Assembly (NCBI GenBank): GCA_030527185.1
Contig: JAUNBF010000032.1
Location: 1-40,270 of the forward strand
DNA from: Planctomycetia bacterium
Lineage (GTDB): Bacteria; Planctomycetota; Planctomycetia; Pirellulales; Thermoguttaceae
Direction of reading: 5' to 3'
Length of the DNA: 40,270 nt
The notes under the pieces are model-generated. The model ran no database searches. It saw nothing but the letters and a program-made list of their open reading frames with translations, and was not told the origin of the DNA. Below are positions 1 to 40,270 of the stretch, in pieces. The position numbers were made by a program, and so were the translations under genes. The first letter of the stretch is position 1, and each line of letters opens with the position of its first letter.

Positions 1-2
1 CA

Positions 3-257
3 AGACGTTGCAACGAAAAGAAGGCCAAACTTCCTTTTAATCGTGAACGTTACAGAAAACGCAACATCGCTGAACGCATCTTCTTAAAAATCAAGGATTT
101 ACGTCGAATCGCCACCTGTTGCGAAAAATTGTCCCTCCATTACCTCGCCAGGATTGAAATCGCTTTCATTAAACGGTGGTTAAAAAAACATAAAAATATT
201 GGAAGCACGCAACCTGGTGTAATATTATATAGGATTAATAACCATTTCACCGTATGA
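3..257 (+). CDS. IS5-family transposase, C-terminal part (cut by window edge)
   Basis: Only the last 84 codons lie in the window; the reading frame is open from the left edge. The piece YRKRNIAERIF followed by LRRIATCCEKL matches the C-terminal part of IS5-type DDE transposases, where a family pattern N-x-x-E-R-x-F-x-x-(L/I)K-x-x-R-R-I-A-T surrounds the catalytic Glu. The normal enzyme cuts and joins the ends of its insertion sequence. In family members the usual Tyr-Asp-Lys follows IAT, but here it reads Cys-Cys-Glu-Lys, so the copy may be diverged. The last 20 or so codons look unlike the family and may be read-through past the natural end. The stop overlaps the 3' end of the minus-strand gene by 11 bases, which suggests the element landed at that gene's tail. 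No inverted repeat could be defined because the other end is missing. Confidence 0.75.
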   Translation, partial: RRCNEKKAKLPFNRERYRKRNIAERIFLKIKDLRRIATCCEKLSLHYLARIEIAFIKRWLKKHKNIGSTQPGVILYRINNHFTV

Positions 258-1980
258 TCTCAAACGGTTTGGGTTCCGTCTTTTGACGCGAGTTTTTCCG
301 AATGAAATACTTGTCACAGTCCGGACGATTGCAACTCCCGTCGCGCATGGGAATAAAACGATACCCCGCCTCGGCGTCGAACGCCGTGGGGTTTTTCTTC
401 ACCACTTCGGCATGAAGAAGAACCAACCGTTTGACCTCCTCTTTCTTCAACCGAATTTTTTTAGTTCGATAGCGATCCATGAACAGGCCGACGTTCTGAA
501 CCAGTTCTGGCAAATCGGGGTTCTCCTTTGCCAACCGCTCGAAACAGGAGAGCGCGTACGTGTATTTTTTCTTGAGTATCTGCAAGACGCCCAGATTGTT
601 CAGCACCACCGGGTTGGATTTCTGCCGTTTCGCGCAAGAGATGTACGTCTCGTACGCAGCGGTAGTATCCCGTTTCACAAACATCTGATAAAGACCTATC
701 ACGCAGTCCGCGTTCACATCTTTTTTATCCATGGCCGACGCTTCCTGAAACGTCTCCCATGCCAATTGATCTTCCCCTACTTCCAGAAAATCGAAGGCGG
801 TCTTGATTTTCGCCTCCAGCGCCGCTTTCTTCTCCGCACGCTCGGCCCGAACCCTTGCCAGACGTTCCGCCTCGGCTTTGGCCGCTGCCTCTTCCCGTGC
901 CTTGCGTTCGGCCGCTTCCTTTTCCGCTTTGGCTTTTGCCTCGCGTTCCCGAATCGTCGCCGAAGCAAGCCCCAGCGAAAACGACGTTATCATTTCTCCC
1001 GTGTCGATGTACTTGTCAGCCAACACGCGGCCTGTGGCAGGGTCGACAAACGTCAATACGTTCTTCTCTGGAAAAATAATATACTTCCCGTCGGAAGTTA
1101 TCTGGAAATTGGGCTGAAGACGTTCGAAATCCAGCAATTCTTTTCCCGTTTTAAAATCCAGCAACGTCCCTTTGCCTTTTTGAAAAACCACGATCCCACT
1201 GTCGCCCGGAAGTGCGAGCGCCACACAGGAATAGTCGTTATACCAGGGGAGCGTTCGGTTCCAGAGGACATCTCCGGTTTTCAGGTTTTTGACGTAGTAC
1301 GAGACGTTTTCATCCCCGCCTAATTTCCGGCCAAACACGTGTTCTCCATCTTCGGAAAAGTACAGGTATCCCGCTTGTTCGTCCACGTCGGAGAACGTGT
1401 AGGTTTGCAGGTCGAAATACTTCCATTCCCGATTCTTCCTTAAAACAACACGCTTCCCGTCCAGACTGAACCAACTGTGATACCTTGCGGGCCAATGAGA
1501 CTCCTCGGAAAATTCCTGCTTCCATTCCTGAGTGTGAATCAGACTGCCAGTTTGAACATCATAAAGCAGGATTCTTTTCCAGGTACCTCGCGTATTCCAA
1601 TCTGGAGCGCCCAGAATAAATATCACAGAAGAATTCACCAGACGTACAAATCCAAAAGTCTCGTTTTCCGGCAAGGCGACGCTGGTTATGGTGGAGAAAT
1701 CCCATAATTTTACTCCACTGTCTTTTAATACCGTGCCTGCCAGCATTTTGTATTGATCGGGAATGAGATGGACGCATCCACCACACCACTGATCCACGGG
1801 GTGATGAATGGCAATTTCCCCCAATTTTTCCCCCGTTTCGTAGTTCCAGAATTGAGCGATTCCTTTGGTCGGAAGCCCTGTCACCACAACGTTTTCCAGT
1901 TTTTCCGGAAGAATAAATTTATCCGATTCCGCCCAAAGCAGAGCGGGAAAACACAAAACAAAGCAAAACCAAAAACGCAT
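247..1980 (-). CDS. Secreted beta-propeller (WD40-like) and TPR protein
   Basis: A 577-residue protein starting at MRFWFCFVL, preceded by a GGGGGA ribosome site 7 bases upstream. The open frame extends 47 codons further, but that part has no signal sequence and includes the mRNA leader. Residues 1-17 form a signal peptide ending ALLWA. Residues about 20-350 resemble a degenerate WD40/quinoprotein propeller, with strands such as GVKLWDFST and a later LLDFKTGKELLDF. Residues about 345-400 are an Ala/Glu/Lys/Arg-rich coiled coil. The C-terminal 170 residues read as tetratricopeptide repeats, for example PVVLNNLGVLQILKKKY. It is probably a periplasmic scaffold or interaction protein; no enzyme motif was seen. 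It is transcribed alone from a strong promoter (separate entry). The end overlaps the transposase tail by 11 bases. Function beyond protein binding is not known. Confidence 0.8.
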   Translation of the reverse strand: MRFWFCFVLCFPALLWAESDKFILPEKLENVVVTGLPTKGIAQFWNYETGEKLGEIAIHHPVDQWCGGCVHLIPDQYKMLAGTVLKDSGVKLWDFSTITSVALPENETFGFVRLVNSSVIFILGAPDWNTRGTWKRILLYDVQTGSLIHTQEWKQEFSEESHWPARYHSWFSLDGKRVVLRKNREWKYFDLQTYTFSDVDEQAGYLYFSEDGEHVFGRKLGGDENVSYYVKNLKTGDVLWNRTLPWYNDYSCVALALPGDSGIVVFQKGKGTLLDFKTGKELLDFERLQPNFQITSDGKYIIFPEKNVLTFVDPATGRVLADKYIDTGEMITSFSLGLASATIREREAKAKAEKEAAERKAREEAAAKAEAERLARVRAERAEKKAALEAKIKTAFDFLEVGEDQLAWETFQEASAMDKKDVNADCVIGLYQMFVKRDTTAAYETYISCAKRQKSNPVVLNNLGVLQILKKKYTYALSCFERLAKENPDLPELVQNVGLFMDRYRTKKIRLKKEEVKRLVLLHAEVVKKNPTAFDAEAGYRFIPMRDGSCNRPDCDKYFIRKNSRQKTEPKPFEIIR

Positions 1981-2047
1981 GATGATTTCCCCCGGAATTT
2001 TCAGGTGATGAGACCTGTATTCAGCGAGTACAGATTCGAACAACAAA

Positions 2048-2066
2048 CAGCAGAAACGGCCTGCTG
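2048..2066 (-). other. Hairpin in the leader of the propeller/TPR gene
   Basis: CAGCAG and CTGCTG pair across a 7-base loop inside the roughly 120-base 5' untranslated region, between the promoter at 2107-2134 and the start at 1980. There is no T run, so it is not an obvious terminator. It may affect mRNA stability or translation. That is inference. Confidence 0.35.
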
Positions 2067-2106
2067 AAAATTTGTTAAACAGTTGAAATTTCAACTTACA
2101 GTCTTC

Positions 2107-2134
2107 ATTATATAGCAACAAAAAGGGTTGTCAA
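2107..2134 (-). promoter_or_regulatory. Sigma70-type promoter, perfect consensus hexamers
   Basis: On the minus strand TTGACA (2134-2129) and TATAAT (2112-2107) are both perfect matches, with a 16-base spacer. It points at the propeller/TPR gene starting at 1980 and gives a leader of about 120 bases. A run of ten C (minus strand) lies 10 bp upstream of the -35 box. Confidence 0.8.
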
Positions 2135-2144
2135 GGGGAAATGC

Positions 2145-2154
2145 GGGGGGGGGG
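2145..2154. repeat. G10 homopolymer upstream of a promoter
   Basis: Ten G in a row on the plus strand. On the minus strand it is a C10 run ending 10 bp upstream of the -35 box of the propeller/TPR gene promoter. Runs of this length are prone to slippage in replication. Confidence 0.9.
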
Positions 2155-2360
2155 CAATTTAAAAAGATTTTTTGAATTTTTTGGGAAATTTTGACGATTT
2201 TGAGGTGAAATTATCCGGAAATCCGAATCAGCAACGTGTGAAGATGCGAGATCATAAACATGTTTTCCGCATGAAATGTTTTGATTTCGTAATCTTGTAT
2301 AACAACAGGGGCATTGAAGTGGGAATGGGAGGGATATATAGGGAGAGTTTTGGATGGTTT

Positions 2361-2390
2361 CATATCCCAGCCTTGCAAGGGTCGGGTATG
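2361..2390. repeat. Imperfect palindrome in the IS110 left end
   Basis: Two 12-base arms (CATATCCCAGCC and GGGTCGGGTATG) match at 9 of 12 positions around a TTGCAA centre. It lies 190 bases upstream of the transposase start, in the region where IS110 elements encode their guide (bridge) RNA. It may be a fold of that RNA or a subterminal repeat. Confidence 0.35.
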
Positions 2391-2580
2391 AAAAAAAGTG
2401 CGGTAATGGCGGTGATATTAAAATTTCGGATGACGATAACGTTGAAAAAGTTGGATGGTGGAAGTGGAGCGTTGGAGGTGGCGGAAGTGGAGCGTTCCCA
2501 AGCAGAACGCTGGTCTGTTTTTCAAATCCGAACAGTTGCAGGAACTTGGAGTTCGTATTGACAAGACAGGAGTTTTCAAA

Positions 2581-3539
<959 letters not shown>

Positions 3540-3640
3540 AAATCCCCCAATTTTTATTCAACCCCCTTGACAATCCTGACGGTTGCTTTGGAAAAAAGTG
3601 ATAAATATTATAGGGAACACCTCTCTGAAATTTGTCCTAG

Positions 3641-3919
3641 AACCCCAGAATTAAAATTGTTAAATTCCAACAAGGTCAATACGTCGACCCTACTTTTGCT
3701 TATTTGTACAATCAAATTACGGGAGTTCGAATTGCAGTTGATGATGGTTTTTGGTCCGATTTTGGACAAGTTTACTATATAACAGGTCGTCCTGTTCCTG
3801 GTAATTTGACTCCAGAAAGTCAAAAAGAGCGGCTTCTTTTGGCCTCTCCCAAAGAAAATATTGTTTCCGATGTCAATAAATTTTTCGAGCGCCAGGGAGT
3901 CCACCAAAATGAGGATTAG
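3641..3919 (+). pseudogene. Remnant of an unknown protein, possibly an RHS tip
   Basis: An open frame of 92 codons without a credible ATG start; TTG at 3704 is the only internal start candidate and has no ribosome site. It reads for example QGQYVDPTFAYLYNQITGVR and ends ERQGVHQNED. I do not recognise the family. It lies directly after the IS110 remnant and is followed, with an 11-base overlap, by a small membrane protein. That toxin-tip then membrane-protein order is repeated at the recognisable RHS modules to the right, so it may be the tail of a displaced RHS tip whose core was lost. This is inference from position only. Confidence 0.35.
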
Positions 3920-4252
3920 AAGCCAAAGATATTGCCGAATTTTCAACTGGAAAAGTGGGGTTTTCGCAGGAATACTACTGGCACTCGCCGCTTTGCTTAC
4001 ATCAGACACGTTTCTCGAAGGGCTTATGGTAAGCTTTGGGATAACCATGGGTTTTGTTGTAACGGTCATCTGGTTTCGCCTATTATTTTTGAAAAAGTAC
4101 TTCTTTTGTATTCTTTGTTTATGGGGATTTGTATTTTTGTGTTTTCATTTGCCATCAGTTTCCTGTACACGGAGTACATCACAATCTATATGTGGCTTTT
4201 ATTCGTTGTTCCCAATTGGTACTATGGTTTACAGGAATTCTGTCAGGAATAA
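3909..4252 (+). pseudogene. Small membrane protein with probable frameshift
   Basis: ATG at 3909 has an AGGGAG ribosome site 9 bases upstream and overlaps the stop of the preceding remnant (3917-3919), a sign of translational coupling. The first 65 codons contain two hydrophobic segments, around GVFAGILLALAALL and ITMGFVVTVIWF. After the A-rich stretch near 4090 the more convincing membrane sequence (FMGICIFVFSFAISFLY, then ending YYGLQEFCQE) is in the next frame and stops at 4252. The original frame stays open to 4382 but turns Cys/Ser-rich and then Lys/Asn-rich, as expected for an out-of-frame read. By position it could be the immunity protein of the preceding remnant. The family is unknown. 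If the frameshift is a sequencing error the gene may be intact. Confidence 0.4.
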
Positions 4253-4439
4253 AAATTCAGACGACATCGTTTTGAAAATCGCAGCCAATACTTTTCTTAT
4301 AAAAAAGAATAAAAACAAGACTGATGCAAATTTCAACATAACATGTGTAAAATATGTAATTTTCGCCTGTAAAACGATGTAATGATTTTCCATTTCGTCA
4401 CCGTCCCCGTTTTTTCATCTCCCATCCCGGAGGAAGCGA

Positions 4440-5637
4440 AGAGGACGCGTTCCCACTTTTGCTGCCTGTCGTCAAACCCCGTCCACCCTCACCCTCAACA
4501 ACGTCACCGACCGCACCAACACCACAACATACGACTACCTCGGTCGCACCACCTCCATCCACCTCCATCCACCAGCATGGCAACACCACTTACGATTACG
4601 ACTTCCTCAGTCAATTAATCTCCGCGGATTATCCCAATCAAAATCTAAACGATGAATCGTATTCCTACGACACCACCGGCAACCACCTCACCTCTGTCGC
4701 CCAACAGACTTACGACACCACAACCTCCACGTGGACAACCACCCAAACCGCCGTCCAAGTCGACGACAGCACCGTCACGCACCATTACCTCTGGACACCA
4801 CAACATCTGGTATCCTCTGGTCACTCCCCAACCATTGGGGTAGTATCCGCAACAACCTCCAACAGACCTCCTCCGGCCTCATCCCCCAAGCTCACATCAT
4901 CCACGACGCCTAGGGAAACGTCATTTCCCGCAAAGATTCAGCGGGACAAACCGTTGACAATTCCATTTTGTTCGGTTATACTGGAAAAGCGTTTGACGTT
5001 GACACCGCCCTCCCAAACAACATCAACCGTTGGTATGACGTGACAATCGGAAGATAGTTGTCTCAAGACCCGATCGGTTTTGAAGGGAATGACATGAATT
5101 TGTATCGGTATTCGCAAAATAACGCTCTGGTTTTTCGGGATATTTTGGGTAATGAATGTCGCTATTTTGAGGACAATTCATTAAACGTCCGTTGGTCTTG
5201 CCCAATCCTTATTGGCGTGATTCCTCAAGTTGATGCCGCAATCGCGACAAATCCTGAAATTGTCTCCACGCAACCTGCAAAGTTTTTGATTGGAATTCCG
5301 TTTCGTGCTATTGCCGTGTGGGAACATTGTGATGTCATTGGAATAGATTGGAGTGGCCTTTGTCCAATCCCAACAAAAAAATTGGATATTAGAACGAAAG
5401 AAATGATAGAATATCGAATGGTTCAATAGCCTGTTCCCAATGGAGAAATAATCTTTGTAGGCTCTGTATCGGTAGGGGCAGGCAATGTAGGATTATATGC
5501 TCCAACATCATCAATTGGTCTGTTTCCTATGTTTTTCCTAAAGATGTTATACGTGTTCAAGATTTGTTAAAAGGCATGGCAAATACGGCACCAACAAAAT
5601 ACCATCCCAATCAGGCCATTGAAAATGAAAGGGGATA
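4440..5637 (+). pseudogene. RHS-repeat protein C-terminal part with toxin-like tip, degraded
   Basis: YD/RHS repeat sequence is spread over changing frames. TTTYDYLGRTTSI (frame 3) is followed by NTTYDYDFLSQL and SYSYDTTGNHLTS (frame 1), then frame 3 again with SGLIPQAHIIHDA, LFGYTGKAFDVDT, LPNNINRWYDV and DPIGFEGNDMNLYRYSQN. The last is the conserved end of the RHS cage domain. The tip that follows (from NECRYFEDNSL, about 5150) matches nothing I know. In-frame TAG codons occur at 4911, 5055 and 5427, the second replacing the Trp of the usual GRWLSxDP. After a shift near 5520 the tip seems to go on as YVFPKDVIRVQDLL and stops at 5637. Intact RHS proteins are large secreted shells that release a toxic tip. 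This copy is a headless remnant: the N-terminal bulk is absent. The next gene starts 5 bases downstream. Confidence 0.75.
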
Positions 5638-5642
5638 ATAGC

Positions 5643-6665
5643 ATGAAACATTTTCCAAAAATCCTCATTTTAGTGGGTATTGGAGTTGTTGCAGCCATTG
5701 GATTGACCATGGCAATCGGTCATTTTTTCGCTCCTTCCTCCAAATTTTCACAGCAACAATTTGTTCAAGAACTACTTCAAATTGCCGAACACCAAGAGGC
5801 GAATCCGAGAATTACACGTGTAGGCAAAGGGCTCCTTATGGAATGGCTCATTCATTCTCCAAGTGAATTCTATAAGAATATCCATAAAATCAATAGCTAC
5901 CCCAATAAACATTTGCATTTAATTTTTGCCGACATGAAAATTGATGAACCGCTGGCAGAAAAAATTGAGGAGACGCAGGGAATTTGTGGAATGGGATTCT
6001 GTAATTGTCGATTTGCACTTGACAAAAAACATATCTTCAAGACGAACCTGTTGATGTTTCGAGACATGACCGTTTCTGGTTCGATCCTGACTCATTTCAC
6101 TCTCATGGAAGATTCGCAAGTAGTTTTACACGATTGCGATATTTCCCGCAAGGACTTTCGGGACTTTGTTGCTGGCAAAAGGATTAAAAATTTATTTATC
6201 CGTACCCCCAACGCAAAAACTTTACTTCCTGTTATCTCAAATATGAAAGAATTGCGGGTACTATTTTTTTACGATGAAAATATGGGGATACCAGACATCC
6301 GTTTGTTATCGCAATCCCTGCCTCATACAGAAATATGGGTTAATGGAGAAAACGCCCAAGAATTAATCAAGGCGACTACACCTAACGATTACAATGCTTT
6401 CAGTGACTCCATCCCCAACCCCATCCTTTTCGCCTACACCGGAAAAACGTTTGACACCGACACTCAACTCCCAAACAACATCAATCGTTGGTATGATTTT
6501 GCCGTTGGCAGATGGTTGAGTACGGATCCAATTGGATTTTGGGGGAAGGATACGAATTTGTATCGATATTGTTATAATAACTCACCTCGTAATATTGATC
6601 CAATGGGAACAGATTGGCTTGATTGCATGGCCGCATGTATTACAGATAACGATTCTCTACCATAG
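5643..6665 (+). CDS. Membrane-anchored protein fused to an RHS core end
   Basis: A 340-residue open frame from the ATG at 5643 (AAAGGGG ribosome site 8 bases upstream). Residues 1-30 hold one membrane segment (ILILVGIGVVAAIGLTMAI). Residues 30-250 are a soluble domain with leucine-rich, repeat-like spacing and no known motif. From about residue 257 the sequence switches to the RHS core end: FAYTGKTFDTDT, LPNNINRWYDF, GRWLSTDPIGF and NLYRYCYNNSPRNIDPMG, followed by a short tip start. The RHS part is repeated in DNA from the module at 4963-5150. The natural reading is that the front part was the gene after the previous RHS tip, perhaps its immunity protein, and recombination joined it to the core end of the next module. 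The frame breaks at 6665, and the rest of the tip continues in another frame (next entry). Activity is doubtful. Confidence 0.6.
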   Translation: MKHFPKILILVGIGVVAAIGLTMAIGHFFAPSSKFSQQQFVQELLQIAEHQEANPRITRVGKGLLMEWLIHSPSEFYKNIHKINSYPNKHLHLIFADMKIDEPLAEKIEETQGICGMGFCNCRFALDKKHIFKTNLLMFRDMTVSGSILTHFTLMEDSQVVLHDCDISRKDFRDFVAGKRIKNLFIRTPNAKTLLPVISNMKELRVLFFYDENMGIPDIRLLSQSLPHTEIWVNGENAQELIKATTPNDYNAFSDSIPNPILFAYTGKTFDTDTQLPNNINRWYDFAVGRWLSTDPIGFWGKDTNLYRYCYNNSPRNIDPMGTDWLDCMAACITDNDSLP

Positions 6666-6958
6666 CTCTGGGGGCTGCTGCAAAAGCTATTCTTATATAT
6701 GGTGGTTTCCAAAGCAAAGTTATGCTTGATAATCTGTTCATTTTCTTGGGTCGTACAGAATTTGGAAATGATATTATCTACTACGCGAGAGTTGGAGGCA
6801 TGGATAAATCCTGGGTTTAGCTTACCCATATTTATAAGTTTAACAAGGCTTGCGGGAACACAGGTATAGATTTCCCACTTTTCATGGTTGGAAAAATGGA
6901 AAATAGGGCATTTATTGGTGTTGGGACATCTGTTTTTCTTGATGAGAAGATAAAATAA
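6640..6958 (+). pseudogene. RHS tip remnant after a frameshift
   Basis: Beyond the break near 6655 a frame reads ALGAAAKAILIYGGF, then RTEFGNDIIYYARVGG, a TAG near 6819, then KACGNTGIDFPLFMVGK and ends with TAA at 6956-6958. The Gly/Ala-rich start resembles the segment often found just after the RHS core, so this is likely the remainder of the third tip. The tip family is not recognised. The shift plus the TAG mark it as inactive. The following 50 bases are AT-rich and lead into the next promoter. Confidence 0.45.
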
Positions 6959-7010
6959 ACAAAAAATTTTCTCATTTCTTGAAAAAATCTGAAAATTTTT
7001 CAAAAAGTCC

Positions 7011-7039
7011 TTGCATAAGGTGGGGAAATAATGTATATT
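7011..7039 (+). promoter_or_regulatory. Sigma70-type promoter of the DUF1559 gene
   Basis: TTGCAT (7011-7016), a 17-base spacer, and TATATT (7034-7039). The expected start of the transcript is near 7046, so the leader carries the hairpin at 7049-7069 and the start codons at 7084 and 7100. Confidence 0.65.
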
Positions 7040-7048
7040 GAAGTTGAA

Positions 7049-7078
7049 TTCAGGTTATGGGAACCTGAAAAATTTTTT
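7049..7078 (+). promoter_or_regulatory. Leader hairpin followed by a T run (attenuator-like)
   Basis: TTCAGGTT and AACCTGAA form a perfect 8-bp stem with a 5-base loop, followed after a few A by six T (7073-7078). It lies just downstream of the predicted transcript start, so it could end transcription early or protect the 5' end. The stem is short and its G+C content is moderate. Confidence 0.45.
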
Positions 7079-7083
7079 CTGAA

Positions 7084-8139
7084 ATGGGAGATTCATCAGA
7101 TGAACGCAGTATTTGTATCTCGGCTGTCAAACTGGGGGGGGGGGCAAAGATAGGTTGCCTCTCCGGGAAGGAAAAGCAGGGTTTTACCCTTGTGGAACTT
7201 CTTGTGGTTATTGCCATTATTGGTATGCTTGTCGGTCTTCTTTTGCCAGCCGTGCAACAGGCTCGGGAAGCTGCGCGGCAAATGCAGTGCAACAATCAGT
7301 TGCGGCAACAGGCACTGGCCGCGATGAACTTGGAATCGGCTCAGAAGCATTTTCCAACGGGTGGGTGGGGAGCCTTTTGGTCGGGCGATGGCGATCTGGG
7401 ATTCGGAGTCCATCAGCCCGGTGGCTGGACGTATTCCCTTCTTCCGTATGTGGAACAGAATTCCTTGTATCAATTGGGGCAAAACAACGCACAGGAAGTC
7501 GATGCCGAACAGAAAGAAGGTGCCAAAATCCGTGCGGAAACACCTGTTGCGCTCTTTTACTGTCCTTCCCGAAGGTCCCCCCAGCTTTACGACTATCGCG
7601 GTGTCAGTCTTAACAATATGGACGATGTGGAACGATGTGGCAAACTGGACTACGCCGCGAATGCTGCCGTGGAAAATGCGAGTTATATGTCGGGTGGTTC
7701 CCCCAGCACAGTATCCGGTGGAAAAGCGGTGGCGACCAATCCATCCAATAACAAAGGGGTGGTATACTACAAAAGTATCACAACGCTGGGAGATATTCGC
7801 GACGGCACCACCAATACGTATCTTTTTGGTGAGAAATATGTTCTGGCAGACCATTACCAAACAGGGAAAGCCATGGGAGACGACCTAACACAATGGAACG
7901 GAGGTGATGACGATAACGTCCGTCTTGTTGCCGATACCCCGCTACAGGATCGTCTGGGATTCAATTCCGGTACGATCTGGGGAAGTTGCCATTCAGGAGG
8001 GTTTGGAATGGCGATGTGCGACGCTTCCGTTCAGCGTATTTCCTACAGTATTGATAAGATGGTACACTACTGTCTCGGCATCAAAAACGATGGTGCCCAA
8101 TACAGTGACGGAACGACCGTGCAGGTGGTTTTGCCGTAG
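7084..8139 (+). CDS. DUF1559 secreted protein with prepilin-type leader
   Basis: The leader [20 protein letters not shown] followed by [15 protein letters not shown] is the planctomycetal type IV pilin-like N-terminus; cleavage would follow the Gly before Phe. The rest is the DUF1559 domain, with [17 protein letters not shown] and a C-terminal [14 protein letters not shown] that corresponds to the family's H-x9-DG motif (here D-A). It should be inserted in the membrane and processed by prepilin peptidase; the precise role of DUF1559 proteins is unsettled. The start is uncertain. As sequenced, only ATG 7084 is in frame, and it has no ribosome site. ATG 7100 has GGGAG 9 bases upstream but is one base out of frame across the G11 run at 7134-7144. 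No start codon lies between the run and the leader, so the run is inside the coding sequence. With 12 G the start at 7100 would be in frame. Confidence 0.85.
7134..7144 (+). repeat. G11 homopolymer inside the 5' end of a DUF1559 gene
   Basis: Eleven G lie between the candidate start codons (7084, 7100) and the prepilin leader (about 7178). A change of one G decides which start is joined to the protein. Confidence 0.9.
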
Positions 8140-8151
8140 TGTGCGATAAAA

Positions 8152-8196
8152 CTACTTCATCCACTTGAGTTTTTGGGATTCTCGTGGATGAAGTAG
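8152..8196. terminator. 13-bp perfect inverted repeat between convergent genes
   Basis: CTACTTCATCCAC (8152-8164) and GTGGATGAAGTAG (8184-8196) are exact inverse copies with a 19-base loop. It sits between the 3' ends of the plus-strand DUF1559 gene (8139) and the minus-strand lipoprotein (8220), where a two-way terminator is expected. There is no T run, so it may instead act by blocking 3' exonucleases. Confidence 0.55.
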
Positions 8197-8219
8197 AAAT
8201 ATCCTCTAACGAAACGATA

Positions 8220-8681
8220 TTATTCCATCACGATCACTTTTTTCCGCCATTTTTCATCTTCCGGCTTCCATTCAGCCGAGAGAATGAGCGGTTTGTTTTC
8301 ATTCTGAATCGTTACTGTCACTCCTGAAGTTTGGGAATTTCCGTAACGTGGTGGAATGACATAACGCATTTGATTTCCCTCGATTCGCACCACACAAATT
8401 TCCACCCGATAATTTCCTGGTGGACATCCGTCCGCTTCTTCGTAATTGCCCAGGATAAATTGGCCGTTTTCATCCAGTGCGGCCTGGGCGGAACGTCCTC
8501 CCGATTGAGGAATCAAGCGGACGTAGCCCTGAAAATTTCCGTCGAGCGGTTGACTGTCCAGATACACGGCACCTCGCACAGGAACCCGGTGAGGACGTCC
8601 GTCAGAGCAGCCGAAAATGGGTGGTAGGAGGATTCCTGCCAGAAAAAAGTGAAACAAACAGGCGTTTCCCGACGTTTTCAT
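8220..8681 (-). CDS. Small lipoprotein, transthyretin-like/carboxypeptidase-regulatory fold
   Basis: A 153-residue protein with a lipoprotein signal peptide whose lipobox is PIFGC (Cys 25), so it should be lipid-anchored. The rest reads as one beta-sandwich domain: [14 protein letters not shown], then [19 protein letters not shown], the pattern of the small planctomycetal lipoproteins with a carboxypeptidase-regulatory-like domain that often follow DUF1559 genes. It probably binds or supports surface structures; no catalytic residues. Its ATG overlaps the TGA of the upstream DUF1559 gene by 4 bases (ATGA), so it is translated together with it as the last gene of the three-gene operon. It ends 24 bases from the inverted repeat shared with the convergent gene. 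Confidence 0.8.
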
Positions 8682-9604
8682 GGGGAGTCTCTTGTAAAAA
8701 CTTCGTTGCCAGAACGTGTTGATAAATAACGATATACGGAAATGTCGATTCCTTCGGAGAGAAACTCCACATGCCCGTCGCCAAAGACGAAATGGACTCC
8801 GGCTGGGTGTTCCGACGCAAAGGCTCCGTTGAGTTGGATTCCATAAAGATCCAATAGGGAACCGGTTCCGGGAGGGGTGTTCATGGGATTGTCCGTCGTC
8901 CGAAAACTGCTTTCATGACGATTGGCATAAAACCAGAGATTGCGGGAATTGTCGGTATGTCCTTCGATTACCTCCCCGGCAAAAAACGTTTGCGACAGTC
9001 CATCTCGGATTTCGCCCAAGGTATGATTTTTGACATAGTAAAAAACACCGTCGTTAAAGTATTTGGCATTGTGGGAAATTCCCCCTTGTGTTCCCGCGCA
9101 TGTGGCGTAGGAGGAAATTCCCATTTCTGCCACGAAAGATTCAATTCCCTGATATTTCCGCGCGGCAGTGGAGGAAGGGCACCAGAAAACCGTCGGGGCA
9201 TCTTTCTGCAAAGCTTCTTTCATTCCAGCCTGCTGCCAGCCGGAAACGGTGGAGTCGTTACCTACCGGAAAAACCCGACCGTCGTTGCAGAGGGTGTAGA
9301 GTGCCATCTGTTCCAAATAAGGAAGCACACGCAGGAAAGCACTCGAACCATAGCGTTTGTCGGACGTTTGGGTATTTCCCTGATCGGGACAACTTCCGTC
9401 ACACCCCATTCGCCCAGCCGGAAGGGATTGCATGGCCGATTCGTAATTCAGGAGAGCCAGTCCCAGATTTTTCAGATTGTTTGTACACTGCATCCGCCGG
9501 GCTGCCTCCCGTGCCTGTTGAACCGCAGGCAACAGCAACCCAACCAGTATTCCCATAATCGCAATGACGACCAGAAGTTCCACCAGTGTGAACCCTTTTT
9601 TCAT
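8678..9604 (-). CDS. DUF1559 secreted protein with prepilin-type leader
   Basis: Starts at [18 protein letters not shown] with a strong ribosome site (GGAGG, 6 bases upstream); the open frame extends 87 codons further but without a family match. 308 residues. Residues 4-25 are the prepilin-like cleavage and membrane segment, followed by [15 protein letters not shown]. The middle has the typical [13 protein letters not shown], and the C-terminus has [15 protein letters not shown], the DUF1559 H-x-DG motif in full. Expected to be an envelope pseudopilin-like protein. It lies 16 bases after the PEP-CTERM gene and overlaps the lipoprotein start by 4 bases, so all three are likely one transcript. 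Confidence 0.88.
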
Positions 9605-9620
9605 GGTGCCCTCCTTCCTC

Positions 9621-11075
9621 TTATGAATTTGCGGAGGAGGGGAATAAACGCCGTCGCCAACCGTACCATGCCACGCCCAATCCCAGCAAAATCCAACTGG
9701 AAGGTTCAGGAACCGCGGCAGAATCGACCGCAACGGAGAGGATTCCGTCATTGAGGGAGTAATTCCAGAGGTTGGCTCCTCCGACCTGGGAAAAATCGAG
9801 AATCTGGCTCCAATCGACGGGGGAACCATCGGCCATGACGGTCTCTTCTGCCGACAGAATGTCAAAGGCCAAGCCGCCGGTCAGAGGGTCATCGTACTGG
9901 AACGTGATGAGGGAATCGGCTTCCAGGGTGAGGACTCCGGCAATGGTCAACGGAGCCATTTCACGGCCCAAAAAGACGTTGATCGAAGCGTCCTCTTCCA
10001 ACGTCAGGCCACCCAACGTGCCATTTTCTGCGGGCAGAATGTCGAAACTGGTGCCCTGTCCCATCGTAACGGTGGAAGCCAGCGTTCCGGTGACAGCCAG
10101 CGAACCTGTCGTGACGGTTGTGGAGCCGGTGTAAGCATTTTCCCCGCCCAAAGTCAGACGTCCCGCACCACGCCATTCGACTTTTCCCGCCCCGGAAATG
10201 GCATTGTCCACCACCATCGCCCCAGGAGCTTGAAAGACCAGCGAGGTTCCATTTACCAAGGAAACGGTTCCTTTTCCCAGCGAACTGGTCGTTGTCGCAT
10301 TTCCCACCTGAAGATACCCGCTCGATTGACCATCGTAAAGCGAGACAACCCAATTCCCCTCAAAATCCGCGTTGTCACCCAGAATGAACATTCCGCGAGA
10401 ATGGACTGCCGGATTCAGTGTTCCCGTCCCTTTTAACGTGGAGTAGAGGCTGAGCCAACGGTCTGTTAGTCCATCCAAACGCACGTTGTTCCCCTCAATC
10501 GTCGCGGTTCCGTACAGGGATTGACTTCCTCCAGAGGAGAGGACAACCCTCCCATTGCCGAGATACAGGTTGTCAATGGTGGCACTGCTTGCTTTCAGTT
10601 GGAGCCATGACCAATTGGACGATTGGGAAATACGTGGTGATGAAGTGGTTTCATCCCAAACGTACCCAATGTAAAGGGACGACTGGACAGGAAAGAGTGT
10701 GGAACTGGCATTGGCATCTGGGGCACGAAGATCCGGGCCGTTTGCGGAATTATTGGTATATGTCGTATCCGATCCGACGAGAAAAATGTCTGAACCGTTG
10801 ACATCCAGAGAGGAAAGGCTTTTGTACTCCTCATAGGTTTGAGTGCTTCCGTAGAGCGTCCACTTGGATGTCGTGTTCCAACTTTGGCCGATGTTTGTAT
10901 AACTGTTGAGATAATAGACTTCCGCCTGAGCGATTCCATGCGGGAGAAGAAAGATTGCGAACAGAAGAATGGTTAAACCGCGACGAGTCGGGGGGGGGGG
11001 TAAAATGCGTACTTCATGAAAAACTCCTTGTTTGTGAAAAATGGAACGATACACCCACACCGAATTTTCTTTCAT
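9621..11075 (-). CDS. PEP-CTERM surface protein with autotransporter-associated strand repeats
   Basis: The mature protein begins after the signal sequence [18 protein letters not shown] and is rich in beta strands. Residues about 280-330 contain [19 protein letters not shown], the autotransporter-associated beta-strand (PATR) repeat. The C-terminus has [18 protein letters not shown] followed by WRRR: a PEP-CTERM sorting signal, recognised by exosortase, with membrane segment and basic tail. So it is a sorted surface protein. The start is a problem. The only in-frame ATG (11075) lies inside the -10 box of its own promoter and cannot be on that transcript. The ATG at 11017 has a perfect AAGGAG 6 bases upstream but is one base out of frame because of the C11 run (10990-11000) between it and the signal peptide. 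With 12 C it would read directly into the signal sequence. As sequenced the gene looks switched off. Confidence 0.82.
10990..11000 (-). repeat. C11 (minus strand) homopolymer between start codon and signal peptide
   Basis: Eleven G on the plus strand, read as C11 in the gene and coding for a Pro run. It separates the well-placed ATG at 11017 from the signal peptide of the PEP-CTERM protein and sets the reading frame. Confidence 0.9.
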
Positions 11076-11101
11076 TATAACCGGATTTTTTGCGAATGCA
11101 A
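11074..11101 (-). promoter_or_regulatory. Sigma70-type promoter of the PEP-CTERM/DUF1559/lipoprotein operon
   Basis: Minus strand TTGCAT (11101-11096), 16-base spacer, TATAAT (11079-11074). The transcript should begin near 11067, leaving a 50-base leader that ends with AAGGAG and the ATG at 11017. The -10 box overlaps the upstream in-frame ATG at 11075, which argues against that codon being the start. Confidence 0.75.
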
Positions 11102-11169
11102 GTCTTTTTTAAAATTTTTTTGAAAATTTTCTAAAATATTTTCTGTTTTCCAAGAGTGTGCCGGAAATA

Positions 11170-11197
11170 TTGGAAGAATTCATTTTTTAGGAATAAT
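11170..11197 (+). promoter_or_regulatory. Possible promoter of the large repeat-protein gene
   Basis: TTGGAA (11170-11175), 16-base spacer, AATAAT (11192-11197). Weaker than the other promoters in the window but the best match between the divergent promoter and the structured leader. Confidence 0.35.
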
Positions 11198-11252
11198 CCT
11201 CATAATTTACTTGATATAAAAACTTTATCTGCCGAAAAAAGAAAATAAGAAA

Positions 11253-11336
11253 TCCGTTGCCGGGGATTGGTGCGTATTTTCGGTACGTATCCGGCAGCGG
11301 ACGGGATTCCAGAGAAGGGGGGAGTGGCGACACTCC
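11253..11336 (+). promoter_or_regulatory. Structured mRNA leader with two hairpins
   Basis: TCCGTTGCCGG (11253-11263) pairs over all 11 positions (one G-U) with CCGGCAGCGGA (11291-11301). Inside it TGCGTA and TACGTA form a second 6-bp helix with a 7-base loop. Downstream GGAGTG-GCGA-CACTCC (11321-11336) is a perfect 6-bp stem capped by a GNRA tetraloop. The second hairpin ends 9 bases before the GAGGG ribosome site and about 20 before the start at 11356. I could not match it to a known riboswitch class. Confidence 0.5.
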
Positions 11337-11355
11337 AAACGCGAGGGTCATGACA

Positions 11356-13497
11356 ATGATGGTGAAAAAGACGGAAAGAGTGCTGTTGCTACTGGTTGTG
11401 AGCGGAGTTTTCTGTTTTACGCAAGGATGGGCCGCGGAACCGAGAAAATCTTTGTTGGGCGAGCTTTTTGGCAAGAAAAAAGAGGTGGCCGAGAAGGAAA
11501 TCACGCCGGTAAAGTCTTCCGAACCATCCCCGGAGCTAAAAGAAACGAAAGAAAAAAAAGGGTTTTTTGCTCTGTTTGGCAAAACTTCCGCGAAAGAGAA
11601 GGTTCAGGAACCGAAAAAACCAGCGAATCGTTCCACTTCCCCGGAAGTCAGTCGGATTGCAATCGATCCTCCTCCCACGGAAACTTCCGAGGTGATTTTC
11701 GATGAGGGGGTGGAGATTTTCATGGAGGAGGAATCTTATGGCACTCCTCTGGGAACGCCGATTCTACCCTCGTATGGAGTGGATAAATCCGCTTCGTGGA
11801 CGCCGGAAGTGCGTACTTCTCATGAAGATATTTTGGAAGATATTGAGAGCGAAAAGAGTGTTCCCCCACAGTTTCAGGAACCGCCTGCCTCGGAGGAGAA
11901 ATCGAACGGAATTTTGAGTTATTCGGAAGTGGATGAGTTGGAAAAGATGCTGAATTCTTCGCCGCAGCGGTTGAAAATGCGGTCGGAGGCTCCTTCGGAA
12001 AGTGTGCCGGAGATGGACCTGCCGCCGATTCCGCAGGCGATGGGGGAGGAAGTCCGTTTGCGGGAACATGTCGGACGAAACGTCGATAACGCAAAACTTT
12101 CTGCGGTTGAGGAAAGTTGGATGAGCAGTTTTCAACGTTCTTTGCTGGAAGTCAACACGCTGGGGCCGCCTTGTATTGTGATCGGATCGGAGGCCAAATA
12201 CGAGATTGTCGTCCGAAACCGGGGGGATATGCCTTCGGAGGAAACGGTTGTTCGGGTGGCGATTCCCGCCTGGATGGAAGTGGTGGCGACGAATGTCAAA
12301 GTGGGAAGTATCGAACTGAAAAATACGCCTTCATCGGGGGAATATCAGTGTGCCTGGTCGCTCGGAACGCTGAATGCCCAAAGTATGGAAAGTCTCGAAT
12401 TGCACGTCATTCCACGTCAAAAAGCCTCCGCCAATGTGGAGGTAACGTGGACCAATCGGCAGGTTTCTTCGCAACACCAGATTCGCGTGGAAGAGCCGCA
12501 GATTACGCTCGATTGGGAAGGTGGCGATGCGCTTTTGCGAGGGAAGCTCGAAACGTTGCGGCTGAAACTGACCAATTCAGGAAATTGCATTGCGGAAAAT
12601 ATTTCGCTTCGTGTGACGCACAAGGAGAGCGGAGAAGTTCTTGGAGACGTGAAAAATGTGGGAAAACTCTATCCCGATGAGGAAAAAACGGAAACGTTGG
12701 AGTGGGTGCCGCAAAATTCGGGGGAAATCACGTTGCTGACGCAGGTTTTCATCGGAGAAAAAGAGGTGGCCTCCTATGAAAAACGTGGGGAAGTCCGCTT
12801 TACAGACGTGAACGTCCAGGCGGTGCCGGAATCGGAGTCGTTTGTCGGTTTGGAAACGCGGTGGAACCTCCATGTCCAGAACCGTGGAAATGCGGCGGCG
12901 GAAGGGACTCGATTGAAGCTGGAATTGCCAGATTCTCTGGAGTATGTTTCTTCCCAGGCAAGCGAATCCCCCATCCTGTCCACCGGCGGCATTTTGTGGA
13001 ATCTCGAAAAAATCGAAGCGGGCGAAACGCGGACAATTTCGGTCACACTCCGTTCGCTGCGAGAAGAGACGCCGATGTTGGAATGTCGGCTTTACACGAA
13101 AGATTTGCCCACGATCGAAGAAAAATTCCCGGTCAAAATTGCCGCCATTGCCGATTTGCAAATGCGACTGCACGTGCCGAAAAAAGTGGTGGGAATTCAG
13201 GAGGAGGCTCCGTGTGAGATTACGCTGCAAAATACCGGAAGTCTGACGATTTCCGACGCGAAATTGTACGTCTTTTTTGCGGAAGGAGTGGAACCCAGAA
13301 CGGTGAATCTGGGTGCCAAAATTACGGGGGAAGGGATTGTACTGCTCGACGTGCCACCGTTGCCGCCGCAGGAAAGTATCCAACTGCGAGTGACTTCCGG
13401 GGCTGCCACTCCTGGAAATTATCCTGTGCGATGCCAGGTCAAAAGCGAGGCCATGAAGCTCGACCTGATTCAACAGGAAACGACCCTTTTCCGATAG
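11356..13497 (+). CDS. Secreted protein with DUF11/CARDB-like repeats
   Basis: 713 residues. Three ATG codons (11350, 11356, 11359) are possible. GAGGG at 11343-11347 gives the best spacing (8) to 11356; the frame is open up to 11257 but that part forms the structured leader. Signal peptide VLLLLVVSGVFCFTQGWA. Residues about 25-260 are a low-complexity, Lys/Glu/Pro/Ser-rich stalk. From about residue 255 three or four beta-sandwich repeats follow, of the DUF11/CARDB kind: YEIVVRNRGDMPSEETVVRV, LRLKLTNSGNCIAENISLRV and LHVQNRGNAAAEGTRLKLEL share the N-x-G core. Such proteins are envelope or extracellular structural proteins in planctomycetes. No sorting signal or enzyme motif was seen at the C-terminus. 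Transcribed alone; ends at a strong shared terminator. Confidence 0.8.
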   Translation: MMVKKTERVLLLLVVSGVFCFTQGWAAEPRKSLLGELFGKKKEVAEKEITPVKSSEPSPELKETKEKKGFFALFGKTSAKEKVQEPKKPANRSTSPEVSRIAIDPPPTETSEVIFDEGVEIFMEEESYGTPLGTPILPSYGVDKSASWTPEVRTSHEDILEDIESEKSVPPQFQEPPASEEKSNGILSYSEVDELEKMLNSSPQRLKMRSEAPSESVPEMDLPPIPQAMGEEVRLREHVGRNVDNAKLSAVEESWMSSFQRSLLEVNTLGPPCIVIGSEAKYEIVVRNRGDMPSEETVVRVAIPAWMEVVATNVKVGSIELKNTPSSGEYQCAWSLGTLNAQSMESLELHVIPRQKASANVEVTWTNRQVSSQHQIRVEEPQITLDWEGGDALLRGKLETLRLKLTNSGNCIAENISLRVTHKESGEVLGDVKNVGKLYPDEEKTETLEWVPQNSGEITLLTQVFIGEKEVASYEKRGEVRFTDVNVQAVPESESFVGLETRWNLHVQNRGNAAAEGTRLKLELPDSLEYVSSQASESPILSTGGILWNLEKIEAGETRTISVTLRSLREETPMLECRLYTKDLPTIEEKFPVKIAAIADLQMRLHVPKKVVGIQEEAPCEITLQNTGSLTISDAKLYVFFAEGVEPRTVNLGAKITGEGIVLLDVPPLPPQESIQLRVTSGAATPGNYPVRCQVKSEAMKLDLIQQETTLFR

Positions 13498-13502
13498 AAA
13501 AC

Positions 13503-13541
13503 AACCTCCCCTTCAGGCATTTTCCACCGGAAGGGGAGGTT
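13503..13541. terminator. Two-way terminator hairpin
   Basis: AACCTCCCCTTC (13503-13514) and GAAGGGGAGGTT (13530-13541) are perfect 12-bp inverse copies with a 15-base loop. It sits 6 bases after the stop of the plus-strand repeat-protein gene and 8 bases after the stop of the minus-strand GH43-like gene. Confidence 0.75.
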
Positions 13542-13548
13542 TCCTTGC

Positions 13549-14604
13549 TCATTCCTCCACCACATAAGGTACATCCCCCTCCCAGCCAATCTTCACCCGG
13601 GAAAGGAACCAGGTCGAACCTTTCGTCGCGTTCCCCTGATAAAAGAGCCACGTTTCTCCCTTTTCGTCAACAAATACGCCTGGATGTCCTGATTCGGAAG
13701 CGTTCCATTGTCCTTCAGGACCATTGGTGAGGAAGGGAATGCTCCACAGACGCGTCCAGTGAATCCCGTCGGAACTTTGAGCCACGCCAATATGCTGAGG
13801 ATCGTTGTTGTAGCCCCCCGCGTAGAACATGAAAAGTTTGTCCCCACGCTGGAGAACTGTGGGAGCCTCAATACACCGCGTTTCCCACGGCCATTCCGGC
13901 TCCAGAATCGCTCCGTCCCATGCCTGTTTCCACGCACTTTTGCCCAGATGGTTCCGATTTTCTGCCGTGGCAACCGCAATTTTCTGGATATTGCCCGATG
14001 TATCTCGGGTGGCAACATAGAGGAAGCACTTTCCCTGAAATTCAAAAAAATCCGCGTCGATTGCCCGACCGTTTGTCCAGTTACCGGAGGGTGAGAAAAT
14101 CGGATTGTCGGGGTGGAGTTGAAAGTGAAGGCCGTCTTTCGACGTGGCGTATAAAATGGTGTCCCGTACTCCATTGCCGTAAGATTGGTAAAAAAGGTGT
14201 ACCTGGCCGTCCCAGACTTTGGCACATGGCGCACCGCACCCGCGTTGGTCTATTTCCCCCAACGGCAAGACCGTTCCGAGAAATTGCCAATGCGTTAAAT
14301 CACTGCTTTCCGCCACGCCAATGGCAAGACAAGCTTCCGTAGGCGTTTCTTTCGTCGGAAAAATGGAAAAGTACATCAAGTAACGCTCCTGAAAACGAAC
14401 CACCGACGGGTCTTTTGCCTTCGACGGTTTCCACGTTCCCCACCCTTCCGTTTCTGCATTCGGAAAGAGCATGGCAGGATTTTTGACCCCTTCCCAGTCC
14501 GCCGGGGTAATCGATTTTTGCTCCGGCGGTGTGGGATACAAAACTTCCCCCGCCCCTAACTGCGGCGTGAAAAAACAGGCAAGGTAAAACAAAAGGTATC
14601 GCAT
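13549..14604 (-). CDS. Secreted GH43-like five-bladed propeller glycosidase
   Basis: 351 residues from the ATG at 14604 (AAAGGAG, 5 bases upstream). Signal peptide MRYLLFYLACFFTPQLGA. The repeated blades have the pattern seen in GH43/GH32/GH130 folds (VVRFQERYLMYFS, KLFMFYAGGY, ETWLFYQGN). The three acidic positions expected of a GH43-type site can be assigned: Asp 65 in KDPSVV (base), Asp 183 or 185 in AIDADFF (pKa-tuning), and Glu 246 in CIEAPTVL (acid). It therefore probably hydrolyses glycosides outside the cytoplasm, with unknown substrate. It follows the DUF1080 gene on the same strand with a 148-base gap. A carbohydrate role fits the neighbours. Confidence 0.75.
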   Translation of the reverse strand: MRYLLFYLACFFTPQLGAGEVLYPTPPEQKSITPADWEGVKNPAMLFPNAETEGWGTWKPSKAKDPSVVRFQERYLMYFSIFPTKETPTEACLAIGVAESSDLTHWQFLGTVLPLGEIDQRGCGAPCAKVWDGQVHLFYQSYGNGVRDTILYATSKDGLHFQLHPDNPIFSPSGNWTNGRAIDADFFEFQGKCFLYVATRDTSGNIQKIAVATAENRNHLGKSAWKQAWDGAILEPEWPWETRCIEAPTVLQRGDKLFMFYAGGYNNDPQHIGVAQSSDGIHWTRLWSIPFLTNGPEGQWNASESGHPGVFVDEKGETWLFYQGNATKGSTWFLSRVKIGWEGDVPYVVEE

Positions 14605-14752
14605 ATTTTCTCCTTTGCTTGGTTAAACTTATAAATATGTATCTTCCCCTCTTCCAGAGCGGGGTGTTTCGGAAATGGACAGTCCCTCTCCGCCGCTATT
14701 ATTTTACGCCACTTGTGTGGTTTTTATTCATTTTTGTTTCTTTCACAAAGTA

Positions 14753-15577
14753 CTATTCTAACGGTTGGATCGTGACGCGGCGAAATTCGATTCCGCAACC
14801 CTCGGATTGAAGCTGAATTTTTCCGCGTGCGGGGGAGACGCGGGTGGCACGATTCACGAATTTTCCGTTAAAATAGCAGCGAACCTCTTCACCATCGCAG
14901 ACCAGTTCCGCCGTATTCCATTCGCCGATCGGTTTTTCATTGACTGCCGGCTTCACGTCCGTCGTGTCCGTCCAGTCGCGGGCAATGTCCCAACGACAAA
15001 CGCGGTTATTGCCCACAAGCGTGACTTCCTTGCCGTTTTTGTCGTAAATGAAATCGTTGCCGCCAAGTCGCTCTTCGCCAACGGTGGATTGGAGAAAAAT
15101 GTCGGGACGACTTGCTTTTCCAACGGTCCAGAAATCACCCGACGCCCCCAGAATCAGATTGTATTCATGGGAAAGCATCCAGATTCCGCCAAATCCGCCG
15201 TCCGGCCCGATGGAGTGGAAAAGAATGCCGCTGTCCAGAGCCTTTCCCTGTTTGGAGGGGTAGATTTTTCCCGTCCAACGATACTCCACAATCAGACGGT
15301 AGTTCTCGAAAGATTCTTCCGTGGTAAGGCAGCCCCATTCTTCGCCAGTCACCTGAATGATGCCATCTTTTACCGAAAAAACACCTTTCGGATCGTGATT
15401 TTTGCCGTAACCACGCAGGTAGGTGTACCAGTTGGTCAGGTCTTTGCCGTTGAACAGTTCCCGCACTTCCGTCACGGGCGTCGAGGGTGGAATTGCCGCC
15501 AAATCCTGCTCCTGCGTCTGTGCCCGCAACGTAGTGGAAAAAAATAGAAGAACCATAACAAAAAACATTCTTTTCAT
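14753..15577 (-). CDS. Secreted DUF1080 protein (3-keto-disaccharide hydrolase-like)
   Basis: 274 residues from MKRMFFVMVLLFF (GGTGGGG-like site upstream); the open frame runs 16 codons further without a site. Signal peptide ends LRA-QTQ. The core is the concanavalin-like jelly roll of DUF1080: ELFNGKDLTNWYTYL, GIIQVTGEEWGCLTTEESFENY, LIVEYRW, SGILFHSIGPDG, and the closing VNRATRVSPARGKIQLQSEG. Members act on or bind modified sugars, and some cleave 3-keto-glycosides. The substrate here is unknown. It lies between the GH43-like and the metallophosphoesterase genes, all on the minus strand, but with gaps of 70-150 bases, so co-transcription is possible, not certain. The stop is TAG. Confidence 0.85.
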   Translation of the reverse strand: MKRMFFVMVLLFFSTTLRAQTQEQDLAAIPPSTPVTEVRELFNGKDLTNWYTYLRGYGKNHDPKGVFSVKDGIIQVTGEEWGCLTTEESFENYRLIVEYRWTGKIYPSKQGKALDSGILFHSIGPDGGFGGIWMLSHEYNLILGASGDFWTVGKASRPDIFLQSTVGEERLGGNDFIYDKNGKEVTLVGNNRVCRWDIARDWTDTTDVKPAVNEKPIGEWNTAELVCDGEEVRCYFNGKFVNRATRVSPARGKIQLQSEGCGIEFRRVTIQPLE

Positions 15578-15610
15578 ACCCAAACCCCACCTTTCCTGAA
15601 ATTCATGGGA

Positions 15611-15645
15611 ACCACCAACCACCAACCACTATCAATTATCAATTA
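15611..15645. repeat. Short heptamer repeats after a gene end
   Basis: ACCACCA is repeated about 2.7 times (15611-15629), followed directly by TATCAAT twice (15630-15643). The second heptamer recurs at three other gene ends in the window (26048, 30646, 40247). Confidence 0.6.
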
Positions 15646-15647
15646 AT

Positions 15648-16733
15648 TTATTCCTCGTCCAGCGTAAACGTGAATTCGTTGTAATCTTCTCGATTCCAGG
15701 CCAGGTTTCGTGTGGCAGGCGAGATGGCAAAGAGGGGTGAAAAGGTTCTGGCGGTCACTTTTTTCATGTCGGGGGAAAATTCCAGCAACCGCAGCCAACC
15801 GTCGCCACCATTTCCACACCAGCCACCTCCCAATGCCTGCGGGTCGAAAAGCATCTGGGAAACCCATTTTCCTGCCGCGTTTTTCTCTTTCGCAAAGCCG
15901 ACGCAGCCACGAAAATTGTCCGGTTTGGAAATGTGCCCGCACAGCACGAGCCGAATATTGGCGGAGGGGTAGACCAACTTCTGCCAAATCGCTTCACCAG
16001 CGTTGCCCCCCTCTTTATTGAGAACGTAACCCTCCTTTTCAATCCGCTTGTCGGTGGAATGCAGGTAGGAATGCGTCACGAGAATGACGAAATGTTCGGC
16101 ATACTTTTCCTGAGCGACGAGATTTTTCGCCCACTGGAGATTCGCGTCGGTGGGAGCAAACGGAAGAGCCACCGTGAGCATTTTTTGTCCCTGGGGGGTC
16201 GTCCACTCATACGCCGCACATTCCAGCGTCTTTTTGCCATAAGAATTCTCTCCCTGAGCAACCAGGACCCCTTCCCACGCCGGATTTTTCGTCACGGGGA
16301 AATAGGTATCCAACTGTGTTTCCCGATTTTCCGCACTGCGTGTTCCGTGGTCATGGTTTCCCGTGCAGACTACATAAGCGGTTTTGCCGTCCAGCCGTTC
16401 AAACGCTCGTGCCGCGGCGGCCCACATCTGCGCACTGGTCTGATTGAGACTCTTCCCATCCGTTTCGGTAATGTTGTTGCATTCCACAAGATCGCCGACA
16501 CAAACCACTTGCTGAATCCGAAGCGTCTCCCGATTCTCCGCAATCCAGGCCGTCATCAATTCCAGAATTCCCTGATTTCGGCCAAACTTGACATAGGACT
16601 GCGTGTCGGGAATGACGACCATCGACCACGCTCCCTCTTCTGAAAGTCGGGGTGGTTGGTAGGTTTCCTCTCCAAAAACCGAAAGACAACAAAATACCCC
16701 AAGAACCCAAAGCCTGATGGACAGACGTTTCAT
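15648..16733 (-). CDS. Secreted calcineurin-like metallophosphoesterase
   Basis: 361 residues from MKRLSIRLWVLGVF, with AGGAGG 6 bases upstream; the longer open frame has no site. Signal peptide ends LSVFG-EE. The metal-site motifs of the calcineurin-like superfamily appear in order: VVIPDTQ (Asp and Gln), VCVGDLVE (GDxVE), TGNHDHG (GNHD), VTHSYLH and LCGHISKP (GHxxxP). Thus it should hydrolyse phosphoesters outside the cytoplasm using a two-metal centre; the substrate cannot be read from the sequence. Transcribed from its own promoter (16777-16806). Downstream lie the heptamer repeats and the DUF1080 gene. Confidence 0.85.
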   Translation of the reverse strand: MKRLSIRLWVLGVFCCLSVFGEETYQPPRLSEEGAWSMVVIPDTQSYVKFGRNQGILELMTAWIAENRETLRIQQVVCVGDLVECNNITETDGKSLNQTSAQMWAAAARAFERLDGKTAYVVCTGNHDHGTRSAENRETQLDTYFPVTKNPAWEGVLVAQGENSYGKKTLECAAYEWTTPQGQKMLTVALPFAPTDANLQWAKNLVAQEKYAEHFVILVTHSYLHSTDKRIEKEGYVLNKEGGNAGEAIWQKLVYPSANIRLVLCGHISKPDNFRGCVGFAKEKNAAGKWVSQMLFDPQALGGGWCGNGGDGWLRLLEFSPDMKKVTARTFSPLFAISPATRNLAWNREDYNEFTFTLDEE

Positions 16734-16776
16734 GATTTCCTCCTTCTTGAAAACGAAAAATACCCATACTTTATCC

Positions 16777-16806
16777 AGTATAGCAAAATTTCCCGCTTCA
16801 TGACAA
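16777..16806 (-). promoter_or_regulatory. Sigma70-type promoter of the metallophosphoesterase gene
   Basis: Minus strand TTGTCA (16806-16801), 18-base spacer, TATACT (16782-16777). A C7 run lies immediately upstream of the -35 box, as near the promoter at 2107-2134. Confidence 0.6.
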
Positions 16807-16818
16807 GGGGGGGAATTT

Positions 16819-18975
16819 TCAAGAGCCGTAAGAAGTTCGCAGATGTTCCTGAATGGCACTTCGCAGACGCCGCATGGTTTCGTCTTCTTCCTCACGAGTT
16901 TCAGGATTTTTCAAGGCTCTGGGAAGTCGAATTTTGGAAGGAAGCGCATGAGAAAAACGAAAATCCTGAGCCACTTTTTCCAGAGGAATCCTCCCCTCCA
17001 TAATACCGCAGGCAAAAGCGACACCTGCCAAATCGGCATTCAGGTCGGTCACGTCGAAACCACTTCCTCCTGGACGCGCATCCTTGCGTTCTTTTTCCAA
17101 ACCGATGATTTCCACCGCCTTCGGGTCGAGGTGCGTTGCCAGGGCGGCAGAAACCCAAAAATGTTGGCATAAATCGTGGCGACCAAAAATCGTGACCTCT
17201 CGAACCACCTTTTTCCGAAACTCCTGCAACGTTCGCGTTTCCAGTGCCCGAAAACGTTTTCCGTAAACCGGCAGTGATTGCAGGATTCCAGAAGACTCCA
17301 ACATCGTTTCCACCGCCAGCAAAAAAGCCTGCCGTGCCATGCGGCCTTCCTGGGTATCATGGGGAGATTTTCCGCCAATTTCCAACGCGGCGGCAGCGGC
17401 CAGGCGAACGATTTTCTCGGTATAAACGTCGCTCGACTCCTCTTTCGATTCGTCCGCGTCCAGTTCCAGCAAGACCGACAAAAGAATATACTGCGTCGTT
17501 TTGGCGGGAAGCGTGTAGGGGGTAATCTTTTCCACGTTCCAATTCTGCTGCCATTTTTCTTTCAACCGCAACAACTTTTCTCTCTGGGAAGTCGGTTGTT
17601 CCTGCGATTGCGGTTCCTGCGGTTTTTCGGCGGGGGAAACTGGGGTAGAGGTTGGTAAAATGCCGAGCGGGTCTTCGGGATTCGTAGCGGTGGAGGGGGG
17701 TGGGACTTCCTTGGCCTCTTTTTCCGCAGGGGAAGGAACGGTTTCCGTGGGTGATTCTTTCGGTGCGGAAGGTGTTTGCGGAGGAAGGATTCCCAAAGGG
17801 TCTTCTGGATTGTAATTCTGCGGTGGTGTCGTGGAAGGAGAAGAATTGGAGTCGGCGTCCGGCAACGTGGTGGATTCTTCGTCCAACGCGGAAAGAGGAG
17901 TTCCCAAACGCTCCAAAACGCGAATCATAATGTCCAGGTTGGGATTTTCCGCAACGGGAAAACCAACGTTTTTTTGCTGTTCGCCAATCGCCCGAATCAT
18001 CCGGTACGATGCCAGCAGTTTTTGACGGGTATCTTCCCGAAGCGCGGTCAGACGTTGCTGTTTCTGGCGACGATATTCCCGAATCCAAAAGTTCATCGCC
18101 AGCGTATTCACCGGGTCGAACGAAATCGAAAATTCCGAAATTCGTCCCCGGCGGTCTTTCAACGTACTACGCATGATCGAATTCTGATCGGAGGTATGCA
18201 CTGCCCCTAAAAAATGCCCAATTTCATGCAGCAACGTTTCCAGCCGCTCCACCTCGGTAATCTGCGGAGCCTCTTCCCGCAACAAAATCCGTGGATAAAA
18301 AGGGCTTCGCGCCAGACCCAGTTCCGTACGTCCATCCGCTCCGGCAAAATTATGATGCGCGGTAAAGCCAATCGAAAGGGCTTGCGGCAAAATCGGCACC
18401 TGACGCTCAAAATCTTCCAGAATCGTCTTCAAATCAGGTGATTGCGGGTTGGATCGCCAGGTCGAATAGCCTACAATCTTCAACCGAAGCAAACAGGTGC
18501 GTTCCAGAATCTCCGATGCCTTGGCAATCCGAGCTTCCACCCGTTTTTTCCAGATTTCAAACGTCAACGGAATGTTCTCATCCGTAAAAATCTTGACGGG
18601 AAGGGTGAAATAGGGGTCGTTGGCATCAAGGCCGGGAAAAGTGGGCAAATTTTGCGGGTATTCCGGGCCTAGCGTGAAAAGTTCCAATTTCCCCGTCGGA
18701 TCGCTGAAAACCTGAATCTGATCCGGCAAAAGTGCTTGCGTGGCGGTCTGATTTCCGTGCCGGTAGGCCACCTGCGTCGGTTGGGCTGTGGAAAGTGTGA
18801 GAGATTCACCCGTGGCAAGTGTTTTGGCTTCCTGTTTCCCTTCTGCCGGAAGAACCCAGAAAGAAACACGTGCGCTGGCCTGATTCGTAAGAACCGTAAC
18901 GCTCTGGGCAAAGGTGGGAACGGACAGTAATGTAAGAAGACCTGCATAACCCAGCCATCGTGCCACCCGAATCAT
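16819..18975 (-). CDS. Secreted M10-like zinc metallopeptidase
   Basis: 718 residues; ATG at 18975 has GGGAGGG 6 bases upstream. Signal peptide ends SVPTFAQS. The zinc site is HEIGHFLGAVH (residues 250-260), HExxHxxGxxH, with a Ser-Ile-Met a few residues later as possible Met-turn, so it belongs to the matrixin/M10-type metzincins and should cut proteins outside the cytoplasm. Residues about 370-470 are a Pro/Ser/Thr/Glu linker with two copies of the motif NPEDPLGILP. The C-terminal 230 residues are mostly helical and include LHVDPK-like segments with no known domain. It follows the TIGR03000 gene but a terminator separates them. Confidence 0.82.
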   Translation of the reverse strand: MIRVARWLGYAGLLTLLSVPTFAQSVTVLTNQASARVSFWVLPAEGKQEAKTLATGESLTLSTAQPTQVAYRHGNQTATQALLPDQIQVFSDPTGKLELFTLGPEYPQNLPTFPGLDANDPYFTLPVKIFTDENIPLTFEIWKKRVEARIAKASEILERTCLLRLKIVGYSTWRSNPQSPDLKTILEDFERQVPILPQALSIGFTAHHNFAGADGRTELGLARSPFYPRILLREEAPQITEVERLETLLHEIGHFLGAVHTSDQNSIMRSTLKDRRGRISEFSISFDPVNTLAMNFWIREYRRQKQQRLTALREDTRQKLLASYRMIRAIGEQQKNVGFPVAENPNLDIMIRVLERLGTPLSALDEESTTLPDADSNSSPSTTPPQNYNPEDPLGILPPQTPSAPKESPTETVPSPAEKEAKEVPPPSTATNPEDPLGILPTSTPVSPAEKPQEPQSQEQPTSQREKLLRLKEKWQQNWNVEKITPYTLPAKTTQYILLSVLLELDADESKEESSDVYTEKIVRLAAAAALEIGGKSPHDTQEGRMARQAFLLAVETMLESSGILQSLPVYGKRFRALETRTLQEFRKKVVREVTIFGRHDLCQHFWVSAALATHLDPKAVEIIGLEKERKDARPGGSGFDVTDLNADLAGVAFACGIMEGRIPLEKVAQDFRFSHALPSKIRLPRALKNPETREEEDETMRRLRSAIQEHLRTSYGS

Positions 18976-18989
18976 GCCATCCCTCCCCT

Positions 18990-19026
18990 AAAAAAAGAGA
19001 GACGCCCCCACAGGAACGTCTCTTTT
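18990..19026 (-). terminator. Intrinsic terminator after the TIGR03000 gene
   Basis: On the minus strand AGAGACG (19023-19017) and CGTCTCT (19004-18998) pair, extended by a wobble and A-T pairs, and seven T follow (18996-18990). It lies 14 bases after the TIGR03000 stop and just before the metallopeptidase start. Confidence 0.8.
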
Positions 19027-19039
19027 GCCAATTGCTCTT

Positions 19040-19867
19040 CTAGAATTCCACATACGAATCACTTGGCCCTGGATTCAACGGCTCAAAGCCAAAGGCAACC
19101 GCTTGATCCTGGCCAGCCTGAAGCGTTACCAGCTTGGTCTCCACATATTTCTGGCCGTTGCGAATCACTTCCGCTCGAACCACATAGTCGTACTCATTTC
19201 CCTGGGACAGACCGTAAGAAATGAACGAACGGACGCTCCCATTCGTGGACGTTTCGTGATCGTTCACAAAAACCTTCGCATCCATCGGGACGTAAATCTT
19301 CAGCAAACCACTGTTGGCAGGAACGGGCGTTTCCTTCACCTCCGCCGCGGCATAACTGGCACGGTGATAAATCGGACGATTCGCTTCCGTACTCTTCAGC
19401 AAATCATCGTTGGGAGAAGGCTCCACCACCGACGATTTTTTCGTGGCGGGCGCAGGTGTCAGAGGAATATCGCTGCCGTCGTAAATTTCGCCGCCATAGG
19501 CAACGTCGCCACAGCACGCATCCGCGTAACTATAAGCGTAACCGCCCCAATATCCTGTCGGATACCAGCGATAACGTCCGAACAGCAATCGTCGAATCGG
19601 ACCGGGACGCCAACCCAAAGCATACCCTGTGCCGCATACAGGACCACAGGTCACACATGGGTCGCAGCAGACTGGCTCACAACAAACCGGGGCGCAACAA
19701 GGGTCGTAAGCGGTGGAGTACACCGGGCCAAACCAGGCGGGACCCCATACCGAGCCGCCCCAATAGGGACCGCAGCAACCCCACCAGGCAGATGCCTGCG
19801 TGGTGAGGAGACATAACGAAACCACAACCAGTGCGGGAAGAACCAATTTTTTCTGAATTTTCTTCAT
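19040..19867 (-). CDS. Secreted Cys-rich TIGR03000-domain protein
   Basis: 275 residues from MKKIQKKLVLPALVV (AAGGAG 8 bases upstream). Signal peptide ends TTQASA-WW. Next comes a Trp/Gly/Cys-rich part with repeats such as CCAPVCCEPVCCDPC, likely disulfide cross-linked. The C-terminal part is the short TIGR03000 domain found in planctomycetes: LKIYVPMDAKVFVNDHET, then GSVRSFISYGLSQGNEYDY. Such proteins are thought to be envelope structural proteins; no catalytic residues. A single transcript is likely since a good terminator follows. No clear promoter could be chosen upstream. Confidence 0.85.
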   Translation of the reverse strand: MKKIQKKLVLPALVVVSLCLLTTQASAWWGCCGPYWGGSVWGPAWFGPVYSTAYDPCCAPVCCEPVCCDPCVTCGPVCGTGYALGWRPGPIRRLLFGRYRWYPTGYWGGYAYSYADACCGDVAYGGEIYDGSDIPLTPAPATKKSSVVEPSPNDDLLKSTEANRPIYHRASYAAAEVKETPVPANSGLLKIYVPMDAKVFVNDHETSTNGSVRSFISYGLSQGNEYDYVVRAEVIRNGQKYVETKLVTLQAGQDQAVAFGFEPLNPGPSDSYVEF

Positions 19868-20169
19868 CACCAAAACTCCTTGAAACCTGTATTTGGGTAA
19901 CTTTATGGGAAAGTGAAAATACTCTGGAACACTCTGTAAGGAATCTCCCACCTCTCATAAAGCCTGATTTCACCTGACGGGAATCCTTAATTACTGGACA
20001 CTCGTTAGAATGGAATCGGCAGAAGGGAAGGCCGTTCGTCAAAAACTTTTTACAAAACGGCATTTTTTGCCTGATCCGCAAAATCGCTCTTTTTTATACG
20101 ACCCTAAAAGAAGCAATATGGGAAATTTTGTGCAAATGGCGACTCTGGGACATTTCTTTTATTATATTC

Positions 20170-20208
20170 CCCCCGGCAACTCCTGTAAACCGGGGGCGGC
20201 ATTTTTTT
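20170..20208 (+). terminator. GC-rich hairpin with T run
   Basis: CCCCCGG and CCGGGGG pair over 7 bp with a 13-base loop; CGGCA and seven T (20202-20208) follow on the plus strand. It lies just past the 3' end of the minus-strand SGNH gene (20217), but the T run serves plus-strand transcripts. The rest of the 19868-20216 gap shows no gene. Confidence 0.55.
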
Positions 20209-20216
20209 CAGAGAAT

Positions 20217-21635
20217 TTATTTCCAGCCCGCGGAAAATTTCCAGGCAGGGGAATAGATGAGGAAGGCTTCGATCTTCGCATCACTTTCTTTTGGCTGAAT
20301 CGTCAGTGTATGATCCGCATTGGCGCAATTCTGCAACAGTACCAAAGGTTCCGTGGTGGTCGGTATGAGAGATTCCGCAAAAAGAGGATAACTCTCCCAT
20401 TGGAGTCGATAGTTTTTCGTCACTTTTATTTTAGAATACCGATGTTGTTCCAAGTCGTAGTCTCCCCGCTCGATTATCACACGACGGGAACGGGAAATGA
20501 AGTATACGTCACTCCATCCTTCTCCATCGAAACCGGTGACACTTCCTTCCACCCGGTAGTGGATACGGCTGCCATCTTCGTTGGAATCCGGCAGAGCGGT
20601 CAAAGTCCAAACTTCTTTTCGCAGAGGTGCTCGAAAACCGATCGTGAAGATACCCGGTTTCCAGCCTGTGGCGCTGGAGGTGCGGGTATGTGCCCACAAT
20701 TCGCGATATTCTGCGACAGGTTTGCCATCCAGAAGGAGGGAAACGTTTCCTTCTGTTTTTTCCTCTTCAACAGCATCGCTGGCATTCTCTTGCACCTCCC
20801 CTTGCACCTCCCCTTTCACCACGGCACAAACTCGATTGCCGTGAAAATTCAGCGTGAGAGAGCCGTCGGGATTTTTCCTGACAGCAGGGTCGTTGACAGA
20901 AATTCGCGTGATTCTTCCACTGGACAATTCATCTGTATTCACACCTGGAAGGCGAACCAATTCTTCGAGAATGAACTGGGCGTAATACTTGCAACCCTCC
21001 TGATTCAGATGAATACCGTCCCGCAACAAATGGGTGGGATGCCATTTATTTTTGATTAATAGATGACACCATTTCAGATTCAGGTCGATATAGGTACACT
21101 TGAACTCCTGAGCAATTTTCTCGATGGTGGTCGTCCGCTCCCCCCGATCTTTCAAAAAACCTTCCGGCATCTGACCACCGTTGAGATGGCTGCTCCAGAG
21201 GATGATTTCCGCGGTGGTTCGTTCGCGGACATTTTGAATGATTTCCCGATATTTGTCGAGGTCTCCGTAAACATGGAAAAAGAGTAAATCGGGATACCAG
21301 GGATAGAGGTCACTTTCCGCAGTTCGGACAAGACCGGGGGACATACACCCACCGATTGCTTTGTTGGCGAAGGTGAACTGTACCGTGGGGTAACGTTTTT
21401 GCAAGGTTTCCTGAACGGTATTCGTCCACTCCTGAGCCACAATCGACTGACCATAAAACAGGACGCGAACCTGAGCCGGATTTTCGGCAGTGGATTCCTC
21501 CAGCGCTTTCATGGTACGTTGGATATACTTGACCGAAGGATTGGCGGGGACAGGGGAGTTGCCTTGCAGAATTCCCGCGGGGAACAGGCCGGCAATCAGA
21601 ACCAGAGTGAAAAACGGATGAAAAATGGATTTCAT
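20217..21635 (-). CDS. Secreted SGNH/GDSL-type hydrolase with C-terminal beta domain
   Basis: 472 residues from MKSIFHPFFTLVL (AAGGAG 6 bases upstream). Signal peptide ends PAGILQG. Residues about 50-230 are an SGNH esterase: block I is VLFYGQSIVAQEW (nucleophile Ser), an Asn-Gly in HLNGGQMP may be block III, and block V DGIHLNQEG carries the catalytic Asp and His. The C-terminal half is beta-rich without a known name. The enzyme probably removes acyl groups from polysaccharides or glycans outside the cell. It is divergent from a second SGNH hydrolase gene (21870-23150); each has its own leader. Confidence 0.78.
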   Translation of the reverse strand: MKSIFHPFFTLVLIAGLFPAGILQGNSPVPANPSVKYIQRTMKALEESTAENPAQVRVLFYGQSIVAQEWTNTVQETLQKRYPTVQFTFANKAIGGCMSPGLVRTAESDLYPWYPDLLFFHVYGDLDKYREIIQNVRERTTAEIILWSSHLNGGQMPEGFLKDRGERTTTIEKIAQEFKCTYIDLNLKWCHLLIKNKWHPTHLLRDGIHLNQEGCKYYAQFILEELVRLPGVNTDELSSGRITRISVNDPAVRKNPDGSLTLNFHGNRVCAVVKGEVQGEVQENASDAVEEEKTEGNVSLLLDGKPVAEYRELWAHTRTSSATGWKPGIFTIGFRAPLRKEVWTLTALPDSNEDGSRIHYRVEGSVTGFDGEGWSDVYFISRSRRVIIERGDYDLEQHRYSKIKVTKNYRLQWESYPLFAESLIPTTTEPLVLLQNCANADHTLTIQPKESDAKIEAFLIYSPAWKFSAGWK

Positions 21636-21674
21636 GTCAATCTCCTTATCCAAATGATTAATCAATTCATTTTC

Positions 21675-21703
21675 AGTTTAGCAAGGAAAAATGGTTTTGA
21701 CAA
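21675..21703 (-). promoter_or_regulatory. Sigma70-type promoter of the minus-strand SGNH gene
   Basis: Minus strand TTGTCA (21703-21698), 17-base spacer, TAAACT (21680-21675), 40 bases upstream of the start codon at 21635. Confidence 0.6.
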
Positions 21704-21869
21704 GCCCTGGGAAAATTTTTTCTGACCAGGGAACTTCTCCCACTGGTACTGGCGGGGAGAGCATGTTATACTGGAAAGGTGATTCCTCCTGTTTTTCTTT
21801 CTATTTTGGACAGGGAGATGGAAAATGAGGAAAAGTAAAGTATCATCCATAAAAGTAAGGAGTTTTGGA

Positions 21870-23150
21870 ATGAAAAGATGGTTTTTCGGGATTGGCTGCC
21901 TGGTTGGTTTTTTAAGTTGGGTATCGGCACAGGAGCCGGATTATCCCGTTTATGCCGAACAGGATTTGCAGGTAGTGCAGAAACGTGACGGGATTGGGAA
22001 TGTGATACAAAAACTGGAAGCTGGCGAAGAGGTTTCGATTGCCTATTTTGGTGGTTCCATCACGGCGGCCAATGGCTGGCGTCCCAAAACAACAGCCTGG
22101 CTGAAGTCGCAGTATCCCGATGCCAAAATTACCGAGATCCACGCCGCGATTGGTGGAACGGGGAGTGATTTGGGCGTTTTCCGCAATGGTTGGGATGTTT
22201 TACGCCACGAGCCTGATTTGGTCTTCATCGAATTTTCCGTCAACGATGGCGGAGCCTCCCCGGAAAATATCTGGCGGCAGATGGAAGGGATCGTTCGCCA
22301 GACTTGGGCTGCGAATCCCCGTACCGACATCGTGTTGACCTACACGTTTGTGACCGGTTATGCCGAGTGTACGTTGCGGGGAAAATGTTCCCGTGCGGCA
22401 GGGGCGATGGAGATGTTGGCCCAGTTTTACGGGATTCCGTCCATCAATTTCTGCAAGCGGATTGTCGATTTGAAGGAAGCGGGCAAACTGGTTTACAAAG
22501 GGGAAGGAAACGAGCCGGAAGGGGTGATCGTTTTCTCCAACGACAATGTTCACCCACTGGACGCCGGGCATGAGGAGTATCTGAAAGATATTCAGCTTGG
22601 CTGGAATGCCATGAAGGATTTGCCGCCGGTGGATCATGCTGGAAAATTGGCAAAGTCCTTTGTCCCCGATCATTTGCAGGCGGCCAAAATGGTTGCGATA
22701 ACTCCCGAAATGCTCCAGGGAAATTGGAAAAAACTGGCCGAAGGGGAACCAAACTACGGATTTACCAACCGCACCGGAGAGATGTGGACAGCCGACGAGC
22801 CGGGAAGTACGCTGACGTTTCGTTTCCAGGGGTCGCAGGCAAAAATCTACGACCTGTTAGGTCCCAACGGAGGCCAGGTGACAGTCACGGTCGATGGCAA
22901 AGAGGGAAAACCGATTCCGCGTTTCGATTCCTACTGCACGTACCATCGGCTGGCGACGCTCTGGTGTGCCAACCAGTTGAATCCAAACGAAGTCCATACC
23001 GTTGTGGTCAAAATCCACCCGGAACAACCGAATCGTCAATCGGTGGCATTTCGTCTGAAAGACCCGGAAAAAGAGCTTGCCCAGCCAAAGTTTCAGGGAA
23101 CCAACGTCTGGTTCGGGAAGATTATGCTCCTGGGAGATTTGGTGGAATAA
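21870..23150 (+). CDS. Secreted SGNH/GDSL-type hydrolase with C-terminal beta domain
   Basis: 426 residues from [13 protein letters not shown] (AAGGAG 7 bases upstream). Signal peptide ends LSWVSAQ. Residues about 45-240 are an SGNH esterase: [14 protein letters not shown] (block I Ser in GGS), [11 protein letters not shown] (block II Gly), [10 protein letters not shown] (block III Asn), and [12 protein letters not shown] (block V with His). The C-terminal 150 residues resemble the small beta-sandwich often found after such esterases ([20 protein letters not shown]). Likely an esterase on acylated glycans. It belongs to a different subgroup from the divergent neighbour, because spacing of the blocks differs. 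The end is 75 bases from the convergent CBM9-like gene. Confidence 0.82.
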
Positions 23151-23201
23151 TGCCGGAGTTTTATGGAACATGAAAAACTACGGTACACCTGGTCGAACGA
23201 C

Positions 23202-23230
23202 TTTTTCCATTACAATTTTTTCCATTACAA
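23202..23230. repeat. 15-bp tandem duplication at a gene end
   Basis: TTTTTCCATTACAA occurs at 23202-23215 and again at 23217-23230. The second copy includes the stop codon of the minus-strand gene. Confidence 0.7.
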
Positions 23231-23875
23231 CAACTGTACTTTGCCGAACGCGCCCGGAACGTGAAAATCGGGTTCGGGCGTCCCTGAGTGCTTCCAACTG
23301 ATCCACTCTTCCAGAATTTTGCCGTCCGGCTGGTGACTGAATTCAGCCCGGAAAAAGCCGGCGTAAAAGGTTCCGTCCGGCTGGAGAATATTGCGAGTTC
23401 GCAAGGCGGCAAGGTCGATGGTTCCTTCGATGATGTAGCCCGTCGGAGTCAATTTTCCGGTAAATTTTACAAAATCGCCACTCCAATCGTAGTCGGACTG
23501 GCGATAATATTTCATTCGGTAATCCAACATTACGCCGTTGGGTGCCATTTCAAAACCGTAATACCACTCCTTCCAATCGGGCGTGGCGAGGAAAATCTCC
23601 GCTCGATCGTTGCCGATAACCGACATTTTTTCCCGCGAATCGGCCAGGACTACATCGTTGTCGGTGATTTCGTACCGGAAATAGAGCGTCTTCCCGTCAT
23701 GGCACATTTTCAGCGTCGTCGGCGGGGCCGGAGCATCTTTCCACGGAAAAAAGAATTGTGTCCAGACAGCCGCTTTCTCCCAATCAGGCGAATCCAGCTT
23801 CGGTATCGTGAAAATCACCTCCTGGGCAAAAGCATGGGAAGGGAGCAAAAACAGCAATGGCAGCCACATCTTCAT
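23225..23875 (-). CDS. Secreted CBM9/DOMON-like carbohydrate-binding protein
   Basis: 216 residues; AAGGA 7 bases before the ATG. Signal peptide MKMWLPLLFLLPSHAFAQ. The single beta-sandwich domain fits family 9-like carbohydrate-binding modules: LKMCHDGKTLYFRYEITDND, then DRAEIFLATPD, GYIIEGTIDLAAL and YAGFFRAEFSHQPDG. No catalytic part is attached. It may capture sugars or haem-like ligands in the periplasm; many planctomycetal and verrucomicrobial proteins of this type are of unknown role. It follows the old-yellow-enzyme gene by 15 bases and is the last gene of the rimI operon. Confidence 0.7.
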   Translation of the reverse strand: MKMWLPLLFLLPSHAFAQEVIFTIPKLDSPDWEKAAVWTQFFFPWKDAPAPPTTLKMCHDGKTLYFRYEITDNDVVLADSREKMSVIGNDRAEIFLATPDWKEWYYGFEMAPNGVMLDYRMKYYRQSDYDWSGDFVKFTGKLTPTGYIIEGTIDLAALRTRNILQPDGTFYAGFFRAEFSHQPDGKILEEWISWKHSGTPEPDFHVPGAFGKVQLL

Positions 23876-23890
23876 GAAATTTCCTTTCCA

Positions 23891-25339
23891 TCAGGGATGT
23901 TTCAACGTTCTCAAAGCCTTGGCTTCGGGGAGAATCCGGTATTCGGCATCCAACGGATAGCAACCGCTGATCATACCGTTACGTGGCGCGGTGGTGCAGT
24001 CGCTGAACGTGCGGCAAATCCGTCGTCGATCCAATTCCCGCCCAGCCAGCGAATCTGCCACCATATCGCCGTAAGTCAAAACCATACGCCCAATTCCCAC
24101 ACCGTCAATCCAGCCATTTCGGACGACGCCTTGCGCGACTTGCGGCAGGAATTCCTGAAAATAGGTGTAAGCGGAACCGATCATCGGCAGTTGTGGGAAA
24201 CGTTCCTTGATTTTGCGTGCGGCATGAATCTGGCGGCAGCAGCCCAGAAGTGGGTCTTCCGGCGGGAGAATGTTGTCGGGAATACGCATTTTCCCATCCG
24301 GCATCAAAACCGCTTCCAGCGCTGGCGTAAACGAGGGACGCTGGATGTAAACGCTGTAATAAGGCGATCCGGCGGTAAGATTCAGCATGTCGATTTTCAA
24401 ATCTTCCGCAAAAACACGGACGATTTCGTAATCTTCCTCTTTCAGAACCTCCCCCCACGTTCCCGCGGCGGCATTTCCTTCTTCCTGTGGCAGGGCATCA
24501 AAAAGAGAGAGCCGAACACCGATTTTCATACCGGGGCATTCGGTGCGAATTCCATCGATAATTTCTTTGGCAAACCGCATTCGATTTTCGAGCGACCCGC
24601 CATAAGCCCCTTCCCGACGGACGGCGTGGAGCAATTCGTGCGCAAAATAACCGTGGCAATGCTTGACATCCGCAAAATGAAAACCAGCCTGCCAGGCATG
24701 TTTGGCGACGCGGACGTAATTTTCAATCATCTGCCGTATCTCTCCGTCCGTCACCACACACGAAGAATCGTCCGAAGAAATGCCCACCCGTGCGTCCAAA
24801 AGAGGATGGTGGCACGCAATTCTCGGAGCGTTGGTATTGTCCGCCGCCTTGCTGAATCGCCCGGAATGGGTCAGTTGCAAACCGACGAGAATCGGCTCGT
24901 CAGGATTTTTCCCCTCCTGTCGCAACCTTTCCTGGTGAGCTTGCGTAACCGTTTGAAACAAAAGAGGATACGTCGTGTCGGCATGAGCGTCGTCGTGGCA
25001 CAATTGTCGGGGATTAGCACGGCCATCGGGTTGGACGGCAAACGCTTCGCCACCCCAGATGATTTTCGCGCCACTGTTGCCGAATTTTTTCCACCGGTTC
25101 AGAACCCACTCACTGGGACGACCATCCTTTTCGCCATCCCAGCCCTCCATCGCCTGAATGACCCAACGATTGGCCAGCGTCGTCTCGCCGATGAGCCAGG
25201 GACGTGCCATGGGGGAACCTTCTTCTGCGGAAAGAATCTTTTCATCCACAGGGAGCGAAACTCCCAAAGTTTCCAGATATTCCAGAAATTTCTCGGTCGT
25301 CTGAAGACCGCCAATCCGTCGGTAAGGTAGTTTTCCCAT
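23891..25339 (-). CDS. NADH:flavin oxidoreductase (old yellow enzyme family)
   Basis: 482 residues; AGGAG ribosome site 6 bases before the ATG. A TIM-barrel FMN enzyme: LVGLQLTHSGRFSKA (OYE His/Gly segment), HFADVKHCHGYFAHELL (catalytic segment), YGGSLENRMRFAKEII (family signature) and VGIGRMVL near the FMN phosphate. The C-terminus contains ICRTFSDCTTAPRNGMISGC, three Cys reminiscent of, but not equal to, the 4Fe-4S loop of 2,4-dienoyl-CoA-type members. No second nucleotide-binding domain follows, so it is shorter than those. It should reduce an activated C=C or related bond using FMN; the substrate is unknown. Cytoplasmic: no signal peptide. Lies between rimI (26 bases) and the CBM9-like gene. 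Confidence 0.85.
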   Translation of the reverse strand: MGKLPYRRIGGLQTTEKFLEYLETLGVSLPVDEKILSAEEGSPMARPWLIGETTLANRWVIQAMEGWDGEKDGRPSEWVLNRWKKFGNSGAKIIWGGEAFAVQPDGRANPRQLCHDDAHADTTYPLLFQTVTQAHQERLRQEGKNPDEPILVGLQLTHSGRFSKAADNTNAPRIACHHPLLDARVGISSDDSSCVVTDGEIRQMIENYVRVAKHAWQAGFHFADVKHCHGYFAHELLHAVRREGAYGGSLENRMRFAKEIIDGIRTECPGMKIGVRLSLFDALPQEEGNAAAGTWGEVLKEEDYEIVRVFAEDLKIDMLNLTAGSPYYSVYIQRPSFTPALEAVLMPDGKMRIPDNILPPEDPLLGCCRQIHAARKIKERFPQLPMIGSAYTYFQEFLPQVAQGVVRNGWIDGVGIGRMVLTYGDMVADSLAGRELDRRRICRTFSDCTTAPRNGMISGCYPLDAEYRILPEAKALRTLKHP

Positions 25340-25365
25340 GGTCTCTCCTGAAAATGTACAGAATA

Positions 25366-25857
25366 TTAAACTCCTTGAGTTGTGTAAGCACGGGTACGGT
25401 GACGATACTGCATCAGATACGTGTCTTCCCCTTTTTCATTCGCGGCTCGCTGGATGGAAACAGCCTGAAAACCAAGGGCGCGGAAGAAAAGCTGGGCGGG
25501 AAGATTCGATTCCCGCACCGCAATGCGAATCTGCTTTCGGGAATGGCTTGCCAACCGACAGGCCAGTCGGGCAATCATTTGCGAACCCACCCCCTGACGG
25601 CGAAATTCCGGCAAAACAGCCATGTTCCAAATCCGAAACGCAAATTCCTGCAATTCATAAATGATAAACCCAATCACTTGCGAATCGTACTCCACCACCA
25701 TCCCGGCACAATGCGGATGGCTCAGAATCCGCACCAACTCCGCAGCACTCCACGGTTTCTCACTCGCACTCTGTTCCAGAGCATAAACCGCGTCCAAATC
25801 TTTTTCCGTCATCCAGCGCAAATGAACACGCAACAACTCCGCAGTCGGACATTTCAT
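25366..25857 (-). CDS. rimI: RimI-type GNAT N-acetyltransferase
   Basis: 163 residues with one GNAT domain. Motif A is MAVLPEFRRQGVGSQMI, the acetyl-CoA pyrophosphate loop (R-x-x-G-x-G), and motif B follows in ESNLPAQLFFRALGFQAV. The FYxxxGF-like pattern and LRWMTEKDLDAVYALEQS at the N-terminus are typical of RimI, which acetylates the N-terminal Ala of ribosomal protein S18; other Nat-type targets are possible. First gene of a minus-strand operon with a good promoter (25911-25939). The C-terminus is slightly longer than usual. Confidence 0.75.
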   Translation of the reverse strand: MKCPTAELLRVHLRWMTEKDLDAVYALEQSASEKPWSAAELVRILSHPHCAGMVVEYDSQVIGFIIYELQEFAFRIWNMAVLPEFRRQGVGSQMIARLACRLASHSRKQIRIAVRESNLPAQLFFRALGFQAVSIQRAANEKGEDTYLMQYRHRTRAYTTQGV

Positions 25858-25910
25858 ATTGTTTCCCCTTCTCTCGTTTCCGGTGAGCTTCCTTTCTCAT
25901 CTCGTCGGGA

Positions 25911-25939
25911 ATCATAACAAATGGTGTCCATTTTGCCAA
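25911..25939 (-). promoter_or_regulatory. Sigma70-type promoter of the rimI operon
   Basis: Minus strand TTGGCA (25939-25934), 17-base spacer, TATGAT (25916-25911); 53 bases upstream of the rimI start. Confidence 0.7.
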
Positions 25940-26047
25940 GAGGAATTTCTCCCTAAAATCTTCTTTCCAGCAAAATTTCTAAATATATTCGTGAGTGTAG
26001 CAACATTCCCAAACCATTGTAATGGAAAAAACGGCTTGAACAATCGC

Positions 26048-26065
26048 AATTATCAATTATCAATT
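26048..26065. repeat. TTATCAA heptamer repeat after purD
   Basis: Two and a half copies of the heptamer, immediately past the purD stop (26067). It is the inverse complement of the repeat at 30646 and like the one at 15630. Confidence 0.6.
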
Positions 26066-26066
26066 C

Positions 26067-27341
26067 CTAAATCGCTTTGTCCGCAATGTCGTGGCGGCAC
26101 CAGGCACCTTCCCATCGGATTTTTCGCACCGCTTCGTAGGCATTCTTTTTGGCCAGGGCGATACTTTCTCCAAGGGCGGTGACGGTGAGGACACGTCCGC
26201 CAGCATTCACCACTTCAGCGCGTTCGTTGACGCGGGTGCCTGAGTGGAAAACCTTCACATCTTTCATTCCCGCCACGTCTTCCAGCCCACGGATGGGATG
26301 GCCGTAAACCGATTTTCCAGGATACCCTTCCGAGGCCATCACGACACCTACGCACGGACGCGGATCCCATTCCAGTGAGCCGATTTTGTCCAACTGCCGA
26401 TCCAGCGTCGCTTCCATGATCGTCAGGAGGTCGGTTTTCAGACGCATCAAAAGTGGCTGGCATTCCGGGTCGCCAAATCGGGTGTTGAATTCCAGCACCT
26501 TCGCCCCCTGGCGGCCAATCATCAGGCCTGCGTACAAAACGCCAGTAAAAGGTGCTTCCAGACGATTCATCACATGCACGGTCCGCACCAGAATGTTTTC
26601 CTCCACCCAACGCAACATCGCTTCCGTCACCACGGGTGCCGGGCAGTAGGCTCCCATGCCACCTGTATTGGGACCTTTGTCGCCATCGTAGGCCGGTTTG
26701 TGATCCTGCGCCGGGGGGAGCGTCAGGATCGTTTTTCCATCCGTAATGGCCAAAACGCTTGCCTCTTCACCATCCAACCGCTCTTCAATCACCAACCGTT
26801 CGCCAGCCGCTCCGAATTTTTTATCCAACGCCATTTCCTGCACGGCCTGAAGCGCTTCGTCACGATTCTGGCAGACGTAAACCCCTTTTCCGGCTGCCAG
26901 TCCATCCGCCTTGACCACCACCGGACGGTCTTCCCGTTCTTTCAGGTAGTTCAGCGCATTCTGCGCATTGTCGAACGTGGCAAACTCCGCCGTTGGAATA
27001 CACCCCAATTTCAGAGCATTTTTGCAAAAAATCTTGCTCCCCTCCAGTTGTGCCGCAGCTTTACTGGGGCCAAAAACGCGAATCCCTTCCCCTTGCAGAG
27101 CATCCACAATTCCGGCACACAACGGTTGTTCCGGTCCGACAGCCACCAGACCAATATGATTTTCTTTCACAAAACGGATGATGGCAGGAAAATCCAATAC
27201 GTCGATTGACACATTTTCCGCATCAAAAAATGTTCCCACATTGCCCGGTGCCACAAAAACGCGATCCACACGCGGACTTTGCGACAATTTCCACGCCAAT
27301 GCGTGTTCCCGTCCGCCACTGCCAACCACCAATACTTTCAT
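26067..27341 (-). CDS. purD: Phosphoribosylamine-glycine ligase
   Basis: 424 residues, the usual length. It joins glycine to phosphoribosylamine with ATP in the second step of purine synthesis. N-domain MKVLVVGSGGREHALAWKL; ATP-grasp core with VVKADGLAAGKGV; the PurD signature GDKGPNTGGMGAY; and metal-binding FNTRFGDPECQ. The C-domain SGTRVNERAEVVNAGGRVL is complete. GGAGGG precedes the ATG by 9 bases. It is cytoplasmic and likely single-gene, with an extended -10 promoter upstream. It is divergent from the large catabolic operon; the 293-base gap holds both promoters. Confidence 0.97.
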   Translation of the reverse strand: MKVLVVGSGGREHALAWKLSQSPRVDRVFVAPGNVGTFFDAENVSIDVLDFPAIIRFVKENHIGLVAVGPEQPLCAGIVDALQGEGIRVFGPSKAAAQLEGSKIFCKNALKLGCIPTAEFATFDNAQNALNYLKEREDRPVVVKADGLAAGKGVYVCQNRDEALQAVQEMALDKKFGAAGERLVIEERLDGEEASVLAITDGKTILTLPPAQDHKPAYDGDKGPNTGGMGAYCPAPVVTEAMLRWVEENILVRTVHVMNRLEAPFTGVLYAGLMIGRQGAKVLEFNTRFGDPECQPLLMRLKTDLLTIMEATLDRQLDKIGSLEWDPRPCVGVVMASEGYPGKSVYGHPIRGLEDVAGMKDVKVFHSGTRVNERAEVVNAGGRVLTVTALGESIALAKKNAYEAVRKIRWEGAWCRHDIADKAI

Positions 27342-27431
27342 GAAAGATTTCCCTCCGTTTATGCCTGTTCTTGGAATGAAGAACCGCTTGTCTCCAGAAA
27401 CGTTTCCGTTTCCCTTCCTACAATTATCTTC

Positions 27432-27440
27432 AATATACCA
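27432..27440 (-). promoter_or_regulatory. Extended -10 promoter of purD
   Basis: Minus strand TGG-TATATT (27440-27432), a TGN-extended -10; no good -35 box lies 16-18 bases upstream. About 90 bases before the purD start. Confidence 0.45.
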
Positions 27441-27499
27441 TTTTCACAAAATTCCACCAGTAGGCCGGGAAATCTCTTTTTCAGATGATATTTTTCCCG

Positions 27500-27532
27500 T
27501 TTTGCGGAAAATGAAGGTTCTTTTGCGGAAAA
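27500..27532 (+). promoter_or_regulatory. Direct-repeat operator of the catabolic operon
   Basis: TTTTGCGGAAAA occurs at 27500-27511 and 27521-27532, exactly 21 bp apart, and the second copy ends 6 bp before the -35 box. Two copies on one face of the helix next to -35 is the arrangement used by AraC-type activators. No regulator gene is in the window. Confidence 0.55.
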
Positions 27533-27538
27533 AAACGG

Positions 27539-27567
27539 TTGCAATTGGATGAAAATTCTGGTATCCT
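27539..27567 (+). promoter_or_regulatory. Promoter of the catabolic operon
   Basis: TTGCAA (27539-27544), 17-base spacer, TATCCT (27562-27567). The -10 box is weak, as in activator-dependent promoters. The leader to 27635 is about 60 bases and contains CGATA...TATCG inverse copies. Confidence 0.55.
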
Positions 27568-27634
27568 TAAGAATACGATAGAAAATTTGTAGTATCGCGG
27601 TATATCTTCAATCAAACTTGTGGAGAGTCAAGGG

Positions 27635-29035
27635 ATGTTGGATTATCAGTTGAAAATTGGTTTGGTGCCAGAGCGTCGCTATTTGCCAGGCCCCAAACGA
27701 ACCGGTATCTTTAGCGAGGCGGTTGCCGGAGCTAATAAAGAGAAAGCCGTAAAATTCATCAAGGAGCAGTTTTCGGATGAAAAGGTGACTTTTCTCGATT
27801 TGGAATGGCTCAACGAAGAGGGAATGCTCGTCCAGACCCACGAAGCGGATCGTGTGGCGGAGTATTTCCAGAAAGAAAAAGTCGATGCCATTTTCATCAT
27901 CAACTGCAATTTCGGCAATGAGGAAGCGGCAGGAAAAATCGCCCAACGGATGAAAGTGCCGACGCTTTTGTGGGGGCCACGGGATCGCGTCATCGAACCC
28001 AACGGAACCCGTTATACCGACACGCAATGCGGGTTGTTCTCCATCAGCAAACAACTGAAACGTTACAACGTGCCGTTTACGTACATTCCCAACTGCGACC
28101 TGGAATCGGAAACATTCCGGCAGGGAATGAACCGTTTTCTCTCCGTCGCGACGATGGTGAAAAATTTCTACAAACTGCGTATTTTGCAGGTCGGAACACG
28201 TGTCAAACCGTTCAAGTGCGTGATGGCAAATGAGTTGGAATTGACGGAAAAATTCGGAATCGACGTCGTGCCGGTCAATATGATCGACGCGAAACTGAAA
28301 TTCGACGAAGTTTGCGAGACGAAAAAAGAACAGATCGAGCAGCATATTGCCTACATTCACGAACATTACGATGTCCGTGACCAGGATGACGAAACGGTCT
28401 TCAAGATGGCCGCGTTTGTGGAGATGTACAAGGCTCTGTTGGAGGAGAATGGCTGCGATGTCATTGCGACCGAATGCTGGACGGTCATGAACAAGGCTAT
28501 CGGTGCCATGCCGTGTCTGGCGATGAGTCTGCTGGCGGACATGGGGGTGATTGTCATTTGCGAAACCGATATTCATGGCGCGATTACCTCCGCCCTCCTT
28601 TCCTGTGCGGCACGTGGTCAAAAGCCGACCTTTTTCGGAGAATTTACCGTCCGCCACCCCGAAAACGACCAGGCCGAACTCCTCTGGCACTGCGGCGTTT
28701 TTGCCACGTCGTTGAAAAAGAGTCCCGAAAAGCAAAAACTGGCTGTTTTCAAGCCGAATTTCTGTGCCAAAGATGGGCATTACACCATTGCCCGCTTTCA
28801 GGCCGAACAGGGAAAATACTACCTTCTGGGCGGTGAATTCGACACCACCACCGGGCCGGACACGTTTGGAACGTGGGTCTGGGCAGAGTTTCACGATTTG
28901 GAAAAACTGGAACGGAAGCTGGTCGAAGGTCCTTACATCCACCACATGAGCGAAGTGGAAGGGAGTTACGCGGTGGAACTGAAAGAATTTGCCAAATATG
29001 TGCCGGGGTTGGTTTTTGACGCATTAGACAGTTAA
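27635..29035 (+). CDS. L-fucose/D-arabinose isomerase-like protein
   Basis: 466 residues from ATG 27635 (GGAG upstream); an in-frame GTG at 27620 is less likely. Sequence and layout fit the L-fucose/L-arabinose isomerase-like fold: a Rossmann-like N-part (VDAIFIINCNFGNEEAAGKI), a middle domain, and a C-part with the metal-site segments VIATECWTVMNKAIGAMPC and VICETDIHGAITSALL (Glu and Asp), closing with YIHHMSEVEGSY, whose His could be the third ligand. It is shorter than FucI (about 590). Expected role: aldose-ketose isomerisation of a deoxyhexose, pentose or related sugar with Mn/Fe. First gene of the operon; the structured element follows. Confidence 0.78.
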   Translation: MLDYQLKIGLVPERRYLPGPKRTGIFSEAVAGANKEKAVKFIKEQFSDEKVTFLDLEWLNEEGMLVQTHEADRVAEYFQKEKVDAIFIINCNFGNEEAAGKIAQRMKVPTLLWGPRDRVIEPNGTRYTDTQCGLFSISKQLKRYNVPFTYIPNCDLESETFRQGMNRFLSVATMVKNFYKLRILQVGTRVKPFKCVMANELELTEKFGIDVVPVNMIDAKLKFDEVCETKKEQIEQHIAYIHEHYDVRDQDDETVFKMAAFVEMYKALLEENGCDVIATECWTVMNKAIGAMPCLAMSLLADMGVIVICETDIHGAITSALLSCAARGQKPTFFGEFTVRHPENDQAELLWHCGVFATSLKKSPEKQKLAVFKPNFCAKDGHYTIARFQAEQGKYYLLGGEFDTTTGPDTFGTWVWAEFHDLEKLERKLVEGPYIHHMSEVEGSYAVELKEFAKYVPGLVFDALDS

Positions 29036-29043
29036 AAAAATAA

Positions 29044-29188
29044 AGCGGCGCAGCCGCGGATAAAAATCTTTGGAAGGAGAGGTCTGGAGAGGATAACTCT
29101 TTCTATAGAAAGGTTTCCTCTCCACGACGGTTAAACTCTTGACGGGAAAGCTGCCCTCGCCTTGGCGCAGGCAGCGCTACGCCCGGCC
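29044..29188 (+). repeat. Structured intergenic element, copy 1
   Basis: 145 bp, nearly the same as 39054-39199: over the first 103 bp I count 4 differences. Predicted folds: GCGGC-GCA-GCCGC; TGGAGAGGA (29085-29093) with TCCTCTCCA (29116-29124) and an inner CTTTC/GAAAG helix; and GCTGCC (29150-29155) with GGCAGC (29170-29175). The last stem has changed in both copies while staying paired. Located in the 192-base gap between isomerase and FAD oxidase genes. Could be an RNA element or a mobile repeat. Confidence 0.8.
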
Positions 29189-29226
29189 AAACAATTTACA
29201 CTAACGTTAATAATGAAGGAAAAGCA

Positions 29227-30645
29227 ATGAACCAATTTTTATTTTCGATGATTTTAACCGAGCTGGAAGATGCGGTGGGGCAGGAAAACTGTTCCACGCG
29301 GGAAATCGACAAGCTGACGCACAGTGTGGACTATTTCTGGCTCTCTCGTCTTTACGCGGATCGCGGCGTTCGGATGCCGGAGGCGGACTATGTGGTTTCG
29401 CCGAAGAATGCTCAGGAAGTTTCGGCCGTTTTGAAGATTGCCAACTACTACAAAATCCCCGTGACGACCTGGGGTGGCGGCGGCGGAACGCAGGGGGGCG
29501 CGATTCCCGTTTGCGGCGGGATCGTGTTGGACACGAAGCGGATGAACCAGATTTATCAAGTCAACACCGAGTCGATGTATATCGAGTGCGGCACCGGTGC
29601 GATTTACCGCCACATTGAAGACGCGGCCAACGAAAAGGGTTACGCCACGATGCACTATCCCAGTTCGCTGACCTGTTCCACGGTAGGTGGTTTTCTGGCA
29701 CACCGGGGAATTGGCGTCGTTTCAACGAAATACGGCAAAATCGACGACATGGTTTTGCAGATGGAGGTCGTGCTTCCCAACGGCGACATCATCGAAACGT
29801 CACCGTCGCCGAAACATGCTGCCGGGCCGGATTTGAATCAGATTTTCATCGGCTCGGAGGGGACGCTGGGAATCATGACGAAAGCGCAGATGCGGATTTA
29901 CAACCAGCCGGAAGAACGTCGTTTTCGCGGATTCCTTTTCAAAAACATGACCGACGCGTTCCGTGCGGGGAAGGAGATTCTCCAGAAGTTCAAACCTTCC
30001 GTCATGCGGCTCTACGATCAGGCGGAAACCGGGTCGATTATCAAGAAAATCGTCGGTGTGGAGAAGGATGGAGCCTTCATGAACATTGCTCTGGAAGGAA
30101 TTTCGGAAATCGTGGCGATTGAGGAGCGGATTTTGCTGGAGACGTTTGCCCGCTACGGTGCGGAAGACCTGGGGAGCGAGTACGGCGAAAAGTGGTGGAA
30201 GGAAAAAATCACATTTTTCTATCCCGGCCATGCTCTGGATTTACCGTGGATGTTTGGCACGATGGACACGATCGCGCCGTTCGACAAAATCGAGAAAATC
30301 TACTGGGAAATGAAGAAGGCGATCGAGTCGAATTTCCCGATGGCACGGTTCATTGCCCACTTTTCGCACTGGTACGAATGGGGTTGCATGATTTACGACC
30401 GCTTCATTGTGGAGGAGCCTCCGCAAGACCCGATGGAAGCGCTTCGTCTGCACAACCAGATTTGGAACTGCGGTGTTCGGGCAGCCCTGGCCAACGGCGG
30501 CGTTGTCAACGACCATCACGGCGTTGGAATCAAACTTGGACGGCTCATGAAAGAACAATACGGCCCCGCCATGCAAGTCTTTGAGGGTCTGAAAAAGACG
30601 TTGGACCCCAACAACATCCTCAATCCGTTCAAAATGGGACTGTAA
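29227..30645 (+). CDS. GlcD-like FAD-linked oxidase
   Basis: 472 residues; GAAGGA 6 bases before the ATG. A PCMH-type FAD domain: VSPKNAQEVSAVLKIAN, the Gly-rich loop PVTTWGGGGGTQGG, STVGGFLAHRGIGVVSTKYG, then IFIGSEGTLGIMTKAQMRI. A FAD-oxidase C-domain ends with LKKTLDPNNILNPFKMG, as in GlcD, D-lactate dehydrogenase and alkyl-DHAP synthase. HHGVGIKLGR near the end carries the conserved His pair. It likely oxidises a hydroxyacid or related sugar derivative. The next gene is its iron-sulfur partner and an ETF fusion lies in the same operon, so electrons probably go to ETF, not to oxygen. Confidence 0.85.
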   Translation: MNQFLFSMILTELEDAVGQENCSTREIDKLTHSVDYFWLSRLYADRGVRMPEADYVVSPKNAQEVSAVLKIANYYKIPVTTWGGGGGTQGGAIPVCGGIVLDTKRMNQIYQVNTESMYIECGTGAIYRHIEDAANEKGYATMHYPSSLTCSTVGGFLAHRGIGVVSTKYGKIDDMVLQMEVVLPNGDIIETSPSPKHAAGPDLNQIFIGSEGTLGIMTKAQMRIYNQPEERRFRGFLFKNMTDAFRAGKEILQKFKPSVMRLYDQAETGSIIKKIVGVEKDGAFMNIALEGISEIVAIEERILLETFARYGAEDLGSEYGEKWWKEKITFFYPGHALDLPWMFGTMDTIAPFDKIEKIYWEMKKAIESNFPMARFIAHFSHWYEWGCMIYDRFIVEEPPQDPMEALRLHNQIWNCGVRAALANGGVVNDHHGVGIKLGRLMKEQYGPAMQVFEGLKKTLDPNNILNPFKMGL

Positions 30646-30663
30646 AATTGATAATTGATAATG
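30646..30663. repeat. ATTGATA heptamer repeat
   Basis: Two copies of ATTGATA directly after the stop of the FAD-oxidase gene (30643-30645); inverse complement of the repeats at 15630 and 26048. Confidence 0.6.
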
Positions 30664-30712
30664 AAGGTGGTTCAAACCTTTTTTGTACACAAACGAAAAA
30701 GCAGGAAGAAAA

Positions 30713-31795
30713 ATGCAAATCAGTCAAACAAGTAAAAAAACGATCGACGCGTGTCGATTTTGTTGGATGTGCCGCCATATATGCCCGATTGGAAACGCGA
30801 CGGGGCAGGAGCGAAACACGTCTCGGGCGCGGGCGTTGGGACTGTCGATGGTGGAACGTGAAATGGAAGCGTTGGGAAAGATTATCGACAATATGTACGA
30901 ATGTTCCCTTTGCGGAGCATGTACGAAAGAGTGCATGACCGGCTGGGACCCGACGCAGTTCACCACCGAAGTCAAACTGGAAGCGGCTCTGGAAGGATGC
31001 CTGCCGGAATATGTGTTGCGGATGGTGGAAAATGTGGAGAAAACGGGGAATGCCTACGGAAAGACGGCGTTGGACGAAGGGCTGAAACAGGAGATAGCGT
31101 CGTTGCCGGAAAACGCTTCCACGCTGTTGTACCTGGGGACGGACGCACGGTATCAGGCTCCCGAACAGGCTCGTCGGGCAATTCAACTTTTGAAAAAAGC
31201 AGGCGTCGAATTTACCGTCCTGGCCGATGAGCCGGGGAGTGGCTACGACTTGTACTTCCTGGTGGGAGGTGCGGAGGAGACTCGCCAACGGATGAAGCAG
31301 ACAGCGGAAATCCTGAACCGGTTTGAAACCGTCGTGGTTTACGATCCCAACGACGCGAAGATGTTCCTCCGTCCGTACAAGGAGTGGGAAATTGGCCTGA
31401 CCGCCACGATTCAGACATTTACGTCGTATGTGGCAGGACTGCTCGAAACGGGAAAACTGACCGTTTCCAAGAGCGAGAAAACCTACACATTTCAAGACCC
31501 GGCGGCACTGGCACGGGATTTGGAGGAGACGCAAAGCGCGCGGAAGATTTTGGCTGCCTGCGGGAATTTGAAGGAGATGTTGCTGCACGGAAAGCATACG
31601 AATCTGGCAGGGAATCTCCTGATGCGGGAATATTTGTCGCAGGTGATGGATTTGGTGGCGAAAAATCGCTGGCGCGACGCGGAAGGTGTCGGGGCAACGT
31701 GTGTTGTGACCGCTTCGCCGTCGGAGTACGTTTGTTTGAAAGAGACTCAGCCGGAAGGAATGGAACTCTGTTCGCTGGAAGAGATTTTGTTATAA
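30713..31795 (+). CDS. GlcF-like iron-sulfur protein
   Basis: 360 residues from MQISQTSKK (AGGAAG 5 bases upstream). Two 4Fe-4S motifs near the N-terminus: CRFCWMCRHICP (Cys 14, 17, 20, 24) and CSLCGACTKEC about 45 residues later, as in GlcF/LctB-type and heterodisulfide reductase-type proteins. The rest (about residues 130-360) is like the Cys-rich CCG domain but has only scattered Cys, so the second cofactor site may be lost. It should pass electrons from the FAD oxidase. It is cytoplasmic, placed directly after the oxidase and 20 bases before the aldolase. Confidence 0.82.
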   Translation: MQISQTSKKTIDACRFCWMCRHICPIGNATGQERNTSRARALGLSMVEREMEALGKIIDNMYECSLCGACTKECMTGWDPTQFTTEVKLEAALEGCLPEYVLRMVENVEKTGNAYGKTALDEGLKQEIASLPENASTLLYLGTDARYQAPEQARRAIQLLKKAGVEFTVLADEPGSGYDLYFLVGGAEETRQRMKQTAEILNRFETVVVYDPNDAKMFLRPYKEWEIGLTATIQTFTSYVAGLLETGKLTVSKSEKTYTFQDPAALARDLEETQSARKILAACGNLKEMLLHGKHTNLAGNLLMREYLSQVMDLVAKNRWRDAEGVGATCVVTASPSEYVCLKETQPEGMELCSLEEILL

Positions 31796-31815
31796 ATACA
31801 AAGGATAAAAAGAAA

Positions 31816-32649
31816 ATGTTGGTAAAACTTAACGATATTTTGAAGATTGCGGAAGAGAAGAAATTTGCCATTCCCGCCTTCAACGTCTACAACATGGAAA
31901 CCGCCATTGCGGTGATTCACGCGGCGGAAGAAACACGTTCGCCAGTCATCATGCAGTCGTATTCCCGGCTCTTTTCCTACGGAACGGCCTTTTACCTCGC
32001 TCCGGTAGTGTTGAAATCGGCGGAAGAAGCGAAAGTGCCGGTCTGTTTCCATCTTGACCATGGCGCGGACGAAACGGCTGTGTTGCGGGCACTGCGGTAT
32101 GGTTGCACGGGAATCATGTTCGACGCGTCGTCGTTGTCGCTGGAGGAGAATATTGCCGCGACGAAAAATGTGGTCGATCTTTGCGAAGCGGTAGGCGTTC
32201 CGGTCGAAGGGGAACTGGGACACATCGGCACGACGAAAGAAGATGTGAGCGAATTCGTTTACACGGAAGTGGCGGACGCGGTACGATTTGTGGCGGAAAC
32301 GGGTGTCGTGGCGTTGGCGATTGCGGTGGGGACGGCTCATGGACGTTACAAAAAAGCGCCGCAGGTGAACGTTTCGCGGATTGCGGAAATCAGTGCGGCC
32401 ATTCCCGCCTCCGTGGTGTTGCATGGCGGAAGCGGCATTCCCGACGAGCAGGTGCGGGCAGCTATCGACGCGGGTATTCGCAAAGTGAATTTCGGAACGG
32501 ACATCTGTTACGCCTTTTTGGACAAGGTTTTTGAGACGTCACGGGAAGTCTTTGCCGTCGATGTTTTCATGCGTGACGCGATTGAGGCGGTAAAACAGTT
32601 TGCCGTAGAAAAAATTCAGCTTTTACGGGCGGATGGGAAATGGCAGTAA
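31816..32649 (+). CDS. Class II (zinc) ketose-bisphosphate aldolase
   Basis: 277 residues from ATG 31816 (AAGGA upstream); a longer open frame from 31384 is a shadow of the Fe-S gene. Fits the FbaA/GatY/KbaY/IolJ family: PVCFHLDHGAD holds the catalytic Asp and first zinc His; EGELGHIGTT is the active loop; AVGTAHGRYK and VLHGGSGIP hold the other zinc His and the phosphate loop; KVNFGTDICYAFL closes it. It splits a ketose phosphate into DHAP and an aldehyde. With PfkB and IolB beside it, the closest known role is IolJ (inositol pathway); fuculose- or tagatose-type activity is also possible. Confidence 0.88.
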   Translation: MLVKLNDILKIAEEKKFAIPAFNVYNMETAIAVIHAAEETRSPVIMQSYSRLFSYGTAFYLAPVVLKSAEEAKVPVCFHLDHGADETAVLRALRYGCTGIMFDASSLSLEENIAATKNVVDLCEAVGVPVEGELGHIGTTKEDVSEFVYTEVADAVRFVAETGVVALAIAVGTAHGRYKKAPQVNVSRIAEISAAIPASVVLHGGSGIPDEQVRAAIDAGIRKVNFGTDICYAFLDKVFETSREVFAVDVFMRDAIEAVKQFAVEKIQLLRADGKWQ

Positions 32650-33578
32650 TGGAAAAAGGTGGGAAAATGGGTGCTTCGATCACGGGGATCGGTGCCAATG
32701 TTTACGATACGCTGATTCAGCTTCCCGCTTTTCCTGAAGAGGATACGAAATGCTATGCCCGACGGTTCGTTTGCAGTGGCGGCGGGCCAGCGGCGACAGG
32801 GTTGGTCGCAGCTTCCAAACTGGGAGCGAAAACCTCCGCTCTGGCGGTTTTGTCGACGGATGCCGGGGGTGAGTTTTTACGGAAGGATTACGAGAAATAT
32901 GGCGTCGATACCCGGCTGATTGAGGTGCGTGAAGGGGAATCGTTTTCGGCGACCGTTATTCTCAACAGCCAGACCGGTTCGCGGACGTGTCTTTTGTATC
33001 GCGGGACGCTTCCACCGTTGGAACTTCGGGAAGCGCATTGTCAGGAGATTGCCGACGCGGAGATTTTGATGGTGGATGGCAACGAGCTTTCCGCCGCCAT
33101 TGCCGGGGCGAAAGTGGCACGGGAGGCTGGGACGCGGGTTTTGTACGACGCGGGGGGACGGTATCCCGGCGTGGAAGAACTGTTGCCGTGGGTCGATATT
33201 CTCATTCCGTCGGCAGAGTTTGCGTTGGGATTTACGGGAAAAACGTCTCTGGAAGAGGCGGCCGTCTGGTTGTATGAAACGTATCGCCCGGAAATTGTGG
33301 TGATAACGAATGGTTCGCAGGGGGGACTTTTTTACGATGGCTCCCTGCATACTTATGCGGCATTTTCGGTGGAAGTGGTCGATTCCAACGGAGCGGGAGA
33401 TGTTTTTCATGGCGCGTTTGCCTTTGCGGTGACGCGCGGGTATTCGTGGGAAGAAGCGTGTCGGTTTTCCAGTGCCGTTTCCGCGTTGAAATGTACACGG
33501 CTGGGAGCCAGAGCGGGTGTTCCGTCGCTGGAAGAGGTCTTGCGTTTTTTAGAAACAGGCGAAATTTTACAGAAATAA
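32649..33578 (+). CDS. PfkB-family carbohydrate kinase
   Basis: 309 residues if started at 32649, whose ATG overlaps the aldolase stop; ATG 32640 or 32667 (with AAGG upstream, giving MGASITGIG) are other choices. PfkB features: N-terminal SITGIGANVYDTLIQLP, substrate loop VCSGGGPAATGL, and the anion hole/catalytic motif DSNGAGDVFHGAF (catalytic Asp in GAGD). It phosphorylates a sugar or sugar acid; an IolC-like role (5-dehydro-2-deoxygluconate) fits the adjacent aldolase and IolB. Confidence 0.88.
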   Translation: MEKGGKMGASITGIGANVYDTLIQLPAFPEEDTKCYARRFVCSGGGPAATGLVAASKLGAKTSALAVLSTDAGGEFLRKDYEKYGVDTRLIEVREGESFSATVILNSQTGSRTCLLYRGTLPPLELREAHCQEIADAEILMVDGNELSAAIAGAKVAREAGTRVLYDAGGRYPGVEELLPWVDILIPSAEFALGFTGKTSLEEAAVWLYETYRPEIVVITNGSQGGLFYDGSLHTYAAFSVEVVDSNGAGDVFHGAFAFAVTRGYSWEEACRFSSAVSALKCTRLGARAGVPSLEEVLRFLETGEILQK

Positions 33579-33587
33579 GGAGAGATC

Positions 33588-34385
33588 ATGTCGGAATACA
33601 GTTATAAGAAGAGTTGGAACAAGGAAAACGGCAAGAGCGAAATCATCACCGAGGCGAACAGTTCGCTGAGTTGGCTGGAGGTGGATATGCTGAAACTCCA
33701 GCCGGGCGAAACGAAGACGTATCACGAGGAGTACAAGGAGTACGGCCTGGTGATTCTGGGCGGGAAATGCACGGTCACGGGAGAAGGGTGGGAATTTGCG
33801 GAAATCGGGACGCGGAAAGATGTTTTCGATGGTCCGGCCACGTGTGTTTACGTTCCGTGCAACCAGAAATTCACGATCTCCGGCGTGACGGAAGTTTCGA
33901 TCGCGGTCTGCAAGTCGCCTGGAATGGAGGTGTTCGAGCCAGTTCTGATTCGACCGGAAGATGTGGTGATTAAGGACTTGGGAAAACCGGGGTGGGAACG
34001 GCAGGCACACTTTATTCTGGACGAACGGGTGAAGGCCAACCTGATTTATATCGGCGAAGCTTATGTCACATCGGGCAACTGGGCCAGCTATCCTCCGCAC
34101 AAACATGACGACGACAACATGCCGACGGAAGGGGTTTTGGAGGAGATTTACTACTACGAATTCGACAAACCGCAAGGGTTTGGGATTCAGCGGGTTTACA
34201 CGAAAGAAGGGGACATCGACGAGACGTATACCGTGAAATCGGGCGACTTTGTGGAAATTCCCAAGGGGTATCATCCGTTCTGCTGCGCGCCGGGCTACAA
34301 CAACTATTACCTCTGGATTATGGCGGGGGAAAATCGTGGCTTTTTCATGACGACGGAGGAAGGGCATAAATGGCTGACAAAATAG
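33588..34385 (+). CDS. iolB: 5-deoxy-glucuronate isomerase (IolB)
   Basis: 265 residues, AAGGAG 6 bases before the ATG. Two cupin halves. The second has the metal site GNWASYPPHKHDDDN (two His), LEEIYYYEF (Glu) and IPKGYHPF (His), and the IolB trace FGIQRVYTKEG then YYLWIMAGENRG. IolB isomerises 5-deoxy-glucuronate to 2-deoxy-5-keto-gluconate, the substrate of the IolC kinase. KduI is the nearest alternative, but LIRPEDVVIKDLGKPGWERQ follows the IolB pattern. Located 9 bases after the kinase and overlapping the next gene by 16. Confidence 0.8.
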   Translation: MSEYSYKKSWNKENGKSEIITEANSSLSWLEVDMLKLQPGETKTYHEEYKEYGLVILGGKCTVTGEGWEFAEIGTRKDVFDGPATCVYVPCNQKFTISGVTEVSIAVCKSPGMEVFEPVLIRPEDVVIKDLGKPGWERQAHFILDERVKANLIYIGEAYVTSGNWASYPPHKHDDDNMPTEGVLEEIYYYEFDKPQGFGIQRVYTKEGDIDETYTVKSGDFVEIPKGYHPFCCAPGYNNYYLWIMAGENRGFFMTTEEGHKWLTK

Positions 34386-34990
34386 AGATTTTGCGTGTTA
34401 CCGATTCGGAATTTGCCCGATATGGCACCGTTTTGAAGGCACCTGCCGAGGAACTTCTGGCGGCTGCGGCCACTTTGGAAATGCCGTCGGAGGGGGCGAA
34501 ATACGAGCCATCGATAGCGGTGTTGGAAGCGACTTCGGAGCGAGACTGGTACGAACGGGAAATTTTTGGCGAACTGCCGATTCAAATTGGCTGTTGCTGG
34601 GGACATAACCGGTTGCTGAACGCTCTGGAATGGCACAAGTCGTCGGAAATCAACATTGCCGTGACCGATTTTGTGCTGATGCTGGCGCGGTTGGACGATC
34701 TGGAGGATGGCCGTCTGGACAGTCGCAAGGTGCGGGCATTTGAGGTGAAAAAAGGAGAGGTGGTGGAAGTCTATGCGCCAACGCTCCATTTTTGCCCCTG
34801 CACGGCGAATGAGGCAGGTTTTTCGTGCATCGTCATTCTTCCGCAGGGAACGAATGTGCCGTTGGAGACGAAACCGTCGGATCCGCTTCTGTTTCGGAAA
34901 AACAAGTGGATTTTGTGCCACGAATCGAATCAGGCTTTGCAGGATCGCGGCGTGGTGGCGGGAATTGCAGGGCCGAACTGGAGCGTCTGA
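34370..34990 (+). CDS. DUF4867-family protein
   Basis: 206 residues; GGAAGGG lies upstream of the ATG, within the iolB end (16-base overlap). It resembles DUF4867 proteins: EFARYGTVLKAP, PIQIGCCWGHNRLLNALEWHKSSEIN and YAPTLHFCPCTANEAGFSCI. The metal-binding look of GHNRLLNALEWHKSSE and LHF suggests a cupin similar to ureidoglycolate-type enzymes. The reaction is unknown. The overlap at both ends (34370-34385 and TGATG with the FGGY gene) shows that it is translated with its neighbours, so it should take part in the same pathway. Confidence 0.65.
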   Translation: MADKIEILRVTDSEFARYGTVLKAPAEELLAAAATLEMPSEGAKYEPSIAVLEATSERDWYEREIFGELPIQIGCCWGHNRLLNALEWHKSSEINIAVTDFVLMLARLDDLEDGRLDSRKVRAFEVKKGEVVEVYAPTLHFCPCTANEAGFSCIVILPQGTNVPLETKPSDPLLFRKNKWILCHESNQALQDRGVVAGIAGPNWSV

Positions 34991-36456
34991 TGTATGTTTT
35001 AGGAATCGATTTTGGAGGTGGGGCGGCGAAAGCGACGCTCCTTTCCTCCGATGGCGTGATTACGGCAACGCATTCGGTGGAATATCCGACCAACTATCCG
35101 CAAAAAGGGTGGTGTGAGCAAAATCCACACGACTGGTACGCGGCAGCCCGGCAGTGCATTGGGGCGCTATTGGAAAAAAGCGGCATTCCAGCCAGTGAGA
35201 TTGCTGCGGTCAGTCTGGACGCGGCGACGCACACGGCGGTGTTGTTGGACGACGATTTTCAACCGTTGCGACCAGCGATTCACTGGACAGATTCGCGCAG
35301 TGTGGCGGAAGTGGCCTGGCTGAAGGAGCATTTCGGCCAGACGATTGAAACCGAGGTACTGCACAAGCCGGACACGATTTGGACGTTGCCACAGTTGCTG
35401 TGGGTGCGGAAGAACGAGCCGGAAATTTGGCGACAAACGCGGAAAATCCTCTTTGCCAAGGACTTCGTTCGACATCAGCTCACGGGCGATTTCGTGACGG
35501 ATAAAATCGAGGCGCAGGGGAGCATGTTTTTCAATTACCGCACGATGGACTGGTCGCTGGAACTGTGCGAAGTGGCGGAAATTCAGGCGTCGATGTTGCC
35601 GAAGCTGGTTCAGCCGATCGATGTGGTGGGGGAGGTGACTTCCCAGGCTGCCGAGGAGACTGGATTGGTGGCAGGAACGCCGGTTTTGTGTGGGACGACC
35701 GATACGGTGATGGAAGTTTTCGCTTCTGGGGCGGTTTGCGCGGAAGATATGACGGTGAAACTGGCCACGGCAGGGCGAATTTGCGTCGTCACACGTCAGG
35801 CCTATCCGAATCGGAATCTGATCAACTATTCCCACGTGGCGGAAGGTCTTTGGTATCCAGGAACGGCGACGAAATCGTGTGCCGCTTCGTATCGTTGGTA
35901 TCGGGATACGTTTGGCGGCAAGTATCGGGAATTGGATGCCGGGGCGGAAGCGGTTCCGGCAGGATGCCAGGGGCTTTTGTTCCATCCGTACCTCAACGGG
36001 GAATTGACGCCGTACGCCGACCCGCTTTTGTGCGGCAGTTTCGTTGGAATGCGTGCCCATCATACCCGTGCCCATTTCACCCGAGCCGTTTTGGAAGGGG
36101 TAGCATTGTCGATGTTGGACTGTCGGCTGGCGTTGGAGGAAATCCAGATTCCTCATGCCGATACCGCCGTCGTGATTGGTGGCGGGGCGGCCAGTCCTCT
36201 CTGGCGGCAGATTTTGGCAGATACGCTGGATTTGACATTGGTACAGAAGGAAAACAGCGACTCCTCCTTCGGTTCCGCCATGTTGGCAGCGACGGCGGTG
36301 GGAATGTTCCGTTCGCTGGAAGAAGCGGTAAAACAGTGTTCCCAGGAAGTTTCGCGAACATTTTCTTGCCCGGAAAGACATGCTCTGTATCGAGAGTTGT
36401 TCCGAAAGTACAAAAACGTGCAGGCTGCGTTGGAGCCGATTTATCATGAAAGTTGA
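34990..36456 (+). CDS. FGGY-family carbohydrate kinase (xylulokinase-like)
   Basis: 488 residues from MYVLGIDFGGGAAKATLL; start and previous stop share one base (TGATG). A longer open frame starts at 34825 inside the DUF4867 gene and is not the start. FGGY landmarks: phosphate-1 loop DFGGGAAKAT, IHWTDSRS (catalytic Asp in WTD), LCGTTDTVMEVF, and the signature VVIGGGAASPLWRQILADTL with adenosine-binding GGGA. The length fits the family (about 500). It phosphorylates a ketose or polyol; xylulose/fuculose-type substrates match an upstream isomerase. Cytoplasmic, in the middle of the operon. Confidence 0.85.
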   Translation: MYVLGIDFGGGAAKATLLSSDGVITATHSVEYPTNYPQKGWCEQNPHDWYAAARQCIGALLEKSGIPASEIAAVSLDAATHTAVLLDDDFQPLRPAIHWTDSRSVAEVAWLKEHFGQTIETEVLHKPDTIWTLPQLLWVRKNEPEIWRQTRKILFAKDFVRHQLTGDFVTDKIEAQGSMFFNYRTMDWSLELCEVAEIQASMLPKLVQPIDVVGEVTSQAAEETGLVAGTPVLCGTTDTVMEVFASGAVCAEDMTVKLATAGRICVVTRQAYPNRNLINYSHVAEGLWYPGTATKSCAASYRWYRDTFGGKYRELDAGAEAVPAGCQGLLFHPYLNGELTPYADPLLCGSFVGMRAHHTRAHFTRAVLEGVALSMLDCRLALEEIQIPHADTAVVIGGGAASPLWRQILADTLDLTLVQKENSDSSFGSAMLAATAVGMFRSLEEAVKQCSQEVSRTFSCPERHALYRELFRKYKNVQAALEPIYHES

Positions 36457-36473
36457 AATTTAACGCAACGCCA

Positions 36474-37820
36474 ATGAAAATAGCCATTTGCGTCAAGATC
36501 GTTCAGGGAGAGTTGAATCCGTTCGACGCTTCCGCTTTGGAATGCGCCCTTCAGATGGAGGGAGTGCATCGGACGGTCGTCTGCCTGGGTCCGCCGGGAG
36601 TGGCGGGGGCTTTGCGGAAAATGACGCGACTGGGGGATTTTCGGACGGTTTTACTTTCGGACACAGCGTTTGCAGGTTCGGACACTCTGGCAACCAGCTA
36701 TCTTCTGGCCTCTTTTTTGAAAACGATTTCTCCTGATGTGATTTTCTGCGGACGGCAAAGTATCGACGGCGATACGGCTCAAACGGGACCAAGTCTCGCT
36801 GCCCGGATGGGTTTTTCTTTGCAGACGCAGGTTCTGGAATTTTCCGGCCGGAAGGGACGTTCGCGGGAAGGGGAATTTCAGGTTTCGACGCCAACCGTGC
36901 TGACTTTTGAGCGGAGTTATCCGTTGCGTTTTCCGTCGTTGCGGTCGCGGGTGCGGGAGGTGGAGATTCTGGATCGCCATGCGCTGGACGTGGATTTGTC
37001 GCGGTGCGGCACACAGGGTTCGCCTACGCGGGTGGTTCAGACGTTTGAGGCTCCGCGAGGAAGGCGAAAATGCCAGTGGATTTCGTGGTCGGAACTGGAG
37101 CCACTGGTGCGGGAATTGCGACATCAGGCCAAAAAGAGCGTCAAAATTCCGCCGTCGGAAAAGCGACTTCCGCAAGTTTGTGCGGTGGGACGGGAAATTG
37201 CCCATTACGCGGAAGCGATTGCGGAGGAGGTGGTCTATTGGGAGAAGGTTTCTGTGGAGGAACTGGTGGCGCGAGCCAAACAGGAGAAGCCGAGGGTGAT
37301 TCTCTGGAACGCGGACGTGTGGGGACGGCAGACGGCGCCGCAGGTGGCGGTGGAACTGGAAACCGGCTTGTGTGCCGATTGTACCGCGTTGGAAACGGAT
37401 GGGGAACGTCTCTGGATGTACCGTCCGGCGGTGGGAGGGAACATTTTGGCAAAAATCGAGTGCCGAACGCGGCCTGTCATGGCGACGCTGCGAACGGTGC
37501 AGGCTTCGGGAGAGGTCGTGATTGCCGGAGGAAAAGGGGTTGCGAAAAAATGGGACGAGATTTTGCGATGGGCGGAAAGGTGGGATGCCCAGGCCGGGGC
37601 GTCGCGTGGGTTGGTGGATCAGGGTGTGGCTCCGTATCCGTTGCAGATCGGGCTGACGGGAAAGTCGATTTCGCCGAAAGTTTATCTTGCGGTGGGGATT
37701 TCAGGAGCGGTGCAGCATTTGTGTGCGGTGGAGAACGCCGACACCATCATTGCCGTCAACGCGGACAAAAACGCGAGGATATTTGAGTATGCGGATTATG
37801 GAATTGTAAAAGCATTTTGA
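36474..37820 (+). CDS. Fused electron transfer flavoprotein EtfB-EtfA
   Basis: 448 residues from MKIAICVKIVQGEL (ATG 36474, no clear ribosome site; TTG 36453 overlaps the FGGY stop). Residues 1-200 are EtfB: NPFDASALECALQM (nucleotide-binding helix), VIFCGRQSIDGDTAQTGPSLA, and the RYPSL-like LRFPSLRSRVRE. Residues 280-448 are EtfA: ELETGLCADCTAL, YRPAVGGNILAKIECRTRPVM and the FAD signature IGLTGKSISPKVYLAVGISG then VNADKNARIF. Normal subunits total about 580 residues, so the alpha N-part is shortened. It should hold at least one FAD and take electrons from the operon's FAD oxidase/Fe-S pair. Whether it also bifurcates electrons cannot be told. Confidence 0.83.
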   Translation: MKIAICVKIVQGELNPFDASALECALQMEGVHRTVVCLGPPGVAGALRKMTRLGDFRTVLLSDTAFAGSDTLATSYLLASFLKTISPDVIFCGRQSIDGDTAQTGPSLAARMGFSLQTQVLEFSGRKGRSREGEFQVSTPTVLTFERSYPLRFPSLRSRVREVEILDRHALDVDLSRCGTQGSPTRVVQTFEAPRGRRKCQWISWSELEPLVRELRHQAKKSVKIPPSEKRLPQVCAVGREIAHYAEAIAEEVVYWEKVSVEELVARAKQEKPRVILWNADVWGRQTAPQVAVELETGLCADCTALETDGERLWMYRPAVGGNILAKIECRTRPVMATLRTVQASGEVVIAGGKGVAKKWDEILRWAERWDAQAGASRGLVDQGVAPYPLQIGLTGKSISPKVYLAVGISGAVQHLCAVENADTIIAVNADKNARIFEYADYGIVKAF

Positions 37821-37836
37821 GTGAAAGGAAAGACGA

Positions 37837-39018
37837 ATGAATAAACCTTCCGAATTGGAGACGAAACATTCCTGGATGTCGGACACGGCTTTTGGGACGT
37901 TGTTGTGTATTCTGTCCGATACGCTTTTCAGTGTGGCGTATGTTTTCGTGCAGCTGATTAACAAGGTACCGGGAGCGGCGGTGAGCAGTGACTGGACGTT
38001 GTGTTTCAAAGAATGGATTGCGGCAGCGTTCGCACTTCCGATTTTCCTCTACCTCTGGTCGAAGGGGAAAGCGTCACTTCCGTCGTGGCGGGTGATTCTG
38101 ATGTTGCTCGTGGCGGCCTTTTTCTGCGAATACATCGGCATTGGGCACCACGTCACGTCGTATCAGTTCATCGGCATGGCTTTGGGACTTCCGATCATCC
38201 GTACCATCACGATTTTGGGGTGTACGATTCTGGGAGCGATGTTGCTGCGTGAGAAGATTACCTCGCTGAAAATGGTGACGATCGGCGTGTTGATCGGAGC
38301 GGTCTTCATGTTTGGATTCTGCCATCCGAAGCCGGACGAAAAAGCGGCGGAAGCACCTGCTGCGGTCGCGGCGGTGGAACAGACGGCGGCAGAAACATCG
38401 GCAGAAACTCCGGCAGTGCAGCCCGTTGCGGAAGTGGCTCCCGAAACAACGCCTGTTACAGAGGCGGTGCAAGAGGTACCGGCGGTAAAAGCCAAAGAAC
38501 CCGTCACACCGAAATATCTGGGGTACGACCTGGCGATTGATCCATTTGTGTTCGGCTTCCTCTGTGCGTTTATTACCGGTATGGGATACGCCATTTATAC
38601 GCTGATTTTGCGAGTGGTTTTGAAAAAAGCGAATACGGCGACGGACAAAGAGGGAAAACCGGTGCAGCCTGTGTCGGTCTATTTTGTGGTCTCCACGGTC
38701 TTCGGTTTCGGAGGACTTTGCGGAGCCATTTCACTGTTGAGCCAGAACAAGTGGGACTGGTCTGCCTTTGTCAAAGTGCCGACGATTTGCTGGTGGTACA
38801 TTCTGGGGGCGGGCATTTTGACCTTCTTCGCGTTCTATTTCAAGAACCTTTCGCTGCGCTACGCGACCGCTTCCAAAGTGGCCACGCTCTCGGTCGTACA
38901 GGTTCTCTTACAGGTGATTTTCGGCATCCTGATTTTCGGCGAGCCGACAAACGCGTTGTTCTGGGGTGGTGCGGTGCTGACCGTTGTGGGTATTTTGCTG
39001 GCAAGTAAAACAAGCTAA
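37837..39018 (+). CDS. EamA/DMT-superfamily transporter with acidic linker
   Basis: 393 residues; AAGGA 7 bases before the ATG. Two EamA-type halves of about five membrane segments: LCILSDTLFSVAYVFVQL, ILMLLVAAFFCEYIGIG, TITILGCTILGAMLL, then FGFLCAFITGMGYAIYTLIL, YILGAGILTFFAFYF and VTLT-like closing segments ending LTVVGILLAS. The YATASKVATLSVVQVLLQVI segment is typical. Between the halves (about residues 165-230) lies an Ala/Glu/Pro/Val-rich hydrophilic insert not normal for the family. A likely substrate importer or exporter for the pathway. The last 200 bases before the next gene hold a second copy of the structured element. Confidence 0.83.
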   Translation: MNKPSELETKHSWMSDTAFGTLLCILSDTLFSVAYVFVQLINKVPGAAVSSDWTLCFKEWIAAAFALPIFLYLWSKGKASLPSWRVILMLLVAAFFCEYIGIGHHVTSYQFIGMALGLPIIRTITILGCTILGAMLLREKITSLKMVTIGVLIGAVFMFGFCHPKPDEKAAEAPAAVAAVEQTAAETSAETPAVQPVAEVAPETTPVTEAVQEVPAVKAKEPVTPKYLGYDLAIDPFVFGFLCAFITGMGYAIYTLILRVVLKKANTATDKEGKPVQPVSVYFVVSTVFGFGGLCGAISLLSQNKWDWSAFVKVPTICWWYILGAGILTFFAFYFKNLSLRYATASKVATLSVVQVLLQVIFGILIFGEPTNALFWGGAVLTVVGILLASKTS

Positions 39019-39053
39019 TAAAAAAGATGCCGCATACGCGGCGTACAAATATT

Positions 39054-39199
39054 AGCGGCGCAGCCGCGGACAAAAGTCTTTGGAAAGAGAGGTCTGGAGA
39101 GGATAACTCTTTCTTTAGAAAGGTTTCCTCTCCACGACGGTTAAACTCTTGACGGGCAAGCCGCTATCGCCATCGGCGCAAGCGGCGCAACGCCTGGCC
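39054..39199 (+). repeat. Structured intergenic element, copy 2
   Basis: 146 bp; counterpart of 29044-29188. Stems: GCGGC-GCA-GCCGC, TGGAGAGGA (39095-39103) with TCCTCTCCA (39126-39134), and GCCGCT (39160-39165) with AGCGGC (39181-39186). In the last stem two base pairs differ from copy 1 and both are compensated. A separate GCCGC/GCGGC hairpin (39029-39042) precedes it. Sits in the gap between transporter and isomerase genes. Confidence 0.8.
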
Positions 39200-39230
39200 G
39201 AGAACCCCAAGTTTAGAAAGGAAAGTAATC

Positions 39231-40259
39231 ATGGCAAGAAAAGTAACGATGTACACAGCCCAGTGGGGCGACTTGGATTTTCACGTCCTGGCGAAAAAAA
39301 TGAGCGAGTATGGCTACGACGGCCTGGAACTGAAATGTACGGGCGACCGTCCGTGCGACCATTTCAACGTCCGAGCCGCGTTGGACGACGACGGTTATTG
39401 TGCGAAAAAACGTGCCGATTTGGAGAGTTACGGTCTGGGTTGCTGGGCGTTGAGTGCGCACAGTTACGGACAGTTGATTCTGGACGAACTTGATTTTCGT
39501 CATAAGTCGATGACTTCCCCGTACTTGTGGGGAGATGGCGACCCGGCGGGTGTTCGGCAGAGAGCCATTGAGGAGATGAAACTAACCGCCCACGCGGCGA
39601 AAAAATTCGGCGTTTCCGTGGTGAATGGTTTCACGGGATCGTCGATTTGGAAATATTTTTACTCGTTTCCGCCCGTGCCGCAGTGGGTGATTGACGACGG
39701 TTACAAACTGCTGGCGGAGTTGTGGCTGCCGATTCTGGACGTGTTTCAGGAGTGCGGCGTGAAGTTTGCTCTGGAAGTCCATCCGACGGAGATTGCATTT
39801 GACTTGTACAGTGCGTTGCAGACACTGGAAAGTCTGGAACACCATCCCGCGTTTGGGTTCAATTTCGATCCCAGTCACCTTTTCTGGCAGGGAATCGATC
39901 CGGTGGAATTCATTCGGATGTTCCCGGATCGGATTTTCCACGTCCACGTGAAAGACGCGATTCAGACACTCAATGGCCGGACGGGAATTTTGGGAAGTCA
40001 TCTGAATTTCGGCAATCGGCGACGTGGCTGGGACTTTCGCAGTCCAGGACGCGGCGATGTCAATTTTGAGGAAATCATCCGCGAGTTGAACGCGATTGAT
40101 TATCAGGGGCCGCTGTCGGTCGAGTGGGAAGATTCCGGCATGAATCGAGACCATGGTGCCAAAGAAGCGGTTCAGTTTGTGCGAAATCTGGACTTTGCGG
40201 CGAGCGACGTGGCGTTTGACGCGGCGTTCGAGCGTAAATCTGGCGGAATTGATAGTTGA
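39231..40259 (+). CDS. Sugar phosphate isomerase/epimerase-like TIM barrel
   Basis: 342 residues; AAAGGA upstream. AP-endonuclease-2-type barrel (xylose isomerase-like, as in IolE, IolI and related): starts VTMYTAQWGDLDFH, with YGYDGLELKCTGD. The metal-site residues can be placed: Glu in KFALEVHPTE, Asp/His in GFNFDPSHLFW, His in FHVHVKDAI and Glu in LSVEWEDSG. It may isomerise or dehydrate a pathway intermediate; IolE-like is one option. The TTGATAG repeat overlaps the last codons. It is the last gene seen; the operon may go on past the window edge. Confidence 0.82.
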   Translation: MARKVTMYTAQWGDLDFHVLAKKMSEYGYDGLELKCTGDRPCDHFNVRAALDDDGYCAKKRADLESYGLGCWALSAHSYGQLILDELDFRHKSMTSPYLWGDGDPAGVRQRAIEEMKLTAHAAKKFGVSVVNGFTGSSIWKYFYSFPPVPQWVIDDGYKLLAELWLPILDVFQECGVKFALEVHPTEIAFDLYSALQTLESLEHHPAFGFNFDPSHLFWQGIDPVEFIRMFPDRIFHVHVKDAIQTLNGRTGILGSHLNFGNRRRGWDFRSPGRGDVNFEEIIRELNAIDYQGPLSVEWEDSGMNRDHGAKEAVQFVRNLDFAASDVAFDAAFERKSGGIDS

Positions 40260-40270
40260 TAGTTGATAGT
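40247..40270. repeat. TTGATAG heptamer repeat at a gene end
   Basis: Three copies run to the window edge, starting inside the last codons of the isomerase gene (its stop TGA is part of the repeat). Same family as 30646; true length unknown because the window ends here. Confidence 0.7.

Follow-up and report, generated by a model that had tools for sequence, protein, structure and literature searches.

A dispersed between-gene repeat whose 5' segment mirrors its hairpin arm, with a predicted intramolecular triple helix

Introduction

In triple-helical DNA, antiparallel G.G-C and A.A-T triplets make up the purine motif, and a T.A-T in which the third strand runs parallel to the strand of the A is an ordinary Hoogsteen triplet. 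Among dispersed bacterial repeats, REP/RAYT and BIME elements are extragenic palindromes that lie near gene ends, sometimes as inverted pairs, and in REP/RAYT a GTAG-type tetranucleotide stands beside the hairpin. The role of triplex DNA in bacteria is an old open question, and the work that we found on it rests mainly on one G/C-rich repeat class.

Holder et al. 2015 (PMC4666352) distinguish four classes of intrastrand triplex and place TMECO, which is linked to variable loci, in class II. As described there, TMECO is G/C-rich and has its third strand on the 3' side, 9-nt stems and a first loop of 3-6 nt. A TMECO oligonucleotide forms an intrastrand triplex in vitro that was not shown to be stable in vivo, and PIT/TM elements are reported to have neither promoter nor terminator activity. 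Desulfovibrio, Planctomycetes and Clostridia are absent from the main text. Recurrent G-rich repeats of Methanomicrobiaceae, described in PMC8044849, have a G-rich strand 5' of a G/C hairpin, as does the repeat described here, and an antiparallel triplex is supported in vitro; they differ in being archaeal and in that the triplex competes with a G-quadruplex. PMC7515735 reports earlier work in which R.R:Y triplexes did not admit RNA strands, and disputes how general this is.

Here we analysed a stretch of 40,270 nucleotides (the window) from a Planctomycetia bacterium of the Thermoguttaceae. An earlier note on this DNA, made from the sequence alone, had pointed to a structured element present twice in it.

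Results

Both copies in the window lie on the + strand, at 29044 and 39054, and are identical at 99 of 103 ungapped bases, which bears out the places, strand and identity of about 96% over 103 bp given by the earlier note. The compensatory change that it had reported in the 3' hairpin is double and exact, with GCTGCC/GGCAGC (29150-29155 / 29170-29175) in one copy and GCCGCT/AGCGGC (39160-39165 / 39181-39186) in the other. That the element is a repeat was also correct, but two copies are an undercount, with about 60 in the genome; likewise the 5' segment is conserved, but the note had missed that it mirrors an arm of the hairpin. The core is laid out as 5'-TCTTTGGAARGAGAGG-TCT-GGAGAGGATAACTCTTTC-loop-GAAAGGTTTCCTCTCC (Table 1). 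Folded singly and compared with shuffles, copy 1 gave a z of -2.87 and copy 2 a z of -4.84.

Table 1 Parts of the two copies of the repeat in the window.
Copy	Feature	Sequence	Position	Strand	Remark
1	5' palindrome	GCGGCGCAGCCGC	29045..29057	+	with A-rich flank, terminator-like hairpin on minus strand
1	third strand	TCTTTGGAAGGAGAGG	29067..29082	+	mirror of 5' arm
1	turn	TCT	29083..29085	+	
1	hairpin 5' arm	purine tract GGAGAGGA, then TAACTCTTTC	29086..29103	+	
1	loop	TATA	29104-29107	+	
1	hairpin 3' arm	GAAAGGTTTCCTCTCC	29108..29123	+	
1	lineage-specific 3' domain	ACGGG...hairpin...CCCGG	29142..29187	+	carries compensatory changes
2	5' palindrome		39055..39067	+	with A-rich flank, terminator-like on minus strand
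2	third strand	TCTTTGGAAAGAGAGG	39077..39092	+	
2	turn	TCT	39093..39095	+	
2	hairpin 5' arm		39096..39113	+	
2	loop	TTTA	39114-39117	+	
2	hairpin 3' arm		39118..39133	+	
2	3' domain with hairpin	GCCGCT...AGCGGC	39152..39198	+	

To count copies, the host's own genome (G000; 4.29 Mb, 91% complete) was searched with a core pattern allowing up to 3 mismatches. This search gave 61 matches, 34 on one strand and 27 on the other, and none with the reversed control pattern. We aligned 41 of the own-genome copies and found that 98.7% of 1759 cells were paired, compared with 95.1% in shuffles. Cells changed on both sides numbered 63 against 21.5 in shuffles (0 of 500 shuffles reached this), and a control with slid partners gave 0-9 such cells; further pair types showed no excess in this alignment (27 versus 26.8 shuffled). 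This covariation supports the earlier proposal that structure is under selection, in RNA or in single-strand DNA. Part of the turn can pair below the hairpin in many copies, so fewer than three of its bases may be free. Tail-to-tail pairs number at least four, among them C130:4901+ with 5208-, and some copies carry inserts in the loop or tail that leave the core intact.

The 5' segment TCTTTGGAARGAGAGG repeats the hairpin 5' arm in mirror order, except that a C of the arm is replaced by G. Starting at the TCT turn and going outward, the left side gives GGAGAGRA... and the right side GGAGAGGA..., which is a mirror and neither an inverted nor a direct repeat. A third-strand G or A stands against the same purine in the arm, T against the T of a T-A pair, and G against the C of a C-G pair. 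As read from the sequence, this mirror with G for C is the predicted code of the third strand in an intrastrand triplex. Over the 8 positions beside the turn, the 61 own copies have canonical purine-motif triplets at 442 of 488 places: all eight in 26 copies, seven in 27, six in 7 and three in one partial copy. Triplet 3 is A/A in 44 copies and G/G in 17, with zero disagreement, while the loosest is position 7, where a third-strand A stands against G-C in 24 copies. The 61 copies in this count have 58 in common with the 61 core matches; C56 (contig end), C4 and C6:38605 (both without the arm pattern) were left out, and C154, C87 and C130:5188 were added. Beyond the eight triplets, in our reading, GG and TTT of the third strand would face CC and TTT of the arm, skipping two bulged T and one unmatched A.

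We then scored the reversed 5' segment of each element against its own arm, using the code G-G, A-A, T-T and G-C. The input was 121 pattern matches, from which 34 were dropped as cut at the locus end or lacking a clean hairpin, and the sets used were 58 distinct elements or 65 distinct rows (source, third strand, arm) from 29 sources including one putatively viral contig. Own pairs scored 11.66, compared with 9.16 (sd 0.19) when arms were shuffled among the 65 rows (z 13.1; 0 of 3000 reached it). Shuffling within genomes, with 49 rows, gave 11.56 versus 10.20 (sd 0.23; z 6.0; 0 of 3000). The search pattern fixes part of the 5' segment and four arm bases, and shuffling preserves these. Among the controls, a score for Watson-Crick pairs between segment and arm fell below shuffles (z -6.4), and direct repeat (z 4.5) and parallel complement (z 3.3) rose slightly with negative mean scores. 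The mirror without the C-to-G rule did nearly as well (z 11.9; within genomes 5.5), so the rule rests on the G and C counts rather than on z: in 47 of 60 rows the third strand had as many G immediately ahead of the T run as the arm had C (5 of the 65 rows were dropped from this table), where 29 such rows were expected from the margins. The lengths of the turn-adjacent G runs in third strand and arm were correlated (Spearman 0.88), as were the purine tracts (0.78), and 808 of 914 aligned positions in the 58 elements fitted the code. A third-strand-like segment was also found beside 31 of 39 hairpins within the loci that had not been selected by the pattern (on one side in 26 and on both in 5), and the mirror fit in these hairpins was weakly above shuffles (6.77 versus 6.49; 25 of 500 reached it). 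We conclude with high confidence that the mirror code is real.

The spread of the repeat was examined in several collections. Covariance-model matches were found in 13 of 119 genomes of the host's family, in a scan with the stricter filters applied above 40 genomes: in 8 of 8 genomes of the own genus, 4 of a second genus and 1 of a third. One of the own-genus genomes (G003) had a single putative match, with an E of 5e-4. A pattern for the general design (AAAG-T5-...-GRG-TCY-GRGG), scanned over the species-genome collection, occurred in at least 118 stretches, a lower bound on the spread. Among the matches listed were Thermoguttaceae, Planctomycetia, many Clostridia, Desulfovibrionaceae, one Candidatus Hydrogenedentota record and others; those in Desulfovibrionaceae include two isolates, Solidesulfovibrio alcoholivorans DSM 5433 and, with a match cut at the contig end, S. 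aerotolerans DSM 16695. In 25 genomes the strict pattern occurred 0 to 31 times, at least once in 22 of them, and the reversed control 0 times in all. The own genome has no strict-pattern match, owing to the TCTTTGG of its third strand. Across lineages the third strand, turn and hairpin are shared while the sequences around the core differ, and the same architecture is written in other letters in Planctomycetota, Clostridia and Desulfovibrionaceae.

One locus labelled Verrucomicrobiota (L138) shares 86% identity across 917 bases with a Solidesulfovibrio contig, in a region that we take to be trpB-like from the encoded N-terminus. Because of this identity it was not counted as a separate phylum; the contig may be mis-binned or transferred. 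In the viral collection, one contig carried the strict pattern (IMGVR_UViG_3300028581_000641, positions 3021-3048; locus L217). A distant BLAST search of plasmids with a consensus-like query gave no match, although the low-complexity filter may hide the element.

To place the copies relative to genes, we called genes in the own genome with a codon model trained on 11 open reading frames of the window rather than with a standard gene finder. Of the 43 copies placed, 42 lie between two called genes and one has an unknown neighbour on one side. By raw counts, 40 are in co-directional gaps (30 on the same strand as the genes and 10 on the opposite strand), 1 is between convergent and 1 between divergent genes. 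The element often starts no more than a few tens of bases from the upstream stop codon, and in several copies no more than ten. In other genomes, orientation was determined for 95 of the at least 118 loci, with codon models trained per group and groups chosen by size. Among 67 elements with both neighbours called, 23 were in same/same, 22 in convergent, 16 in opposite/opposite and 6 in opposite/same gaps; 25 further elements had one neighbour unknown, and 5 of 97 were inside a called gene. There, in contrast to the own genome, convergent gaps were over-represented (22 of 67, versus 75 of 476 background gene pairs).

Five of 7 relatives in the genus have an orthologue of the gene that follows copy 1, and in all five the upstream neighbour is the same. 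The earlier note had proposed a look at insertion-free homologous gaps, and the counterpart of the gap at 29036-29226 proved to be one: it is without a copy in all four relatives in which it was read, with lengths of 66 nt (G001), 224 nt (G003), 211 nt (G006) and 79 nt (G007), the two best BLAST hits of the core falling outside it in each. Copy 1 therefore does not belong to the ancestral operon. In a fifth relative (G002) the gap is 1245 nt and was read only in part, and none of the two best BLAST hits of the core fell in it. At this sole informative orthologous site the flanks are too diverged for alignment by eye. The own leuC-leuD gap also holds a copy; leuC was seen in none of seven relatives' loci around leuD (in L256, over 518 bases upstream). 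For the second gap in the window, the upstream neighbour of the gene at 39231 was seen in 0 of 11 other loci. The orthologous gap of copy 1 holds other repeats in two relatives, namely a lone GCGACGTAGTCGC palindrome in G007 (L222) and GTAGTCAGTAGTCAG-type arrays in G006 (L223).

We compared the repeat with the described triplex-forming elements. Like the PIT elements of Hoyne and Maher and the TM elements with TMECO, it is a short intergenic multi-copy repeat with a Watson-Crick hairpin, a purine third strand and a 3-nt turn; inverted pairs occur, and copy number differs between close relatives. It differs from TMECO in that the third strand is on the 5' side (class I order), is 13-18 nt long in the 58 distinct elements, and continues over a T/A-rich upper duplex, which is why it would have to switch strands. 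The TMECO pattern CCCTCNCCC-N3-6-GGGNGAGGG-N3-GGGNGAGGG does not describe the repeat, whose domain order is reversed and whose sequence is different. The class I domain order (reverse-Hoogsteen purine 5', then purine, then pyrimidine 3') was found in 60 of 61 own copies, the exception being a partial copy in L013 without the 3' arm. Within the limits of ITxF (stem 6-15 nt, loops 1-6 nt), the 8-nt purine stem fits but the spacing between the 8-nt purine and pyrimidine arms does not, at 21-74 nt overall and 21-23 nt in 56 of 61 own copies; a search with loops of 1-6 nt, as published for triplexes, is not expected to return this repeat family. The family is, by its predicted fold, a longer class-I-order variant of the intrastrand-triplex repeats, with a strand-switching third strand. 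A literature search by sequence words and topic, with most subscription papers outside it, returned no description of the family, and among the papers listed intrastrand-triplex work came closest.

Discussion

The explanation that fits best, and that we regard as on balance probable from these sequence comparisons, is that the element is a repeat dispersed between genes, with a 5' segment that mirrors the hairpin arm, and is predicted to form an intramolecular triple helix, likely as single-stranded DNA. In the predicted fold, the 5' segment would run antiparallel to the 5' arm and parallel to the 3' arm. Its lower purine part would bind antiparallel to the arm purines by reverse Hoogsteen pairing (G.G-C, A.A-T), and its upper part (T.A-T, G.G-C) would bind parallel to the purines of the other arm. 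One third strand could in this way switch duplex strands without turning round. The fold is placed on single-stranded DNA because purine-motif triplexes are reported not to accept RNA strands, and a triplex on DNA is likely. It may form when replication or transcription opens the DNA and leaves the purine-rich strand single, although we are less sure of this step.

We have moderate confidence that the repeat spreads selfishly by means of an enzyme acting in trans. Copies near gene ends, the empty orthologous gap, the tail-to-tail pairs and the inserts that spare the core all support a mobile element, which would probably be non-autonomous, with gene regulation as a side effect. The triplex would be the likely shape recognised by such an enzyme, much as REP-type elements spread, though we hold this less firmly. 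A fuller proposal would have the single-stranded DNA triplex, with its strand-switching third strand, serve as the recognition shape that a selfish element has conserved while spreading through at least three phyla: the sequence would drift, the three-strand code would be kept and the enzyme would read the shape. This is tentative, and we think it rather doubtful as a whole. We found no transposase, target-site duplication or excision for the repeat, with one informative orthologous gap available. Several observations also weigh against a triplex: in vivo footprinting of TMECO without a stable triplex (PMC4666352); the weak fit of own over shuffled pairs in the 39 non-selected hairpins; and the ability of RNA folding alone to pair part of the third strand and turn. 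The orientation bias in the own genome and the convergent excess elsewhere are not needed by a purely DNA-level reading and count against it.

The earlier note had named a REP/MITE-like repeat among its candidates, and the 61 dispersed matches and the gap empty in 4 of 4 relatives read support it. In a specific form of this idea, the repeat would be a REP-like element spread by the host's own Y1 (TnpA/RAYT) transposase, which reads a hairpin in single-stranded DNA, with the third strand forming part of the recognition surface. It shares with REP/RAYT and BIME elements its dispersal between genes, its position near gene ends and its occasional inverted, tail-to-tail pairs, and the own genome has four Y1_Tnp matches, one with an internal stop. 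However, the element is absent by BLAST (E 1e-4) from all four Y1 loci, searched over 1.0-1.5 kb on each side, and the repeat, with no linked transposase there, further differs from REP/RAYT in having a third strand. We consider transfer by this enzyme possible but unlikely. The note had also suggested an element at the RNA level, in which the transcript would fold the hairpins with U.A-U triples at the top and serve in processing, in stability or as a leader in operon mRNAs. The prevalence of own copies in co-directional gaps between called genes, 30 of 40 of them in sense, agrees with this, as do the covarying helices and the folds, which are better than those of shuffles. Yet 10 of the 43 own copies are antisense within operons, 22 of 67 elsewhere are convergent and 16 antisense to both neighbours, and the orthologous gap lacks the copy in every relative read. 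The comparison with Rfam found no match (hits up to E 10 were at chance level), and the note's statement that no named family matches holds to that extent. The purine half of the third strand closely tracks the arm, and because what is conserved between the phyla is a third strand rich in purines, the DNA triplex is favoured over the RNA reading. A role in mRNA processing or as a leader does not fit best, and we judge an RNA-level element improbable.

A role as transcription terminator or attenuator appears more improbable again. On the minus strand, the 5' palindrome and its A-rich flank resemble a terminator in both copies in the window, and by simple T count in 34 of 41 scored own copies, in both orientations; the over-representation of convergent gaps in other genomes would also suit a terminator. 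The triplex hairpin itself, however, was not called a terminator on either strand in either window copy and does not present the G+C stem followed by a T run of an intrinsic terminator. The two regions gave 1 and 2 terminator-like sites, where shuffles averaged 0.5 and 0.4; only a single one of the 43 own copies is in a convergent gap, and PIT/TM elements are reported in PMC4666352 to lack such activity. A guide-RNA scaffold (HEARO or omega RNA of IscB, or TnpB reRNA) left without its nuclease was our first guess, since stand-alone omega RNAs are likewise dispersed, structured and flanked by unique 5' sequence, and like HEARO the repeat is structured, dispersed and about 150 nt long in the own genome. 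It was dropped after searches for RF02033, RRXRR and TnpB, and it now seems highly improbable. RF02033 gave no covariance-model match in the genome (control genomes also 0) or, at E 10, in 8 element loci; there were 0 RRXRR (IscB) matches in the 91% complete genome (control genomes also 0), and 0 matches to the TnpB zinc ribbon, for which 6 of 14 controls were positive.

A third strand that tracks its duplex both inside single genomes and between genomes of distant phyla is comparative evidence that a triple-stranded state is selected, or copied as such. The third-strand code is readable, including G opposite C-G at the strand switch, and can be tested with short oligonucleotides.

Other repeats accompany some copies. 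A second structured repeat (GGCGGCAAGCTGCC... or a relative) is nested within or beside the element in L238, L254 (G004:C100) and L236 (G000:C87). A motif starting CGTCAAGGNAAAT, often with a T run after it, recurs in hairpin loops (L238, L239, L240, L254, L013 and L044), and was once placed between the palindrome and the core. Some copies in Clostridia and Desulfovibrionaceae have long loop inserts with the third strand and outer arms kept (L139, L149, L169 and L202).
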